Shown here: piece by piece, positions 1-64,000 of the stretch | Numbering within the stretch: the first letter of the stretch is position 1 | Layout: every line of letters begins with the position of its first letter | NCBI RefSeq assembly: GCF_014337195.1 | Contig: NZ_CP060634.1 | Location: 1,550,001 to 1,614,000, forward strand | DNA from: Qiania dongpingensis | GTDB lineage: Bacteria; Bacillota; Clostridia; Lachnospirales; Lachnospiraceae | Length of the DNA stretch: 64,000 nt | Reading direction: 5' to 3' | The notes under the pieces: generated by a model | Seen by the model: only the letters and a program-made list of their open reading frames with translations | What the model was told of the DNA's origin: nothing | Databases searched by the model: none | Program-made: the position numbers and the translations under genes

Positions 1-1056
1 TTCCACACTCTTGACCGTCATGTCCTTCCGCCTGTCGTTCAGCTCCTTCAGCTCCCAGGCCATCTTCATGGCCTGATCCTCCTCTTCCTCCAAAAACAGT
101 CTCAGGGATTTTTTAGCCGTATCCAGCCTTCCGCCGGCATTCAGGCACGGCCCGATAACAAACCCCAGGTGGTAGCTGCCCAGCTCCGCCGGCTGCAGTC
201 CATTGACCTCCATCAGGGCGCGAAGCCCGGTTATCTGGCTATGGGCCATCCTTTTCAGACCTTCCTTCACTAAGATCCTGTTTTCTCCCTGAAGCGTCAT
301 CACATCACCCACCGTGGCTAAAGCCGCCGCCTCCACAAAAGGGGACAATTCCTCAGGTGGGATATCCCAGGTCTCATAAAGGGCCTGGGCCAGTTTATAG
401 GCTATTGCCGCCCCGCATAGATTCTGGAAGGGATATCCACAGGATGACTGATGAGGGTTCACCACCGCGTCTGCCGGAGGCACAACCTCCAGACGATGCG
501 CCGCCGAAGTATAGGAATCTCCCCCGCCGCGGTCTTCTGTCTCCTCGAAAGGGACCTCATGGTGATCCGTGATGAGCACAGTCATTCCCAGGGACTTCGC
601 ATATGCGGTCTGCGTCCACGCCGCTATTCCATTGTCACAGGTAAGGAGTGTGTCAATTCCGTCGTCATTTGCCAGCTCTATCATGTTTACGTTAATGCCA
701 TATCCGTCCTTGATTCTGTCCGGGATGTCATAATCCGCCTTCGCCCCGAGGCGTTTCAATGCTTTCACAAGGATAAAAGCAGCGCAGATCCCGTCAATGT
801 CATAATCTCCGATGACGCGGATTCTCTTTCCGTCATGGATCTTTTTTCCCAGAATATCTACGGTCTCTTCCATATCCTTCATGAGAAAGGGAGACGGGCA
901 GCCGGGCAGCGTACCATAAAGGTAATCCTGAATTTCATCCTCGCCCTTCACGTTCCGGTTCCGAATGATACGGGCCGTCACCTGATCAATGCCAAACCTT
1001 TCGGAAATTCCCTTAAAGTCCGCTTTTTTTGCATATACCATCCACTGTTCTTTCAT
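1..1056 (-). CDS. recJ: Single-stranded-DNA exonuclease RecJ (3' part missing at window edge)
   Basis: RecJ is a cytoplasmic 5'-3' exonuclease on single-stranded DNA that serves recombination and mismatch repair. Only the first 352 codons are present; the gene runs off the left edge (family members are usually 550-800 aa). DHH-family metal-binding motifs are visible: DYDIDG at residues 84-89, DNG at 141-143 and TDHHE at 163-167. The start at 1054-1056 is chosen because GAGGTG lies 4 nt upstream and the protein begins with the usual short lead into the DHH domain. It lies downstream of the serine operon, separated by a hairpin. The family call is secure; the C-terminal nucleic-acid-binding part cannot be seen. 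Confidence 0.95.
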   Translation of the reverse strand, partial: MKEQWMVYAKKADFKGISERFGIDQVTARIIRNRNVKGEDEIQDYLYGTLPGCPSPFLMKDMEETVDILGKKIHDGKRIRVIGDYDIDGICAAFILVKALKRLGAKADYDIPDRIKDGYGINVNMIELANDDGIDTLLTCDNGIAAWTQTAYAKSLGMTVLITDHHEVPFEETEDRGGGDSYTSAAHRLEVVPPADAVVNPHQSSCGYPFQNLCGAAIAYKLAQALYETWDIPPEELSPFVEAAALATVGDVMTLQGENRILVKEGLKRMAHSQITGLRALMEVNGLQPAELGSYHLGFVIGPCLNAGGRLDTAKKSLRLFLEEEEDQAMKMAWELKELNDRRKDMTVKSVE

Positions 1057-1104
1057 TTGTCACCTCATTTGCAGCGCGCAAGTCCCTGACTCCCGGTAAA
1101 CTGC

Positions 1105-1136
1105 AAAGGTCCCCCTGCATCCTGCAGGGGGCCTTT
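1105..1136 (-). terminator. GC-rich hairpin between the ser operon and recJ
   Basis: AAAGG-(bulged T)-CCCCCTGCA pairs with TGCAGGGGG-CCTTT around a 3-nt loop. On the plus strand it is followed by a strong T tract; on the minus strand, the direction of the neighbouring genes, the tail is only a few T. It probably terminates or attenuates the serC-serA-DUF1015 transcript. Confidence 0.55.
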
Positions 1137-1174
1137 TTATTTTTCTGTACGAGTTTCTTCTATATAAATAGTGT

Positions 1175-2410
1175 TCAGCTTAATTTGTGAATAAAAATGC
1201 CGCTTCTGAGCTTCGGCTCAAACCATGTGGATTTCGGCGGCATCAGCCTCGACGCATCCGCCACCTGAAACAGCTCGGAAATGGATGTCGGATACATGGA
1301 AAAAGCCACCTTCATATCCGTATGGCACCGTCTCTCCAATTCGGAAAGTCCACGGATACCTCCGATGAAGTCAATCCTCTTATCCGTTCTTGGATCTCCG
1401 ATGCCAAGGACCGGTTCAAGAAGCGTATTTTGAAGAACGGATACATCAAGATCTGCCACCGGATCCCCGCTCGGGACACGCTTCGTGGTCAGACAGTACC
1501 AGACATCGTTCAGGAACATACCGAATTCCCCTTTCCTGGAAGGGCGATACGGTTCCTTTCCCACCTCACGTACCTCACAGCAGTCCTTCACCTTCGCCAT
1601 GAATTCCTGCTCGCTCAGTCCGTTAAGGTCTTTGACCACTCGGTTGTAATCCATGATCATCAGCTGTTCATCGGGAAACAGCACAGAAAGGAAGTAATTA
1701 TACGGCTCATCCCCCCGATATCCGGGGTTTTCTTCTCTTCTCTTAAGGCCGACCTTTACCGCAGAAGCCGCTCTGTGATGTCCGTCTGCTATATATGTAT
1801 TGGGGACCTTGGAGAATCCCTCTTCCAACGCCTTCACCTTGTCTGTCTCACCGATTCTCCAAACCGTATGGCGCACGCCGTCGGGAGCCGTGAAGTCATA
1901 AAGAGGCTTCTCCGCTTTCACTTCCTCCACCACCGCATTGATATCGGCTCTGGCCCGATAAGCCAAAAATATGGGGCCGGTCTGGGCGTCACAAGTATCC
2001 ACATGGCGGATTCTGTCCACTTCTTTGTCCGCCCTGGTGTTCTCGTGTTTCTTGATGATGCCGCCCGCATAATCGTCTATGGAGGAACAGGCCACGATTC
2101 CCGTCTGCGCCCTGTCATTCATGGTCAGCTCATAGATATAATAGCACGGACTTTCCTCTTTCACAAACGTGCCGTCGGCTATCATTCCATCCAGAAGCTC
2201 TCTCGCCTTTTCGTACACACAGTCCGCATAGGTATCCACTTCATCGGAAAACTGTGTCTCTGCCCGGTCGACTTTCAAAAATGACAAGGGCTCTCTGGCC
2301 ACCTCAGCTTTTGCTTCGGCCCGGTTATATACGTCATAGGGAAGCGCCGCGACTCTGGACGCCACAGAGGCCTCCGGCCTGATACATAAAAACGGTTTAA
2401 CTGCTGCCAT
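1175..2410 (-). CDS. DUF1015 family protein of the serine operon
   Basis: This 411-aa protein belongs to the DUF1015 family. The N-terminal VKPFLCIRPE and the ALPYDV segment are typical, as is the ADGHHRAASA segment in the middle. No biochemical role is firmly established for the family. It is known for sitting next to serA and serC, as here: it follows serA by only 10 nt, with AAGGAG before the ATG, so it is almost certainly cotranscribed. A link to serine or one-carbon metabolism is inferred from that context only. No signal peptide or membrane segment is evident, so it should be cytoplasmic. Confidence 0.88.
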   Translation of the reverse strand: MAAVKPFLCIRPEASVASRVAALPYDVYNRAEAKAEVAREPLSFLKVDRAETQFSDEVDTYADCVYEKARELLDGMIADGTFVKEESPCYYIYELTMNDRAQTGIVACSSIDDYAGGIIKKHENTRADKEVDRIRHVDTCDAQTGPIFLAYRARADINAVVEEVKAEKPLYDFTAPDGVRHTVWRIGETDKVKALEEGFSKVPNTYIADGHHRAASAVKVGLKRREENPGYRGDEPYNYFLSVLFPDEQLMIMDYNRVVKDLNGLSEQEFMAKVKDCCEVREVGKEPYRPSRKGEFGMFLNDVWYCLTTKRVPSGDPVADLDVSVLQNTLLEPVLGIGDPRTDKRIDFIGGIRGLSELERRCHTDMKVAFSMYPTSISELFQVADASRLMPPKSTWFEPKLRSGIFIHKLS

Positions 2411-2420
2411 CGTTATCTCC

Positions 2421-3593
2421 TTATTCTGCTTTCATCACGCGGACTTTATAAACTCCGTCAATTTCCATCAAACGGTCAATCACTCTCTGGGGCACTTCCT
2501 GATCCGCGTCCATGATAGTGTACGCGACCTCTCCCTTGCTCTTATTCTGCATATCCGGAATGTTGATGCCTTCCTCTGCCAGCACGGACGCAAACTGCCC
2601 GATCATATTCGGCTTATTGATGTTAAAGACACAGAGTCTGCAGATTCCCCGGCAAGGCGGCATTTCACAGCTGGGATAATTTACGGAGTTCCGGATGGAA
2701 CCGGTCTCCAGATAAGTCATCAGCTCCTTCACCGCCATCTCCGCGCAGTTTTCTTCCGATTCCACCGTCGAAGCGCCCAAATGAGGGGTCGCGATGACGC
2801 CGGGCATATGGGTGACCTTAGGATTGGGAAAGTCGGTCATGTAACGATGTACCTTCCCGCTCTTCAATGCTTCCAGCATGTCATCATCATCAACCAGCAG
2901 GTCACGGGCATAATTTAAGATTACCACACCGTCCTTCATCTTCGCCAGCGCCTCTTTGTTGATCATCGCCCTCGTGCTGTCCAGAAGCGGAACATGAAGG
3001 GTGATATAATCGCATTTTTCAAATATCTTGTTCAGGTCTGTCACATGCTTTACGAAGCAGGACAGCTGCCATGCGCCGTTTACGGAAATAAAAGGATCAT
3101 AGCCATATACCTTCATCCCAAGGCCGGCCGCCGCGTTGGCCACTTCTACGCCGATGGCCCCGAGGCCGATGACGCCAAGGCGTTTGCCCTGGATCTCCGT
3201 ACCAGCAAACTTTTTCTTGCTCTTCTCCATATCCTTGCAGATATTTTCGTCTTCCTTATTTTCTCTCACCCAGTCGATTCCGCCGCAGATATCCCGGGCA
3301 GCCATGAGCATACCTGCGATCACCAGCTCTTTTACCCCGTTGGCATTGGCCCCCGGAGTATTGAATACGACAATTCCCTTTTCCGTACATTTGTCCAGGG
3401 GGATGTTGTTCACACCGGCGCCGGCCCTCGCGATTGCTTCCAGGTTCTCCGGCAGCTCCATCTCATGCATGCTGGCGCTCCTCACCAGAACCGCAGACGC
3501 ATCTTCTATTTTATCAGTCAGCTCATAATCCTCTGTCAAAAGCTTAAGACCATGCTCCGAGATTGGATTTAAGCAATGAATCCTTGTAGTCAT
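2421..3593 (-). CDS. serA: D-3-phosphoglycerate dehydrogenase
   Basis: SerA oxidises 3-phosphoglycerate to 3-phosphohydroxypyruvate with NAD+, the first step of serine synthesis. The 390-aa protein has the D-2-hydroxyacid dehydrogenase fold: RAGAGVNNI near residue 56, the NAD-binding GLGAIG at about 143-148, the later TPHLGAST stretch holding the catalytic His, and a C-terminal ACT domain (about 320-390) that in the family senses serine. An in-frame GTG lies 15 nt upstream, but the ATG at 3591-3593 has GGAGG at ideal spacing and gives the usual MTTRIHCLN start. It lies directly downstream of serC, so the two are likely coupled. Confidence 0.96.
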   Translation of the reverse strand: MTTRIHCLNPISEHGLKLLTEDYELTDKIEDASAVLVRSASMHEMELPENLEAIARAGAGVNNIPLDKCTEKGIVVFNTPGANANGVKELVIAGMLMAARDICGGIDWVRENKEDENICKDMEKSKKKFAGTEIQGKRLGVIGLGAIGVEVANAAAGLGMKVYGYDPFISVNGAWQLSCFVKHVTDLNKIFEKCDYITLHVPLLDSTRAMINKEALAKMKDGVVILNYARDLLVDDDDMLEALKSGKVHRYMTDFPNPKVTHMPGVIATPHLGASTVESEENCAEMAVKELMTYLETGSIRNSVNYPSCEMPPCRGICRLCVFNINKPNMIGQFASVLAEEGINIPDMQNKSKGEVAYTIMDADQEVPQRVIDRLMEIDGVYKVRVMKAE

Positions 3594-3607
3594 GTTTTTT
3601 TCCTCCA

Positions 3608-4693
3608 CTATTTGCTGTGTCTTTTTTCAAATTCTTTCATAAACTTCACAAGCGCCTCTACTCCCTCAACGCTCATGGCATTATAGATGCTGGCTCTCAT
3701 GCCGCCCACGCTTCTGTGTCCTTTGAGGCCTGCCAGGCCCGCCGCCTCCGCTTCTTTCACGAACTCCGCGTCCAGCTCCTTGTCTCCAGTCACAAAATCC
3801 ACATTCATATAGGAACGGGAATCCTTTTCAGCCGTACCCTTAAACAGGCTGCTCCCATCCAGGAAATCGTAAAGCAGCGACGCCTTCTTCTCATTCCGCT
3901 CTTTGATGGCGGACAGGCCGCCCATCTTCTTTAACCATTTAAACACCTTACCGCAGATATATATGCCATATGCCGGCGGTGTATTATACAGAGATTCCTT
4001 ATCTGCATGAGTCTTATACTGCAGCATGGTGGGAGTATTCGGATATACGTCCTCTGTGATCAGATCCTCGCGGATAATCGCGATCACCACTCCGGCCGGG
4101 CCGATATTCTTCTGTACGCCGCCGTACAGCATTCCGTATTTCTCCACTTCCACCGGCTCAGACAAAAAGCAGGAGGACACATCCGCCACCAGAGTCTTGC
4201 CCTTCGTATTGGGAAGCGTGTGGAACTGAGTCCCATAAATCGTATTGTTCTGACATATGTAAACATAGTCGGCATCGTCATCAATGGGAAGATCGGAACA
4301 GTCCGGTATGTAGCTGAAGTTCCTGTCCTCGCTGGATGCCACGCAGTTGGCCTTCCCGAACTTAGAGGCTTCTTTCCAGGCCCGTTTCGCCCAGTTTCCG
4401 GTCACAATGTAATCTGCCACTCCATTTTTCATAAAGTTCATCGGAACCATGGCAAACTGCAGATGCGCCCCGCCCTGAAGGAAAAGCACCTTATAATTAT
4501 CCGGGATTCCCATCAGGTCCCGCAAATCCTGCTCCGCGTCCTTTATGATCTTATCAAACGCTTTAGAACGGTGGCTCATCTCCATCACCGACATTCCGGT
4601 GCCCTGAAAATCCAGCATCTCATCCGCCGCCTCTTTCAGTACCTCCTCCGGCAGTGTCGCCGGTCCCGCCGAAAAATTGTAAACTCTTTTCAT
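3608..4693 (-). CDS. serC: Phosphoserine aminotransferase
   Basis: SerC transfers an amino group from glutamate to 3-phosphohydroxypyruvate, giving phosphoserine; it uses PLP. The 361-aa protein opens with the family hallmark YNFSAGPATLP and carries the PLP lysine in GGVQKNIGPAG. The length matches the family. A TTG codon sits just before the chosen ATG, but AGGAGG is correctly spaced for the ATG at 4691-4693. It is the first gene of serC-serA-DUF1015, behind its own candidate promoter in the gap after ilvB. No serB-type phosphatase is present in the window. Confidence 0.96.
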   Translation of the reverse strand: MKRVYNFSAGPATLPEEVLKEAADEMLDFQGTGMSVMEMSHRSKAFDKIIKDAEQDLRDLMGIPDNYKVLFLQGGAHLQFAMVPMNFMKNGVADYIVTGNWAKRAWKEASKFGKANCVASSEDRNFSYIPDCSDLPIDDDADYVYICQNNTIYGTQFHTLPNTKGKTLVADVSSCFLSEPVEVEKYGMLYGGVQKNIGPAGVVIAIIREDLITEDVYPNTPTMLQYKTHADKESLYNTPPAYGIYICGKVFKWLKKMGGLSAIKERNEKKASLLYDFLDGSSLFKGTAEKDSRSYMNVDFVTGDKELDAEFVKEAEAAGLAGLKGHRSVGGMRASIYNAMSVEGVEALVKFMKEFEKRHSK

Positions 4694-4787
4694 CAAAATC
4701 CTCCTCGCAGTCTCTGCCGCATATCATATCTTTTATCTGCCCTGAGGCAGTTTAACCTTACGCAGCCATATTTTACGCCTGGCTTTA

Positions 4788-4817
4788 AGTATAATACAGA
4801 AACCGGGAAGCTGTAAA
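4788..4817 (-). promoter_or_regulatory. Candidate serC promoter
   Basis: On the minus strand TTTACA (4812-4817) and TATACT (4788-4793) are separated by 18 bp. It lies between ilvB and serC, and its -35 hexamer overlaps the hairpin at 4801-4828, so termination of the ilv transcript and initiation of the ser transcript share the same DNA. Confidence 0.5.
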
Positions 4818-4828
4818 GCCGCCCGGTT
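4801..4828 (-). terminator. Hairpin after ilvB
   Basis: AACCGGG (4801-4807) pairs with CCCGGTT (4822-4828) with extra pairing inside the loop. The better T tract is on the plus strand; the minus-strand tail is T-poor, so read-through from ilvB into serC is plausible. Confidence 0.45.
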
Positions 4829-4850
4829 CATTTTTTGTTAAATTCTTGCC

Positions 4851-6539
4851 TTAATTACCCTCTTTCTTGTCCAAATCTTCCTGATTAAAGGCTTCTGCAA
4901 TGGCTCCGCCAGGCGCGACCATCGGAAATACCTTATCGTCACAGTCAATCTGTACGTCGATCACCACAGGGCCTCCGGCCGCCATCGCCTCTTTAATGGC
5001 CGGTTCCACTTCTTCCTTCTTTGTCACCCGAATGCCCTTGGCTCCCATGGCCTCCGCCACTTTCACGAAATCAACCTTATCCTGGATGATTGTGGAGGAA
5101 TAGCGTTTCCCGTAAAACAATGTCTGCCACTGGCGCACCATACCCAGCACATGGTTATTGATGACAATCTCGATCACAGGGATATTATAGCGGGCCGCCG
5201 TTGCGACCTCATTCATATTCATTCGGAAGCAGCCGTCACCGGCGATATTGAATACCGGGACATCTGGACATCCCGTTTTCGCGCCCATCGCGGCTCCCAG
5301 GCCATACCCCATAGTCCCAAGGCCTCCCGACGTGATAAACGTCCTGGGCTTTTTATATTTATAAAACTGAGCCGCCCACATCTGGTGCTGGCCCACGTCA
5401 GTCGTCACGATCGCGTCGCCTCCGGTCAGCTTATAAAGCGTCTCCACCACAAAAGGGCCGGTGAGCATCTCATGATCATAGGTCAGAGGATGCTTCTCCT
5501 TCATCTCCTCAATCTCAGCCACCCATTCATGATGATCCTGTTTCGTAAGCCGGTCGTTGAGGATCTTAAGAACAGCTTTGGCGTCTCCTATGACGGAAGC
5601 CTCAGTCTTTACATTCTTGTTGATCTCCGCGGCGTCCACATCAATATGGAGTATCTTCGCGTCCCTGGCAAAGCGCTTGGTGTTTCCAGTAACCCGGTCG
5701 CTGAACCGCGCTCCGATGGTGATCAGCAGATCGCTTTTCGTGATTCCAAGGTTGGATGTCTTAGTCCCGTGCATGCCTACCATACCGGTATATCTCGCGT
5801 CCTCTCCCGGATACGCCCCTTTTCCCATCAGGGTATCGGCCACAGGAGCATCCACTTTTTCAACAAATTCCCGCAGCTCCTCAGAAGCGCCTGAAATGAC
5901 CACACCGCCTCCCACAAAGATAAAGGGACGTTTGGATCTCTCAATGAGCTTCACTGCATTTTCGATATCAGCTTCCTTTATCGTATTCACCTTTGGAAGC
6001 ACCGGCGCCGGTTTCTGGGGCGTATACTCCGTCTCCACTGCCGTCACATCCTTGGTGATATCCACCAGTACAGGCCCCGGCCTTCCTTCAATGGCAATGC
6101 GGAACGCTCTGCGGAGCGTATCGGCCAGCTGCGTCACATCCTTTACGATGAAACTGTGCTTCGTGATCGGCATCACCACCCCGGCAATGTCCACCTCCTG
6201 AAACGTATCTCTTCCCAGCAGATCCACCGCCACATTGGCTGTGATCGCCACCATGGGCACCGAATCCATCTGCGCCGTGGCAATCCCGGTCACCAGATTA
6301 GTCGCGCCGGGGCCGGAAGTGGCCAGACAGACTCCTACCTTTCCTGTGGCCCTGGCATATCCGTCAGCCGCATGGGAGGCTCCCTGTTCGTGGGACGTCA
6401 GGATATGGTGGATTTCATCGGAATGTTTGTATAACGCATCATATATATTCAGTATCGTGCCGCCGGGATAGCCGAAAACGGTATCCACACCCTGCTCCTT
6501 CAGGCACTCAACTACAATCTCCGCACCTGTCAATTTCAT
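4851..6539 (-). CDS. ilvB: Acetolactate synthase large (catalytic) subunit
   Basis: The enzyme condenses two pyruvates to acetolactate, or pyruvate with 2-ketobutyrate, in valine, leucine and isoleucine synthesis. The 562-aa protein has the three ThDP-enzyme domains: the N-terminal domain with the catalytic Glu in SHEQGASHAADGYARA, a central FAD-type domain, and the C-terminal ThDP site GDG followed by NMNE. The open frame extends 44 codons further upstream, but MKLTGAEIVVE is the normal family start and has GGAGG in front. No ilvN small subunit is adjacent, so it must be encoded elsewhere if the enzyme is regulated in the usual way. Third gene of leuB-ilvD-ilvB. Confidence 0.95.
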   Translation of the reverse strand: MKLTGAEIVVECLKEQGVDTVFGYPGGTILNIYDALYKHSDEIHHILTSHEQGASHAADGYARATGKVGVCLATSGPGATNLVTGIATAQMDSVPMVAITANVAVDLLGRDTFQEVDIAGVVMPITKHSFIVKDVTQLADTLRRAFRIAIEGRPGPVLVDITKDVTAVETEYTPQKPAPVLPKVNTIKEADIENAVKLIERSKRPFIFVGGGVVISGASEELREFVEKVDAPVADTLMGKGAYPGEDARYTGMVGMHGTKTSNLGITKSDLLITIGARFSDRVTGNTKRFARDAKILHIDVDAAEINKNVKTEASVIGDAKAVLKILNDRLTKQDHHEWVAEIEEMKEKHPLTYDHEMLTGPFVVETLYKLTGGDAIVTTDVGQHQMWAAQFYKYKKPRTFITSGGLGTMGYGLGAAMGAKTGCPDVPVFNIAGDGCFRMNMNEVATAARYNIPVIEIVINNHVLGMVRQWQTLFYGKRYSSTIIQDKVDFVKVAEAMGAKGIRVTKKEEVEPAIKEAMAAGGPVVIDVQIDCDDKVFPMVAPGGAIAEAFNQEDLDKKEGN

Positions 6540-6568
6540 AATCCGTCCTCCTCTCCAAAAACTTCCGT

Positions 6569-8236
6569 CTATTTCTTGATCTCCAGAATCGCTCCTCTGT
6601 TTCCGGACGTCACGAGGCCCGCGTATCTGGCCAGATAGCCGCTTGTGATCTTCGGTTCCCTGGGCTGCCATTTCGCTCGTCTTGCGGCCAGCTCCTCATC
6701 CGAAACCTTTACGTTCAGAGAATTGGCGTCAATATCTATCTGAATAATATCTCCTTCTTCAATCAGAGCGATGGGGCCGCCCACAGCTGCCTCCGGAGAT
6801 ACATGGCCGATGGAAGCCCCTCTGGAAGCGCCGGAAAACCGTCCGTCCGTGATCAGCGCGACACTGGAGCCCAGACCCATGCCGGCAATGGCAGAAGTGG
6901 GATTCAGCATCTCTCTCATGCCCGGCCCGCCCTTCGGGCCCTCATAACGGATAACAACCACATCTCCAGATACGATCTTTCCTTCCTTGATGGCCGCGAT
7001 AGCATCCTCTTCGCAGTCGAAGACTCTGGCGGGCCCTTCATGCTGCATCATCTCCGGGACCACTGCCGAACGCTTCACCACCGCAGAATCAGGAGCGATA
7101 TTTCCCTTCAGGATAGCAAGACCGCCGGTCTGGCTGTAGGGATTGTCAAGAGGACGAATCACTTCCTTATCCCGGATCTCACAACCGGAGATATTCTCTC
7201 CTACGGTCTTTCCTGTGACCGTGATCAGATCCGTATACAGAAGATTTTTCTTTGTCAGCTCATTCATCACGGCATATACGCCGCCGGCTTCGTTCAGATC
7301 TTCCATATAAGTGGGGCCGGCCGGCGCCAGATGGCACAGGTTCGGGGTCCGCGCGCTGACCTCATTGGCAATATCCACATTCAAGTCCACGCCTGCCTCA
7401 TGGGCAATGGCCGGAAGATGGAGCATGCTGTTGGTGCTGCATCCCAGCGCCATGTCGATCGTGAGGGCATTGAGGAACGCCTTTTCCGTCATGATATCCT
7501 GAGGTTTGATATCTCTCCTTAAGAGCTCCATGACCTGCATGCCTGCGTGCTTTGCCAGCTTGATCCTGTCAGAATAAACGGCGGGGATCGTACCGTTTCC
7601 GGGAAGCCCCATGCCCAGCGCCTCGGTCAGACAGTTCATGCTGTTGGCCGTATACATGCCGGAGCAGGAACCGCAGGTGGGGCACACTCTTCGTTCGTAC
7701 TCTCTCACCTCATCTTCTGACATGGTGCCGGCGCTGTAAGAACCGACCGCTTCAAACATGCTGGAAAGGCTTCTCTTCTTTCCATGTACCCGCCCGGCCA
7801 TCATAGGGCCGCCGCTCACAAAAATAGTTGGGATGTTCAGTCTGGCCGCGGCCATTAAAAGCCCCGGAACATTTTTATCACAGTTAGGCACCATTACCAG
7901 CGCGTCAAACTGATGGGCCAGCGCCATACATTCCGTAGAATCTGCGATGAGATCCCTGGTCACCAGAGAATATTTCATCCCCACATGTCCCATGGCGATT
8001 CCGTCGCACACCGCGATCGCGGGAAATACGATAGGGGTCCCCCCCGCCATGGCGACACCCATTTTCACTGCTTCCACAATCTTATCCAGATTCATATGTC
8101 CGGGAACAATCTCGTTGTGGGAACTGACTATGCCGACCAGCGGCCTTTCAAGCTCTTCTTCTGTATAACCCAATGCATTGAACAACGATCTGTGGGGCGC
8201 CTGCTGCATTCCCTTTTTAACTGCATCACTTCTCAT
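6569..8236 (-). CDS. ilvD: Dihydroxy-acid dehydratase
   Basis: IlvD dehydrates 2,3-dihydroxyisovalerate and its methyl homologue to the keto acids of valine and isoleucine synthesis, using an Fe-S cluster. About 555 aa with the conserved cysteines in CDKNVPG and [17 protein letters not shown], and the [19 protein letters not shown] segment near the C-terminus. The start is uncertain: ATG at 8236 ([18 protein letters not shown]) matches the family best, while an in-frame ATG at 8248 sits almost on top of an AAAGGA and would add four residues. It lies 29 nt before ilvB and follows leuB closely. Confidence 0.95.
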
Positions 8237-8279
8237 CTGTTTCACCATATCCTTTCTGAATATCAAACCGGTTTCGTCT

Positions 8280-9368
8280 CTATCTATGAATTCTGTCCGC
8301 GATCAGGCCGCCCATTTCTCTGGTCCCTACCTTCCTGCATCCTTCCGAATAAATATCTCCTGTACGGAATCCTTCTGTCAGCACCATCTGGACCGCGGCT
8401 TCTACCGCATCCGCCTCTTCATCCAGATCGAACGAATACCGGAGCATCATGGCCGCCGACAGTATGGTCGCGATGGGATTTGCGATATCTTTGCCCGCAA
8501 TATCCGGCGCAGACCCATGACTGGGCTCGTAGAGTCCCAGTTTTGTCTCACCCAGGCTGGCAGAAGGCAGCATGCCGATGGATCCCGTGATCTCGCTGGC
8601 TTCATCCGACAGGATATCGCCAAACATATTCTCCGTCAGCACCACGTCAAACTGCCCGGGGTTCAGCACCAGCTGCATGGCACAGTTGTCCACCAGCATG
8701 TGGCTGACCGCCACGTCCGGGTACTCCTTTGCCGTTTCATCTACAACGGCTCTCCAAAGCCTGGAGGAATCCAGTACGTTCGCCTTGTCAACACTGATCA
8801 GTTTTCCGGAACGCTTCCCTGCAATCTCAAACGCTTTTACCGCGATCCTGCGTATCTCATTTTCGTCATAGACCAATGTATCCGTCGCCCTTCGGACCCC
8901 GTTTTCCACTCTCGTGTGACGCTCTCCAAAGTACAGTCCTCCGGTCAGCTCACGCATAATTACCATATCAAAGCCGTCTCCCACAATCTCCTTTTTAAGG
9001 GGGCAGGCGTCCGCCAGCTCCTTATAAAGCCATGCGGGACGGATATTCGCAAATAATTCAAGGCCCTTGCGGATACCCAGCAAGCCCGCCTCAGGCCTTG
9101 TCTCTGGTGCTCCGTCGTACCATCTGGAATTGCCTACATTTCCTCCCACCGCTCCCAAAAGAACGGAATCACTGTTCTTCGCCTCTGCCAGAGTCTCCTC
9201 TGTAAGGGGTACGCCGTGGACGTCAATGGACGCCCCTCCCATCAAAAGCTTTTTATATGTAAATGTATGGCCATATACGGCTCCCACCCTGTCCAGAACC
9301 TTCATGGCCTCGGTAACGATCTCCGGCCCGATGCCGTCGCCGGGTATCACTGCGATCCGAAAATTCAT
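8280..9368 (-). CDS. leuB: 3-isopropylmalate dehydrogenase
   Basis: LeuB oxidatively decarboxylates 3-isopropylmalate with NAD+ in leucine synthesis. The 362-aa protein begins [14 protein letters not shown] and holds the substrate-binding block with [20 protein letters not shown], the metal-binding aspartates in the [11 protein letters not shown] region, and the NAD-binding [27 protein letters not shown] precedes the ATG. It is the first gene of the branched-chain block; leuA, leuC and leuD are not in the window. No T-box leader is recognisable in the short upstream region. Confidence 0.96.
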
Positions 9369-9404
9369 GTTATATTCCTCTCCTTCTATATTCAGTTATC
9401 CTTT

Positions 9405-9433
9405 ATAGTATCCTATTTCCCCTTGTTTTTCAA
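9405..9433 (-). promoter_or_regulatory. Candidate leuB operon promoter
   Basis: Minus-strand TTGAAA (9428-9433) and TACTAT (9405-9410) with a 17-bp spacer, about 35 nt upstream of the leuB ATG. It is arranged back to back with the pncB promoter region. Confidence 0.6.
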
Positions 9434-9505
9434 GCAGTACAAAAGATTTTCCAGGGATTCACCCATACGAGAATGGAATTTCAGGCATAACATTCCGTTA
9501 TAGAA

Positions 9506-9592
9506 TTGTTTTTTTTGATTCATACAAATTATAGTCATGTCACCTGTAAACTTATATGTGCCGCTTGTGGAATCTTTTTTTCATGTTATAAT
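9506..9592 (+). promoter_or_regulatory. pncB promoter region with candidate NiaR operator
   Basis: Two sigma-A-like promoters are visible: TTGTTT (9506-9511) with TATAGT (9530-9535) at 18 bp, and TTGTGG (9565-9570) with TATAAT (9587-9592) at 16 bp. The 11-mer TGTCACCTGTA at 9538-9548 recurs, inverted, just downstream of the niaR promoter at 17236-17246. Its place immediately after the first -10 box fits a repressor site. That NiaR binds it is inferred. Confidence 0.55.
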
Positions 9593-9643
9593 GTAGCTAA
9601 TGGGCTTTTAACAGACTTTGCGGCCCGATCGAAAGGAGACACT

Positions 9644-11116
9644 ATGAGCGATCGAAACCTGACGCTGATGACAGACCTATATGAACTGACTATGATGCAG
9701 GGGTATTTCAAGGAGAAGACCAACCAGACGGCAGTCTTTGACGTCTTTTACCGGACCAATCCCTGCGGCAACGGCTACGCCGTCATGGCCGGTCTGGAAC
9801 AGGTTATCGACTATATCAAAAACCTGCACTTTGGAGAGAAGGAAATCGACTATCTGAGAAGCACCGGATTGTTTGAGGAAGACTTCCTCGGCTATCTGAG
9901 GGATTTTCGGTTCACCGGAGATATTTTCGCCATTCCGGAAGGCACTGTGATCTTCCCCAGGGAACCCCTTGTAAAGGTGGTCGCCCCTATCATGGAGGCA
10001 CAGCTGGTCGAAACTTCTATATTAAATATCATCAACCACCAATGCCTGATCGCGACTAAGACAGCCAGAGTGGTTCATGCCGCCAGAGGAGACGGCATCA
10101 TGGAATTCGGCCTCCGCCGCGCCCAGGGTCCCGATGCCGGTATATACGGCGCCCGCGCCGCCATGATCGGCGGATGTATCGGCACCTCCAACGTCTTAGC
10201 CGGTCAGATGTTTGACGTTCCGGTCAAGGGCACTCACGCCCACAGCTGGATCATGAGCTTTCCCGATGAACTGACCGCATTCCGCACCTATGCAAAACTG
10301 TATCCCACCGCCTGTATCCTTCTGGTGGATACTTATGATACTCTCCGCTCCGGCGTCCCCAATGCCATTACCGTGTTCAATGAAATGAAAGCGGCCGGGA
10401 TCCCCTTAAATGGTTACGGAATCCGCCTGGACAGCGGCGATCTGGCGTATCTGTCCAAAAAAGCAAAAGAAATGCTGGACGAGGCCGGGTTCAGCGACGC
10501 TGTCATTTCCGCTTCCAGCGACCTGGACGAGGATCTGATCAACAGCCTGAAGACGCAGGGCGCCGCCATCAATTCCTGGGGCGTCGGCACAAATATGATC
10601 ACCAGCAGCGGCTGCCCCGCCTTCGGAGGCGTGTACAAGCTGGTAGCATTAAAGGATAAGGACAGCGGAGAATTTATCCCAAAGATCAAGCTGTCTGAAA
10701 ACACCGAAAAGGTGACCAACCCGGGCAATAAGACCGTATACCGAATCTACGGCGCGGATACCGGCAAGATGATCGCGGACCTGATCGCTCTGGTGGACGA
10801 GTCCTACTCCTCCGACCAGCCGCTTCTTTTATTCGATCCCATCGATACTTGGAAAAAGACGCATCTGGCCCCGGGTACTTATACCATCCGTGAACTGCCC
10901 GCCCAAATCTTCAAGCAGGGCAAATGTGTTTATGAATCTCCTTCTGTCATGGATATCCGTTCCTACTGCATGCAGGAGCTGGGCACCCTGTGGGATGAAG
11001 CCAAGCGTCTGATCAACCCCCATCGGGCACATATCGATCTTTCCGCCAAGCTACATGCCATGAAAAACAGCCTTCTGGAATCCGTGGACAATATGACTCA
11101 CCATCAGGGCAGATAA
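9644..11116 (+). CDS. pncB: Nicotinate phosphoribosyltransferase
   Basis: The enzyme makes nicotinate mononucleotide from nicotinate and PRPP with ATP, the entry step of niacin salvage to NAD. The 490-aa protein starts MSDRNLTLMTDLYELTMMQGY, the standard family opening, and contains EFGLRRAQGPDAG, GTHAHSW and RLDSGDLAYLSK, which form the nicotinate and phosphoribosyl site. The open frame extends upstream, but AAAGGAG before the ATG at 9644 fixes the start. The niacin-responsive repressor gene lies about 6 kb downstream, and the two promoters share an 11-bp sequence, so niacin repression is likely. Confidence 0.95.
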   Translation: MSDRNLTLMTDLYELTMMQGYFKEKTNQTAVFDVFYRTNPCGNGYAVMAGLEQVIDYIKNLHFGEKEIDYLRSTGLFEEDFLGYLRDFRFTGDIFAIPEGTVIFPREPLVKVVAPIMEAQLVETSILNIINHQCLIATKTARVVHAARGDGIMEFGLRRAQGPDAGIYGARAAMIGGCIGTSNVLAGQMFDVPVKGTHAHSWIMSFPDELTAFRTYAKLYPTACILLVDTYDTLRSGVPNAITVFNEMKAAGIPLNGYGIRLDSGDLAYLSKKAKEMLDEAGFSDAVISASSDLDEDLINSLKTQGAAINSWGVGTNMITSSGCPAFGGVYKLVALKDKDSGEFIPKIKLSENTEKVTNPGNKTVYRIYGADTGKMIADLIALVDESYSSDQPLLLFDPIDTWKKTHLAPGTYTIRELPAQIFKQGKCVYESPSVMDIRSYCMQELGTLWDEAKRLINPHRAHIDLSAKLHAMKNSLLESVDNMTHHQGR

Positions 11117-11137
11117 CGGACACATAAGGAGACATCT

Positions 11138-11866
11138 ATGATACGTATAGTTTTGATCGGTATTTTCCTGTTTTTTTTCCTGGTCCTGTTCAGTCCCGCC
11201 CTCGTAGTGGAATGGATCATCGGGAAATTTGACCCGAAGAAAAAGTCCAAGAGCTCGCTTTGGCTGGTGCAGCGCGCGTTTGGCGCCATTCTCTGGCTGG
11301 CCGGCACCAGGATTGAAGTCATCGGCAGGGAAAACATTCCCGACGACAGGCCGGTGCTGTATGTCGGCAACCACAGAAGCTTCTTTGATATCGTCATCGG
11401 CTACCGACTGATCAAGGGAGAAGCAGGCTTTGTCGCAAAAAAAGAAATGGAAAAAATCTGGTTTCTTTCCAACTGGATGAAAAATCTTCACTGCCTGTTC
11501 TTAGACCGGGATAACATCAAAGAAGGTCTGAAGACCATTCTCACCGGCATCGACTATGTGAAAAAAGGAATCAGCATCTGGATCTTTCCGGAGGGCACCC
11601 GGAACAAGGGAAAGGGCGTGCTGGAATTCAAAGAAGGCAGCATGAAAATCGCTGAAAAGGCCGGATGCCCGATCATACCGGTCGCCATGACCGGTACGGC
11701 AGAAATCTTTGAAAATCATTTCCCCTGGGTAAAAAAGTCTCATGTGACCGTCACCTTCGGTGAGCCCATAGAAATCAAAAATCTTGAAAAAGAACAGAAG
11801 AAATTCCTGGGAGCCTATACCAGACAGATAATCCTGAGCATGCTCCCGGACGATTATAAAGAATAG
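11138..11866 (+). CDS. plsC: 1-acyl-sn-glycerol-3-phosphate acyltransferase
   Basis: PlsC acylates lysophosphatidic acid to phosphatidic acid at the inner face of the membrane. The 242-aa protein has an N-terminal hydrophobic anchor (about residues 2-26), the catalytic NHRSFFD box at 78-84 and the glycerol-phosphate-binding FPEGTR at 150-155. The length is typical. It starts 21 nt after pncB with AAGGAG upstream, so the two are probably cotranscribed, and a hairpin terminator follows. Other members of the same superfamily use other acyl acceptors, so the exact acceptor is inferred. Confidence 0.9.
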   Translation: MIRIVLIGIFLFFFLVLFSPALVVEWIIGKFDPKKKSKSSLWLVQRAFGAILWLAGTRIEVIGRENIPDDRPVLYVGNHRSFFDIVIGYRLIKGEAGFVAKKEMEKIWFLSNWMKNLHCLFLDRDNIKEGLKTILTGIDYVKKGISIWIFPEGTRNKGKGVLEFKEGSMKIAEKAGCPIIPVAMTGTAEIFENHFPWVKKSHVTVTFGEPIEIKNLEKEQKKFLGAYTRQIILSMLPDDYKE

Positions 11867-11872
11867 TGAGAC

Positions 11873-11913
11873 AAGGACCGTTCGGACATTTCATGTCCCC
11901 GGTTCTTGTTTTT
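11873..11913 (+). terminator. Rho-independent terminator after plsC
   Basis: An outer stem AAGGACCG / CGGTTCTT encloses an inner stem GGACAT / ATGTCC and is followed by GTTTTTC. It closes the pncB-plsC unit. Confidence 0.8.
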
Positions 11914-11943
11914 CTATAAAATATAAAAAGGAGGCGGCACGAC

Positions 11944-12747
11944 ATGATTCATGATGATAAGATCGACGGCGGTAAAGGCTTTGACTGGGGGAAGGCTTCT
12001 GAGGACTATGCCAGGTTCCGGGACATCTATCCGCCAGAATTTTACCAGAAGCTATTGGACGCCGGCATATGTATGAAAGGGCAGAAGGTCCTGGATCTCG
12101 GAACCGGAACCGGCGTCCTTCCCCGTAACTTGTATGGCTGCGGCGCGCTTTTCACCGGCGCCGATATTTCAGAGGAACAGATCGGTCAGGCCAGGCAGCT
12201 CTGTGCGGAAGCTGACATGGATATTCCCTTCCTATGCTGCCCTGCCGAAGAGCTTCCGTTTCCCGACGACAGTTTCGACGCTGTAACTGCCTGTCAGTGT
12301 TTCTTCTATTTTAACCATGAGACCCTGGCTCCGAAGCTTTATCACATGATAAAACCCGGCGGCCTTATGGCGGTGATGTATCTGGCATGGCTTCCCGGAG
12401 AAGATGCAATCGCCGGCGCCAGCGAGAAGCTGGTGCTGCGCTATAACCCCTCCTGGTCCGGCTGCGGAGAATACCGTCATCCCATTGAGATTCCAGACGT
12501 CTACTCTGCCTATTTCCAACTGGAATCCAGCGAGGTTTTTGACCTGCGTATTCCTTTTACGAAAGAGAGCTGGAACGGAAGAATGAAAGCCTGCCGTGGG
12601 ATCGGCGCTTCTCTCAGCCCGGAAAAAACGGCTGACTTTGAAAAGGAACACCTGGCCCTCCTCAATAAAATAGCGCCAGAGAACTTTTCTGTCCTGCATT
12701 ATGCGGCTGCAGCGGTCCTGAAATCCAAAAAAACATCTTCTTTTTAA
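11944..12747 (+). CDS. Class I SAM-dependent methyltransferase
   Basis: A 267-aa cytoplasmic protein with a UbiE/type-11 methyltransferase fold. The SAM-binding LDLGTGTG lies at residues 50-57, the acidic GADIS at the end of the second strand, and PFPDDSFDAVTA is the usual post-II motif. The substrate cannot be deduced. GGAGGCGGCACGAC precedes the ATG. It follows the plsC terminator and sits 59 nt before the Rieske oxidoreductase, so it may be part of that operon, or may be separate. Confidence 0.85.
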   Translation: MIHDDKIDGGKGFDWGKASEDYARFRDIYPPEFYQKLLDAGICMKGQKVLDLGTGTGVLPRNLYGCGALFTGADISEEQIGQARQLCAEADMDIPFLCCPAEELPFPDDSFDAVTACQCFFYFNHETLAPKLYHMIKPGGLMAVMYLAWLPGEDAIAGASEKLVLRYNPSWSGCGEYRHPIEIPDVYSAYFQLESSEVFDLRIPFTKESWNGRMKACRGIGASLSPEKTADFEKEHLALLNKIAPENFSVLHYAAAAVLKSKKTSSF

Positions 12748-12806
12748 TATGCATTTTATGTTTACTTCTCCAATGTTTGGAGCACCCTAATACCGGGGTG
12801 ATTACT

Positions 12807-14246
12807 ATGGACTCAATCTGGACAAAAACAAAAGAGCTTCCGAAACGCCAAACGCTTACGGAGGATTTAAAAACAGACGCGGCCGTTATAGGCGGCGGCA
12901 TGGCTGGTATCCTGACCGCCTATCTTTTAGAGGAGTCCGGAATCCGGACTGTAGTTCTGGAGGCCTCCAGAATCGGAAGCGGCCAGACCAAAAATACAAC
13001 GGCAAAGATCACGTCTCAGCACGGACTGATCTATGATAAGCTTCTCACTTCCTTTGGAGATGAAAAGGCATCTCAATACGCCCAGGCCAATGAAAAAGCC
13101 ATCCGTGAATACAGGCGGATCATTTCATACAAAAATATATCCTGTCATTTCAAGGATACTTCTGCTTATCTATATTCTTTAAAAGAAGCGGAGCCACTTA
13201 AAAAGGAAGCCGAGGCCGCCAAACAAGCCGGAATAGACGCCTGCTTTACAACTGAAACGGAGCTGCCCTTTAAAGTAGAAGGAGCCGTGTGTTTTAAAAA
13301 TCAGGCGAAGTTTCATCCACTGGAATTCCTGGGGGCGGCTGCCGAGGAGCTGACTGTCTTTGAAAACAGCCGGGTGTTTGACGTGGACAAGCACCAGGTT
13401 CGGACGGCAAATGGTTCTGTCACTGCAGAAAATATCATATTTGCGACTCATTACCCATTCTTAAACGTACCAGGGTATTATTTCATGCGAATGCATCAGG
13501 AACGAAGCTATGTCCTGGCGCTGGAAGGCGCTTCGCTTCCCGAGGGGATGTATTTGGGAATAGATAAAAACGGGCTCTCTTTTAGAAGTGAAGAGGAGCT
13601 CCTTTTGTTCGGCGGAGCGGGACACCGTACCGGGGAGAACCGGAAGGGGAAACAGTACGATCTGCTCCGCAAACAGGCCAGAACGTTCTGGCCGGAATGC
13701 AGGGAAAAGGCCCATTGGTCCGCTCAGGACTGCATGACTCTGGACGGGCTTCCCTATATCGGCACCTTTTCATCCGAAACGCCGAACTGGTATGCAGCCA
13801 CCGGTTTCGGCAAATGGGGCATGACCTTCTCCATGGTTTCCGCGATGATCATACGGGATAAAATCCTCGGCCGCCGGAATCCTGCTTCCGATCTTTTCTC
13901 TCCGCAGAGGTTTACTCCCTCCGCGTCGGCGCGGACCTTTCTGGACGACGGCCTTCATGCAGTCCGGGATCTGTCCCGTCAGCTTTTTTCGCCTCCCAGA
14001 GATAAAACAGACGCTCTGCCTAAAGGGCATGGCGGGATCGTGGAATATGACGGGAAAAAAGCCGGCGTATACAAAGATGAAAACGGAGAACTTCATGTGG
14101 TGTCTCCCAAGTGTCCTCATCTTGGCTGTCAGCTGGAATGGAATCCCGATGAAAAAAGCTGGGACTGCCCCTGCCATGGCTCCCGTTTCGACTATGAAGG
14201 GCATTTGATCGACAATCCCGCCCAGGAAGGACTGAAGCATGTTTAA
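12807..14246 (+). CDS. FAD-dependent oxidoreductase with C-terminal Rieske domain
   Basis: A 479-aa two-domain protein. Residues 25 to about 370 form a DadA/glycine-oxidase-type FAD domain with IGGGMAG at 28-34 and a C-terminal FAD-contact segment YAATGFGKWGMTFS. The last 90 residues are a Rieske [2Fe-2S] domain with ligands in CPH (436-438) and CPCH (454-457); C441 and C456 could form the disulfide of high-potential Rieske proteins. Bacillus YhfW has the same architecture, but no substrate is known. An upstream TTG is in frame; the ATG at 12807 has GGGGTG at good spacing. Its stop overlaps the next gene by 8 nt, indicating translational coupling. Confidence 0.9.
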   Translation: MDSIWTKTKELPKRQTLTEDLKTDAAVIGGGMAGILTAYLLEESGIRTVVLEASRIGSGQTKNTTAKITSQHGLIYDKLLTSFGDEKASQYAQANEKAIREYRRIISYKNISCHFKDTSAYLYSLKEAEPLKKEAEAAKQAGIDACFTTETELPFKVEGAVCFKNQAKFHPLEFLGAAAEELTVFENSRVFDVDKHQVRTANGSVTAENIIFATHYPFLNVPGYYFMRMHQERSYVLALEGASLPEGMYLGIDKNGLSFRSEEELLLFGGAGHRTGENRKGKQYDLLRKQARTFWPECREKAHWSAQDCMTLDGLPYIGTFSSETPNWYAATGFGKWGMTFSMVSAMIIRDKILGRRNPASDLFSPQRFTPSASARTFLDDGLHAVRDLSRQLFSPPRDKTDALPKGHGGIVEYDGKKAGVYKDENGELHVVSPKCPHLGCQLEWNPDEKSWDCPCHGSRFDYEGHLIDNPAQEGLKHV

Positions 14247-15150
14247 ATTTCACGGTGAAAAGAAAAAAAGGTCCTACTTTGAGGGCTGGTACTTTAAACA
14301 GCAAGGAAAAAACGGCACCCTCGCCATGATCCCCGCTTACCATGCGGACAAAAAAGGAAAACGTTTTGCTACTCTTCAGGCGGTCACAGATAAAGAGACC
14401 GAGCTCATCGAATATCCAGCCGAAGAATTCCGGGTATTTGAGAACCCTTTTTCCCTATACCTGGGAAACAGCCGCTTTTCCGAATCCGGATGTTCTCTGG
14501 ATTTTCGCGGAAAACATCTGGAAATCAAAGGAGAGCTGCATTATGGACCTCTTGCTCCCCCGGATTATGATGTAATGGGCCCCTTCAACGCAGTACCTTT
14601 TCTTCCCTGCCGTCACAGCGTATTCAGTCTGTCCCACCGGGTAGACGGCTGTCTCCATGTAAACGGAACGCCGTTTGTATTCCAGAACAGTTTCGGATAC
14701 ATGGAAGGCGATCGGGGACGCTCGTTTCCAAATCAATATCTGTGGACACAATGCTCGGGAAGAAATTTCAGCATCATGCTGTCAGTGGCCGAAATCCCCA
14801 TTCTCACAAAGCAGATGCCCGGATGTATTGGAATCATATTTTATAAAGGAAAGGAATACCGGCTCGCTACGTATTTGGGAGCGCGAGTCATTTATGTGGA
14901 TCAGGATTACGCGGCCGTGGAGCAAAATGGATTTCTGCTGGAAGTCCGTTATTTGGGAAAAAGCTCATCTGGTCAGCCGCTTTACGCGCCAAAAGCCGGA
15001 AATATGGACCGTATCATAATAGAATCCCCATCTTGTCCGGTGGAATATCGGCTGTCCAAAAGCGGGGATCCTTTATTTTCTCTCGTTTCACAAAAAGCCG
15101 GATTTGAAAGCACATGGGACGGCGCCTGTGAAGAAAAGGAGGCGGAATGA
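14239..15150 (+). CDS. Tocopherol-cyclase-like protein
   Basis: This 303-aa protein matches the tocopherol cyclase-like family by its opening [10 protein letters not shown], the central [18 protein letters not shown] and the Trp/Tyr-rich second half ([21 protein letters not shown]). In plants the family closes the chromanol ring of vitamin E; in anaerobic Firmicutes the substrate is unknown, and tocopherol synthesis is not expected. No signal peptide is seen. It overlaps the Rieske oxidoreductase gene (8 nt) and the next gene (4 nt, ATGA), so the three proteins are made together. A shared role in modifying a hydrophobic or quinone-like compound is only a guess. Confidence 0.8.
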
Positions 15151-17186
15151 ACCACCTGAAAACAGAAAACTCACCTTATCTGCTGCAGCATGCCGAAAAT
15201 CCCGTGGATTGGTATCCCTGGGGAAAAGAAGCATTTCAAAAAGCCTCCGAAGAAAAAAAGCCCATCTTCCTCAGCATTGGATATTCCACCTGCCATTGGT
15301 GTCATGTGATGGCACATGAATCCTTTGAAGATGAAGAAGTAGCCGCAGTCCTGAACCGTTCCTTTATCTCCATAAAAGTGGACCGCGAGGAAAGACCGGA
15401 CGTGGACGCCGTTTATATGGAATTCTGCCAGGCCCTGACCGGCTCCGGCGGCTGGCCGCTCACCGTTATAATGTCGCCGGACCAGCAGCCCTTTTATGTG
15501 GATACCTATCTGCCAAAGAATTCTCATTATGGAAAAATGGGGCTCTTAGCACTTTTAGAAGCTGTGGAAAACAGATGGAAAAATGACAGATCCCGCCTTC
15601 TGGATGCCGGAGACCAGATCACCAGATATTTAAAAGATAACTCCGAAAGCAAATTCGGGGAGGCCTCGCCTGCTGCCAGTCACTCAGAAAGGCTTACCGC
15701 CCAGGCCGCGGCGGAGCTTCATACAGCCTATGATTCAAAATGGGGCGGATTTGGGAACGCGCCCAAGTTTCCCATCCCCCACAATCTTTTGTTTCTGATG
15801 CGTTATTCCAAACGGGTGAAAAATGACTGGTTTATGGAAATGGCAGAGAACACGCTCGTCAAAATGGTTCAGGGCGGACTCTTTGACCATATCGGAGGAG
15901 GCTTCTCCCGTTACTCCACAGACAGGCAGTGGCTGGTCCCCCATTTTGAAAAAATGCTGTATGACAACGCTCTTTTAGCCCTCAGCTTTTTGGAAGCTTA
16001 TTCCATCACTCAAAAAACGGAATACAAAACGGCCGCCCGCAGGACCTTCCATTATATTTTCCGCGAGCTCACCGGCAGTCAGGGGGAATTTTTCTGCGGA
16101 CAAGACGCGGACAGTGACGGAGTAGAAGGAAAATACTATGTTTTTACTCCTGAAGAAATTAAAAAGGTACTTGGGACAAAAAGCGGAGAAGACTTTTGTC
16201 ATAAGTACCATATATCGGTCTCAGGAAATTTTGAAGGAAAAAACATTCCCAATCTTACAGGAAATTCCAATTGGGAAACACAGTTCTCTCAAGACGCCGA
16301 AGAAAAAGAATCCTTGTATCAATACCGGAGGACCCGCTGCCGCCTCCATCTCGATGACAAGGTACTCACTGCCTGGAATGGCCTCATGATCCTGGCGTTG
16401 GCAAAAGGCTACTCCGTTCTAGGGGACCTCTCCTATCTGCGGGCAGCCATACAAGCAAAAAATTTTATAGAAGACAATATGACCAGCCGCTCCGGAGGTC
16501 TCTTTCTCTCCTGGAGAAATGGGACAGCCTCCGTTCCCGGGCAGCTGGGAGATTACGCGTGTTATCTATGCGGTCTGCTGAGCTTATATGAAGCGTCCTT
16601 CGAAGCAGAGCTTCTTCTGCGCGCCGAGGAATTGGCACAAATCATGCAGAAACTCTTCGAAGATACCCGGGAAGGCGGCTATTATCTGTATGGGCAGGAC
16701 AGCGAGACACTTATTCTCCGTCCCAAGGAAACTTACGACGGCGCTCTGCCCTCTGGAAATTCCATGGCTGCGATCGCTCTTCAGAAGCTGGCTCACTTAA
16801 GCGGAAAGGAGGCCTTCAGGGCTTTGGCAGAAAAACAAATGCTCTTCATGAGATCTCGGGCGAAAGAACGTCCTTCCGGACACAGTATGTTTTTGCTCGC
16901 CCAGCTGGCAGAAGAAGCGCCTGTTATGGATGTGATATGCGTCACAGCCGACACAGATACCAAACAGGCAGCAGCAGAACTCCATGATTACAGCAGCCGG
17001 CATCCGGAGCAGAGTATCCATATGCTCCTCAAAACACCTGAAAATGCAGCGAAACTGGCAGAGGCTGCCCCCTTCACTTCCGAATACCCGCTTCCGCCGT
17101 CGGGAACCTTGTACTATATCTGTCGGAATGGCGCTTGTTCGGCGCCCGTTTATTCTCTGGAAGAAACGGAAAGCAGGAATTATTAA
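15147..17186 (+). CDS. YyaL-type thioredoxin-fold protein (DUF255 / spermatogenesis-associated protein 20 family)
   Basis: A 679-aa protein with an N-terminal thioredoxin-like domain (about 1-160) holding a CxxC-type site, C49-H-W-C52 in TCHWCHVM, followed by an (alpha/alpha)6-barrel-like region of the kind seen in cellobiose epimerase and glucosidase folds. The N-terminal [18 protein letters not shown] is diagnostic. The biochemical role is not established. It begins inside the stop region of the tocopherol-cyclase-like gene (ATGA overlap) with AAGGAGG upstream, completing a three-gene coupled unit that includes a Rieske protein, which suggests redox chemistry. Confidence 0.9.
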
Positions 17187-17195
17187 GGAAATATC

Positions 17196-17246
17196 TTGTA
17201 AACAGGGCGAAAAGAATTGTATAATAGGCAGTATATACAGGTGACA
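17196..17246 (+). promoter_or_regulatory. niaR promoter with candidate NiaR operator
   Basis: TTGTAA (17196-17201) and TATAAT (17220-17225) are 18 bp apart. TACAGGTGACA at 17236-17246, at the expected transcription start, is the exact reverse complement of TGTCACCTGTA at the pncB promoter. This fits autorepression; binding is inferred. Confidence 0.6.
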
Positions 17247-17284
17247 AGGCAGTATGCTGAAAAAGGGTAGAAAGGAATAATAGG

Positions 17285-17791
17285 ATGGATGGAAAACAGC
17301 GAAGACAGGAAATTCTGAAATGGATGAAAAATAGTAACGGGCCCGTTTCCGGAGAAAAGCTGGCGAAAGCCCTCGGCGTCAGCAGACAGGTAATCGTCCA
17401 GGACATCGCCCTCCTCCGGGCAGCTGATTACGATATCCTGGCCACAAACCGCGGATATCTCTGCACCAGTCTCACAGAATGCAGCAGAGTCTTCCATGTA
17501 AACCATAAAAACGAGGATATCCTGGAAGAGCTGAACATCATCGTGGATTTCGGCGCAACCATCGTAGATGTATTTGTGGAGCACGAGCCCTACGGAGAGC
17601 TCCGTGCTCCACTGGATATACATACCAGGAGAGAGGCCCTGGAATTTGTAGGCAATATAAACAGCGGTAATTCAAGTCCCCTGATGACCATTACCTGCGG
17701 CGACCACTACCACACGGTCAAAGCAGATTCTGAATTAACCTTAAATGAGATAGAAGCGGAGTTACATAAGCATGGATTTCTGAAAACATGA
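17285..17791 (+). CDS. niaR: Niacin-responsive transcription repressor NiaR (YrxA-type)
   Basis: A 168-aa DNA-binding repressor that in Bacillus and Clostridia shuts off NAD synthesis and niacin salvage genes when nicotinate is abundant. Residues 5-60 form an HTH_11 winged helix (KLAKALGVSRQVIVQDIALLR). Residues 70-165 form the 3H domain, rich in metal-ligand histidines (H71, H74, H100, H113, H141, H143). The start has AAAGGA just upstream. The shared 11-mer at its own promoter and at pncB supports both autoregulation and control of niacin salvage. Confidence 0.9.
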   Translation: MDGKQRRQEILKWMKNSNGPVSGEKLAKALGVSRQVIVQDIALLRAADYDILATNRGYLCTSLTECSRVFHVNHKNEDILEELNIIVDFGATIVDVFVEHEPYGELRAPLDIHTRREALEFVGNINSGNSSPLMTITCGDHYHTVKADSELTLNEIEAELHKHGFLKT

Positions 17792-17817
17792 CTCTGACCT
17801 GAACCGGCCCTTCTCTT

Positions 17818-19881
17818 TCAGACAACGTTTTCCATCTCCCTGAATATCATAGAGCTCTCCGGCGGCATATCCACCGTAAGCATTCCATCTTTCACCGGTA
17901 TGGCCAGCCGTCCGCTGTTGTAGTTATTGTAGGCGGTCTGCATGATTCTGACCATGAATGTTTCTGCAGCTGCGCCGATCTCCCAGACCGGAATCTGTAC
18001 CTGCTGTTCTTTATCACTATTGTTCAGCACGATCACCAGCCGGTTATCTCCCTCAAACCGCCCGTAGCAAATCAGGTTCCTGCCGGCCAGGAGCGGCTTT
18101 ATGGAACCCGTCTTAAGCGCCGGGTTACTCTTTCGTATCCTTGTCAGGTATTTGTGAAATTCAATCAGCTCCAGATCTTCCCGGCCCCAGGGATAGCCCC
18201 GTCGGTTATCCGGGTCGGTCCATCCGCATAACCCAGCTTCATCCCCATAATAAATCGTAGGAGCGCCAGGCCAGGTCATCTGAACCACCACGGCCATTCG
18301 GAGGACGCCTTTTTTTATGCCCGCTTCCGCCGCCTCCGGCCCCAGTGTCCCTGTACGGCCTGCCGTTCGGTTGGTCCTCGTCAGAAAACGAGAGTGGTCG
18401 TGGTTGGAAAGCTCATTCATCGCCACCTGCAGAGACTGTACGTGGAAACGGCTCATCTGGCGGAACATGATCTGAAAAAAGAGCTCTCCATCTCCATAAT
18501 ACTCATCGTGTCGCTCGTCACTATGCTTTTCCATTCCGGTCAGAAACCAGGTCAAAGGCTCCATAAACGCATCATAATTCATCACCGTATCCCACTGATC
18601 TCCGTCCAGCCAGCTACTGGGATCTCCATAATGCTCCGCCAGGATAAGCGCATCTGGCTTCGCCTCCTTGACCGCTTTCCTGAAATCTCTCCAGAACTGA
18701 TGGTTGAACACTTCACTGTGGCCCAGGTCGGCCGCCACATCCAGCCGCCAGCCGTCCACGTTGTACGGAGGTGAGACCCACTTTCGTCCAATCTCCATAA
18801 TATATTCATACAATTCCCTGGACTCTTCATAGTTAAGCTTAGGAAGTGTTTCATATCCCCACCAGCCGTCATAGTGGTTGTTATACGGCCACTGTCCGCC
18901 GGTGAACTTAAAGAACTCCCGATATGGGCTGTCATAAGAGATATAAGCTCCCTTTTGATAACCTTCCTGGTTTTCATAAATCCGTTCCCTGTCCATCCAC
19001 TTATTATAAGAGCCGCAGTGATTGAACACGCCGTCCAGGATGACCTTTATTCCCTTCTCGTGGGCCGCTTCTACAAACTCCGCAAAGAACGCATTGCTCG
19101 CTTCCAGGTTCACTTTATCCGTCACCCTGGTAATATACCGCCCTGCTTCTCTGTTCTCTCCGCCGGCGCTTACGGACTTATCCGTATCGTTTACGATCAT
19201 TCCAAAATGAGGGTCTATATAATCGTAATCCTGTATGTCATATTTATGATTTGAGGGCGACACAAACAAGGGATTAAAGTATATCGCCTCTACTCCAAGC
19301 CCCTTAATATAATCCAGCTTCTCCAGGACGCCCTGCAGATCTCCTCCATAAAAGTTATTCACATCCAAAGACTCCGGATACTGGTACCAGTTCTCCACAT
19401 GATGGACCGGCTGGTCATTCACATAAACATACTCCCCGTCCCTGGTATCATTCTTGCTGCTGCCATTCCGGAACCTGTCCACGAATATCTGATACATAAT
19501 GGCTCCCTTGGCCCAGTCGGGAGTGGAAAAGCCCGGGGCGATCCGGAACGCAAATTCCCACCCCGGCGCATCCGATACTCCGGTTTTATTATACCAGCAG
19601 GTTTCTGTATCCTTTACAACACGGAAGCAGTATGCAAAACGAGCTTCTGACAATTGTATCCGTGTTTCATAATAGTCAAATACTTCATCTCTCTCAGCAA
19701 GAATCAGTTTGATCTCATTCAGGCTCTCTGCTTCCAGCAGACAGACAGAATCTACATCCCCTGCCGCCGTCCTGAACCGTATCAGCACTTCGTCTCCGGC
19801 CTCTGGTTCCATCGGACATCGGTATCCCGCCGTTTCATCACTAAAAAGAGCCTGTTTGTTTATCCCATCAGTACGGTGCAT
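17818..19881 (-). CDS. GH13 alpha-glycosidase (cyclomaltodextrinase / neopullulanase type)
   Basis: Hydrolyses alpha-1,4 (possibly alpha-1,6) links in maltodextrins or cyclodextrins. The 687-aa protein has an N-terminal beta-sandwich domain (about 1-130), a GH13 barrel with the nucleophile Asp in DGWRLDVAADLGH, the acid/base Glu in ILAEHYGD and the third carboxylate in LSNHDHSR, and a short C-terminal beta domain. It has no signal peptide, so it is probably cytoplasmic. The open frame extends over 100 codons upstream, but AAGGAGTG before the ATG at 19879-19881 fixes the start. The nearby glgC/glgD genes suggest a glycogen-using organism. It converges with niaR. Confidence 0.9.
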   Translation of the reverse strand: MHRTDGINKQALFSDETAGYRCPMEPEAGDEVLIRFRTAAGDVDSVCLLEAESLNEIKLILAERDEVFDYYETRIQLSEARFAYCFRVVKDTETCWYNKTGVSDAPGWEFAFRIAPGFSTPDWAKGAIMYQIFVDRFRNGSSKNDTRDGEYVYVNDQPVHHVENWYQYPESLDVNNFYGGDLQGVLEKLDYIKGLGVEAIYFNPLFVSPSNHKYDIQDYDYIDPHFGMIVNDTDKSVSAGGENREAGRYITRVTDKVNLEASNAFFAEFVEAAHEKGIKVILDGVFNHCGSYNKWMDRERIYENQEGYQKGAYISYDSPYREFFKFTGGQWPYNNHYDGWWGYETLPKLNYEESRELYEYIMEIGRKWVSPPYNVDGWRLDVAADLGHSEVFNHQFWRDFRKAVKEAKPDALILAEHYGDPSSWLDGDQWDTVMNYDAFMEPLTWFLTGMEKHSDERHDEYYGDGELFFQIMFRQMSRFHVQSLQVAMNELSNHDHSRFLTRTNRTAGRTGTLGPEAAEAGIKKGVLRMAVVVQMTWPGAPTIYYGDEAGLCGWTDPDNRRGYPWGREDLELIEFHKYLTRIRKSNPALKTGSIKPLLAGRNLICYGRFEGDNRLVIVLNNSDKEQQVQIPVWEIGAAAETFMVRIMQTAYNNYNSGRLAIPVKDGMLTVDMPPESSMIFREMENVV

Positions 19882-19918
19882 ACAAACACTCCTTATCTCC
19901 CTGATTTCAAATGCAAAC

Positions 19919-19938
19919 AGGTGGATAAAAGTCCACCT
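19919..19938 (-). promoter_or_regulatory. Leader inverted repeat upstream of the GH13 gene
   Basis: A perfect 7-bp inverted repeat, AGGTGGA and TCCACCT, with a 6-nt loop, just downstream of the -10 box of the candidate promoter. It could be an operator for a sugar regulator or an mRNA 5' hairpin; the sequence alone does not decide. Confidence 0.5.
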
Positions 19939-19945
19939 CAGTATC

Positions 19946-19974
19946 ATTCTATACCAAAATACCTTTTTACACAA
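19946..19974 (-). promoter_or_regulatory. Candidate promoter of the GH13 gene
   Basis: Minus-strand TTGTGT (19969-19974) and TAGAAT (19946-19951) with 17-bp spacing, about 65 nt upstream of the ATG and downstream of the ftsH-side terminator. Confidence 0.6.
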
Positions 19975-20025
19975 CCTGACATTTCCGATAAACCGGCCAT
20001 TCTCCACAAATTTCCAGTAGACAGT

Positions 20026-20059
20026 AAAAAGGACAGCCTTTTTATGTGCTGTCCTTTTT
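20026..20059 (-). terminator. Strong bidirectional terminator downstream of ftsH
   Basis: A 12-bp perfect stem, AAAAAGGACAGC / GCTGTCCTTTTT, with a 10-nt loop and T/A runs on both sides. It ends the tilS-hpt-ftsH transcript before the GH13 promoter. Confidence 0.85.
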
Positions 20060-20310
20060 AGGAGAAGGTATTTCTTTCTTATGGGGTGTAGCAAAACTAT
20101 ATAAAAATGTATTGGGGGGGGGTTTTTACGTTTTTTATTATAGCATTGTGCAACGATTAAGTGTGCACAAAGTTTCCATGATTTGAAAAATAGTTTTAGC
20201 AATTTTAACGGCGTATGATTTTAGTCTTTCGCCGTCTGCTATCAAATTTCATAAAAGCCTCGCGATTTTTCCCTCATTTTTTATGATACCGATTTCACAT
20301 CCCTGATTTT

Positions 20311-22122
20311 CTATGCAAACAACGCCTCAAACTCTTCACGCCCGATCTTTTCCTTGGTCAGCAAAAGCTCCGCGCTCTTATGAAGGATATCCTCATGCTC
20401 TTTCAAAAGGCTCCTCGCTCTGGCATAGGAATGATCTATGATCCGTTTCACTTCCTCATCGATCGTGGAAGCAATCTCTTCTCCGTAGCTCCTCGTGTGG
20501 GCCAGATCCCGTCCAATAAATACCTGGTCATCATCGCTTCCATAACAAATCATGCCGATTCGCTCAGACATACCATATTTTGTGACCATATCCCGAGCGA
20601 TCTCCGTAGCCCGCTTGATATCCTGGGAAGCGCCGGTGGTGATATCATCGAAAATCAATTCCTCAGCAATCCTGCCTCCCAGGCTGACTTCAATCTCCTG
20701 GAACATCCTGCCTCTGGTATTGAACATCTCATCCTGCTCCGGAAGAGGCATCGTATAACCGGCCGCGCCGACGCCGGTAGGGATGATGGATACCGTATGA
20801 ACAGGCCCCACATCCGGAAGCAGATGGAACAAAATAGCATGGCCGCTCTCGTGGTAGGCCGTGATCCTTCTGTCCTTCTCGGATATCACCTTGCTCTTTT
20901 TCTCTGCTCCAATCCCAACTTTAACAAAGGAACGTTCGATATCCCTCTGGCTCAGATACTCTCTGTTTTCCTTCGCAGCCAGTATAGCAGCCTCGTTCAT
21001 CAGATTTTCCAGATCCGCTCCGGTAAATCCAGCCGTAGTCTGAGCGACCTTCTTAAGGTCCACATCTTCCGATAATGGCTTTTCTTTGGCATGGACCTGC
21101 AGGATCTCTTCACGGCCTTTCACATCGGGCCTTCCCACCGCAACCTTTCTGTCAAAACGGCCGGGACGCAGGATAGCGGGATCCAGGATGTCCACCCGGT
21201 TGGTAGCTGCCATCACGATGATCCCTTCGTTGACGCCGAAGCCGTCCATCTCCACGAGCAGCTGATTCAGAGTCTGCTCTCTCTCATCATGGCCGCCGCC
21301 CATGCCGGTGCCTCTCCGTCTGGCTACCGCATCGATCTCATCGATAAATACGATACAGGGAGCGCTTCTCTTCGCGTCCTCAAACAGATCGCGGACACGG
21401 GAAGCGCCGACGCCCACAAACATTTCCACGAAATCAGAACCAGAAATACTAAAGAATGGTACGCCCGCCTCTCCTGCCACCGCCTTCGCCAGCAGAGTCT
21501 TTCCGGTTCCGGGGGGGCCCACCAAGATCACGCCCTTCGGGATTCTGGCGCCTACCTTCATATATTTTCCAGGGCTTTTCAGAAAATCCACAATTTCCGC
21601 CAGATCCTCTTTTTCTTCATCAAGGCCGGCCACCTTTTTAAAATTGATACCCTGGCCGTCCCTGGCCACCTTCGCCCGGCTCTTGCCAAAATTCATCATC
21701 TTCTGATTGCTGCCTCCGGACATGGAGCGGTTCAGGATCATCATGACCAGCATCGCTACGATCAGCATCCCGATGATGATCGGAAGTACGATTGTGAAAA
21801 AGGTATCTTCCTCCGGCATGCTGTCCATCAGGACCTCGATATCACTGTCCAGGAGAAGCTCCTTGACCTCTTTGATATCCTCCACATTCCAGGTCCTCGG
21901 CGATCCGCCGTTATTAAAGAACAGCTTGACCGATCCCGTGGGTACTTCTTTGTTGGGATAAATCTCCGCCTTGGTCACATTTCCAAGCTCTACCTGCTCT
22001 ACAAACTCCTGGTAGGACCACACGTCCCCCTTGAGTAAATCTTTACGAATCCACATAAATGCCAGGATAATCACGGCCACTACCGCCAGATAGAATCCCA
22101 GCCCGCTTTTCTGCTTCTGCAA
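20311..22122 (-). CDS. ftsH: ATP-dependent zinc metalloprotease FtsH
   Basis: A membrane-bound AAA+ protease that degrades damaged membrane proteins and short-lived regulators. The 603-aa protein has transmembrane segments at about 9-25 and 108-130 flanking an outside domain, Walker A GPPGTGKT at 202-209, Walker B IVFIDEID at about 257-264, and the zinc site HESGH at 424-428. The best start is a TTG at 22120-22122 with AGGAGG 8 nt upstream; no ATG is suitably placed. It follows hpt by 15 nt and is the last gene of tilS-hpt-ftsH, a conserved order in Firmicutes. Confidence 0.96.
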
Positions 22123-22137
22123 TCCAAAAGCCTCCTT

Positions 22138-22662
22138 TTATAACTCTACCACGCCAATGTATGGCAGATTCCTGTATTTCTGGTCATAATCCAGCCCATA
22201 TCCGACTACAAATTCGTCGGGGATACTGAAACAGGTATAGTCTACCTGGACCTCCTTCTTCACCCGCCTGGAAGGCTTGTCAAGAAGGGTACAAATCCTG
22301 ATATCCGCAGGGTTCCTCTGCTTCAGTATCTCGATCAGATAGCTGAGCGTCCTGCCGGAATCAATGATATCCTCCACGATCAGTACATGTTTCCCGGCCA
22401 GGGGCTCATCCAGATCCTTGACGATCTTCACCACGCCGCTGGATTCGGTACCTGAGCCATAGCTGGAAACCGACATAAAATCGAGAGATACCGGAACTGA
22501 GATCCGTTTGGCCAGCTCACATGTGAAAAACACCCCGCCCTTCAGCACACATATGAGGTGAACAGATTTTCCCGCATAGTCTTCGCTGATCCTTTTTCCG
22601 ATCTCCTTTACCTTCTCATCCACTTCCTGTTCAGGAATCAATACCCTGATTTTATCTTCCAT
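22138..22662 (-). CDS. hpt: Hypoxanthine phosphoribosyltransferase
   Basis: Salvages hypoxanthine and guanine to IMP and GMP with PRPP. The 174-aa protein has the PRPP-binding signature VLIVEDIIDSGRT and the N-terminal KGGVFF loop of the family; the length is normal. It lies between tilS and ftsH with short gaps (27 and 15 nt), so it is in that operon. Confidence 0.95.
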   Translation of the reverse strand: MEDKIRVLIPEQEVDEKVKEIGKRISEDYAGKSVHLICVLKGGVFFTCELAKRISVPVSLDFMSVSSYGSGTESSGVVKIVKDLDEPLAGKHVLIVEDIIDSGRTLSYLIEILKQRNPADIRICTLLDKPSRRVKKEVQVDYTCFSIPDEFVVGYGLDYDQKYRNLPYIGVVEL

Positions 22663-22689
22663 ATCGAGTATCCTCTTTTCTTTCGAATT

Positions 22690-24171
22690 TTAATCCATTT
22701 CTTTCCTTATTTTTCTGACGGTCACCACAAGTATCTGTTTTGTCTCCTCTGTCACTTTATAAGCCTCGCTGATGCGCCCGCCTATGATCCAGAGCACGTG
22801 GCTTCCATCCGCCAGAATCGGAATCCTCCCCCGTTTGCCGGAAGGGATCTTTTCATTTATCATATACGCCTTTACTGTCTGTCTTCTGCCATCCGGAAAA
22901 GCCTGAAAATAGTCTCCCGGACATCTGCCTCTCAGACAAAGACTGTCTTTTATTTTATCATAATCAAACCATTTCGTATACCTGTTTTCCGGAATTTTTT
23001 CGTCCCCCTCCCGGGGAAATTTCCGATAATGTACGCGGACTCCAAACAATTCACGGGACTGCTCTTTTTCAGCCGGCATTAAAAGAAATCCCCGTCCGGA
23101 ACTCCCCTCCGGCCCGCCCGCATTCTCTCCCGCCATTTCCTGTCTGCTCCGGCGTCCTATCCATAATTCATCGTACCTTTTCTCCGCCGTAAAGCCTCCC
23201 GGCAGATGCACATACCGTCCGGACTGTTTCTCCAGCAGCTCCAGTATGCTGTCCGTATGCCGCTTCGTGATATCTTTAAGGCTTCCTGCCAGGCTCTCCA
23301 TGACCTGTCTCAGCACATAACCGGCCTGGACAGGCTCCAGCTCTTTAAGCTCCACGGAGGGTATCCGAATAAATGCTCCATTTCCTGCCCATCCCATATC
23401 AAAATCATACCGGCAGTAATTTTGAATCCATTCTCCGGCTGTTTTTGTCATCCATTTATCCAGCTCCCCTATCATGCCGGCCGCCTGGACAATATGGAGT
23501 ACGGCTTCCTGATTTACCAATTCCGCCTGAGGGAGAATCTGGCGCCGAATTCGGTTCCTGCTGTAATCCTCCGACATGTTGGTGCTGTCCTGGCAGTACG
23601 CAATCTGTTTCGTTTCCAGATATCTCTCTATTTCCCTACGTGAAACAAAAAGAAGCGGGCGCACCAGCACCTCCCGGCCTCCCACACGGCCTCCTGGCAT
23701 CGGCCCTTTGACAGCCACTCCGGCCAGGCCTTTGAGACCGCTCCCGCGGAACAGATGGAACAGGATAGTCTCTGCATTGTCGTTCCTGTTATGGGCCACA
23801 GCCATCCGGTCCCCGTTCCATTCCTTAAGCGCCTCCGCAAAACATTCATATCGGATCAGCCTGCCGGCCTCTTCCAGCGAAAGCCCTTTCTCTCTGGCAG
23901 CTGCCGGCACATCCCGGTAAAAGACCCTGCACGGAATCTCTCTTTCTCTGCAGAAAAGGCGGACATAATCCGCATCTCTTTCCGCCTCTTCTCCACGAAT
24001 CCCATGATGTACGTGGACGGCTGACAGCCGGATGCCCAGTTGTTCTTTAAGCTCCGAAAGCACAGAAAGAAGGCAGATGGAGTCTGCCCCGCCGGAAACA
24101 CCGGCCACGACCAGCTCACCTGCCCGCATCAAATCTTCCGTTTTTATGACGTCCAATACTTCCTGAAGCAT
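22690..24171 (-). CDS. tilS: tRNA(Ile)-lysidine synthetase
   Basis: TilS attaches lysine to C34 of the CAU-anticodon tRNA(Ile), changing both amino acid and codon specificity; it is essential. The 493-aa protein has the N-type ATP-pyrophosphatase loop SGGADS at residues 26-31, the HVHHGIRGEEA segment, a middle helical domain and a C-terminal TilS domain (LCLRGRCPGDYF near residue 410). The ribosome binding site is modest (GAGG). A good promoter lies about 90 nt upstream, so it starts the tilS-hpt-ftsH operon. Confidence 0.95.
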   Translation of the reverse strand: MLQEVLDVIKTEDLMRAGELVVAGVSGGADSICLLSVLSELKEQLGIRLSAVHVHHGIRGEEAERDADYVRLFCREREIPCRVFYRDVPAAAREKGLSLEEAGRLIRYECFAEALKEWNGDRMAVAHNRNDNAETILFHLFRGSGLKGLAGVAVKGPMPGGRVGGREVLVRPLLFVSRREIERYLETKQIAYCQDSTNMSEDYSRNRIRRQILPQAELVNQEAVLHIVQAAGMIGELDKWMTKTAGEWIQNYCRYDFDMGWAGNGAFIRIPSVELKELEPVQAGYVLRQVMESLAGSLKDITKRHTDSILELLEKQSGRYVHLPGGFTAEKRYDELWIGRRSRQEMAGENAGGPEGSSGRGFLLMPAEKEQSRELFGVRVHYRKFPREGDEKIPENRYTKWFDYDKIKDSLCLRGRCPGDYFQAFPDGRRQTVKAYMINEKIPSGKRGRIPILADGSHVLWIIGGRISEAYKVTEETKQILVVTVRKIRKEMD

Positions 24172-24258
24172 CTTAAGTCCTCATAATCCATACCATCGGA
24201 ACCACGTTCCCTCGTATCCGGCTCCAAACGATCCGTTTCCCAATTCCTGTTAATTAAT

Positions 24259-24287
24259 ACTATACTTGAATTCGGAGGCGAAATCAA
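24259..24287 (-). promoter_or_regulatory. Candidate tilS-hpt-ftsH promoter
   Basis: Minus-strand TTGATT (24282-24287) and TATAGT (24259-24264) with 17-bp spacing. The dispersed element begins only 14 nt further upstream, at 24301. Confidence 0.65.
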
Positions 24288-24300
24288 GTGTATGCCTATA

Positions 24301-24826
24301 CCTTTAAATACCTTTCAAACAAACTTTCTTAATCTGGTTTATAAAGCAAGAGGAAATCGGATCCTTCCTCTCGCTCTTTCTTCCGCACCAAAATAAGAGC
24401 TCATTTGTTTTGAAAATCATTGGGGCGATCCACCGCAGCCCGCTGCCATTAGGCGCGCGGGCGTGTGGATATTTAATCCTTTTCTGGAATCTAAGAAATG
24501 AAATTCATCCAACGTGGTGCGGCAGGCAGGGCGCCGACAGAAAGATTTCGGGCCGGCATAAAGGTGAGCGCTGCAGGGCAGAAACCGGTGTTCCCCAGGC
24601 GGAGGGAGGCAGAAACGGAAATACCGATTCCGCTTCTGAGCGAACAGGAGACAGGAAATCATAAAGATTTCCTGTCGACATGTGAGCGGTACTCCTGGAG
24701 CGGGGATAAGACGGTCCCTGCATCGCCAGCGAACCGAAATCGTGACGGTCCGGAACTTCTGCCGGTGACTAACTGGAGCTTAATCGGAACTAATTAAAAA
24801 TGATTCCAAAAAGTATTTTGTATCAT
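24301..24826. repeat. Dispersed structured element, copy 1 (short form)
   Basis: A roughly 526-bp intergenic element, also present at 33601-34329 and 53865-54594. All three copies read in the same direction on the plus strand, against the flanking genes. This copy lacks the roughly 200-bp extra arm of the others: where it would start the sequence is simply GAGGAAATCGGATCC. The core helix pairs 24534-24551 with 24750-24765, and the hairpin 24650-24660 / 24666-24676 is an 11-bp perfect stem. It lies between the spoIIE stop codon, which falls in its last bases, and the tilS promoter. No transposase, tRNA or recognisable known RNA was found in it; its function is unknown. Confidence 0.9.
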
Positions 24827-26487
24827 GCTTTCCAGATCCCGATCGTAAGCACCGTCATATCATCCCGACAGTCTGTGCCGGAGACCATGGCATAATGAAG
24901 AATCTCATCTGCCACATCCTGAAGATTTTCCCCGGATGTACAGGACAGGACCTCTCTCATGGTTTCCTCTTTATCCTCTCCCTCCAGAGCGTCCAGAACG
25001 CCGTCCGTCACCATGACGATCTTATCTCCGTCACGCAGCTGTTTTTCCAGCCTTTCCGGTTCGGCCCGGCTGATGACTCCCGCCGGCAGTCCGTCCGCTT
25101 TTATGGTCTCAATTTCCCTTCCCCGTTTTAAAAAAGTCGTCACTCCCCCGGCTTTTACAAATTCACAGACTCCAGAATACAGATCTGCCACCGCCAGATC
25201 AACGGTGATGGGACGCTGTTCCTGATCCTTGAGCAGCAGAACAGCATTCATCAGACGGATGGCTCTTTCCAGGCTGAAGCCGCTGGATAAAAGCTGTTCA
25301 GCAAGCTCCATCACCACTTCGCTGTCCCGAAACGCCCTCCTGCCGGATCCCATGCCATCGGCGACACCGAACAGAAGACGTCCGTCCGGAATGGAACAGA
25401 AGGTGAAGTTATCCCCTGACAGCTCTTCTCCTTCTCTGGACGCCCTGGCTATGCCATGGAGCATCATGTAGCCCGGCGCTTTTATCAGCCTTACCGTACA
25501 GGGCTCTTTTGTCACGATCCTTCTGCTGTCCAAGGACGGAAGAAATTTTTCCTCCACAGTCCGGCTGACGGTCTCCGCCAGTTCCCTCACTGTCATACAG
25601 CGGTTTCCCGATGCCTGGACGGTGAGAAACGCTTCCCGCTTCTCATTCTCCTTTTCCAGGATCATGATATTCTCTACCTTTATCCGTCTGAGCCTCAGCT
25701 CTCTGCGAATCTTGTCCTTATATTGATCTGAGATATCCTCTGTCGCTTCGATGTCCTCAGAAAGCTCAGAAAGGATCCGCTCCATCTCTTTAAAGCCTTC
25801 CGCCACGGCTTCCCGGCATTCCTCATAACGGCCCTTCCAGACCAGATTCTCTAACGGCAGGGCTATCTCTCCTCCCGATACCGACGGAATTCCTTCCTCG
25901 ACTACAAACTCATCCGGCTCCCTCGAAAAGCTTGTCCCGCCGCACTGGGAAAATGTACTCGCCAGTTTTTCCATGGAATCCGATACAGACTGCACCCGCT
26001 GTGCCGCCGTCCGTTCCCTTCCCGGCATATAAAATGGAAATGGCCTAACTGCCGCCTGCCTTACTTCTGTCTTCCGGCACAGGCTCCTCGGTATCAGCAG
26101 AAAGACCGCAGCCGCAATAAAAAACTCCACGATTCCCTGATCGATCTCCTGGGGAAGATAGACGATTCCTGCCGCCGCCGCCCCCGCCAGGAATCCCAAG
26201 GTACTGCCGGCACGGCCGAGACTTCGGAAAACTCCCGCCAGCACGCCCGTCAGACAAAGCATTCCCATCACTGACAAATCTCCCTGCCAGATGGTTTCTA
26301 TGATTCCACAGCCTGTCCCCGCTACCGCGCCGATTCCTGCTCCAAATTTATATCCGACAAACAATACACTGAAATACATTCCGGTCCTCACGATCGAGGC
26401 CAGTGTCTTCCCCTGGGCCAGAAACGCTGTCAGCATAAAGCCAAAGGCCAAAGCCAGGACCGCCCGCACAAAAGTCTCCTTTTTCAT
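24823..26487 (-). CDS. spoIIE: Stage II sporulation protein E, serine phosphatase (short form)
   Basis: SpoIIE dephosphorylates the anti-anti-sigma factor SpoIIAA, releasing sigma-F in the forespore. The 554-aa protein has an N-terminal membrane region (about residues 8-135, several hydrophobic spans), a linker with coiled-coil character, and a C-terminal PP2C-type domain with the metal-binding Asp in GVADGMGSGRRA and in VMVTDGVLD. It is much shorter than the roughly 800-aa B. subtilis protein, mostly through a smaller membrane part. The ATG at 26485-26487 has GGGAGGT upstream; the open frame extends further but through the promoter. Two Spo0A boxes sit at its promoter. The stop codon lies within the end of the dispersed element. 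Confidence 0.93.
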   Translation of the reverse strand: MKKETFVRAVLALAFGFMLTAFLAQGKTLASIVRTGMYFSVLFVGYKFGAGIGAVAGTGCGIIETIWQGDLSVMGMLCLTGVLAGVFRSLGRAGSTLGFLAGAAAAGIVYLPQEIDQGIVEFFIAAAVFLLIPRSLCRKTEVRQAAVRPFPFYMPGRERTAAQRVQSVSDSMEKLASTFSQCGGTSFSREPDEFVVEEGIPSVSGGEIALPLENLVWKGRYEECREAVAEGFKEMERILSELSEDIEATEDISDQYKDKIRRELRLRRIKVENIMILEKENEKREAFLTVQASGNRCMTVRELAETVSRTVEEKFLPSLDSRRIVTKEPCTVRLIKAPGYMMLHGIARASREGEELSGDNFTFCSIPDGRLLFGVADGMGSGRRAFRDSEVVMELAEQLLSSGFSLERAIRLMNAVLLLKDQEQRPITVDLAVADLYSGVCEFVKAGGVTTFLKRGREIETIKADGLPAGVISRAEPERLEKQLRDGDKIVMVTDGVLDALEGEDKEETMREVLSCTSGENLQDVADEILHYAMVSGTDCRDDMTVLTIGIWKA

Positions 26488-26509
26488 TACAATACCTCCC
26501 TGAGAGAAT

Positions 26510-26575
26510 ATTATAACGTTTTGTCCGTGGGAAGGCTGTCGAAAGGGGACAGCCCCTGCATAAAAGTTTTCGACA
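26510..26575 (-). promoter_or_regulatory. spoIIE promoter with two Spo0A boxes
   Basis: Minus-strand TCGACA (26537-26542) and TATAAT (26510-26515) are separated by 21 bp, the unusual spacing of Spo0A-activated spoIIE/spoIIG promoters. TGTCGAA, the 0A-box consensus, occurs at 26537-26543 (plus orientation, overlapping the -35) and at 26569-26575 (minus orientation). Direct activation by phosphorylated Spo0A is a strong inference. Confidence 0.75.
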
Positions 26576-26580
26576 GAAAA

Positions 26581-26611
26581 AGACCCCGGCTCCTTCCATG
26601 GCCCAGGGTCT
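26581..26611 (-). terminator. Terminator between divIC and spoIIE
   Basis: A 9-bp stem with one G-U pair, AGACCC...GGGTCT, followed on the minus strand by TTTTTC. It separates the vegetative divIC transcript from the Spo0A-controlled spoIIE promoter. Confidence 0.7.
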
Positions 26612-26615
26612 ATCA

Positions 26616-26930
26616 TTAATCGTTATTTTTCGGCTTTAAAAGCGTCTCTCCGGGCATCACCAGTCCCAGTTTTGTCTTTGCGATCTCCTCTATGTATTTC
26701 TTCGTCTTTACGTAAATTTCCTGTTCTTCCAGCTCCGAGGCTTTCTGCTCCTCGCTTTCGATCTGGCTCTTTATATTCTCTTCCCTGGCCGCATACCGGT
26801 CATCCTTGGCCTGCAATGTCCTTGTCTTATACATCACCGCGCCGCCTAATAGAGCCACCACCAGGAGAATCCCCAGAATGACCTTTTTGCTCTGTCTTTT
26901 GTAACGCTTTTTCCTTCTGCTTCCTTCCAT
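26616..26930 (-). CDS. divIC: Septum formation initiator (DivIC/FtsB family)
   Basis: A bitopic division protein that joins FtsL and DivIB at the septum. The 104-aa protein has a very basic N-terminus, one transmembrane helix (about residues 17-34), a coiled coil (about 38-75) and the family's C-terminal YIEEIAKTKLGLVMPGE. The ATG at 26928-26930 is preferred: GGTG lies 6 nt upstream, whereas an ATG 24 nt earlier has none. Its first 104 nt overlap the end of yabQ in another frame, an unusually long overlap. Confidence 0.9.
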   Translation of the reverse strand: MEGSRRKKRYKRQSKKVILGILLVVALLGGAVMYKTRTLQAKDDRYAAREENIKSQIESEEQKASELEEQEIYVKTKKYIEEIAKTKLGLVMPGETLLKPKNND

Positions 26931-27435
26931 GCTTTTCACCGCGGTCCTTCTCATTTAAAGCGCTGTCTTCCTTTTTCTTCTGCGCCTGTTCTCTCCGGGC
27001 TTTCTTCTCCTGCAGTCTTTGCTCTCGCTTTTTCCAAGCTGCACTTATTTTTATTGTAAGGCATTTCGTCCACTTTTTCAATAGCCGCCCCGCAGTTTTT
27101 GCCGGAAAGGCCAGCCCTTTCAGGATATACTGGAATATTGTTCCAAATATCTTCACTAAAATCGGGCTCAGGGTTATATGATACAGCCACATGCCGGATG
27201 CCGCGCCCGCCAGCGCATACCACCGGACATTTCCGTCGTTCATGGTAAACAGAAGATAGAACAGTGCAAAGCCTGCAAAAACCCAGTAAATAAAATCTTC
27301 AATGGCAACCGCCCAGGAAGCATGTCTCACCGCCGTTCTTGCGATGCGAAAGCAGTCATACGCAACCGTAAGGCCGGCCCCCCAAAGAACCGACACCAGA
27401 AGGAAGTCCGCTTCTTCCCGAATCATCCCGCTCAT
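26827..27435 (-). CDS. yabQ: Spore cortex biosynthesis protein YabQ
   Basis: A sporulation membrane protein needed for cortex formation, acting in the mother cell around the forespore membrane. The 202-aa protein has several hydrophobic segments in its first 100 residues (YDCFRIARTA, VFAGFALFYLLFT) and then a long, highly charged Lys/Glu/Gln tail. The tail is longer than usual and its last 35 codons overlap divIC. The start lies 3 nt after the yabP stop; a second ATG 9 nt on (MIREEAD) has a slightly better leader. Confidence 0.88.
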   Translation of the reverse strand: MSGMIREEADFLLVSVLWGAGLTVAYDCFRIARTAVRHASWAVAIEDFIYWVFAGFALFYLLFTMNDGNVRWYALAGAASGMWLYHITLSPILVKIFGTIFQYILKGLAFPAKTAGRLLKKWTKCLTIKISAAWKKREQRLQEKKARREQAQKKKEDSALNEKDRGEKHGRKQKEKALQKTEQKGHSGDSPGGGSIRRRGDV

Positions 27436-27438
27436 AGG

Positions 27439-27726
27439 CTATTTAAACAGACGCCCTAGGAAGGACTCTCCCTGCGCCTTTCTTCCGCGGCTCTCGGAAT
27501 AAACAAAGCTGTCCATCCGGCCTCCGATATCCACCTCACCCTGCTCTACGGTAAGACGGCTCACCTTCAGATCTTCTCCCTTTATGGTCAAAGTCCCCTG
27601 TTCTGTCTCCAGGATCACTTCCTTCTCATCAAAGGATACCACTTCCTGGACACCGCTTATCATTGCGTGGGCTCGTTTATCAAGCATCACCTTATGGGGC
27701 TTCGCCCTCTGCCTCTGTTCCTCCAT
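27439..27726 (-). CDS. yabP: Sporulation protein YabP
   Basis: A small protein of the YabP/YqfC family needed with YabQ for spore cortex assembly. The 95-aa sequence contains the family core HKVMLDKRAHAMISGV and a beta-rich middle (VILETEQGTLTIKGEDLKV). It sits between rqcP and yabQ, as in B. subtilis, with a 3-nt gap to yabQ. Confidence 0.93.
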   Translation of the reverse strand: MEEQRQRAKPHKVMLDKRAHAMISGVQEVVSFDEKEVILETEQGTLTIKGEDLKVSRLTVEQGEVDIGGRMDSFVYSESRGRKAQGESFLGRLFK

Positions 27727-27787
27727 CCAATCTCTCCCTTCTGCATTGTCCTATTGGGATTCTATGCAGAAGGATAAGCCCCTATGA

Positions 27788-28027
27788 CTACAGGTAGCGG
27801 TACATTTCCCCCGCGTCCTCTTTTTTTGTGCTCTCCTGGACCTTAAGAACCTCCGCTTTTACAGAGCGGTTTCCAAACTGTACTTCTATGATATCTCCTT
27901 CCTTCACGTTCAGAGACGCTTTGGCCGGCCTGTCATTGACCAGTACACGGCCGCCGTCACAGGCCTCATTGGCCACGGTACGCCGTTTGATGATGCGGGA
28001 TACCTTCAGAAACTTATCTAATCTCAT
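27788..28027 (-). CDS. rqcP: S4-domain RNA-binding protein RqcP (YabO)
   Basis: A 79-aa S4-domain protein. Its B. subtilis homologue RqcP binds the large ribosomal subunit with RqcH and supports poly-alanine tailing of stalled peptides. MRLDKFLKVSRIIKRRTVANEACDGG is the S4 fold, with RVLVNDRPAKAS completing it. AGGAGG precedes the ATG. The 60-nt gap to yabP holds no clear terminator. Confidence 0.92.
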   Translation of the reverse strand: MRLDKFLKVSRIIKRRTVANEACDGGRVLVNDRPAKASLNVKEGDIIEVQFGNRSVKAEVLKVQESTKKEDAGEMYRYL

Positions 28028-28176
28028 GAGATCCTCCTATTAGAACAAAGTGGGTAAACCCACTTCAAACTCCCCTTCCCTTCAATCTTTGAAGGGCTTG
28101 TCAACTTTGCGCCCCGATGTGCGGCTGCAAAGCAGCCTTCCTCTGTACATCGTGTACATTCTGCCCCGAGGGCTTT

Positions 28177-28209
28177 TTATTTCATAGGACGCACTTTCCT
28201 ATGAAATAA
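28177..28209. other. 12-bp perfect inverted repeat in the hup-rqcP gap
   Basis: TTATTTCATAGG and CCTATGAAATAA flank a 9-nt loop, immediately beyond the HU terminator. The 230-bp gap holds further short hairpins closer to rqcP, including AAGTGGG/CCCACTT directly before its ribosome binding site. Their role is unknown. Confidence 0.6.
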
Positions 28210-28212
28210 AGA

Positions 28213-28237
28213 AACTGCCGCAGTCCCTGCGGCAGTT
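28213..28237 (-). terminator. Terminator of hup
   Basis: An 11-bp perfect stem, AACTGCCGCAG / CTGCGGCAGTT, with a 3-nt loop; on the minus strand it is followed by TTTCTTTATTT. Confidence 0.85.
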
Positions 28238-28258
28238 CTGAATCACTGTTAAGAGTAA

Positions 28259-28534
28259 TTATGCGTTTACCATATCCTTCAATGCTTTACCAGCTTTGAA
28301 CTTCGGAACCTTAGAAGCCGGGATTGTCATCGTCTCGCCGCTCTTGGGATTTCTTCCCTCTCTGGCTGCTCTTTCGGATACTTCAAAGGTACCGAATCCT
28401 ACCAACTGTACTTTTCCGCCATTGGCCATTTCATCAGCAATAACATCTGTAAAAGCCTTGATAACCTTCTCTGCATCTTTTTTAGACAGCTCTGTCTTCT
28501 CAGCAACCGCTGCAATTAACTCTGTTTTGTTCAT
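28259..28534 (-). CDS. hup: Histone-like DNA-binding protein HU
   Basis: HU is the main nucleoid protein, a homodimer that bends DNA. The 91-aa sequence [16 protein letters not shown] with the [22 protein letters not shown] beta-arm signature is unmistakable. The start at 28532-28534 has AGGAGGA; the open frame runs upstream through the promoter and is not used. A near-consensus promoter and a strong terminator make it a single-gene, highly expressed unit. Confidence 0.97.
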
Positions 28535-28589
28535 AATAATAGTTCCTCCTAAGGTTTTGTTTCGTAGAAATCGATGCTCTTCTTCATTA

Positions 28590-28618
28590 TTTATAAACTG
28601 ATATAATGGATTTGTCAA
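28590..28618 (-). promoter_or_regulatory. hup promoter
   Basis: Minus-strand TTGACA (28613-28618), exactly consensus, and TATAAA (28590-28595) with 17-bp spacing, about 55 nt upstream of the ATG. Confidence 0.8.
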
Positions 28619-28634
28619 GAAATTTCCTAGATTC

Positions 28635-29045
28635 CTACAATTTTATCCCTTTTCTCCTGGCTTCTTTTTCCATATTTTTAATCTCGTCCCAGCTGGCCTT
28701 GCTTTCCTCAGGCGCTCCGTCCTTTCCGCTGCCAAAAACATGAGGATGCCGCCGTATCATTTTCCGGCAGAGCATCGAGATCACGTCCTCAACGGTAAAA
28801 TCTCCATCCTCCTCTGCAATCTGGCTGTGAAGCATCACTTGAAAAAGGATATCGCCCAGCTCTTCACATAAATTATCCGTATCCTTATTCTCTATGGCCT
28901 GAAGTACCTCCTCACATTCATCCTGGAGGCATTTTTTCATACTTTCGTGAGTCTGTGCCCTATCCCAGGGACATCCATCCTCTGAGCGGAGCTCTGCAAT
29001 GATTTCCTTCAATTCTCCAAATGTATACCGTTCCTTTTTTTCCAT
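28635..29045 (-). CDS. mazG: MazG-type nucleoside triphosphate pyrophosphohydrolase
   Basis: Hydrolyses non-canonical or excess NTPs to NMPs and pyrophosphate. The 136-aa protein is one MazG domain, with [18 protein letters not shown] and the metal-binding [13 protein letters not shown] and [18 protein letters not shown]. subtilis YabN is much longer and fused to a tetrapyrrole-methylase-like domain, which is absent here. It lies between spoVT and hup, as in Bacillus. Confidence 0.92.
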
Positions 29046-29122
29046 TGTAATCTCCTCCTGTTATGCAGACGACAGGCAGGCACCGGATGGTATCTGCTGT
29101 ATTAAGCATATCACATTCAGAG

Positions 29123-29671
29123 TCAACTTTCCATCTGTCTTCCAAGAAAACCTGCCGCAGTCAGTGCGAGCTTCTGCTCCAGGGTACCCATCTTATACTT
29201 CGGGTCTTTGCTCAGAATGATCACGGATCCAATTGCATCTCCTTCACAGAGAATCACTGCCGTCACCTCGCCGGAGTATTCCTCCGTGTCCTCAGCCGTA
29301 ACGGGAATGAACTGGCCGTCATCCTTACCCGCGATCACGTTGGTCCTGTTCAGGATCATCTGTTCCAGGGGCTTGCTGATACTCTTCTGCAAGAGTTCCT
29401 TTTTGACGGTCCCTGCCACCGCGATCACTTGATCTCTGTCGGTAACACAGACGGCCAGCCCTGTCGCCTGTGCCAAGGCCTCTGCATACTGCTTAGCAAA
29501 GCTTCCCAATTCTGCCATGGGTGAATATTTCTTCAGGATGATCTCACCTTCTCTGTCGGTGAAGATTTCCAGGGGAGTTCCCTCTCTAAGACGCAGGGTA
29601 CGCCGGATCTCTTTCGGTATTACCACACGTCCCAAATCGTCGATTCTTCTTACAATGCCCGTTGCTTTCAT
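29123..29671 (-). CDS. spoVT: Stage V sporulation protein T
   Basis: A DNA-binding regulator that adjusts sigma-G-dependent genes in the forespore. The 182-aa protein has an N-terminal AbrB/SpoVT swapped-hairpin domain (MKATGIVRRIDDLGRVVIPKEIRRTLRL, about 1-50) and a C-terminal GAF-like sensor domain (about 60-180). The ATG at 29669-29671 has GGAGGA upstream; the slightly longer frame begins inside that site. It stands apart from the kinase gene and leads the spoVT-mazG side of the cluster. Confidence 0.95.
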   Translation of the reverse strand: MKATGIVRRIDDLGRVVIPKEIRRTLRLREGTPLEIFTDREGEIILKKYSPMAELGSFAKQYAEALAQATGLAVCVTDRDQVIAVAGTVKKELLQKSISKPLEQMILNRTNVIAGKDDGQFIPVTAEDTEEYSGEVTAVILCEGDAIGSVIILSKDPKYKMGTLEQKLALTAAGFLGRQMES

Positions 29672-29784
29672 AAAGAATTCCTCCATCTTACTCTTTTTAC
29701 ATTTATCTGCTGGATTACATCTAAATGTATTGTCTGTAAAATGAAGGAATTTATGCGGACATTGTAAGAAATATCCTTTTGTTT

Positions 29785-32700
29785 TTATTTCAGATGCTTA
29801 TCAAGCATTTCCATCAATTGATTCACATCAAAAGGTTTTGCCAAATGGCCATCCATCCCGGCCTCTTTGGCCCGCTGGACATCTTCGGAAAACGCGTCCG
29901 CCGTCATCGCGAGGATGACCACGCTTTCGGAATCCCGGCGCTCCATACCGCGAATCTTTGCCGCGGCCTCATATCCGTTCATCACGGGCATCTGGATGTC
30001 CATGAGGACGGCGTCATAATATCCTTCCGGATGAGAAGCAAAACACCGGACCCCCGCCTCGCCATTCTCCGCCTTATCCACTTCCGCTCCCGCCAGGCTC
30101 AGGAATTCTCCCGCAATCTCCGCATTTAGTTCATTATCCTCTACCAGGAGTATTCGTCTTCCCGCGAGCTTTCCCCTCCAGACCGAACCTGTCCCCGAAT
30201 TTTCATTCTCCGGATTCAGGAAGCCGCGGAACAGCTTCAGAAGCTTGGAAGGGAACAGAGGCTTGCCTATAAAGGCATCCGCGCCGGCCTCTTTAGCCTT
30301 TTTTTCTTCCTCCTCGGACCAGCTATATGCGGCCAGCACCATGTGCGGTCTGCTCTCGAGCCGAGATTTGGACAGCTCACGGATCACCAGCTCCCAAGGG
30401 AGATTTTCCACATCCCAGTCCACCAAAACCGCAAAATAACTGTTCCCAGCCTCACGTGCCAGCTTTGTCTTTTTTACCGCCTCTCCGAAGGAAAGTGCCT
30501 GTTCCCCCCTCATGCCCAGGCTCCTCGCCATTTGACAGATTGTATCTCCCGCTGAACCCGGACCTCCTACACATAAAATGGATAATCCTCTTAGATCCTC
30601 CGCTTTTTCTTCTCCCGCTTCCTGCAGCGGAAGATTCAAAAGCACCGTGAAGCAGGAGCCTTCTCCCTCCCGGCTGTTCACACGGATCTCCCCGCCCATC
30701 ATATGGACGATATTCTGGGCGATGGCCATCCCCAGCCCGGTCCCCTGAATATTGCTGGTCCGGGAATCGTCAGCCCTGCTGAAGGGTTCAAAGATACGTT
30801 TCATAAACGACTCCGACATGCCGATTCCATTGTCCTCAATGACAAACCGATACCGGCCGCACTGCAAAGTCTGACAGTCCAGCTCTTCCAAAGCGACTCG
30901 GATCTCACCGCCCTCCGGCGTATATTTACTGGCATTGGACAATATATTCCCGATGACCTGCTGCAGTCTCAGCTTGTCTCCAATGACTTTTTCATGGGTT
31001 ACATTTTTTATCAAAACCCGGAGTATCTGTTTTTTTTCATCAACAGAAGGCCGGAGCATGGTCAGCGCATCCTGAAGAAAATCAGGCAGGCTGAAGGCAT
31101 TCGAATCAAGCTCCAATTTTCCGCTTTCAATCTTGCTCATATCCAGCACTTCATTGAGGAGCCCCAAAAGATGACGGCCGGATACCTCGATTTTTGCCAG
31201 ACAGTCCCGCACCTTTTCTTCATTCCCCATATAAGTTTCTGCCAAAATCACCATGCCCATGATGCCATTCATGGGCGTCCGGATGTCATGGGACATCCTG
31301 GAAAGGAAATCGCTTTTCGCCGCATTGGCACTTTCCGCATGCCGCAGCGCATCTTCCAGAAGTCTTTTTCTTTCCAGCTCCTGCTGAATACTCTCGTCCA
31401 CATTCCGGACAGCCAGAGCCACCTGATAGGGTTTCCCCTCCTTCCTCTCGCCTAAGATAAGTTTAGCCTGCATCCACTCATAGCGATTGTCTGTCCTTTT
31501 CCGGTAAGTCATGGAAATCTCACGGTTCTTCTCTGTCAAACACTCCTGTAAATTCCCCTGTGAAAAGAACTTCTGCATTTCCATTTGCTCGTCCGGATGA
31601 ACGCACCTCTCCACATACCGGTCTATGGATTTCCGAAACCCGTCGGCAGGTATGATCCCAATTGCATTCTTCTCCTTTTCGTCCATCCTCAGGGCTTTTA
31701 GGGTATCCTGCTCCAAGTTAATGTAATACAGCGCATAATACTCCTGTCCCAGGGCATGGATGATGTCGGCCTGCTGCTTTCTGTCCGATATATCCGTCTG
31801 CGCCAAGATCGCAGTATCGCCCATGAAATTTTCATCATTTAAGTAAACGGTATTGGCTACCCAGTAGTACTCCCCATTCCGAATACGCCGGTATTCTCCC
31901 TCGAAGGAATGGACTCCTTCCGCTTTTACCCTGCGGAGGTTTTCCAAAGAAAGCCCTCTTTTGAGCCGTTCTCTGTCACCAGGATGATAATAGACAGAAA
32001 GAGCATCCACCCAGGAATCTAGTTCCAGCTCATTTTCACTGAAATCCCGGCTCTCCTCCGGACGGCGGATAACATGTACCGTCCCTGTGTCCAGATTCAG
32101 GCGGTAGACTCCAAAAAATAAGTTATTAAGAGAGGTCATGATCTCCTGGTTCAAGGCAGAAATCCTGGTATTTTCTGTCTCCGTCTGTTTCTGCCGTGTG
32201 ATATCCTGCACAAGTCCCACGGCCCGCACAGGCTCTCCATTCTCATCATAATCTACGTTAGACATGGAAATTCGTTTCCAGCAGCCGTCCAGTTCACATA
32301 TCTCAGAAGAAGCCGTTCTCTCCCCGGATTGGATACGCCGGAACATCTCCAAATAAACCCCTTTAGTCTCTTCCGCAACCCGCTCTTCTGCAAAACTGAA
32401 AGGCATATTCTCATACGATGGTCTGCATTGCAGCACACCGCAGGTACGTTCCGGCATCACCGCCGTCTGCTCCTTCGGATAATAAAAAAACTCACAGATC
32501 GTCGTGCCTTCCAATGCCATTCTCAGCAGCTCACTGCTGGCCTTGTTCTCCTTCTGCAGTTCCAGATTCTCATGCTGCATTTTCTTCCGCAGGCTGATAT
32601 CCATAAAAGCACTTTGTATCAGTATCTCGCCGTCATCATCGATGATCATCTCCGCCGTTCCAATGATCCAACAGGAAGAACCGTCCTTTCTCCGGAGCCG

Positions 32701-33429
32701 GTATTCGAATTCTCCCTTCTGTCCTACTTCTGAAATGCCGTATGCCTCCGCCAGAACGCGGTCCCGGTCCTCTTCTGCGATCAGCTCCGGCAGACGCCAG
32801 TCATCCTTCCTCCAAAATTCGTCCGGAGTATATCCGAAAATACGGATAGCCTCCTGATTGGCATTTTTATATTCGACCCTGCCGTCAGAAAAGAGCCGAT
32901 ATTGGACAATCCCGCAGACCACGCTTTCAAATAACGCGTCATATTTCTTCTCCTGGCGTCTGGTCTCCATATCCTTCGTGACATCCCGAATCGTACTGAT
33001 ACAGATTTTACGGCCGTCCTCATCCACAGTTTTCCGCCCGATATCGTTTACCCATATATAGCTTCCATTCTTCTTTTTCATCCGATAACGAATCTCATAA
33101 TCACAGTCTTTTGAAAAGGCATCCTCAACCTGCCTTTCCACTCGTTCCCGGTCATCGGGATGCATGCAATTGATCACGAGTCCATCTATATCGCGGCAGA
33201 AGTCCTCATAAGTATAGCCAAGATGCTCCAGCATATAATCATTGACACAATACAGAGGAAAATCCTTTTCCAGATATCCGCCCATGATGCCGCCCGGAAT
33301 ATTCCGGTTCAAAAGCTCCACTAAATTACTTCTGGACCTTTCAGACAATTCCCCGCTGCTTTTTTTCGCAAACCGGAGAGAATACGCCTCTTTTCCTTTA
33401 CTGGTCATATGATTTCCTTCCATTCCCAT
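29785..33429 (-). CDS. Multi-PAS hybrid sensor histidine kinase
   Basis: A 1214-aa signalling protein without evident transmembrane segments. From the N-terminus: about five PAS-like domains (to roughly residue 690; repeated DI-(T/S)-x-(R/K) exits and a W-V/I-N-D-type core), a HisKA domain with the phospho-acceptor His in SHDIRTPMNGIMGM, a HATPase domain (DNGIGMSESFMKRIFEPF, GTGLGMAIAQ), a degenerate receiver-like domain that keeps LVDWD but lacks the normal acidic pocket, and a complete C-terminal receiver (LLVEDNELN, DAVLMDIQMPVMNG, KPF). The many PAS domains suggest sensing of cytosolic redox state or small molecules; the signal is unknown. No DNA-binding output domain is present, and no partner gene lies beside it. 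Confidence 0.9.
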   Translation of the reverse strand: MGMEGNHMTSKGKEAYSLRFAKKSSGELSERSRSNLVELLNRNIPGGIMGGYLEKDFPLYCVNDYMLEHLGYTYEDFCRDIDGLVINCMHPDDRERVERQVEDAFSKDCDYEIRYRMKKKNGSYIWVNDIGRKTVDEDGRKICISTIRDVTKDMETRRQEKKYDALFESVVCGIVQYRLFSDGRVEYKNANQEAIRIFGYTPDEFWRKDDWRLPELIAEEDRDRVLAEAYGISEVGQKGEFEYRLRRKDGSSCWIIGTAEMIIDDDGEILIQSAFMDISLRKKMQHENLELQKENKASSELLRMALEGTTICEFFYYPKEQTAVMPERTCGVLQCRPSYENMPFSFAEERVAEETKGVYLEMFRRIQSGERTASSEICELDGCWKRISMSNVDYDENGEPVRAVGLVQDITRQKQTETENTRISALNQEIMTSLNNLFFGVYRLNLDTGTVHVIRRPEESRDFSENELELDSWVDALSVYYHPGDRERLKRGLSLENLRRVKAEGVHSFEGEYRRIRNGEYYWVANTVYLNDENFMGDTAILAQTDISDRKQQADIIHALGQEYYALYYINLEQDTLKALRMDEKEKNAIGIIPADGFRKSIDRYVERCVHPDEQMEMQKFFSQGNLQECLTEKNREISMTYRKRTDNRYEWMQAKLILGERKEGKPYQVALAVRNVDESIQQELERKRLLEDALRHAESANAAKSDFLSRMSHDIRTPMNGIMGMVILAETYMGNEEKVRDCLAKIEVSGRHLLGLLNEVLDMSKIESGKLELDSNAFSLPDFLQDALTMLRPSVDEKKQILRVLIKNVTHEKVIGDKLRLQQVIGNILSNASKYTPEGGEIRVALEELDCQTLQCGRYRFVIEDNGIGMSESFMKRIFEPFSRADDSRTSNIQGTGLGMAIAQNIVHMMGGEIRVNSREGEGSCFTVLLNLPLQEAGEEKAEDLRGLSILCVGGPGSAGDTICQMARSLGMRGEQALSFGEAVKKTKLAREAGNSYFAVLVDWDVENLPWELVIRELSKSRLESRPHMVLAAYSWSEEEEKKAKEAGADAFIGKPLFPSKLLKLFRGFLNPENENSGTGSVWRGKLAGRRILLVEDNELNAEIAGEFLSLAGAEVDKAENGEAGVRCFASHPEGYYDAVLMDIQMPVMNGYEAAAKIRGMERRDSESVVILAMTADAFSEDVQRAKEAGMDGHLAKPFDVNQLMEMLDKHLK

Positions 33430-33470
33430 ATTAATATCCCTTCTTCTTGGGCGCTGCTTTTCCTGACTTC

Positions 33471-33499
33471 AGTGTAACACTCTTTTCCGCCGGATACAA
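33471..33499 (-). promoter_or_regulatory. Candidate histidine-kinase promoter
   Basis: Minus-strand TTGTAT (33494-33499) and TACACT (33471-33476), 17-bp spacer, about 45 nt upstream of the start. Confidence 0.5.
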
Positions 33500-33600
33500 G
33501 AGAAGAACAAGGCAGCGAAAGTGTCCGACTTTGCACAGAAAAGAACAAGAGGAACAGCGTCGGCAGAAGTTCCAGGCAGGCACACTCCGTGCGGCAAGGT

Positions 33601-34329
33601 ATTCCTTTGAATACCGTTTAAACAAGTTTTCTTTGTCAGATTTACAAGGCAAGAGGAAATCCGATTCCATCCAGGCGGTTCGCTGGTAGCCGTAACCAGA
33701 ATTTTTACGGCCTCCAGTCGGTCCTTTCCAACTGACATGGATAAATCGATATTTTTCCATGTCAGATTCCAACAAAAATCCGCATGATATGCGATTTTTG
33801 CCTCCCTGCGTCCGGGAAAATTCTGCTAACGCCTTTGCGGCGCTCGCCTTACGATGGAATCGGATTGTTCCTCCTGCTCTTCCTGCCGCACCGAGATATA
33901 CTTCCGCTTGTTTTGAAAACCATTGGAGCGGACACTGCAGCCCGCTGCGGTACGCGCGCGGGCCGTGTGGATATCCACTCCTTTTCTGGAATCAAAGGAA
34001 CGGAAAGCATCCGAAAAGGTGCGGCAGTCAGGATACCGGCAGAAAGATTCCGGGCCGGCCTAAAGGTGAGCGCCGCAGGGCAGGGGCCGGTGTTCCCCAA
34101 ACGGAGGGAGGCAGAAACGAAAAATACCGATTTCGTTTCTGAGCGAACAGGAGACGGGAAATCATAAAGATTTCCCGTCGACATGTGAGCGGTACTCCCG
34201 GAGCGAGGATAAAGCGGCCCCTGCATCGCCAGCGAACCGAAATCGTGACGGTCCGGAATTTCTGCCGGGGCTTAACTGGAGCTTAAGGGAAATTTACTAG
34301 AAATGATTCCAAAAAGTATTTTGTATCAT
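33601..34329. repeat. Dispersed structured element, copy 2 (long form)
   Basis: A 729-bp intergenic element, near-identical in plan to copy 3 and to copy 1 except for an extra arm at 33661-33863. The core is closed by a 16-bp helix with a 2-nt bulge (34036-34053 with 34253-34268). Hairpin 34153-34163 / 34169-34179 differs from copy 1 by a paired A-T to G-C change. The rest of the 33430-34444 gap holds the kinase promoter, two imperfect direct repeats at the element's edges, and the prsA terminator. No gene is convincing here; short frames shift between copies. Confidence 0.9.
33661..33863. repeat. Optional arm of the dispersed element (copy 2)
   Basis: A 203-bp segment bounded by the inverted repeat CCGATTCCATC and GATGGAATCGG. 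It is present in copies 2 and 3 and absent from copy 1. Inside, TGACATGG (33733-33740) pairs with CCATGTCA (33757-33764), and AAAAATC (33774-33780) with GATTTTT (33793-33799). Confidence 0.8.
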
Positions 34330-34397
34330 ACCCAAGGGCATCCCTTAATTCATGCCCTCCGGACGGGCGCACTTCGTGCGGCGAGGTATATAACAAA

Positions 34398-34427
34398 AAT
34401 CCGGCGGAGTTCTTTCTCCGCCGGATT
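34398..34427 (-). terminator. Terminator of prsA
   Basis: A 12-bp GC-rich stem, AATCCGGCGGAG / CTCCGCCGGATT, followed on the minus strand by TTTTTG. It ends the trkA-trkH-pth-mfd-prsA block. Confidence 0.85.
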
Positions 34428-34444
34428 CTTATATCCATCTGATT

Positions 34445-35545
34445 CTATTCAGCCGCTGTCGTAGTCTCCTCCTGAGCCGTCGTGGATTCTGACGTCTCTG
34501 CCGAAGTCGTCTCTTCACCAGCGGCTGAGGTGGTCTCTTCCTCCCCGGACGTCGTCTCCGGTACTACAAAAAGAGTTTTATCAAAGGTAATCGCTGACCA
34601 TACGTCCTCGTCAACCTTGAATTTGGGCATGTCCTTCAGCCATTCCGCATAGGCGCTCTGGAAAAGTTCCCCTTTTCTCTGCTCTACAATGACAGGCTTT
34701 TCTTTCTCGGTCGCTTCCTGATCAAAATCAGAATCGCAATATACTACATACCAACCATAGCCCTCGTCATATACGCTTCCAAACTCTCCGGTCGCCAAAG
34801 TACGGCCAAAATTACCGAGGGTATTGTCATAATCCCCAGCTCCGTACGTAGCTTGGGAATACGTGCAGTTATCATGCTCATCAGCCAGAGCGGACATATC
34901 CTCTCCCGCTTCTGCCTTGCCTTTCAGTTCTTCGGCAAGTGTCTCCGCTGCCGCCGCGTCGTCCCCGTCCTTCACCAGAATGTAGCTGATCTTACGCTGA
35001 GCCGCTTCTTCATCGCTGACTTCTGTATCCACATCCTTCACCGCATATTCATATGCTTTCATAGCAAGTGCGTTATTGGTCAGAATCTCAGTAAGCCGCT
35101 CTTCTGTGATGGCTGTGGCTTCTTTAAGCGCTTCATCCATATTCTCCATGGTGCTCTTCACGGTCTCCGCTACCTTTGCGGTCTCCTTTTCATCCAGCAC
35201 AAGCCCCAGCTCTTCCGCTTTTGCTTTCAGAACATAGGTCTGATAAATGGCAGACATCACATTCTTTTTTGTATACTCTTCCAGCGTGCTGCCGGTCCCG
35301 ATGTCCGTATCCCACATATCCGACAGATCATATCCATACATGTTATAATACAATTCACTCGTATATTGATTATACCTGGCCTGATAGTTGGCTTCATCCA
35401 GATAGATCTTAGTATCACCCAGCGTCGCGACCACCGTAGTGGGGTAATTTTCCAAAGTCACCTTAGTGCGTCCGCAGCCTGCCAATGTACCGGCTGTGAG
35501 CAAGACCGCCAGCAGAAGTACCAGCTTTCTCGTAAATTTGTTCAT
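34445..35545 (-). CDS. prsA: PrsA-like peptidyl-prolyl isomerase lipoprotein
   Basis: An extracytoplasmic folding factor anchored by a lipid. The 366-aa precursor has a lipoprotein signal with the lipobox LAGC (lipidated C24), a SurA/PrsA N-terminal helical domain (about 40-190), a rotamase-like parvulin domain (RKISYILVKDGDD through GYGWYVVYCDSD, about 195-285) and a long Thr/Glu/Ser-rich tail. The ATG at 35543-35545 has GGGAGG upstream; the longer frame is not used. A similar Thr/Glu-rich tail ends the small membrane protein at 57806-58183. It follows mfd, a recurring order in Clostridia. Confidence 0.88.
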   Translation of the reverse strand: MNKFTRKLVLLLAVLLTAGTLAGCGRTKVTLENYPTTVVATLGDTKIYLDEANYQARYNQYTSELYYNMYGYDLSDMWDTDIGTGSTLEEYTKKNVMSAIYQTYVLKAKAEELGLVLDEKETAKVAETVKSTMENMDEALKEATAITEERLTEILTNNALAMKAYEYAVKDVDTEVSDEEAAQRKISYILVKDGDDAAAAETLAEELKGKAEAGEDMSALADEHDNCTYSQATYGAGDYDNTLGNFGRTLATGEFGSVYDEGYGWYVVYCDSDFDQEATEKEKPVIVEQRKGELFQSAYAEWLKDMPKFKVDEDVWSAITFDKTLFVVPETTSGEEETTSAAGEETTSAETSESTTAQEETTTAAE

Positions 35546-35621
35546 AGTAACGGTATCCTCCCTAGATTGTTTCCTCTTAGATCCTGTACACACAGGCACT
35601 TGTTATTATAGTACCAAACGG

Positions 35622-38600
35622 TCAAACTAGCAACTCTTTTATGGCATTTAACAGGATTTTCACCTTTTCCAGCATCTGTTTTCCGTCCCTGTTTTCCCGT
35701 TTCCGGTCCATATAAGTGAAGTATGGCTGCTCCGCCGCCGTGAACCGAAGAGTTCCTCCATACTGCTTCACCAGCTCCGGGATCTTCTCCACATGGAACG
35801 GCGCCTTCTCATACATCACAAGCCGCACCTCCTGGCGGTTTCCGGTTATCTCCGTTACAAACACCTTATGAGCCATGGCTTTCAGAAGGGAAATCTCAAG
35901 CAGATTCTCCACGGAACGAGGCAGATCGCCGAACCGGTCGGTGAGTTCATCCCGCATATCCATGGCTTCCTCTTCATCCTCAATTCCAGAAATCCGCTTG
36001 TATATCTCAAGCTTTTGGACCTCATTCTTGATATAAGAAGGAGGAATATAAGCGTCGATGTTGAAATCGACAGCCGTCTCAAAGGATTCTTCTTCTCCCT
36101 CTCCTTTTAAAGCCTTAACTGCTTCGTTCAAAAGCTTGCAGTAAAGGTCATAGCCGATGGCCTCCATGTGGCCGTGCTGCTCTGCGCCGAGGAGGTTTCC
36201 GGCCCCGCGGATCTCCAGGTCTCTCATGGCGATCTTGATGCCGGAACCAAGTTCCGTGAACTCCCGGATAGCGGCCAGACGTTTTTCCGCCTCTTCTTTC
36301 AGGAGCTTGTTCCTCCTGTACATAAGGAATGCGTACGCGGTGCGGTTGGAACGCCCGACTCTCCCCCGAAGCTGGTAAAGCTGGGACAGCCCAAACCGGT
36401 CCGCGTCATGGATGATCATGGTGTTTACATTGGAGATATCCAGACCAGTTTCAATGATCGTGGTAGAGACAAGCACATCAATCTCCCCATTAATGAAATC
36501 CAGCATGATCTTTTCCAGCTGCCTCTCCCTCATCTGCCCATGGGCGTAGACTACTACGGCGTCCGGAACCAGTTCCGCGATCTTAGATGTGATATCCTCT
36601 ATATCCTGAACCCTGTTATACACATAATAGACCTGCCCTCCTCTGGCCCGTTCCCTCTCAATGGCTTCCCGTACCATTTCTTCATTATATTCCATGACAT
36701 AAGTCTGAATGGGGACTCTGTCCATGGGCGGTTCTTCCAGGACACTCATATCCCGGATGCCGACCAGGCTCATATGAAGCGTCCTGGGGATCGGAGTGGC
36801 TGTCAGCGTCAGAACATCCACATTTTCTCTCATCTTTTTGATCTTTTCCTTGTGAGCTACTCCAAACCGCTGTTCTTCATCAATGATCAAAAGTCCCAGA
36901 TCCTTGAACACCACGTCGTCAGAAAGCACACGGTGGGTGCCGATCAAAATATCCACCAGCCCCTTTTTCAGATCCGCCAAGGTCTTTTTCTGCTCTGCGG
37001 CGCTCCTGAAGCGGGACAGCATATCCACACGGACCGGGAAATCCATCATTCTCTGGACAAATGTATTATAATGCTGCTGCGCCAAAATGGTCGTAGGCAC
37101 CAGGTATACGACCTGTTTTCCCTCCTGGACCGCTTTAAAGGCAGCGCGGATGGCGATTTCTGTCTTTCCATAGCCCACATCCCCGCATATGAGCCGGTCC
37201 ATGATCTTTTTGCTCTCCATGTCCCGTTTGGTCGCCTCAATGGCCAGCTCTTGATCCTCCGTCGCCTCATAAGGAAACAGCTCTTCAAACTCCTTCTGCC
37301 AAACGGTATCCGGTCCGTACTGAAATCCATCCGTATGCTGTCTTGCTGCGTATAGCTGCACAAGATCCCTGGCGATTTCCTTTACGGCCCCCTTTACCCG
37401 GGACTTCGTCCTGCCCCATTCCTGTCCTCCCAGCTTATTGAGCTTGGGCTTTTTCGCGCCCGCCCCAGCATATTTCTGGATCATATCCAGCTGGGTCACC
37501 GGCAGATACAAGCTTCCGTTTCCGGCATACTCAATCTTTATATAATCCTTTATTATCTTGTCTACTTCAATTTTCTCAATTCCCCGGTAAATACCGAGTC
37601 CATGATTTTCGTGTACCACGTAATCGCCGGCCGACAGTTCCGAAAAGCTCTGGATCTTCTTGCCCTCGTAGGCAGTCCGTTTTCTGCGCTTCTTCTTTTC
37701 CGTTCCGAACATGTCGCTTTCCGGGATCACTACGAATTTTATCATCGGGTACTCAAATCCCCTGTGAAGGCTCCCGTACAGCACACAGATCTCGCCGGGA
37801 AGAATCTCTTTGTCTTCCTCCTCGGAATAATAGGCCCTCAGATCATACTGTTCCTGCAGATCCTTTGCCAGCCTGGCTCCTCTCGTTCGGGAAGCGCATA
37901 AAAGCGCCACTCTCCAGCCTTCTTTTTTCCATTTCTTTAAATCGCTTACCAGAAGCTCAAAGCCGTTATGGTAGGAATTCCCGTTTTTGACCGTCATGCT
38001 GTACCGCTTCTTGACCGGTATCGTCTTCTGCTCAAGGGCAGAAAAAAGAACACTGCGCTCTCTCGCCAGTGCCGCCGACACTTCTCTCACGGAATAAAGG
38101 ATATCCGTCTGGCCGGGGAGCAGATAGCCCTTTTCCAGCCTCTGCGTCATGCTCTCCCGGAATTCGGCCTCTACCACATTGGCCCGTTCAATGATCCTGG
38201 CCGGTTCATCCAGAAAAAACGGAATCCCCTCTTTAAAATACTCCAGGAAGGATACAGTCTCCGGGCAGAAGTACCGGACACATCCTTCCAGGGCTCCCAA
38301 AAAACACCCCTCCCGAAGCTCTTCCACCATTTCTCCCACTATGGTATCAATCCGGTGAGCCTCCTCAATCCGTTTCTGTTCCTTCAGCTGCTTTCTATAT
38401 GTTTCTTTTTCCTTTATCAGACGTTCTGTTCCTTCTTCCAGTCTGTCTTTGTCAAGGACCAGCTCCCTCGCCGGGTACAGGCGGACCTGCTCCAGACGTT
38501 CAATGGAGCGCTGGCTTTCCACATCAAAGGAACGGATGGAGTCAATCTCATCTCCCCACAGTTCCACACGGACCGGATTTTCTTCTGTAAGGGGAAAAAT

Positions 38601-39140
38601 ATCCAGGATACCGCCGCGGACACAAAACTGGCCGCCCTGCTCCACTTGGGCGCATCTGTCATATCCCATGTATATAAGGCGCCTGCGGAGCTCCTCCAGG
38701 TCAAGCTCCTGTCCCTCCTCCAGCAAGATTACACTCTCCGCAAATGCGGACAGAGGCATCAGATGATCCATGCACCCGTCCACTGTGGTGATGATCGTCC
38801 CCTCTCCTTCCTCCAGAAGCTGCTTCAGTACCATCAGGCGCTTCCGGGCGAGCAGGCTGCCCTGTATATCCGCATTATAAAACAGCAGATCCCTGGCCGG
38901 ATATAAAAAAACATTCCTGTCAAAATTCCTGTAATCTTCATATATGTCTTTTGCCCTTGCATCGTTGTAAGTCACAACTAACTTCAGTGGGAACATCCGT
39001 CCCAGCTCCGCCATCTGGTGAACCTTTTGAGAATCGGTGCCGCCACTGACAGAAACAGGACCTCTGCCTCTGCAAAGGTCCTCTTTTGTATCTAAATATT
39101 CTTTCAGTTCAGGCAGCGGACTGCGAAAAGAGCCTGCCAT
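35622..39140 (-). CDS. mfd: Transcription-repair coupling factor
   Basis: Mfd removes RNA polymerase stalled at DNA lesions and recruits UvrA. The 1172-aa protein shows all parts: the UvrB-like N-terminal domain, the CarD-like RNA-polymerase interaction domain (GDYVVHENHGLGIYRG, near 490), the RecG-like translocase with Walker A GDVGYGKTE (near 650) and IIDEEQRFGV, and the C-terminal TRCF domain (IPPSYI). The length is normal. GAGGTG precedes the ATG. It lies 39 nt after pth, the conserved pth-mfd order near the origin of Firmicutes. Confidence 0.97.
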   Translation of the reverse strand: MAGSFRSPLPELKEYLDTKEDLCRGRGPVSVSGGTDSQKVHQMAELGRMFPLKLVVTYNDARAKDIYEDYRNFDRNVFLYPARDLLFYNADIQGSLLARKRLMVLKQLLEEGEGTIITTVDGCMDHLMPLSAFAESVILLEEGQELDLEELRRRLIYMGYDRCAQVEQGGQFCVRGGILDIFPLTEENPVRVELWGDEIDSIRSFDVESQRSIERLEQVRLYPARELVLDKDRLEEGTERLIKEKETYRKQLKEQKRIEEAHRIDTIVGEMVEELREGCFLGALEGCVRYFCPETVSFLEYFKEGIPFFLDEPARIIERANVVEAEFRESMTQRLEKGYLLPGQTDILYSVREVSAALARERSVLFSALEQKTIPVKKRYSMTVKNGNSYHNGFELLVSDLKKWKKEGWRVALLCASRTRGARLAKDLQEQYDLRAYYSEEEDKEILPGEICVLYGSLHRGFEYPMIKFVVIPESDMFGTEKKKRRKRTAYEGKKIQSFSELSAGDYVVHENHGLGIYRGIEKIEVDKIIKDYIKIEYAGNGSLYLPVTQLDMIQKYAGAGAKKPKLNKLGGQEWGRTKSRVKGAVKEIARDLVQLYAARQHTDGFQYGPDTVWQKEFEELFPYEATEDQELAIEATKRDMESKKIMDRLICGDVGYGKTEIAIRAAFKAVQEGKQVVYLVPTTILAQQHYNTFVQRMMDFPVRVDMLSRFRSAAEQKKTLADLKKGLVDILIGTHRVLSDDVVFKDLGLLIIDEEQRFGVAHKEKIKKMRENVDVLTLTATPIPRTLHMSLVGIRDMSVLEEPPMDRVPIQTYVMEYNEEMVREAIERERARGGQVYYVYNRVQDIEDITSKIAELVPDAVVVYAHGQMRERQLEKIMLDFINGEIDVLVSTTIIETGLDISNVNTMIIHDADRFGLSQLYQLRGRVGRSNRTAYAFLMYRRNKLLKEEAEKRLAAIREFTELGSGIKIAMRDLEIRGAGNLLGAEQHGHMEAIGYDLYCKLLNEAVKALKGEGEEESFETAVDFNIDAYIPPSYIKNEVQKLEIYKRISGIEDEEEAMDMRDELTDRFGDLPRSVENLLEISLLKAMAHKVFVTEITGNRQEVRLVMYEKAPFHVEKIPELVKQYGGTLRFTAAEQPYFTYMDRKRENRDGKQMLEKVKILLNAIKELLV

Positions 39141-39179
39141 TCAATCACCTCTGTCTGTTATTGGTGGTTCTAAATCCTA

Positions 39180-39749
39180 TCATTTCTTTTTTCCATTGAA
39201 CTTATTCATGGCCGCCGCCATATCGCCCGCCGCGATCATAGCTGCCGCTTCGGCCGCGTGCACGAGACTTTCCCGAACTTCCGGCAGTTCTTCCGCCGAA
39301 AAATGTCCCAGCACATAGTCCGCCAGATCCATTCGGGGCGGTTTGCTTCCTACCCCCACACGAATCCTGGAAAAAACATCGGTCCCCAGGTGGGAAATGA
39401 TGTTCTTCATCCCGTTATGTCCGCCGGCGCTCCCCTTTTCCCGGATACGGAGCTGTCCCGGATCGAGATTGATATCATCATAGATCACCAAAAGCTCTTC
39501 CGGTGTCAGCTTATAATAATCCAGCACCTCTCTGATACTTTCTCCGCTTAAGTTCATATATGTCTGGGGCTTCAGCAGGATAACCTTCTGTCCCCCAATA
39601 TTTCCCTTTCCAATGAGTCCCTTGTGCTTTTTCGTATCCACTCCGATACGGTAAGAATCCGCCAGCTCATCGATGGCGCCGAATCCCACGTTATGCCTGG
39701 TCCCGGCATAGGCAAGACCCGGATTCCCAAGACCTGCGATCACAAACAT
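39180..39749 (-). CDS. pth: Peptidyl-tRNA hydrolase
   Basis: Recycles peptidyl-tRNA released from ribosomes; essential. The 189-aa protein has the family motifs LGNPGLAYAGTRHNVGF with the catalytic His20, LLKPQTYMNLSGES and the GHNGMKNI segment. It is placed between trkH and mfd with gaps under 40 nt. Confidence 0.96.
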   Translation of the reverse strand: MFVIAGLGNPGLAYAGTRHNVGFGAIDELADSYRIGVDTKKHKGLIGKGNIGGQKVILLKPQTYMNLSGESIREVLDYYKLTPEELLVIYDDINLDPGQLRIREKGSAGGHNGMKNIISHLGTDVFSRIRVGVGSKPPRMDLADYVLGHFSAEELPEVRESLVHAAEAAAMIAAGDMAAAMNKFNGKKK

Positions 39750-39785
39750 ATCTGCTCCTCATTCCCGACATATGGCTGTCCAAAT

Positions 39786-41240
39786 CTAGCATGACTTCTT
39801 CCAGGCGGATGGCACGAATAAGATCAACATGGGAAACAGTTCCAGTCTTCCCGCCAGCATGCAGAAGGACAATACGACCTTGCTGAGCTGCGAAAATCCG
39901 GCGAAATTCCCCATGGGGCCCACCGCCCCCAGGCCCGGCCCGATATTCCCCAGCGCAGAAAGCACCGCGGTGATGGTCGTTTCAATGTCATATCCATCCA
40001 CCGATATCACAAGCATGGCCACTATGGCAATCATAATATAGGTAAAGAAAAAAATCAAGATTCCTTTGATGATGCCCTTTTCAATCACCTTTCCGTCCAT
40101 TCTCGGCGAGCTGATCATCCTGGGGTGGATGAGATGGCGAATTTCCTGCTTAATGGACTTAAACAGAACTAAGACCCGGCTCACCTTTACACCGCCTCCG
40201 GTGGACCCCGCACATGCCCCGACTATCATCAGGGTCACGATGATCATCTTGCTCAGTGTCGGCCAGAGATTAAAGTCCGTAGTGCTGTAACCCGTGGTGG
40301 TCATAATGGAGGACACCTGGAAAAAAGCAGAACGTATGGCATCACTCCACGAACCGTCATAATATTTCTGGGCGATGTTCAGGGTTATAAATACCACAGA
40401 GCCTACGATGATACCCAGGTAGAGCCTGAGCTCCCCATTTTTGAACACATCTCTCACCTGCTTTTTTAGCAACAGGTAATAGACGCTGAAGTTAACGCCG
40501 AACAGCATCATAAATATGGCGATTATCCATTCGGCCGCCGGATTATGATACGCGCCGACACTGGCGTTCATATTGGAAAATCCACCTGTACCGGCACTTC
40601 CCATGGCATGGATCACAGAATCATAAAGCGGCATTTTCGCCGCCACCAGGCAGAGGATATGGGCAATCGTCAGTCCAAAATAGATCAGATACAGGATCCG
40701 CGCCGTCTCCTTCAGCCGCGGGACCATTTTACCCGGCGTCGGGCCGGGGCTCTCCGCTTTTAAAAGCTGAACATTGGATCCGTCCATATTCGGAAGGAAC
40801 GCGAGGACAAATACAAGAATCCCCATGCCGCCTATCCAGTGGGTAAAGCTCCTCCAGAACATGAGGCCCCCGTTGTGAAGTCCCTCTATATCCGTAAGGA
40901 TCGTCGCCCCTGTGGTGGTAAAGCCGGACACTGTCTCAAAAAAGCAGTCCACATATCCGTTAAAATATCCGCTGAAATAAAAGGGCAGCGCTCCAAAGGC
41001 CGCCAGAAATATCCACGCAAATGCAACCGCGGCCAGCCCGTCCCTTGTCTGCATCTTTGTCACCTTCGGCTTCCTGCTGCGAAGCAGAAGTCCGGTGAGC
41101 AAAAGCGGGACGATCGTATAAACAAAGTATATCCAATCATTCACCCCGGTCAAAAGGGCTACGCCGATGGGCAGAAGCATCAGGACCGCCTCATAGCACA
41201 GCACATGTCCGACCACGTATAAAACAAGTGTAATATTCAC
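39786..41240 (-). CDS. trkH: Potassium uptake membrane subunit TrkH
   Basis: The channel-like subunit of a Trk/Ktr K+ uptake system in the cytoplasmic membrane. The 484-aa protein has about ten membrane segments arranged in four pore-loop repeats; selectivity-loop sequences such as TTTGATILTDI, GSAGTGGFSNM and MTTTGYSTTDF are visible. trkA lies 19 nt upstream, giving a two-gene trkA-trkH unit that continues into pth. Confidence 0.93.
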   Translation of the reverse strand: MNITLVLYVVGHVLCYEAVLMLLPIGVALLTGVNDWIYFVYTIVPLLLTGLLLRSRKPKVTKMQTRDGLAAVAFAWIFLAAFGALPFYFSGYFNGYVDCFFETVSGFTTTGATILTDIEGLHNGGLMFWRSFTHWIGGMGILVFVLAFLPNMDGSNVQLLKAESPGPTPGKMVPRLKETARILYLIYFGLTIAHILCLVAAKMPLYDSVIHAMGSAGTGGFSNMNASVGAYHNPAAEWIIAIFMMLFGVNFSVYYLLLKKQVRDVFKNGELRLYLGIIVGSVVFITLNIAQKYYDGSWSDAIRSAFFQVSSIMTTTGYSTTDFNLWPTLSKMIIVTLMIVGACAGSTGGGVKVSRVLVLFKSIKQEIRHLIHPRMISSPRMDGKVIEKGIIKGILIFFFTYIMIAIVAMLVISVDGYDIETTITAVLSALGNIGPGLGAVGPMGNFAGFSQLSKVVLSFCMLAGRLELFPMLILFVPSAWKKSC

Positions 41241-41259
41241 GCTCTATGCCTCCCGACTC

Positions 41260-42618
41260 CTACACTTCAAATACATCATTCAGGTCGTTCACATTGGAGG
41301 ACCTGGAAATGACAATGACATTGTCTTTGGCCATGATACAATCGTTTCCGGTAGGAATGATGATATTTCCATTCCGGACTATCGCCGCCACCAGAAAATT
41401 CTTCTTGAATCTGATATCTTTAAAAGGTACCCCCAGATTCCAGGTGCTCTCCCCGGCGACAAACTCCAAAGCTTCCGCCCTGCCGTCGGCAATCTTATGT
41501 AAAGTCTCAACGTTGCTCCCAATGGTATTCCTGAGCGCCCTCACATATCGGATGATCTGTGCCGCCGTAATGTTTTTCGGACTTATAATGGAATCCACTC
41601 CCATCTCCTTGATGATGCCTTCATAATTCCCCCGGTTGATCTTGGCGATCACCTTGGGGACACGAAGCCGGCTCGCATACAAGGCTGTGAGCAGGTTCTC
41701 TTCATCCCTTCCCGTAAGCGTCACGACAGCTCCCGCCGCTTCCAAATGCTCTTCCTCCAGGATCTGCTCATCCGTCCCGTCTCCATGAATGATGATGCAG
41801 TCCGGGAGCAGCTCATCCAGTTCCTGGCACCGCTTCTTATTTTGCTCAATGATCTTTATCTTCATACCGAGGCGGCTCATCCCAAGTCCCAGATAATAAG
41901 CAATGCGGCCCCCTCCTACTATAACCGCGGTCTTTACCTGTTTTTGGTATTTGCCCTCATATTTAAAAAAGTCCGTTATGGCGGAGGGCTTGCCCGCTAT
42001 GTACATCAGGTCTCCTTCCGCGGGGACGAAGTTTCCGTCCGGTATGATCACTTCATCTCCCCGTACGGCCGTACAGAACAGAATCGGAAATTTAATATCG
42101 TTCATGATACCGGCCAGATTTTTCCCGACGATTTTATCACCTTTTACTACGCGGAAAGCGACAAGCTCCACCTTTCTCGCGGCAAACGTCTCCACGTTAA
42201 TGGCCGTCGGAAAACGGAGGACTCTTCCAATCTCATTGGCCGCCTCCAGCTCCGGATTGATAATCATATTGAGCCCCAGCTCCTGCTTCAGAACAGACAC
42301 TTCGTGGGCGTATTCCGGGTCACGGATCCTGGCCACCGTATGTTTAGCTCCGAGCCGCTTTGCTGTCAGACAGCACAGCATGTTGATCTCGTCGCTGGGC
42401 GTGGTGGCAATGATTAGGTCCGTCTCCCTCACTCCTGCGTCAAGAAGGGCTCGGGTGCTCAAACCGCTTCCCCTCAGACACATAATATCGAGGCTGTCCC
42501 CGCCCTTGTCCGCGGCCTCCTGAGACTTGTCTATCACGGCTACATCATTTCCCTCGGCAGACAGATGCTTCGCCAATGTGTATCCGACTTTACCGATTCC
42601 TACAATTATAATCTTCAT
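41260..42618 (-). CDS. trkA: Trk potassium regulatory subunit TrkA
   Basis: A peripheral NAD-binding subunit that gates TrkH. The 452-aa protein is a tandem duplication of RCK units: Rossmann motifs IVGIGKVG (4-11) and VIVGGGRIA (about 230), each followed by an RCK_C domain (for instance LVAFRVVKGDKIVGKNL). The length and the duplication are typical of full-size TrkA. It is the first gene of the block, behind a good promoter with a hairpin in the leader. Confidence 0.94.
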   Translation of the reverse strand: MKIIIVGIGKVGYTLAKHLSAEGNDVAVIDKSQEAADKGGDSLDIMCLRGSGLSTRALLDAGVRETDLIIATTPSDEINMLCCLTAKRLGAKHTVARIRDPEYAHEVSVLKQELGLNMIINPELEAANEIGRVLRFPTAINVETFAARKVELVAFRVVKGDKIVGKNLAGIMNDIKFPILFCTAVRGDEVIIPDGNFVPAEGDLMYIAGKPSAITDFFKYEGKYQKQVKTAVIVGGGRIAYYLGLGMSRLGMKIKIIEQNKKRCQELDELLPDCIIIHGDGTDEQILEEEHLEAAGAVVTLTGRDEENLLTALYASRLRVPKVIAKINRGNYEGIIKEMGVDSIISPKNITAAQIIRYVRALRNTIGSNVETLHKIADGRAEALEFVAGESTWNLGVPFKDIRFKKNFLVAAIVRNGNIIIPTGNDCIMAKDNVIVISRSSNVNDLNDVFEV

Positions 42619-42643
42619 GTCCTATCCTTCTCCATCATCTGTG

Positions 42644-42698
42644 TATGGGCAATGCCCATAGATAGTTTTATTATATAAGTGATATAAGGAATAAGCAA
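42644..42698 (-). promoter_or_regulatory. trkA promoter and leader hairpin
   Basis: Minus-strand TTGCTT (42693-42698) and TATAAT (42670-42675) with 17-bp spacing. TATGGGC-aat-GCCCATA (42644-42660) lies just downstream, in the leader; it could be an operator or an RNA hairpin. Confidence 0.65.
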
Positions 42699-42758
42699 CC
42701 TGTTTTCAAGTTCTTTTACAACATCTTTAGACCATTTATTTCCTTTAAAGCGAGAAAA

Positions 42759-42784
42759 AGGCAGGCGCCCTTCGGCACCTGCCT
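42759..42784 (-). terminator. Terminator after spoVG
   Basis: A stem AGGCAGG-GCC with loop cttc and one mismatch, followed on the minus strand by TTTTTC. It separates spoVG from the trkA promoter. Confidence 0.8.
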
Positions 42785-42802
42785 GGTTTACTCAACGACT
42801 GT

Positions 42803-43078
42803 TTATTCCTCTTCTTCCGCTTCCAGCAGAGTCGACTCATACTTTGCAAGGATGATACCCTGAATTTTGTCCCTGGTCTCTGAATTGATCGGATGCGCGA
42901 TATCCCGGTATTCGCCGTCGGTGGCTTTCCGGCTGGGCATGGCAATGAACATTCCCTTTTCGCCCTCGATCACTTTAATATCATGAACCACGAATTCGTT
43001 GTCCAGAGTAATAGACACAATTGCTTTCATTTTCCCCTCTTTTGATACCTTCCTAACCCTCACATCTGTAATCTGCAT
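42803..43078 (-). CDS. spoVG: Septation protein SpoVG
   Basis: A small conserved nucleic-acid-binding regulator affecting asymmetric septation and many post-transcriptional processes. The 91-aa sequence begins [11 protein letters not shown] and contains [13 protein letters not shown] and the IAMPSRK motif. The ATG at 43076-43078 is chosen over one eight codons earlier because it gives the family start and has AGGAAGGGG upstream. It follows glgD by 38 nt, so it may be read from the glg transcript. Confidence 0.95.
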
Positions 43079-43116
43079 TTTTATATAGTCCCCTTCCTTC
43101 ATCTCTTACTAGTATA

Positions 43117-44238
43117 TTAAAGTACGAATCTCTCGTTCTTTTCGATGACGATCTTGATATTATCCGGTTCTCCAATGTACGTCATATTGGCCCGAATCGT
43201 ATCTCTGCTCTCCACGATGCAGTTCTCGATCCTGGTATTGTCCCCAATATAGACATCATTGAGAATAATGGAATTCTTGATCACACAGTTGTTTCCAATA
43301 TATGCCTTTTTAAACAAAACTGAATTTTCCACTTCCCCATTGATGATACACCCGCTGGAAATCAGACTGTTTCTCACTTTGGCCCCTATATTGTACTTGG
43401 CCGGCGGATTGTCGTCCACCTTCGAATAAACATCCGGATACGTATTGAAGAAATAATTCCTCACTTCCGGTTTCAGGAACTCCATATTCGTCTTATAATA
43501 CGCATCCACGCATGAAATATTGTTCCAGTAAGATTCCAGCTTGTAAGCGTAGATCCGCTTCATATTTTTGTACCGGATCAGGATATCCTGTACAAAATCG
43601 TAGCGGTCTTCTTCTGCGCATTTTTCGATCAGCTCAATCAGCTGGCGCCGCCGGATCACATAGATGCCGCAGGATACGGTATGGGAGGTAGCTACCATGG
43701 GCTTTTCCTCGAATTCAATGATGCGGCCGTCCGAATTCGTCTTCACCAGTCCAAAACGGCTCACATCTGCTTCGGCCGGCATATCCTTGCATACCACGGT
43801 AATATCGGCCTGTTTGGAGATATGATACTCCAGTACCTTATTATAGTCAAGCTTATAGATACCATCTCCGGAAGCAAGCACCACATAAGGTTCATGGCTG
43901 CTCTTCAAGTAGTTTATGTTCTGCCAGAGAGCGTCAGCCGTCCCTCTGTACCAGTTGCTGTTGACCGTCGTAAGGGTGGGGGTGAATACAAAAAGCCCTC
44001 CCTGCTTTCTTCCGAAATCCCACCATTTTGATGAACTCAAATGCTCATTTAACGATGTGGAATTATACTGGGTGAACACCGCCACCTTTTTAATATGGGA
44101 ATTGGACATGTTGCTCAATGAGAAATCTATGGCCCGATAGCTGCCCGCAACGGGCATTGCGGCAACTGCGCGTTTCTCTGACAATTCCCTCATCCTCTTG
44201 TTATTTCCGCCTGCCAGAATGATCCCTATCGCTCTCAT
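43117..44238 (-). CDS. glgD: Glucose-1-phosphate adenylyltransferase, regulatory-type subunit GlgD
   Basis: A partner of GlgC in ADP-glucose synthesis for glycogen. The 373-aa protein has the nucleotidyltransferase fold, but its N-terminal loop is [19 protein letters not shown] rather than the catalytic GG-x-GSRL...K of GlgC, typical of the modulatory GlgD subunit of Firmicutes. A left-handed beta-helix C-terminus with hexapeptide repeats ([19 protein letters not shown]) follows. Its start overlaps the glgC stop by 4 nt (ATGA), so the subunits are translationally coupled. glgA and glgB are not in the window. Confidence 0.93.
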
Positions 44239-45509
44239 TGTGCCTCACCTGCCTTTATAATAAAGTCTCCGCTGCCCAGCTCTCCGTCAGGGTAATCCGA
44301 TGCGGCTGTCACACCGGAAATGGCCGTATTCCTTCCCACCGTCACACCGTCAGGGATATAGGAATCCTCTCCCACGGTCACCAGGTCAAACGCATATACT
44401 CTGGGGTCAAGCTTGCTGGGAGCAAAGTCTCCTGTACCCAGCCGTACATTGGCTCCCACCTCCGTGTTGTCCGCTATGATCGCCTTGTCAACAACCGTGC
44501 CGTCGCCGACCACCACATCCTGCATCAGGATCGAATCCCGTATCACAGCTCCTTTTCCAATCTTCACGCCGGCGCCTATTACCGAGTTATATACCTCCCC
44601 GTATACTTCCGCCCCCTCTGCGACGATGCTCCGCTCAATGACAGAATCCGAAGATATGTATTGAGGCGGAAGAATATCGCTCTTTGTATAAATTTTCCAG
44701 AACTCTTCGTAGAGATTGAACACAGGAATGATATCAACCAGCTCCATGTTCGCTTCCCAGTAGGATCCCAACGTCCCAACGTCCTTCCAGTAGCCGTTGT
44801 ACTCATAAGCAAAAATCCGGTCCCCGCGGCTGTGGCAGTACGGAATCACATGCTTGCCGAAATCACAGCCAGGCTCATCGGACATTGTGATAAGGGCCTC
44901 TTTTAATACTTTCCAGCTGAAGATATAGATGCCCATGGAAGCCAGATTGCTTCTGGGCTTGGCCGGTTTTTCCTCAAACTCCGTTATCCGGTTATTTTCA
45001 TCCGTGATGAGCACACCGAAACGGCTTGCTTCCTCGATGGGCACAGGCAGCGCCGCGATGGTGATATCTGCGTTATTCGCCTTGTGATAATCGAGCATCA
45101 CTTCATAATCCATCTTATAGATATGGTCTCCGGATAAGATCAGAACGTATTCCGGATTATACGCCTCCATATATTCCAGATTTTGATAAATAGCATTGGC
45201 AGTGCCGGTGTACCACTCACTGTTTGTACTCTTTTCGTAAGGCGGCAGCACCGTCACCCCGCCCACATTGCGGTCCAGATCCCACGGGATGCCGATTCCG
45301 ATGTGCGCGTTCAGCCGAAGCGGCTGATACTGAGTCAGGACACCCACCGTATCTATGCCTGAATTGATACAATTGCTCAGCGGAAAATCAATTATCCGGT
45401 ATTTACCGCCAAACGCTGTCGCCGGCTTGGCCACCTTTGACGTCAATACGCCCAGCCTGCTGCCCTGGCCTCCTGCCAGAAGCATCGCAATCATTTCTTT
45501 TTTAACCAC
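44235..45509 (-). CDS. glgC: Glucose-1-phosphate adenylyltransferase catalytic subunit
   Basis: Makes ADP-glucose from ATP and glucose-1-phosphate, the committed step of glycogen synthesis. The 424-aa protein has the catalytic [18 protein letters not shown] loop, the [12 protein letters not shown] metal site, the [19 protein letters not shown] sugar-phosphate region and a beta-helix C-terminus. The start is taken as GTG at 45507-45509, with GAGGTGATAGC upstream; this gives the standard family length. An ATG five codons later is the alternative. Confidence 0.95.
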
Positions 45510-45626
45510 GCTATCACCTCTTGCTGTTATATTTTGTACCACTAGTGTAACACATTTTTTGGAATAAGTGAACAATTATTTTTAGAAAATAGCCTAAATT
45601 TTATGCAATTTATGAGATACATTTTT

Positions 45627-45655
45627 TTGAATCTCCCTTTTTTATATGATATAAT
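45627..45655 (+). promoter_or_regulatory. Candidate promoter of the yhaO-yhaN-like pair
   Basis: TTGAAT (45627-45632) and TATAAT (45650-45655), 17-bp spacer, about 50 nt before the ribosome binding site, in the AT-rich divergent gap with glgC. Confidence 0.7.
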
Positions 45656-45712
45656 GTACACGTTAAGCAGATTATTTTTGACAAGATGACGAATAGAAAG
45701 GAGCTGCTTCTT

Positions 45713-46810
45713 ATGAAATTCATTCATACCGCAGACATCCATCTGGGCTGTCAGCCCGACCGGGGATTTCCCTGGTCCAGAGAGCGTTCATTCGATATCC
45801 TGACCGCTTTCCGGGATCTGATCTCCGCCTGCCGGAAGGAGCGCCCGGACCTCCTGCTCATCGCAGGGGATTTATTTCACCGCCAGCCTGCGCTGGCCGA
45901 ACTCAAGGAGGCAGACGCCCTCTTTGCCAACATACCCGAGATTCCGGTGGTCATGATCGCCGGAAACCACGACTGTGTCCGTCCGGGCTCCGCCCTGTCG
46001 GAGTTTTCCTGGTCTCCCAATGTGACCTTCTTGTCCGGAAGCGGGTTTTCACAGGTTTCCTTTCCCAATCTGGGAACCGTCGTCCATGGATTCAGCTATC
46101 ACACCAGGGAGATCAAGGAAGCTCTGTATGATGATCTGAAGGCCCCGGAGGATGGAAATCTCCATATTCTCCTGGCTCATGGAGGAGACGCGGACCACAT
46201 TCCCCTGGACAGGAAAAAGCTGGCCGCTTCTGGCTTTTCTTACATCGCCCTCGGTCATATACACAAACCGGAAATTGATGCTGAAAATCGTTTGGCCTTT
46301 GCCGGATCCCTCTCTCCCATCGAGCTGACCGAGACCGGGCATCACGGATATATCCAGGGTGAGCTGCTTCCGGGAAAAGACTCCGGAAATCTGAAGCTGC
46401 AGTTCATCCCTCTGTCATCACGCTCCTATATCCCATGCCGGGTGAAAGTAAGCTCCAAAACGACCAATCAGTCGCTTTATCAGACCATAACCAGATTCAT
46501 GGAACAGTACGGGCCTTCCAATATATACAAGCTGGCCCTGACCGGAAAACGGGATCCGGACATCGTCTTTGACGAAGCCTACCTGCGGACAGCGGGAAGG
46601 GTTGTCTCCTATCGGGATGACACGATTCCTTCCTATGACATCCATGCGCTTATGGAAAACCACCGGCACGACCTGATCGGAGATTATATCGGCGCTTTCC
46701 TCACGGACGGTACCGAAGCTTCTCTCACGGACCCGGTAAAAAGCCAGGCTTTTTATTATGGCCTGGATGCGCTTCTGGCCAACTTTGATTCAGAAACAGG
46801 AGAACCATAA
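45713..46810 (+). CDS. YhaO/SbcD-like DNA repair exonuclease (metallophosphoesterase)
   Basis: A calcineurin-like phosphoesterase of the SbcD/Mre11 group, predicted to process DNA ends with the ATPase encoded next to it. The 365-aa protein has the metal-ligand motifs HTADIHLGC (residues 4-12), GDLFHR, GNHD, AHGGDADHI and ALGHIHKPEI in order. The earlier in-frame ATG is rejected because AAGGAG is well spaced for 45713. Its stop overlaps the next start (TAATG), so the pair is coupled. The exact nuclease activity is inferred from the family. Confidence 0.9.
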   Translation: MKFIHTADIHLGCQPDRGFPWSRERSFDILTAFRDLISACRKERPDLLLIAGDLFHRQPALAELKEADALFANIPEIPVVMIAGNHDCVRPGSALSEFSWSPNVTFLSGSGFSQVSFPNLGTVVHGFSYHTREIKEALYDDLKAPEDGNLHILLAHGGDADHIPLDRKKLAASGFSYIALGHIHKPEIDAENRLAFAGSLSPIELTETGHHGYIQGELLPGKDSGNLKLQFIPLSSRSYIPCRVKVSSKTTNQSLYQTITRFMEQYGPSNIYKLALTGKRDPDIVFDEAYLRTAGRVVSYRDDTIPSYDIHALMENHRHDLIGDYIGAFLTDGTEASLTDPVKSQAFYYGLDALLANFDSETGEP

Positions 46811-48690
46811 TGATATTAAAGGATATCCATATTTCCAGCTTCGGAAAGTACACCCACCAGGACATGTCCTTCGATGAAGGCATCAATGTTATATACGGCG
46901 ACAACGAATCTGGCAAGTCTACTCTCCACGCTTATTTGAAGAGCATGCTCTTCGGCATGGAGCGGGGCCGTGGCAAGGCCGCGTGGAACGATGCCTATTC
47001 CCATTACTATCCCTGGAACAGCCAGGCTTCGTATGGCGGCTCTCTGAGCTTTTCCGCCGGGGACGGCGAGTACCTCATTGAGCGGTGCCTGGATACCAAG
47101 AACCGCTCCTTGTCCTTAAAATATCAGGACAGCGGCCGTGTCATCGGTACCGAACAGTCCGATGTCGACGCTTTATTGGGGCACATCACCGAAGAGACCT
47201 ACCGGAACACCATCAGTATTGAACAGCTGAGAGCCGCCACCGACGGAACCCTCAGCGCCCAGCTTAAAAACCACTTGTCCAGCATCGCTCTGTCCGGCAC
47301 CTCTACTCTGGACGTGACCAAGACTCTGGCTTCCCTCAAGGAGAAGAAGCGGATTCTGAAGCAGCAGCTCGATCCAAGCGCCTCTTCTCATTATCAAGCT
47401 CTTTTCCAGGAGATCTGCGAAGCCGAAGATAAGTTAAAGGCCATGGACGGTCAGCCGGAGGAGCTGGAGAATCAGATAAAGGACCTGGAAGCAAAGCTCG
47501 CCGAAGAAAAGCAACGGCAGGCGGAGCTCAACAAAAGTATGGAAGAAAAGCGAAATGCGGTGGAATCCCACAGCCTCGCCCATATAAAGGATCCCGATAT
47601 CTATCAGGAACGGATCCAGGATGCCTTTACCGCATACCGGCTGGCCGCAGAAGAAACAGCAAAGCATGCCAGACGCGCCCTGCGTCTTCGGGATATCATC
47701 TCCGGCACGATTTCCTTCTTCATCTTCCTGCTCCTTGGCCTTGGCACCTTGTTTTATGAGGATCTTCCCTTCACGGGAACTCCATTCCCGTTCCCCAAGC
47801 TGCCTTTCCTGATCTTGTTTTTTGCCGCTACAGGTATTTCTTTCCTGCTTACCATCATCCTATTCGTCCGATCTAAAAAAGATGATTCGGACTCAGAGGC
47901 CATGGCGGCGGAAACGGAACAGTTCCTGCGGAATGAATTTACCGCGCATCTTCATACTTCCGAAATCTCGGAAGAGAACATGAAAGCCATGGAAGAAAAA
48001 ATGGCGGAATACACTGCAATCCAGAAAGCACTTTCCGAGGAATATGTTCAGTCTGAGGAATCTCTCAAGGCCACAGTCGCCTTACAGGAAAAGCTTCAAA
48101 ACGCTCACGGCGAAATGGCCCGGTGTCAGAAGGAGGCCTGGGAATTTGAACAAGCCTGCAAGCATCTGACCGAACTGGAGGAACAGAAGAGCGCCCTCGA
48201 AAAAACCATTCAGAAGAATAAAGAGATCCAGGAAAAGATAGAAGCCATTGGTCTTGCCGAAGAAACCATCTCCTCTCTTTCTTCGAAAATCCATGAATCC
48301 TTCAGTCCCGTTCTGAACTCAAAGGTTTCAGAAATCCTCTGCGCCATTACAGACGGCGTCTATGAACGGCTCTATATCGACGAAAACTTGTCCGTAACTC
48401 TTCGGAGCGGCGGCCGGACCATCCCGCTGGAATCCTTAAGCCGCGGGACCATAGAACAGGTCTATCTGGCTTTGCGGATCAGCGCCGTAGAGATCCTGTA
48501 TCCGGATCTTTCCCTGCCGATTCTCCTGGACGATACCTTCGCCTATTATGATGACTCCCGCCTGCACAATACTCTTAAATGGCTGGCGGAAAATTATCCC
48601 GGACAGGTACTTCTTTTTACCTGCCACAAACGGGAGGCTGCCTATTTATCCAGGCTGAATGTCCCGTACCATCTGCTGGCCTTAAGCTGA
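46810..48690 (+). CDS. YhaN/SbcC-like AAA ATPase with central membrane-like hairpin
   Basis: An SMC/Rad50-type ATPase expected to work with the phosphoesterase encoded immediately upstream. The 626-aa protein has Walker A GDNESGKST at residues 30-38, two coiled-coil arms, and a C-terminal signature SLSRGTIEQVYLALR with Walker B ILLDDTFAYYDD. At about 295-352 two strongly hydrophobic stretches (ISFFIFLLLGLGTLF and LILFFAATGISFLLTIILF) interrupt the coiled coil, as in YhaN-type proteins, and could anchor it in the membrane. It is shorter than SbcC (about 1000 aa). Confidence 0.88.
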   Translation: MILKDIHISSFGKYTHQDMSFDEGINVIYGDNESGKSTLHAYLKSMLFGMERGRGKAAWNDAYSHYYPWNSQASYGGSLSFSAGDGEYLIERCLDTKNRSLSLKYQDSGRVIGTEQSDVDALLGHITEETYRNTISIEQLRAATDGTLSAQLKNHLSSIALSGTSTLDVTKTLASLKEKKRILKQQLDPSASSHYQALFQEICEAEDKLKAMDGQPEELENQIKDLEAKLAEEKQRQAELNKSMEEKRNAVESHSLAHIKDPDIYQERIQDAFTAYRLAAEETAKHARRALRLRDIISGTISFFIFLLLGLGTLFYEDLPFTGTPFPFPKLPFLILFFAATGISFLLTIILFVRSKKDDSDSEAMAAETEQFLRNEFTAHLHTSEISEENMKAMEEKMAEYTAIQKALSEEYVQSEESLKATVALQEKLQNAHGEMARCQKEAWEFEQACKHLTELEEQKSALEKTIQKNKEIQEKIEAIGLAEETISSLSSKIHESFSPVLNSKVSEILCAITDGVYERLYIDENLSVTLRSGGRTIPLESLSRGTIEQVYLALRISAVEILYPDLSLPILLDDTFAYYDDSRLHNTLKWLAENYPGQVLLFTCHKREAAYLSRLNVPYHLLALS

Positions 48691-48696
48691 AACAAT

Positions 48697-48736
48697 AAAA
48701 GGATGTCCAGACAGTCTCGTCTGTGACATCCTTTTT
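48697..48736. terminator. Bidirectional terminator between the yhaN-like gene and prs
   Basis: AAAAGGATGTC (48697-48707) pairs with GACATCCTTTT (48725-48735), with inner ACAG/CTGT pairing. It has a T run on one side and an A run on the other, serving the two convergent genes. Confidence 0.85.
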
Positions 48737-48752
48737 CTTCAGTAAGATCCTT

Positions 48753-49919
48753 TCAGCCTCTGTACCTTTCCAGCAGGCTGTTGATCCTGGAGGTGGGATT
48801 CAGAAGCTGGTTGATGGAGACATCGTGATTCATATAATCGACCAGCATAGCGATATACTTGCTCATATCCACATCGATATAATACGGCTTCGCCAGAAGC
48901 TCCGGCGTCTGATAAATCAGATTTGTCGTCAGCATCCGGTCTATGAGACCATTTTCGAAATATTCATCGAACTTCTGCAGGCCGCCTGTGAACAGACCGA
49001 AGGTCGCACAGATGAACACCTTTCTGGCTTTCCTGCGCTTAAGCTCCTTCGCCACATCCAGCATGCTCTCCCCGGAGGAGATCATATCATCAATGATGAT
49101 CACGTCCTTGCCCTCCACAGAAGCGCCCAGGAACTCATGGGCCACTATGGGGTTTCTCCCGTTTACCACCTTTGTATAGTCCCGGCGTTTATAGAACATT
49201 CCCACATCCAGCCCCAGCACATTGGCAAAGTAAATGGCGCGGCCCATACCGCCTTCATCCGGACTGATCACCATCATATGCTCGCTGTCGATCTTAAGCT
49301 CTCTCTCATGTTTCAGGAGATGCTTGATAAACTGATAAATAGGCTGTACCGTTTCAAATCCCTTCAGCGGGATCGCGTTCTGCACCCGCGAATCATGGGC
49401 GTCAAAGGTGATGATGTGATCCACTCCCATGTGCACCAGCTCCTGAAGGGCCAGCGCGCAGTCCAGGGATTCTCTCCCGTTGCGTTTATGCTGCCTGCTC
49501 TCATACAGAAACGGCATCACGACCGTGATGCGCCTGGCTTTCCCGCCTACAGCGGCGATGATACGCTTCAGATTCTGAAAGTGATCGTCGGGAGACATAT
49601 GGTTCACACGCCCGCAAAGGGAATAGGTCAGACTATAGTTGCAGACATCTACCATGATAAACAGGTCGTCGCCTCTGACCGATTTATCGATCACCCCTTT
49701 TGCCTCTCCGGTTCCAAAGCGGGGGACGTGGCTCTCAATGATATAACTGTCCTTTTCATATTCTGAAAAGACGACGGAAGTCTTATGCTCATTCTGGCGT
49801 TCTTTTCTCCATTCCACCAAATAGGCGTCCACCTTCCGGCCCAGCTCCTGACAGCCATCGATCGGTATCAGTCCCAGAGGACCCACCGGTATGGTATTCA
49901 AATCATGCTCGTCCTGCAT
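48753..49919 (-). CDS. prs: Ribose-phosphate pyrophosphokinase (divergent type)
   Basis: Makes PRPP from ribose-5-phosphate and ATP. The 388-aa protein is longer than the usual roughly 315 aa and divergent, but keeps the main landmarks: the metal site FDAHDSRVQ (canonical DLHA-x-Q), the flexible catalytic loop FYKRRDY, and a PRPP loop VIIIDDMISSGESM where classical enzymes have DD-x(3)-TGGT. It therefore belongs to a second PRPP-synthetase branch found in Clostridia. A phosphoribosyltransferase-like regulatory paralogue is the alternative reading. A promoter with TTGACT lies upstream. Confidence 0.82.
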   Translation of the reverse strand: MQDEHDLNTIPVGPLGLIPIDGCQELGRKVDAYLVEWRKERQNEHKTSVVFSEYEKDSYIIESHVPRFGTGEAKGVIDKSVRGDDLFIMVDVCNYSLTYSLCGRVNHMSPDDHFQNLKRIIAAVGGKARRITVVMPFLYESRQHKRNGRESLDCALALQELVHMGVDHIITFDAHDSRVQNAIPLKGFETVQPIYQFIKHLLKHERELKIDSEHMMVISPDEGGMGRAIYFANVLGLDVGMFYKRRDYTKVVNGRNPIVAHEFLGASVEGKDVIIIDDMISSGESMLDVAKELKRRKARKVFICATFGLFTGGLQKFDEYFENGLIDRMLTTNLIYQTPELLAKPYYIDVDMSKYIAMLVDYMNHDVSINQLLNPTSRINSLLERYRG

Positions 49920-49988
49920 TCTTTTATCCCTCCTGTGTTCGTCTGCATACTCTCGGTACAGCTTAGTTTTACTCTTTCGTACTTTTAG

Positions 49989-50017
49989 AGGGTATCATCG
50001 ACACCGCGGAAAGTCAA
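49989..50017 (-). promoter_or_regulatory. Candidate prs promoter
   Basis: Minus-strand TTGACT (50012-50017) and TACCCT (49989-49994), 17-bp spacer; the -35 overlaps the last codons of the dnaC/dnaI-like gene. Confidence 0.45.
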
Positions 50018-51018
50018 GATGTTTTCCCGCTCAATCTTTTTTTTATCCGGATATCCGCTCCAAACAGCGGAATCACGCGGTAGCTGCTGATGATCCTGGA
50101 AAAAATTCTCTCAGAATAAATATCCCGCAGCTCATTCATGGTCAGGTTCGTGGAGATGATCGTCGCCCTCCCCCTCAGCTGCCTTGTGTTGATGCAGTAA
50201 AAAAGCTCTGAATTGGTAAAGCTGTTGGTGAGCTCTGTCCCCAGATCGTCAATGATCAGCAGGCTGCATTCCAGGATGCCCTTATATTTTTCTTCCCGCT
50301 CTTCACCGCCATGGTCAAACCTCTTGTCGGAAATCAGCTGGAACAGATCGGAAGAAGTAAGATACAGCACCGCCTCAGCCCGGTCTAAAAGCGCCTTGGC
50401 AATGCAGTTGGTGAGGAATGTCTTTCCAGTGCCGGCCGGACCGGTGAACAGGAGATTCCCCCCGCGCTCATGAAATCCCGCCGCATAATTCCGGCATTCC
50501 TCCACCACAGCCCTCATATACTCATGCTGGCTGATTCCTTTCTCTTCATTCACAATAAGAGTCTTATCATAATATTCAAAACTGAGACAGTCAAAATTCT
50601 CAGCCTGCAGAACCCGCTCCAGATTAGACTGCCCGTATAAAAGCGCGATTTCGGCCTGCTTCAGACATTTACATTTCCTGCCGCCCACATAGCCGGTGTC
50701 CCTGCACTCCGAACATGTATATACCGGTTCCATATAATCGGGAGCAAACCCTCCCATGGCGAGCAAAGTTTCTTTGCTCTCCCGCAGCTCCTTCAGCTTG
50801 AATCTGAGGCGCTCAAGCGCCCCCTCCTCCCCGTCCAGCAGCCGTCTGGCCTGCTCCACGGATATGGCGCTGATCTCCCTGTCGAATTCTTCCATCTGGG
50901 GCAGCGCGCGGTACACCTCGTCGATCCGCTCATCCTGCCTTCGTTTACTGTCCAGCTGTTTCTTCTGATATACCCGCATCAGCGCGTCATACTGGGAATT
51001 ATTCAGTGCCACATCCAT
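50014..51018 (-). CDS. DnaC/DnaI-like replicative helicase loader
   Basis: An AAA+ ATPase that loads the replicative helicase at origins and restart sites. The 334-aa protein has an N-terminal helical domain, a Cys-rich patch YTCSECRDTGYVGGRKCKC (zinc finger, about 117-135), Walker A GPAGTGKT, Walker B LLIIDDLGTE and an arginine-finger region (ERIFSRIISSYRVI). It lies directly after dnaD, giving a primosome pair. It corresponds to DnaI in Bacillus and DnaC in other nomenclature, so no symbol is given. Confidence 0.9.
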   Translation of the reverse strand: MDVALNNSQYDALMRVYQKKQLDSKRRQDERIDEVYRALPQMEEFDREISAISVEQARRLLDGEEGALERLRFKLKELRESKETLLAMGGFAPDYMEPVYTCSECRDTGYVGGRKCKCLKQAEIALLYGQSNLERVLQAENFDCLSFEYYDKTLIVNEEKGISQHEYMRAVVEECRNYAAGFHERGGNLLFTGPAGTGKTFLTNCIAKALLDRAEAVLYLTSSDLFQLISDKRFDHGGEEREEKYKGILECSLLIIDDLGTELTNSFTNSELFYCINTRQLRGRATIISTNLTMNELRDIYSERIFSRIISSYRVIPLFGADIRIKKRLSGKTS

Positions 51019-51062
51019 CCTCCCTGCTTTCCCTCCGGCTTGTCCCTGCAGTGCAGCCGGTC

Positions 51063-52103
51063 CTACATCAGCCCGTTGATCTTCTTCATCAGTTCATCGC
51101 AGTCATAATCTCTTTCTGTGAAATTATGAAACTTATTGGATTTTTTCAAGTCCTCTTTTTTTCCGGCGGCCTTCCTGCTGCCGCCGCTTTTCGCAGCCGG
51201 CTTCTCATCCAGCCTGGCAATATCGTCCCGTTCCCGTATTCCCTTTTCCTTCCAGTCCCTCAGGATTCTGTCCGCATACTCGAAGCTTGGCTGGTGAATC
51301 GCCCGCATCGTCCTGTCGCAGGCTTCCACCACCACTTCTACCGGAAATCCGTAATCCCGGAACCACTGATCAATCATCGCCCGTTCACCGGCGGCGGGAT
51401 TCCGGCCGCCCAAGCCGAAAGCTTTCAGCACCGCATAGGTGTTCCGGCCTCCCATCACCGCTTCCCCTTTGGCCTGCTCCACCGTCCTGATCCCGCGCTC
51501 ATGCCAGTTGAGGGCAACCGTCTCTATGTATCTCATGCTTTTATGTCCGCCGGAAACGCAGTATTCAATCAAATATTCCAAAAGCTCCGCCGACATGCCG
51601 ACAGAACCATATAAGTTCGCCAGCACATCACAATCCCTGGGCGTCAGCGTCTTGGCCGTATACCTTCCCGCAAGATAAAGAAGCTGGCAGAATTCCTCGT
51701 CTGTCTGAAGCGCCTGCAGATCCGCAGGCTTTCTCTCAGATTCCCGTGCGGCTTCCGTTTTTTTTCCGGCCGTTACGGCTTCCTCCGCCGTAACAGCCGA
51801 TTCCGCACAGTCCTCTTCCAGCAGGACAATGCCCTGCAGCTTTTTATCTTCTCCGTATTCTAATTTCAGGAGATTCATTCTCTCCCAATATTTCAGCGCG
51901 CGCAGTACATCCTTTTCCGTATTATCAAGTCCGTCAGCCATGTGGGAAATAGAAAGCTCTCCTCCCTCGGAGACCCGCCGCAAAAGCAGCAGATAAACCT
52001 TCACAAACTCACCGCTTGCCTCCGGAAGGAACCGGTCGATGAACTGGTTTGATACCACCGTCACACCATGCTTCTGCCGGTTTGTCACAAATAGCCCTGC
52101 CAT
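51063..52103 (-). CDS. dnaD: DnaD-domain replication initiation protein
   Basis: A primosomal protein that remodels DNA and helps recruit the helicase loader. The 346-aa protein has an N-terminal winged helix (MAGLFVTNRQKHGVTVVSNQFIDRF to about 110), one or two DnaD/DnaB_2 domains (VLANLYGSVGMSAELLEYLIEYC; WFRDYGFPVEVVVEACDRT) and a basic C-terminus. The ATG at 52101-52103 has GAGGTGAGG upstream; the longer frame runs through the promoter. A DnaA-box cluster lies 95-345 bp upstream. Next to the helicase loader gene, it forms a compact replication operon. Confidence 0.9.
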   Translation of the reverse strand: MAGLFVTNRQKHGVTVVSNQFIDRFLPEASGEFVKVYLLLLRRVSEGGELSISHMADGLDNTEKDVLRALKYWERMNLLKLEYGEDKKLQGIVLLEEDCAESAVTAEEAVTAGKKTEAARESERKPADLQALQTDEEFCQLLYLAGRYTAKTLTPRDCDVLANLYGSVGMSAELLEYLIEYCVSGGHKSMRYIETVALNWHERGIRTVEQAKGEAVMGGRNTYAVLKAFGLGGRNPAAGERAMIDQWFRDYGFPVEVVVEACDRTMRAIHQPSFEYADRILRDWKEKGIRERDDIARLDEKPAAKSGGSRKAAGKKEDLKKSNKFHNFTERDYDCDELMKKINGLM

Positions 52104-52130
52104 GCTCCTCACCTCTCTCATCCGCCTCCC

Positions 52131-52136
52131 ATTATA
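52131..52136 (-). promoter_or_regulatory. -10 box of the dnaD promoter
   Basis: Minus-strand TATAAT preceded by TGT (extended -10), with only a weak -35. It is about 30 nt upstream of the ATG and downstream of the DnaA-box cluster. Confidence 0.6.
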
Positions 52137-52197
52137 ACACAGGCCCGGCAAAAAGAGAACCCGTTTTTCCCCCGCAGAAGCGGCCCCACGTTCTAAT

Positions 52198-52448
52198 ATA
52201 TCCACATTGTGGATACTGTGTATATTGTGGATAACCGTCCCCCAACTTCGATATTTTTTCCTCTTATTCCTCAAAAATGTCGAATATACGGGATAGTTAC
52301 AAATATATCAATCCCACCATTGGACAAAAAAATCCACATGCTGTCCAACCCCAAATTGTTGATAAGCATGTGGATATTGTGGATAACTATAGCCCTAACA
52401 GGTTTTCCCCAATCTTTACAACGTCTCCGGCCCCCATAGTTATCAACA
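52198..52448. promoter_or_regulatory. DnaA-box cluster upstream of dnaD
   Basis: Eight matches to TTATCCACA or its complement within 251 bp. Perfect: 52226-52234 and 52378-52386. One mismatch: 52198-52206, 52208-52216, 52357-52365, 52369-52377 and 52440-52448 (the last inside murC). Two mismatches: 52330-52338. An AT-rich stretch (52248-52316) contains a Spo0A-box match TGTCGAA at 52278-52284. It covers the intergenic region and the murC 3' end. DnaA control of the primosome operon, or an origin-type function, is inferred. Confidence 0.75.
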
Positions 52449-53769
52449 ATTCTCCGGGGACACAATTTTCCAGCAGAAAATTTTCTATTTCATCAAAGGA
52501 TTCAAAATAGTGGGCTTTTTTTCCCAGTTTCTCCAATTCGACAGCGAGATCCGCAGAACTGATCCCGAGTGTATCTGTCTCTCTGGCCGGATAAATTTTC
52601 GCCAGCACTACTTCATCTGCCAGAGAAAGCGCATCAGCGAATTGCGAAAGCAGCGCTTTTGTCCTGGTATAAGTGTGGGGCTGGAACACACACCATATTT
52701 TTTTCTTCTTTAGCTTTTTGGCCGTAAGAAGGGTCGCTCGGATTTCATCGGGATGATGAGCATAGTCATCTACTACCGTCACACCTCCCAGGACTCCTTT
52801 GGTCTCAAACCGGCGTTCTGTCCCTGTGTATCCGTCCAGCCCTCTTTCAATCGCCTCGTCCGGCACATGCAGGGCTTTCGCCACGGCAACTGCGGCCAGA
52901 GCGTTCGCCACGTTGTGCTCTCCCGGCACCTCCAGCGCGATATGGGCAATCTTCGTCCCGCGGAAAAGTACGTCAAAAGACGCATGGCCCGCTTCATCAT
53001 AACTAATGTCTGCTGCCCTGTAATCTGCTTCTCCATTCTCCAAAGCGAAGGTCACCACAGGACAGGACAGGCCGCCCGTCAGCTTCTGATAATCCGGGAT
53101 ATCCCCGTTGATGATCAGCATGCCGTCCTCCGGCAGCAACTTCGCAAAGGTATGAAAAGACTCCCGGATCTCATCCAGATCCTTGAAGAAATCCAGATGA
53201 TCCTCCCGGATATTCAGAATCACTTCTATGGTAGGAAAAAAGGAATGAAAGCTGTTGGTATACTCGCAGGCCTCCGTCACAAAACACCCGGAATTTCCGA
53301 TGCGTATATTCCCGCCTATGCTGTGTAGGATGCCTCCCACGGAAATAGTCGGATCCGCGTCGGCCGCCAGCAGAATCTCCGTCACCATGGAAGTGGTGGT
53401 GGTCTTGCCATGGGTGCCGGAAATGGCGACGGCGTCCTGATAATTCTTCATCATCTGTCCGAGAAGCTCTGCTCTTGAAAGAATAGGCAGCCCCCGCCTC
53501 ACCGCCTCCGCATACTCCGGATTATCCGGATGCACTGCCGCCGTATAGACTACCAGGTCAATATCATCCGTAATATTAGACGCCCTCTGCCCCCGGCAGA
53601 CTGCCGCCCCGTTCTGCTCCAGATGTTCCGTCAGCGGCGTCACCGCAGAATCCGATCCGCTCACCTTAAATCCCCTGGCCAGCAGAACTTCCGCCAGACC
53701 GCTCATGCTGATCCCGCCTATGCCTATGAAATGCACAGCAATGGGTTTCTGAAAATCTATCTGATACAT
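52387..53769 (-). CDS. murC: UDP-N-acetylmuramate--L-alanine ligase
   Basis: Adds L-Ala to UDP-MurNAc in peptidoglycan synthesis; cytoplasmic and essential. The 460-aa protein has the N-terminal Rossmann GIGGISMSGLA (15-25), the ATP loop GTHGKTTTT (118-126), and the C-terminal ligase-family YAHHPDEIRATL. MYQIDF is chosen as the start since AAAGGAAACAGT precedes it; upstream in-frame codons lack a site. Other mur genes are absent here, and the next gene upstream lies beyond the third copy of the dispersed element. Confidence 0.96.
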   Translation of the reverse strand: MYQIDFQKPIAVHFIGIGGISMSGLAEVLLARGFKVSGSDSAVTPLTEHLEQNGAAVCRGQRASNITDDIDLVVYTAAVHPDNPEYAEAVRRGLPILSRAELLGQMMKNYQDAVAISGTHGKTTTTSMVTEILLAADADPTISVGGILHSIGGNIRIGNSGCFVTEACEYTNSFHSFFPTIEVILNIREDHLDFFKDLDEIRESFHTFAKLLPEDGMLIINGDIPDYQKLTGGLSCPVVTFALENGEADYRAADISYDEAGHASFDVLFRGTKIAHIALEVPGEHNVANALAAVAVAKALHVPDEAIERGLDGYTGTERRFETKGVLGGVTVVDDYAHHPDEIRATLLTAKKLKKKKIWCVFQPHTYTRTKALLSQFADALSLADEVVLAKIYPARETDTLGISSADLAVELEKLGKKAHYFESFDEIENFLLENCVPGELLITMGAGDVVKIGENLLGL

Positions 53770-53864
53770 ACTGTTTCCTTTCTCTATTTCCCTCAATTTC
53801 ATCTCTCATCCATATGATCGCCGGCGCTTTCCGGCTCCGTCTCATCAGACATATATGATTCACT

Positions 53865-54594
53865 ATTCCTTTGAATACCGTTTAAACAAGTTTTCTTTGT
53901 CAGATTTACAAGGCAAGAGGAAATCCGATTCCATCCAGGCGGCTCGCTGGCAGCCGTAACCAGCATCTTTATGGCCTCCGGTCGGTCCTTTCCAACTGAC
54001 ATGGATAAATCGATATTTTTCCATGTCAGATTCCAATAAAAACCTGCATGAGATTCGGTTTTTACCTCCCTGCGGCCGGGAAGATCCTGCTAACGCCCTG
54101 CGGCGCTCACCTTACGATGGAATCGGATCCTTCCTCTTGCTCTTCTTCCCGCACCGAAATAAGCTCTCACTCGTTTTAAAAGCTATTGGGGCGGTCCACC
54201 GCGGCCCGCTGCCGTAAGGCGCGCGGGCCGTGTGGATATCCAATCCTTTTCTGGAATCAAAGGAACAAAAATCGTCCGAAATGGTGCGGCAGAAAAGATA
54301 CCGGCAGAAGGATTCCGGGCCGGCCTAAAGGTGAGCGCCGCAGGGCGGCGGCCGGTGTTCCCCAGGCGGAGGGAGGCAGAAACGAAAAATACCGATTCCG
54401 TTTCTGAGCGAACCGGAGACGGAAAATCATCCTGATTTTCCGCCGACATGTGAGCGGTACTCCCGGAGCGGGGATAAAACGGCCCCCGCATCGCCAGCAA
54501 GCCAAAATCGTGACGGACCGGAACTTCTGCCGGTATTAAACTTAAGCTTAAGCGGAGCTAACTAAAAATGATTCCAAAATGTATTTTGTATTAT
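53865..54594. repeat. Dispersed structured element, copy 3 (long form)
   Basis: A 730-bp copy, same orientation and plan as copy 2. Core helix 54301-54318 with 54518-54533: relative to copy 2 an A-T pair has become G-C. Hairpin 54418-54428 / 54434-54444 shows a further paired change and one mismatch. It fills most of the 918-bp gap between murC and queT and ends 6 nt before the queT terminator. Nothing else recognisable lies in the gap except a short stretch next to murC. Confidence 0.9.
53925..54126. repeat. Optional arm of the dispersed element (copy 3)
   Basis: A 202-bp segment between CCGATTCCATC and GATGGAATCGG, matching 33661-33863. The hairpin AAAAACC (54038-54044) / GGTTTTT (54057-54063) replaces AAAAATC/GATTTTT of copy 2, a compensatory change. 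Confidence 0.8.
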
Positions 54595-54599
54595 AGCAC

Positions 54600-54629
54600 A
54601 AAAGACAGTACCTTCCAATACTGTCTTTT
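54600..54629 (-). terminator. Terminator of queT
   Basis: An 11-bp stem, AAAAGACAGTA / TACTGTCTTTT, symmetrical T/A runs, about 60 nt after the queT stop. Confidence 0.8.
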
Positions 54630-54687
54630 TCCTGCTCCGCCAATACGCACGCCATATTGCGGACGCCGGCATCGTGTTTCTCATTCG

Positions 54688-55194
54688 TCATGCGGCATTC
54701 GTCCGAAAAATCACGCCCCTGTATTTCTCCAGAGCCAAAAGAAGTATGTTCCCCAGCCCTCCGATGGCAAGCACCTCACCAATGCCTACCGTAAACATCA
54801 GATAAGGAATCATCTCCGGAGCGCCATAGGCATACCGCAGCACCCACGGAATAATCAGCACATTGGATAATATGGGCGGGACGCACACCAAAAACTTATG
54901 TCTCCTCAGAAGATAGGAAAGCACCGCGCCTATCAAGGTAGCAAGGCTTCCGAAGACGATATCCAGCATCATGCCGCTTCCCAGTATGTTTGACAGCAGA
55001 CAGCCCACAAAAACGCCGGGCACTGCCGCCGGAGTAAAATAAGGAAGAATCACCAGCGCTTCTGAGATCCGGAACTGAATCGGCCCGAAGGCCACCGGCG
55101 CAAACGCCAGAGTCAGCACCACATAGATCGCCGCGATCAGCGCTCCCTGTACCGTGAATAAAGCCGCCTTGGATGACATTCTTTTCTTTTTCAT
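54688..55194 (-). CDS. queT: Queuosine precursor transporter QueT (ECF S component)
   Basis: A membrane substrate-binding (S) component of an ECF-type importer for preQ1 or a related 7-deazaguanine. The 168-aa protein has about five or six hydrophobic helices (GALIAAIYVVLTLAFAPVAF; VFGSLATLIGAVLSYLL) and the family's GPIQFRISEALVILP. The ligand assignment is backed by the preQ1-I riboswitch whose 3' end overlaps its ribosome binding site. The energising ECF subunits are not in the window. ATG at 55192-55194. Confidence 0.9.
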   Translation of the reverse strand: MKKKRMSSKAALFTVQGALIAAIYVVLTLAFAPVAFGPIQFRISEALVILPYFTPAAVPGVFVGCLLSNILGSGMMLDIVFGSLATLIGAVLSYLLRRHKFLVCVPPILSNVLIIPWVLRYAYGAPEMIPYLMFTVGIGEVLAIGGLGNILLLALEKYRGVIFRTNAA

Positions 55195-55204
55195 ATTCTG
55201 TTTT

Positions 55205-55247
55205 CTCCTTTAGTTTTGTTTTAGGTGAGGAAGGTCTCGAACTCACC
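55205..55247 (-). ncRNA. preQ1-I riboswitch
   Basis: On the minus strand: P1 GGTGAG, loop TTCGAGACCTTC, P1' CTCACC, then an A-rich tail TAAAACAAAACTAA leading into AAAGGAG. The loop's CCTT can pair with AAGG of the ribosome binding site, forming the H-type pseudoknot of class I preQ1 aptamers. Ligand binding would hide the site and switch off queT translation. Seen: the sequence and pairings. Known: the class. Inferred: the off-switch. Confidence 0.88.
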
Positions 55248-55293
55248 AGTATAGTTCTGCCTTTTCCCGTCTGCAGGGGAAATCAGCTTCCAT

Positions 55294-55322
55294 ACTATAG
55301 CATAAATAAACAGGAATTGCAA
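55294..55322 (-). promoter_or_regulatory. queT promoter
   Basis: Minus-strand TTGCAA (55317-55322) and TATAGT (55294-55299), 17-bp spacer. Transcription would begin roughly 40 nt before the riboswitch. Confidence 0.7.
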
Positions 55323-55344
55323 GCGGCAAAGCGGCTGGCTCCCA

Positions 55345-55857
55345 TCAGTTCCACTCCACCAGCATTCTCAGCTCATCCACGATCTGACCGCTGGTCTTCT
55401 CTGTTTCGTCAATAGTCACATCCGCATACCTTTCATATAAGGGCACACGCTCTTGATACAGATCGAAGAGTGTCATTCCGTCCTTGAGCGCCACCCCTCT
55501 GTCGTGGAGGTTCCCCAGCCTTTTCTCCAGGTCCTCATAGCTGATCTTCAGATAGACCACCGTTCCGATCTCCTTCAGATGCTCCATGGCCTCCTCTCCG
55601 TAAATCACGCTTCCGCCCGGGGCGATCACCGCCTTATCCGCAGCGATATCCCGGTTCACCTGGTTTTCAATGGCCAGAAACCCGTCCAGTCCTTCCTCTT
55701 CTATGATCTCTTTTAAGAGCCTTTCCTCCTGCTCCTGGATCAGCAGATCCGAATCGATGAACTTATAACCCAACCGTTTGGCCAAAAGAACCCCTATCGT
55801 ACTCTTTCCAGAAGCCGGCATCCCTACCAGCGTGATATTTTTCCAATTATATCTCAT
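55345..55857 (-). CDS. aroK: Shikimate kinase
   Basis: Phosphorylates shikimate at the 3-hydroxyl in the chorismate pathway. The 170-aa protein has the P-loop GMPASGKST (12-20), the shikimate-binding DSD at FIDSDLLI, GGSVIY near 82 and the LID region with R in NLHDRGVALK. It follows the pyrophosphatase gene by 28 nt and is the only aro gene in the window. Confidence 0.93.
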   Translation of the reverse strand: MRYNWKNITLVGMPASGKSTIGVLLAKRLGYKFIDSDLLIQEQEERLLKEIIEEEGLDGFLAIENQVNRDIAADKAVIAPGGSVIYGEEAMEHLKEIGTVVYLKISYEDLEKRLGNLHDRGVALKDGMTLFDLYQERVPLYERYADVTIDETEKTSGQIVDELRMLVEWN

Positions 55858-55885
55858 CTTTCCTCTCCTTTCTCTGCAATCTGTC

Positions 55886-57538
55886 TTATCCCTGCAGGAC
55901 CAGCATCATGGCCGGGACAAACTGTTTTTTTCTGGAAACCACTCCCGGCAGGATTACCGCCTGGTTCTGAGGCCTGCAGCCGGGAAAGGCCTGCTCCAAA
56001 AGCTGCTCCCCGTTGAAGCTGTCGCAGAGCACCTCGGTGGACTCATCCAGAATACTGGTCAGCATGAAGAACAGCATATCCACGTTGTGCTTGTTCTTCA
56101 TTTTCTCCAGAAACGGAACCATCCTCTCCTTCAGGTTCTGGAGCTCCTCTTCGTCCATGGAACTGATCTGGGCGATTCCAACCGTCGTCCCCTCCATGTT
56201 AAAAACTTTATAATCCTGATAAAAAATTTCTTTCTCAGATTTCTGCCTGAGGTCGCTGCCCGCGGCGAACATTTCCCGCGCCAGCTTTTTCGTATCAACG
56301 CCCGCTATGCCTGCCAGAATCTCCGCGGCCTGCCGGTCAATTTCCGTGCAGGTGGGGGAACGGTACAAAAGCGTGTCGGATACAATCGCGCTGCACAGCA
56401 GGCCCGCCACCTCCGGACAGATCTCAGCCCCCGCCTCTTTATACATCTGGTATATGATCGTAGCCGTGCAGCCCAAAGGCTGGTTCCGAAAGAATACCGG
56501 CGAGATAGTCTCCAGGCTTCCGAGTCTGTGATGGTCGATGATCTCCAGGATATCGGCGCCCTCTATGCCCTCTACCGCCTGGGATCTTTCGTTGTGATCC
56601 ACTAAGATCACCTGCTTGCGCTTCATCCCCAGCAGGTTCCTCCTGGAAATCATGCCTTTATAGTGACCGTCCTTATCTAAGATCGGGAAATCCCTATGGC
56701 GCTTGCTCGCCATAATGTCTTTGATATCATCTGTATAATCCTCAATATCAAAGCTGATGATATGATTCGTCTTCATAAAATATCCGATTGGCATACTCTG
56801 GTTTATGAGCCTGGAGGCCGTAAACGTGTCAAAGGGGGTGGAGATCACTGTACATTGTCTCTCTTCTGCCAGCTTTCGAATGGTCATAGAGACCGGGGCT
56901 CCGTCACAGACGACGATGCAGCCCGCGTTCATCTCAATGGCGCAGAACTGGGACTCATAACGGTTTCCCAAGATTACCAGATCGTGCTCCTCGATATAGG
57001 ATTCCATCAGGTCAGGATTGGCCGCCGCCACCAGCACCTTGCCTTTGTCAAAATAATCCTGTTCATCACCGACGACCACGATCCCCTCCAAGGTCTCTTT
57101 TATATTCACATATTGGGTGCAGGCCGCAGAAAGGATCGCGCTGTCATATACATTCATATAGGAATTGGCAATGTCACCGATAGTTATGAGCCCCTCCAGG
57201 TGGTTGTCTCTTGTTATGGGAAGTGTAACGACACCCAGATCCTTCATCAGAGACCATGCCTTTTTCAGAGATATATTAGAGCGTACCCCTTTGGTCTTCC
57301 TTATCTCAATGTCTTTTATCTGTGTCCGGACATCTTCTCTCAGCTCCGGCACCGGGATATTGAATTTCTCCAGGACATATTGGGTCTCCGGGTTTATCAT
57401 CCCCGCCCTGCAGGGTATGTGCTCTTCTCCCGTCAATGCCTGTTTAAGCCTTGCATAGGCTATGGCCGAACAGATGGAATCCGTATCCGGATTTCTGTGT
57501 CCGATGACAATGACCTTTCTTCCTGCCTCTTGTATCAT
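55886..57538 (-). CDS. Manganese-dependent inorganic pyrophosphatase with CBS and DRTGG domains
   Basis: A family II pyrophosphatase hydrolysing PPi. The 550-aa protein has the DHH-family metal site GHRNPDTDS (H14, D18, D20), a regulatory insert of two CBS domains split by a DRTGG domain (about 70-300), the continued DHH domain with DHHRLGS, and the C-terminal DHHA2 domain. CBS-containing members are regulated by adenine nucleotides. The second ATG (57536-57538) is taken as the start since GGAGGG precedes it. Confidence 0.93.
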   Translation of the reverse strand: MIQEAGRKVIVIGHRNPDTDSICSAIAYARLKQALTGEEHIPCRAGMINPETQYVLEKFNIPVPELREDVRTQIKDIEIRKTKGVRSNISLKKAWSLMKDLGVVTLPITRDNHLEGLITIGDIANSYMNVYDSAILSAACTQYVNIKETLEGIVVVGDEQDYFDKGKVLVAAANPDLMESYIEEHDLVILGNRYESQFCAIEMNAGCIVVCDGAPVSMTIRKLAEERQCTVISTPFDTFTASRLINQSMPIGYFMKTNHIISFDIEDYTDDIKDIMASKRHRDFPILDKDGHYKGMISRRNLLGMKRKQVILVDHNERSQAVEGIEGADILEIIDHHRLGSLETISPVFFRNQPLGCTATIIYQMYKEAGAEICPEVAGLLCSAIVSDTLLYRSPTCTEIDRQAAEILAGIAGVDTKKLAREMFAAGSDLRQKSEKEIFYQDYKVFNMEGTTVGIAQISSMDEEELQNLKERMVPFLEKMKNKHNVDMLFFMLTSILDESTEVLCDSFNGEQLLEQAFPGCRPQNQAVILPGVVSRKKQFVPAMMLVLQG

Positions 57539-57706
57539 AAAACTGTCTCCCTCCTTCATATCAGCAAATATGGATTTCCTAATATTAACGCTTTATTTAT
57601 ATTTCATTCATATTTTGTTCACACTTTATTGTTATGCTATTTGTATAAAAATCAAGGATTTAAACAAGGTTTTTCGTCAAAATGCATATAGATTTTTCAT
57701 AATTAT

Positions 57707-57726
57707 CCCGGAGCTTATGCTCCGGG
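57707..57726. other. Perfect 8-bp hairpin in the gap upstream of the pyrophosphatase gene
   Basis: CCCGGAGC-ttat-GCTCCGGG, followed on the plus strand by CCTC...GAGG and a T run (57731-57752). It looks like a plus-strand terminator, but no plus-strand gene precedes it. Between it and the pyrophosphatase gene the DNA is AT-rich without a clear promoter. Confidence 0.5.
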
Positions 57727-57770
57727 AACTCCTCGTTTCAGAGGCTTTTTTAATATTATGAAAGAACAAA

Positions 57771-57794
57771 AGAGGGTGCATCTCTACACCCTCT
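57771..57794 (-). terminator. Terminator of the small membrane-protein gene
   Basis: AGAGGGTG (57771-57778) pairs with CACCCTCT (57787-57794); TTTTGTTC follows on the minus strand. Confidence 0.8.
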
Positions 57795-57805
57795 GTTTTC
57801 ATTCC

Positions 57806-58183
57806 TCAATTCTGAGCCGTCGTTTCAGCCGCTGTCGTCGCGGCCTCAGTCGTTCCAGCTTCCGTCTCTTCTGATGCGCCAGTCTCCTGAGCAGTCGTCT
57901 CATCGTCTGACCCTTCCCCGGCCTCCGTTGTCTCTTCCGTCAAAATACCGGCCATATCCTGTACGATCATAGAACTGCTGGAATAATCAGGCTTCGATTT
58001 CTGCGCCTTGACGTACTGATTTCGGATGGTGATCCCAACGCCCGTGCCGACGCCCGCCAGAACCAAGACCAGGACCAGGATGGACACAACCTTCATGAGC
58101 TTGCGATGCTTCCGTTCCTTTTCGACCAGCTCTTTCCTTTTTGCTTTCTGCTCTTTATACTTATCTACTTTTTCCTGACTCAT
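57806..58183 (-). CDS. Small single-span membrane protein with Thr/Glu-rich outer tail
   Basis: A 125-aa protein of unknown function. It has a strongly charged cytoplasmic N-terminus (KYKEQKAKRKELVEKERKHRK), one transmembrane helix (about 31-53) and an outer C-terminal half almost wholly Thr, Glu, Ala and Ser. The tail resembles that of the PrsA-like lipoprotein. The ATG at 58181-58183 has AAGGAA upstream. It stands between the ABC transporter genes and the pyrophosphatase gene, with its own terminator. No family was recognised. Confidence 0.75.
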   Translation of the reverse strand: MSQEKVDKYKEQKAKRKELVEKERKHRKLMKVVSILVLVLVLAGVGTGVGITIRNQYVKAQKSKPDYSSSSMIVQDMAGILTEETTEAGEGSDDETTAQETGASEETEAGTTEAATTAAETTAQN

Positions 58184-58272
58184 AACAACAGTTCCTTTCT
58201 CCGCATCTATCCGGCTCACCGCTCTGTTCCCCGGTCAGCCAGTCCTTCGTCATCATATCATAAATCCGGGGA

Positions 58273-59391
58273 TTATTCAAGAACTTCATGCCTGAGTTTC
58301 CGCAGTTTTCCCTGCCGCTGCGCCTCTGAAAAAAGTTCTGAAAACCGTCGGTTGCAGGGGCCGATCTCTACTCCGGCATCGATCACCGTCTCACAGGATT
58401 CCATCAAAGATAACGCCCTGGAAAACGCCTCGTCTCCAATCTCCCGGAAAGGCTCCTCCGCAACCACCTCTGAAGCCAGGAGCCTTGCAAGCCTGTAATC
58501 GATATCGTTTTTATAGAGGATAGCCGCCGCAAATGGAATCTGCTCCTTCTGCAGGCGTCTGTAAACAGGAATTCCCGTTCCGCAGGCCGAGAGCACCAGT
58601 ACCCTTGGCATCCCTCCCGGCCCAGGAAGCTCAATGCTGCCAAAGCAGGGATCAAAATACCCGTTGTCGATATCGTAAAGCTCCCGTATGGTCTCCTCCT
58701 TAAAAATTTCGTCCGGCCTGCCAAAATGAGAAATCCATTCTCCCTTGACGCAAAGAATCTTGTCGGAGATCTTTTGGGCCAAATCAATCTCGTGGAGAGA
58801 CATGATCACCGTGATCCGCTTCCGCTTCGCCATGTTTCTCAAAATGGACAAAAGCTCCAGTTTATGACGGATATCCAGAAATGAGGTGGGTTCATCCAGT
58901 ATGATGATCTCCGGGTCCTGACAGATTGCGCGGGCCAGAAGCACCCGCTGGCGCTGTCCATCGCTGATGTTATTAAAATCTCTGGCGCCCAGGTCCTCCG
59001 CATGAACGGCGCGCATGGCCTCCTCTACCTTTTCCTCGTCCTCACGGTTCAGGATCCCGAGACGCCCTGTGTAGGGATAGCGTCCTGTCGCTACAATATC
59101 GTGGCAGGTCATGAGCTCTGGCTTCATGCGTTCTGTCAACACCACAGACATCCTGGTGGACAAAGCTTTAAAGGACATCTCTCCGATGCTTTCCCTGTCA
59201 AAGACCACCGTTCCGGCAATCAGCTTCAGCTGTCTTGTGATACTTTTCAAAATGGTGGATTTTCCGGATCCATTCGGTCCGATCAGAGTTACAATCTCCC
59301 CCTTGGAAACCCCAATATTGATATCCCGAATCAGCGGTTTTCCATTGTAGCCGACGGAAAGGTTGTTCATTTTCAGATGATAGTCTGCCAT
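58273..59391 (-). CDS. Iron/heme-type ABC transporter ATPase with C-terminal extension
   Basis: The ATPase of a FecE/BtuD-type importer. The 372-aa protein has Walker A GPNGSGKS (38-45), the signature ISDGQRQR (142-149, with D for the usual G) and Walker B IIILDEP. After about residue 260 an additional 110-residue domain follows (MPRVLVLSACGTGIPVYRRL onwards) with a Rossmann-like start; ordinary family members end near 260-270. Its start overlaps the permease stop (TGATG). GGGGAGG precedes the ATG. The substrate (siderophore or heme) is inferred from its neighbours. Confidence 0.88.
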   Translation of the reverse strand: MADYHLKMNNLSVGYNGKPLIRDINIGVSKGEIVTLIGPNGSGKSTILKSITRQLKLIAGTVVFDRESIGEMSFKALSTRMSVVLTERMKPELMTCHDIVATGRYPYTGRLGILNREDEEKVEEAMRAVHAEDLGARDFNNISDGQRQRVLLARAICQDPEIIILDEPTSFLDIRHKLELLSILRNMAKRKRITVIMSLHEIDLAQKISDKILCVKGEWISHFGRPDEIFKEETIRELYDIDNGYFDPCFGSIELPGPGGMPRVLVLSACGTGIPVYRRLQKEQIPFAAAILYKNDIDYRLARLLASEVVAEEPFREIGDEAFSRALSLMESCETVIDAGVEIGPCNRRFSELFSEAQRQGKLRKLRHEVLE

Positions 59392-60431
59392 CACTGCCTC
59401 CCCTTCTGCCGCTTCAGCATCATAAAAATGACTATGGGCGCTCCAAAGATGGACGTTACCGTACTGATGTTCAGTTCCAGCGGCGCAAAGGCCGTTCTTG
59501 CGATCAAGTCGCACAGCATGCAGAATACTCCTCCGCCCAGGAAGGTTCCTGGGATCACCACCAGCGGCCGCGATGTATTCAGGCACCTTTTGATCAGATA
59601 GGGAACCGCGATCCCCACAAAGGAGATAGGCCCCGCAAAGGCTGTCACGCAGGCGGAGAGAATGCTGGAAAGCAAGATCAAAGCCACTCGGAAAGCCTTG
59701 ATGTTCACCCCCATGCTCTGGGCATAGGCCTCTCCCAGCTGATAGGCCCCGATGGGCTTTGAAAGAAAAAAAGTGATCAAAAGAGTGACCGCCACCACCA
59801 CGGACGCCACCGCCACATTACTCCAGCTCATGCCGGAAAAGCTTCCCTGGGACCAGCCATGGAGATTGACGATGTCAGAATCCTCGGCAAAAGTGATAAC
59901 AAAGTCCGTCACTGCTGAACAGATATAGCCTACCATGATTCCGGCGACTAAAAGCGTCGCCATATGATGAAGGCGCCTGGAAAACAACAGGATGAACCCA
60001 ATGGTGAGCAAAGACCCCAGAAAGGCGGCCACGATAAGAGTATATGAAGAAACGGACCGGGATCTCCCTAGGAAATAGATCATCGTCAGGGCGACCACCA
60101 TTTTCGCGCCGGAGGATATCCCCAGCACAAACGGTCCTGCGATGGGGTTCTCAAAAAAGGTCTGCAGCAGAAAACCTGAGAGGGACAAAGCCCCTCCCAG
60201 GATTGCTGCCATCAGGATCCTCGGCAGACGGATTTTCCAGATAATATTGTACTCGGTCGCGCCCCCTGTCCCGCGAAATAGAATACGCAGGATCTCCGGG
60301 ACAGAAATATCCACGTTCCCGGTGTTGATATTCAAAACGGTGATGGCCAGGAAGGCCGCCAGTAGAACGGCAAATACCAGGATATACCTGGAACGCCGTT
60401 TAAAATTTTCCATATGAAAGTCCTGCTGCAT
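59391..60431 (-). CDS. FecCD-family iron ABC transporter permease
   Basis: The membrane subunit of the importer. The 346-aa protein has about nine to ten hydrophobic helices and the FecCD signatures PRILMAAILGGALSLSGFLLQ and the ATPase-contact TAFAGPISFVGIAVPYLIK. It sits between the binding lipoprotein (13 nt) and the ATPase (overlap). One permease gene implies a homodimer. Confidence 0.93.
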   Translation of the reverse strand: MQQDFHMENFKRRSRYILVFAVLLAAFLAITVLNINTGNVDISVPEILRILFRGTGGATEYNIIWKIRLPRILMAAILGGALSLSGFLLQTFFENPIAGPFVLGISSGAKMVVALTMIYFLGRSRSVSSYTLIVAAFLGSLLTIGFILLFSRRLHHMATLLVAGIMVGYICSAVTDFVITFAEDSDIVNLHGWSQGSFSGMSWSNVAVASVVVAVTLLITFFLSKPIGAYQLGEAYAQSMGVNIKAFRVALILLSSILSACVTAFAGPISFVGIAVPYLIKRCLNTSRPLVVIPGTFLGGGVFCMLCDLIARTAFAPLELNISTVTSIFGAPIVIFMMLKRQKGRQ

Positions 60432-60444
60432 ATCCTGTCCTCGT

Positions 60445-61701
60445 CTACTCCACTTTTGTTAAAAACGTCATCTGAGACGCGTCACCGCCGGTCAGCATAA
60501 GATTCAGATCGCGAATCAGCTCCCCGACTATGTCCGTTGCCTGGTACAGCGACTTTCCTGTGGTCCAGACGTTTCCCTCCTTCACCGCTTTGAAGTCCGA
60601 AAACATCTCGCTTTTGGCCAGCAAATCCTCCACACCGGCCAGAGGCGCGTCGATGGACGCGTTATAGACCAGATAGTCCGCATCCACGGCAGTCGCGTAA
60701 AATTCCTCCATGGTCAGAGGGATCGATGTCTTTCCAGACTCATCCTGAAGGTTGGAAAACGCATAGCGCCCTCCTCCGATCTCAATCATCTTCGGAATAT
60801 AATCTGTGGGCTTCCTTACCACAACAGAACCGTCTGTGCTGACGTAGAAATACGCCACAGTCTTTTCCGTGTTTTTAAAATCTTTCAGATCGCTGATCAC
60901 CTTGGCCTGCTGGTCAAAAAATGCTTTCGCTTCGTCTTCCTTATCTACCATAACACTGTATGCCTTGATCCACTCCGTTCTTCCCAGCGGATGGCTCTCG
61001 TAGCTGGAGCGGTCGATGAACACCGGGATATCCAGCATTTCGATCATCTCCTGCACCTTCGGGGAATGAAGAATCATAGTCGACTCAATGGCCAAATCGC
61101 ACTGTTCATTCACCAGAAGCTCATAATCCGGTTCGCTGTATTTTCCGGCAAAGAGGACGTCTCCACTTTCCATGGCCTTCACAGCGTCGTCTATGTACCA
61201 GCCAGAGGCCTGGGTACCACTCAAACGGATAGCATCCAGCGCATTCATGGAAGCAAAAAGGGCCATGGCTGAGGTCGCCGCCAGATAAATCTGATCCAAC
61301 GGCTGCTGCAGAACAATGATGTCCTCGTCCAGGCCATCCGGAACCGGCTTGTCTTCCGGGATCACCAGATATCTGGCGCTGTCATGGACATCGATCAGTC
61401 CGTAGCCGCCTTCATAATAATACACATCAAAGCACTCCGCATAGGTGAGCTCCATGGTTGACTCATAGGTAAGTCCTGCAATTTCCGGCGCGTCGCCGCT
61501 CTCTCTGGCCGCTGTCGTCACCTGTGTCTCTCCCTGACTGCTTTCCGTCCCGGCCTCTGTCTTCGTCTCCGCAGCGGTTTCCTGTGTCTCCGGGTCCGTC
61601 TGCTTTTCTGTTTCCTTTTCCGCTTTCTGTCCGCAGCCCCCCAAAAGGAGGACTGCAGCCAGTATCAGCGCCGTAACCTGATATAACTTCTTCTTCATCA
61701 T
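60445..61701 (-). CDS. Iron/heme-type ABC transporter substrate-binding lipoprotein
   Basis: A 418-aa precursor with a lipoprotein signal ending LLGGC (lipidated C23), a Thr/Glu-rich linker (about 28-75) and a TroA/FecB-like two-lobe binding domain joined by one helix. Its first ATG overlaps the stop of the upstream surface protein (ATGA). Its N-terminal lobe (PEIAGLTYESTMELTYAECF... FIDRSSYESHPLGRTEWIKAYSV) is clearly related to the C-terminus of that upstream protein, so one arose from a duplication. The ligand is inferred from the transporter type. Confidence 0.88.
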   Translation of the reverse strand: MMKKKLYQVTALILAAVLLLGGCGQKAEKETEKQTDPETQETAAETKTEAGTESSQGETQVTTAARESGDAPEIAGLTYESTMELTYAECFDVYYYEGGYGLIDVHDSARYLVIPEDKPVPDGLDEDIIVLQQPLDQIYLAATSAMALFASMNALDAIRLSGTQASGWYIDDAVKAMESGDVLFAGKYSEPDYELLVNEQCDLAIESTMILHSPKVQEMIEMLDIPVFIDRSSYESHPLGRTEWIKAYSVMVDKEDEAKAFFDQQAKVISDLKDFKNTEKTVAYFYVSTDGSVVVRKPTDYIPKMIEIGGGRYAFSNLQDESGKTSIPLTMEEFYATAVDADYLVYNASIDAPLAGVEDLLAKSEMFSDFKAVKEGNVWTTGKSLYQATDIVGELIRDLNLMLTGGDASQMTFLTKVE

Positions 61702-64000
61702 CTGTTCTCCTGCTGCGCTGCTTTTTTCACAGCCGCCTCAAAAAGCTGGTCCGCTTTTTCCTCACAGCTGAAAAGTACGCCGTATACTTTGATCCACTCG
61801 TATTTGGCCAGCTCAGTCTCTTCATCGGCAGACCGGTCGATGATCACCGGGATATTAAACATGGCAAGGTTCCCGGTAAGCTCCTCGAAGCGTTCCGTCT
61901 GCTCTTTGGCCGTAAGCTCTTCGGCCTCTGCTCCGTTCATAACAGCTTCGCTGTTTTTCTCCGCGGCCTTTTTCTGGCCGTCTGTTTCTTCATCTTCTTT
62001 TTCCCTGGGAAGCAGTTCACCGGGCAGAACAGCCAGATTGGTCTCCTTTTTGATCAGAGCCTTATAATCGGGCAGGTCATACTGTCCGCCGAAAATTACC
62101 TCAGCTTCCTCTTCTCCATCCTTCACGGTCATTCTTTCCGCGACAGAATCAATACCACAGTCCTTCTGCTCACAGCCCACCGCTGCCAGATTGTCGAGGA
62201 TATCCAGTGTCTCCATCATCTCCAGAATCTCATCGGAGGCGGCATAGGCTTTGTCCGCAGGCATCCTCACGATGATCATATCCTGCTCCAGGCCGACCGG
62301 AATCTCGGTGTCCTCCGGGACAAGGAGATATTTCACGACATTTCCTTTGTAAAGCTCTGCGGCGATCTCACCTTCGCTGGGGACAAGTTCCTCCCCATCC
62401 TCCGTGATGATCTCCGTTTCGGCAGATGCTTTTGTTTTTTCCTGACCGTCACTCTCCGCAGACTCTGCCTGACTGCCGTCCTCTTCTTCCGCCAGCTTTT
62501 CCGGGTCCCTCGCCGTATCCTTCGTCAAATCAATTTCCAAAAGGACAATGTCCTGATCATAGTGATAAATCTTGAAATATTCCGCGTAATCCAGCTTTGT
62601 CTCAGACTGATACTCCAGCCCGATAATCTGGGGAGCCGTCTCATCCAGCTTCTCATTGCTGTTCTCCCCGGCTGCTTCTCCATTTGCTGCCGCCGCCAGA
62701 TAAATGAAAATGGTATATTCAATCTCGTGGGTCGCCGACATTTTCGTCGTCATTCCAAAAATCTTATTATTTTTGTTCAGTGCTACAGGGATGACAACAG
62801 TGGCCGTGCCGCCGCTCTTAGTGGTATAGTAAGTGTTTCCGTTGGCTTTCACATATTGATAAGAGTCACTGCTGAATACCAATGTCGCATAGGCCTGCCC
62901 GTTCTTTACGGTGATCTTGTTGCAGGTTATTTTTACTCTGCCCGTACCGCCGGACCAGGAAAATTTATCCGGCTTATAGACGCCGTCCGCCAGAGTCGTC
63001 GCACTGTCCACCCGTCCGGTGGAACCGCCGGTATCAGACTCATACTTAGACTCATTATCGGCCTTTCCGTCATTGTCAGGGATCACATCCGGCTGGTTAC
63101 CGTCGTCTTTGCCGTTATCGGGATCTACAGGCGTTACCGGCTCATCTCCTCCGCCGGAGATATCGCCGATCTTCTTCATCGTCTCTGACCGGAAAGTCAA
63201 GGTCCTGTCATACCACTTGTCATTCTTGATGGAATGTGCCGCGACCGCGATTCCCTTGTCCAAGGCCTCCACAGGAATCGTATAGGTATACTTGCCATTG
63301 GCATCCTTCACAAAAGGAGCCCAGGAGGACTTATCCGCCTTTTCTGCGTCAGCCGCGGTCCCCACATACAGATAATCGTAGCCAGTCCCGCTCAGGGTGA
63401 GCACCGCGTTCATCTTTCCGTTCTTTACAGTCAGAACGCATTCCACCACCCGGAACATGGCCGCGCTGGAATCTGCTTCGATGGTATAGACGCCGTCTGC
63501 TATGGCCGGCGTGACCGCTTCCATGCCTTCGGACCGGAAATTCAAAGTCCTGTCATACCATTTGTCATTCTTAATGGAATGTGCCGCGACCGCGATTCCC
63601 TTGTCCAAAGCCTCCACAGGAATCGTATAGGTATACTTGCCATTGGCATCCTTCACAAAAGGAGCCCAGGAGGACTTATCCGCCTTTTCTGCGTCAGCCG
63701 CGGTCCCCACATACAGATAATCGTAGCCGGTCCCGCTCAGGGTGAGCACCGCGCTCATCTTTCCGTTCTTTACGGTCAGGACGCAGTCCACCACCCGGAA
63801 CATGGCCGCGCTGGAATCCACAGTCACTTTGTAAGTTCCGTCAGACGGAACGGTGGGATCTACGGGTTCCGGGTCCGGATCCGGCAGATCACCCGTTCTA
63901 TCCAAAATGCCATTTATAAAGAAACTTCCCGACTTTTCTGACCAGGAGCTGCTTTTTTCCACATGAACCACATAACTGATCTCTTTTCCCAGATCGGCGG
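61698..64000 (-). CDS. Large surface protein: beta-sandwich repeats plus half a substrate-binding domain (5' end missing)
   Basis: At least 766 aa; the frame is open at the right edge, so the true start and signal peptide lie outside the window. In order: the end of a domain ISYVVHVEKSSSWSE with a NEAT-like look, a Pro/Asp linker, two nearly identical repeats of 115 residues (SSAAMFRVV...KWYDRTL), an Asp/Gly linker, a third divergent repeat (KFSWSGGTGRVKITCNK), and a C-terminal region of about 300 aa homologous to the N-terminal lobe of the adjacent binding lipoprotein, interrupted by acidic low-complexity inserts. It is likely a heme or iron relay at the cell surface that hands its ligand to the importer. 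The heme link is inferred; the domain family is not certain. Confidence 0.75.
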   Translation of the reverse strand, partial: ADLGKEISYVVHVEKSSSWSEKSGSFFINGILDRTGDLPDPDPEPVDPTVPSDGTYKVTVDSSAAMFRVVDCVLTVKNGKMSAVLTLSGTGYDYLYVGTAADAEKADKSSWAPFVKDANGKYTYTIPVEALDKGIAVAAHSIKNDKWYDRTLNFRSEGMEAVTPAIADGVYTIEADSSAAMFRVVECVLTVKNGKMNAVLTLSGTGYDYLYVGTAADAEKADKSSWAPFVKDANGKYTYTIPVEALDKGIAVAAHSIKNDKWYDRTLTFRSETMKKIGDISGGGDEPVTPVDPDNGKDDGNQPDVIPDNDGKADNESKYESDTGGSTGRVDSATTLADGVYKPDKFSWSGGTGRVKITCNKITVKNGQAYATLVFSSDSYQYVKANGNTYYTTKSGGTATVVIPVALNKNNKIFGMTTKMSATHEIEYTIFIYLAAAANGEAAGENSNEKLDETAPQIIGLEYQSETKLDYAEYFKIYHYDQDIVLLEIDLTKDTARDPEKLAEEEDGSQAESAESDGQEKTKASAETEIITEDGEELVPSEGEIAAELYKGNVVKYLLVPEDTEIPVGLEQDMIIVRMPADKAYAASDEILEMMETLDILDNLAAVGCEQKDCGIDSVAERMTVKDGEEEAEVIFGGQYDLPDYKALIKKETNLAVLPGELLPREKEDEETDGQKKAAEKNSEAVMNGAEAEELTAKEQTERFEELTGNLAMFNIPVIIDRSADEETELAKYEWIKVYGVLFSCEEKADQLFEAAVKKAAQQENR
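63187..63844 (-). repeat. Tandem 345-bp coding repeat
   Basis: Two copies offset by exactly 345 bp (115 codons), nearly identical in DNA over about 310 bp. The third repeat in the protein has diverged. This points to a recent in-frame duplication or ongoing homogenisation. Confidence 0.9.

What the first reader, a model, noticed from the sequence alone, without database searches (positions are those of the whole stretch)
33601..34329. Three-copy dispersed intergenic element with a conserved, covarying RNA-like fold
Three elements (24301-24826, 33601-34329, 53865-54594) share sequence from end to end and carry no persistent reading frame. A long helix with a GA bulge closes a 232-233-nt core in each: CCGGCAGAAA-ga-TTCCGG with CCGGAATTTCTGCCGG in copy 2, where copy 3 changes one A-T pair to G-C on both sides. 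The hairpin at 34153-34179 (24650-24676 and 54418-54444 in the others) shows two independent paired changes. Three copies in 64 kb implies many per genome. I could not match it to RNase P, tmRNA, SRP, 6S or group I/II intron signatures. It may be an undescribed large structured RNA or a structure-selected mobile element.
Basis: partly seen in the sequence, partly recalled or inferred. Interest (0 to 1): 0.88.

Follow-up and report, generated by a model that had tools for sequence, protein, structure and literature searches.

The report
High-copy two-armed palindromic gut-bacterial repeat
A non-coding DNA element of about 730 bases, made of two mirror-image halves that each keep a set of hairpins, is repeated in dozens of places in a human gut bacterium, most likely as a passenger mobile element; whether it also acts as an RNA is not shown.

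Summary
The three copies are real (24297-24827, 33600-34330, 53864-54595), show no sign of coding, and match no Rfam family. The window very probably lies in the 3.08-Mb Qiania dongpingensis chromosome (Lachnospiraceae). ORFs annotated across the element as 'hypothetical proteins' mark at least 51 copies there and 14 in 'Lacrimispora sp. NSJ-141'. Each arm keeps related hairpins with compensating changes between arms (26 of 94 pairs, against 16.1 in shuffles and 4-8 with slid partners). Copy 1 has lost most of its left arm. Strand-neutral pairs tolerate G.U-type mismatches about equally in both senses (13 against 11 cells), so pairing is conserved but nothing shows that one strand is a functional RNA. 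Best reading: a new family of non-autonomous, long-inverted-repeat (MITE/foldback-like) element, moved in trans by an unidentified transposase, sometimes abutting a 62-nt palindromic repeat. The 'large structured RNA' reading is possible but unproven.

The parts
33600..34330 (.). Copy 2, full element (two inverted arms)
53864..54595 (.). Copy 3, full element
24297..24827 (.). Copy 1, deletion derivative lacking about 209 columns of the left arm; its right tip overlaps the stop codon of the SpoIIE-like gene
33600..33965 (+). Left arm of copy 2, read tip to centre
33966..34330 (-). Right arm of copy 2, read tip to centre; homologous to the left arm in inverted orientation
   Evidence: in copy 2 alone the local score (28) does not exceed the largest of 300 shuffles (29), in copy 3 it does (47 against 27)
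33940..33963 (.). GC-rich hairpin at the centre of the inverted repeat
   Evidence: sequence; folds
33659..33865 (.). Left-arm module, closed by ATCCGATTCCATC (33659-33671) with GATGGAATCGGAT (33853-33865)
   Evidence: sequence; folds
33732..33765 (.). Left-arm hairpin, probable counterpart of 34153-34179
   Evidence: sequence
33774..33799 (.). Left-arm hairpin, counterpart of 34112-34141
   Evidence: helix 10: 5 of 11 pairs with changes on both sides
34036..34268 (.).
34112..34141 (.). Right-arm hairpin
34153..34179 (.). Right-arm hairpin with two compensated pairs among the window copies
33980..34319 (.). Outer helix of the right arm, 33980-33995 with 34303-34319
   Evidence: in the left arms 2 of the 11 pairs tested break in 7 cases (helix 1: 76.4% of cells paired)
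34311..34330 (-). Right tip, TATGATACAAAATACTTTTT
33600..33619 (+). Left tip, TATTCCTTTGAATACCGTTT
34328..34389 (+). R60: 62-nt palindromic unit abutting the right tip; 20 bases of its far end (33583-33602, 90% identical) abut the left tip

Best explanation
A new family of non-autonomous mobile element of the MITE/foldback type. It is about 730 nt, with two diverged inverted arms covering its whole length and weakly similar ~20-nt tips (TATNNNNNNNAATACNNTTT) that start and end in TA in two of three copies. Inferred mechanism: a transposase encoded elsewhere acts on the tips and inserts copies into intergenic sites, probably TA, sometimes at the end of a 62-nt palindromic repeat. The hairpins in each arm are kept by selection on DNA structure (transposase or host-factor recognition, or single-stranded hairpins) or on the transcript when neighbouring genes read through. 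Shown here: repetition, architecture, absence of a coding signature, conserved pairing. Inferred: mobility, the transposase, the TA target, and any function.
For: At least 51 loci in one genome and 14 in a second species. Three intergenic copies with the same ends. Self-inverse architecture: the profile of the copies hits their own reverse complement with 71, 56 and 29 bits; arms of copy 3 are 205/341 identical, local score 47 against a largest of 27 in 300 shuffles. A deletion derivative, copy 1. No codon bias; no Pfam hit at E 0.1 for the 7 of 107 translated relatives that were tested. Paired changes between copies and between arms. Pairing close to strand-symmetric. R60 at both tips of copy 2 and at a tip of another copy.
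Against: No transposase with these tips was found in the window (of 29 window proteins scanned, none is a transposase; one, 50014-51018, matches IstB_IS21 but its place next to a DnaB_2 protein fits the DnaC/DnaI helicase loader), and the genome could not be searched. No empty site was seen. Tip similarity is weak: 11 of 20 in copy 2, reached by 355 of 17,732 window 20-mers of similar A+T. In copy 2 alone the arm-to-arm score does not exceed shuffles (28 against 29). Size over 200 bp and GC of 48-52% depart from the usual MITE description. The conserved multi-hairpin arms are more elaborate than that kind needs.
Confidence: 0.62

Rival explanations
1. A functional structured RNA spread in many copies: each arm, transcribed from its tip inwards (or the reverse), makes a folded RNA of about 350 nt that acts in trans or stabilises or insulates neighbouring mRNAs.
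For: Compensated pairs between copies and between arms. Folding z -6.8 to -8.0. In the window's right arms strand-neutral pairs fit G.U on the minus strand in 7 cells and on the plus strand in 3; in translated copies pair 34154-34178 is A.C 17 times and never G.T.
Against: Over all five arms the G.U balance is 13 to 11, over translated copies 30 to 25. No Rfam match. Promoter-like sites near chance. One predicted helix (34106-34109 with 34196-34199) is contradicted by the translated copies. A G-test ranking of column pairs put only one predicted pair (34121-34133) among the 40 printed.
Confidence: 0.2
2. The paired changes are a by-product of replication: template switching in imperfect palindromes copies one arm of a hairpin onto the other, so hairpins look conserved without selection.
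For: Pairing is close to strand-symmetric, as expected for a DNA-level process; stable hairpins in the element.
Against: The two long arms, which could also template each other, have drifted to about 60% identity, while consensus local helices keep 87.1% of cells standard. Several variable pairs are intermediates (A.C or G.T) rather than perfect.
Confidence: 0.11
3. An ordinary coding remnant: the element is a decayed gene and the 'hypothetical proteins' are its remains.
For: NCBI annotates ORFs across the element in both species.
Against: Differences fall evenly on codon positions; a one-base gap separates copy 1 from copies 2 and 3 within the ORF; no Pfam hit for the 7 relatives tested.
Confidence: 0.02

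Closest known systems
Bacterial MITEs and small mobile repeats (Correia/NEMIS, RUP, CIR, RPE; review PMC2229807, passages read; names other than CIR and RPE recalled)
   Same: Non-coding, intergenic, repeated, inverted-repeat ends beginning with TA, predicted RNA folds; read-through transcripts of such repeats are reported to influence neighbouring mRNAs (passage)
   Different: Described there as under 200 bp and A+T-rich; this one is about 730 nt at 48-52% GC, and each arm keeps its own set of hairpins
bcr1-bcr18 repeats of the Bacillus cereus group (PMC6542083, passages read)
   Same: Dispersed non-coding repeats, up to 130 copies of bcr1 in a genome, mobile-element features
   Different: 100-400 bp, specific to the B. 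cereus group, TTTAT motif; no sequence relation was tested
Foldback elements of eukaryotes (recalled)
   Same: Long inverted arms covering most of the element
   Different: Different domain of life; here the local hairpins are better kept than the arm-to-arm match
REP palindromes as insertion targets (PMC1525189, abstract read)
   Same: A mobile element abutting a short palindromic repeat (R60)
   Different: R60 is not shown to be a REP; the direction of targeting is unknown
IS110/IS1111 bridge or seek RNAs (PMC11208160, PMC11187229: search listing with start of abstract) and HEARO/omega RNAs (recalled)
   Same: A structured non-coding end of a mobile element
   Different: No covariance-model match; inverted two-arm layout; no associated protein found

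Membership tests
MITE / small non-autonomous mobile repeat | Repeated, non-coding, no protein of its own | tested here: met
   at least 51 loci, no codon bias; no Pfam hit for 7 tested relatives
MITE / small non-autonomous mobile repeat | Terminal inverted repeats | tested here: met
   whole-element inverted repeat; the tips themselves are only weakly alike, 11 of 20 in copy 2
MITE / small non-autonomous mobile repeat | TA at both ends / target duplication | tested here: inconclusive
   TA at both ends in copies 2 and 3, CA at one end of copy 1; duplication cannot be told from the element's own ends
MITE / small non-autonomous mobile repeat | Under 200 bp and A+T-rich | tested here: not met
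   531-732 nt, GC 0.484-0.515 against window 0.507
MITE / small non-autonomous mobile repeat | Mobilised by the transposase of a related autonomous element | not testable with these tools
   genome not held; no transposase among the 29 window proteins scanned
Known structured RNA (Rfam) | Covariance-model match | tested here: not met
   0 matches at gathering threshold over the window; only chance-level matches at E up to 5 or 10 over the three copies
Functional non-coding RNA | Covariation beyond chance | tested here: met
   with p of 0.05-0.1 in several of the sub-tests
Functional non-coding RNA | G.U tolerated in one sense only | tested here: inconclusive
   7 to 3, 30 to 25, 13 to 11
Functional non-coding RNA | Discrete transcript | not testable with these tools
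   no RNA-seq available

The most novel reading that the evidence does not exclude
A passenger element whose two inward-facing arms each specify a structured nucleic acid that a trans-acting recombinase or nuclease reads as a recognition or guide module, directing insertion next to the R60 palindrome: a guide-RNA-like or hairpin-addressed MITE.
Probability: 0.08. Interest if true: 0.82.

Novelty: new variant of a known kind. Interest (0 to 1): 0.45.

Why it matters
It adds a large repeat family to gut Lachnospiraceae: three copies take up about 3% of this 64-kb window, and the family is being annotated as dozens of false 'hypothetical proteins'. Its two diverged arms, each keeping related hairpins, give a natural experiment on whether hairpins in mobile repeats are kept as DNA or as RNA, and a starting point for finding the transposase that moves it.

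Tried and rejected
Known RNA families: rejected. Relatives in phage, plasmid and viral collections: none that stands up. The full element had no blastn match in plasmids or phages; the right arm at E up to 5 had 18 plasmid records with matches to 5-9% of the query, judged chance; tblastn gave one weak plasmid hit (Subdoligranulum, E 0.3) and none in phages; R60 gave none. Four DNA motifs of the element and one of R60 gave 0 viral contigs; the protein-pattern scan matched 20 stretches, none confirmed. The Subdoligranulum stretch was fetched and is not in the nhmmer hit list. The single genome-contig scan, with one 18-base motif, gave two stretches in unrelated phyla, judged chance: nhmmer hit only 46 nt of L001 around the selecting motif and nothing in L002. 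That scan found neither Qiania nor NSJ-141, so genomes lacking that exact motif, or not held, were missed.

Coding: rejected. IS605-like end hairpins, group II introns, HEARO and TnpB guide RNAs were considered from memory and left for lack of any match.

Covariation from reverse-translated proteins: useful for single pairs, but the ranking of all column pairs was dominated by subfamilies and frame errors, with one predicted pair among the top 40. The first tally without cleaning was 64 against 62 for the two G.U senses; cleaning and restricting to strand-neutral pairs left 30 against 25. Strand is therefore called unresolved. One nhmmer run printed nothing because of a format fault and was repeated. 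The third protein search scored only the 7,996 candidates sharing most words. The literature searches showed no listed paper that describes this element; I read passages or abstracts of six papers only.

Full report
What is there. Three related stretches lie at 24297-24827, 33600-34330 and 53864-54595 (self-BLAST; nhmmer). Over aligned columns, copies 2 and 3 agree at 647 of 730 bases, copies 1 and 2 at 445 of 520, and copies 1 and 3 at 437 of 520; copy 1 lacks about 209 columns. All three lie between genes on the minus strand: TilS and a SpoIIE-like protein around copy 1, a hybrid histidine kinase and a peptidyl-prolyl-isomerase-like protein around copy 2, MurC and QueT around copy 3. The right tip of copy 1 overlaps the stop codon of the SpoIIE-like gene.

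Where it is from. ORFs of the window that run across the element (P0010, P0011, P0038, listed without a source because the window encodes them) sit, in the protein collection, on a contig of 3,084,832 bases. The named rows on a contig of that length are Qiania dongpingensis. That places the window, very probably, in this human gut Lachnospiraceae chromosome (taxonomy; the species description gives strain NSJ-38 and 49.22% GC: PMC8140505, passages read). It is an inference from contig length plus the window's own ORFs.

Copy number. Translating the plus-strand frame through the right arm and searching proteins gave 83 rows. By my count of that table, 53 are on the 3,084,832-base contig, 15 in 'Lacrimispora sp. 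NSJ-141', 2 on other NCBI contigs and 13 on ENA metagenome contigs. Of the 53, 51 cover one and the same column (34072), hence, read in one frame, at least 51 different loci; of the 15, 14 do. Strain NSJ-141 is the type strain of Lientehia homins in PMC10989990 (passages read); that the two names mean one strain is inferred. Two searches with the minus-strand frame gave 9 rows (2 of them Qiania) and 23 rows (8 of them shared with the first, in which only the 7,996 best candidates were scored). These 'proteins' do not look like genes: differences between window copies are even over codon positions (copy 2 against 3, right arm 16/13/15), a one-base gap separates copy 1 from the others within the ORF, and the 7 of 107 translated relatives that I gave to Pfam had no hit at E 0.1.

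Searching the window with a profile of the three copies also hits the reverse complement of the copies themselves: 54439-54057 with 71 bits, 34134-33795 with 56 bits, 24669-24362 with 29 bits. The element is an inverted repeat of two arms of about 365 nt that meet at a GC-rich hairpin (33940-33963 in copy 2). Global alignment of the arms of copy 3 gives 205 identities in 341 aligned columns. Local scores between arms were 47 within copy 3 (largest of 300 shuffles 27) but 28 within copy 2 (largest 29), so in copy 2 alone the match is at the noise level. Both tips begin TAT (CAT at the right tip of copy 1) and share AATAC and TTT at the same distances: 11 of 20 positions in copy 2, a level reached by 355 of 17,732 window 20-mers of similar A+T. 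The tip pattern with up to one mismatch occurs 8 times in the window, expected 0.81; six are the six tips, but the pattern was made from them.

Pairing. Single-strand folds of the 350-nt right domain beat 100 of 100 shuffles on either strand (z -7.5 and -8.0), and the left part beats 100 of 100 on the minus strand, z -6.8 (copy 2 only). Structures predicted from one copy and tested on another show more compensated pairs than permuted substitutions: 18 tests of the right domain gave 2-6 observed against 0.2-1.7 expected, p from 0 of 5000 permutations to 0.094; 6 tests of the left part gave 2-3 against 0.3-1.0, p 0.004-0.07. For five arms aligned tip to centre (3 right, 2 left; the left arm of copy 1 was left out because its module is deleted), a consensus of 94 pairs has 87.1% of 466 cells in standard pairs and 26 pairs with changes on both sides. 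Shuffles averaged 78.4% and 16.1 (0 of 500 reached either); the count of further pair types was less clear, 55 against 50.9, reached by 37 of 500. Slid partners gave 39.5-53.2% and 4-8 pairs. Since that structure was derived from the same alignment, I also took a structure from the right arms only and tested it on the left arms. There 35-44 of 81-103 pairs are Watson-Crick against 27-34 expected, p 0.001-0.026; compensated pairs 11-14 against 6-8, p 0.005-0.10. So the arms share related hairpins beyond chance, but fewer than half of the right arm's pairs carry over exactly to the left arm in this alignment.

RNA or DNA. If one strand were the functional RNA, G.U pairs should be tolerated in one sense only. 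Among the three right arms, pairs predicted on both strands showed 7 cells fitting G.U on the minus strand and 3 on the plus strand, of 243. Translated copies gave 30 against 25; 15 of the 25 come from two pairs that look unpaired (34106-34199 and 34108-34197), and 17 of the 30 from one pair (34154-34178). Over all five arms, tip-to-centre sense against the other, it is 13 against 11 cells, 10 against 6 pairs. Strand is unresolved. Promoter-like sites number 1, 1 and 3 around copies 2, 3 and 1 against 0.8, 1.1 and 1.0 expected. One predicted helix, 34106-34109 with 34196-34199, is contradicted by the translated copies, and a ranking of all column pairs by association put only one predicted pair among the 40 printed.

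The R60 neighbour. Immediately outside the right tip of copy 2 lies a 62-nt palindromic unit (34328-34389); 20 bases of its other end, 90% identical, abut the left tip. In another copy (P0107) the same unit follows a tip (21 of 26 residues); in P0061 the agreement runs a few residues past the tip, and P0094 agrees weakly (E 0.001). It is not at the tips of copies 1 and 3. Pattern and BLAST searches found no other convincing R60 in the window. Either the element favours R60 ends or R60 favours the element's tips.

Interpretation. The simplest account is a non-autonomous mobile element with long, old inverted arms, moved in trans and kept in structure. Mobility itself is inferred from repetition, fixed ends and a deletion derivative; no empty site was seen. 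It resembles MITEs and bcr repeats in how it would work, but does not meet the size and composition part of the MITE description I read (size and GC), so I file it as a variant. Nine literature searches listed no paper that describes it; they cover open-licence papers only, and I saw listings, abstracts and passages, not whole texts.

Noticed in passing
34328-34389 and 33583-33602: R60, a 62-nt palindromic unit with ATACC/GGTAT ends that abuts element tips in copy 2 and in at least one other copy (P0107); possibly a second, smaller mobile repeat or an insertion target.
   Followed up: partly
P0010-P0092 (relatives of the frame through 24498-24797 and 33967-34167): Dozens of 'hypothetical proteins' annotated in Qiania dongpingensis and Lacrimispora sp. 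NSJ-141 are ORFs across this repeat, probably false genes.
   Followed up: yes
63184-63473 and 63529-63818: Two 290-nt direct repeats, 96% identical, inside the gene at 61698-63971, whose product has a borderline NEAT domain match.
   Followed up: no
24823-24827: The right tip of copy 1 overlaps the stop codon of the SpoIIE-like gene, so the insertion sits exactly at the gene's end.
   Followed up: no
54058-54113 with 54328-54383: A 56-nt stretch of the left arm is 77% complementary to the right arm in copy 3, so a giant-hairpin fold competes with the local folds; the copy-3 plus-strand minimum-energy fold uses it.
   Followed up: partly
19948-19967 and 45142-45161: Two tip-like 20-mers with one mismatch away from the three copies; probably chance.
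   Followed up: no
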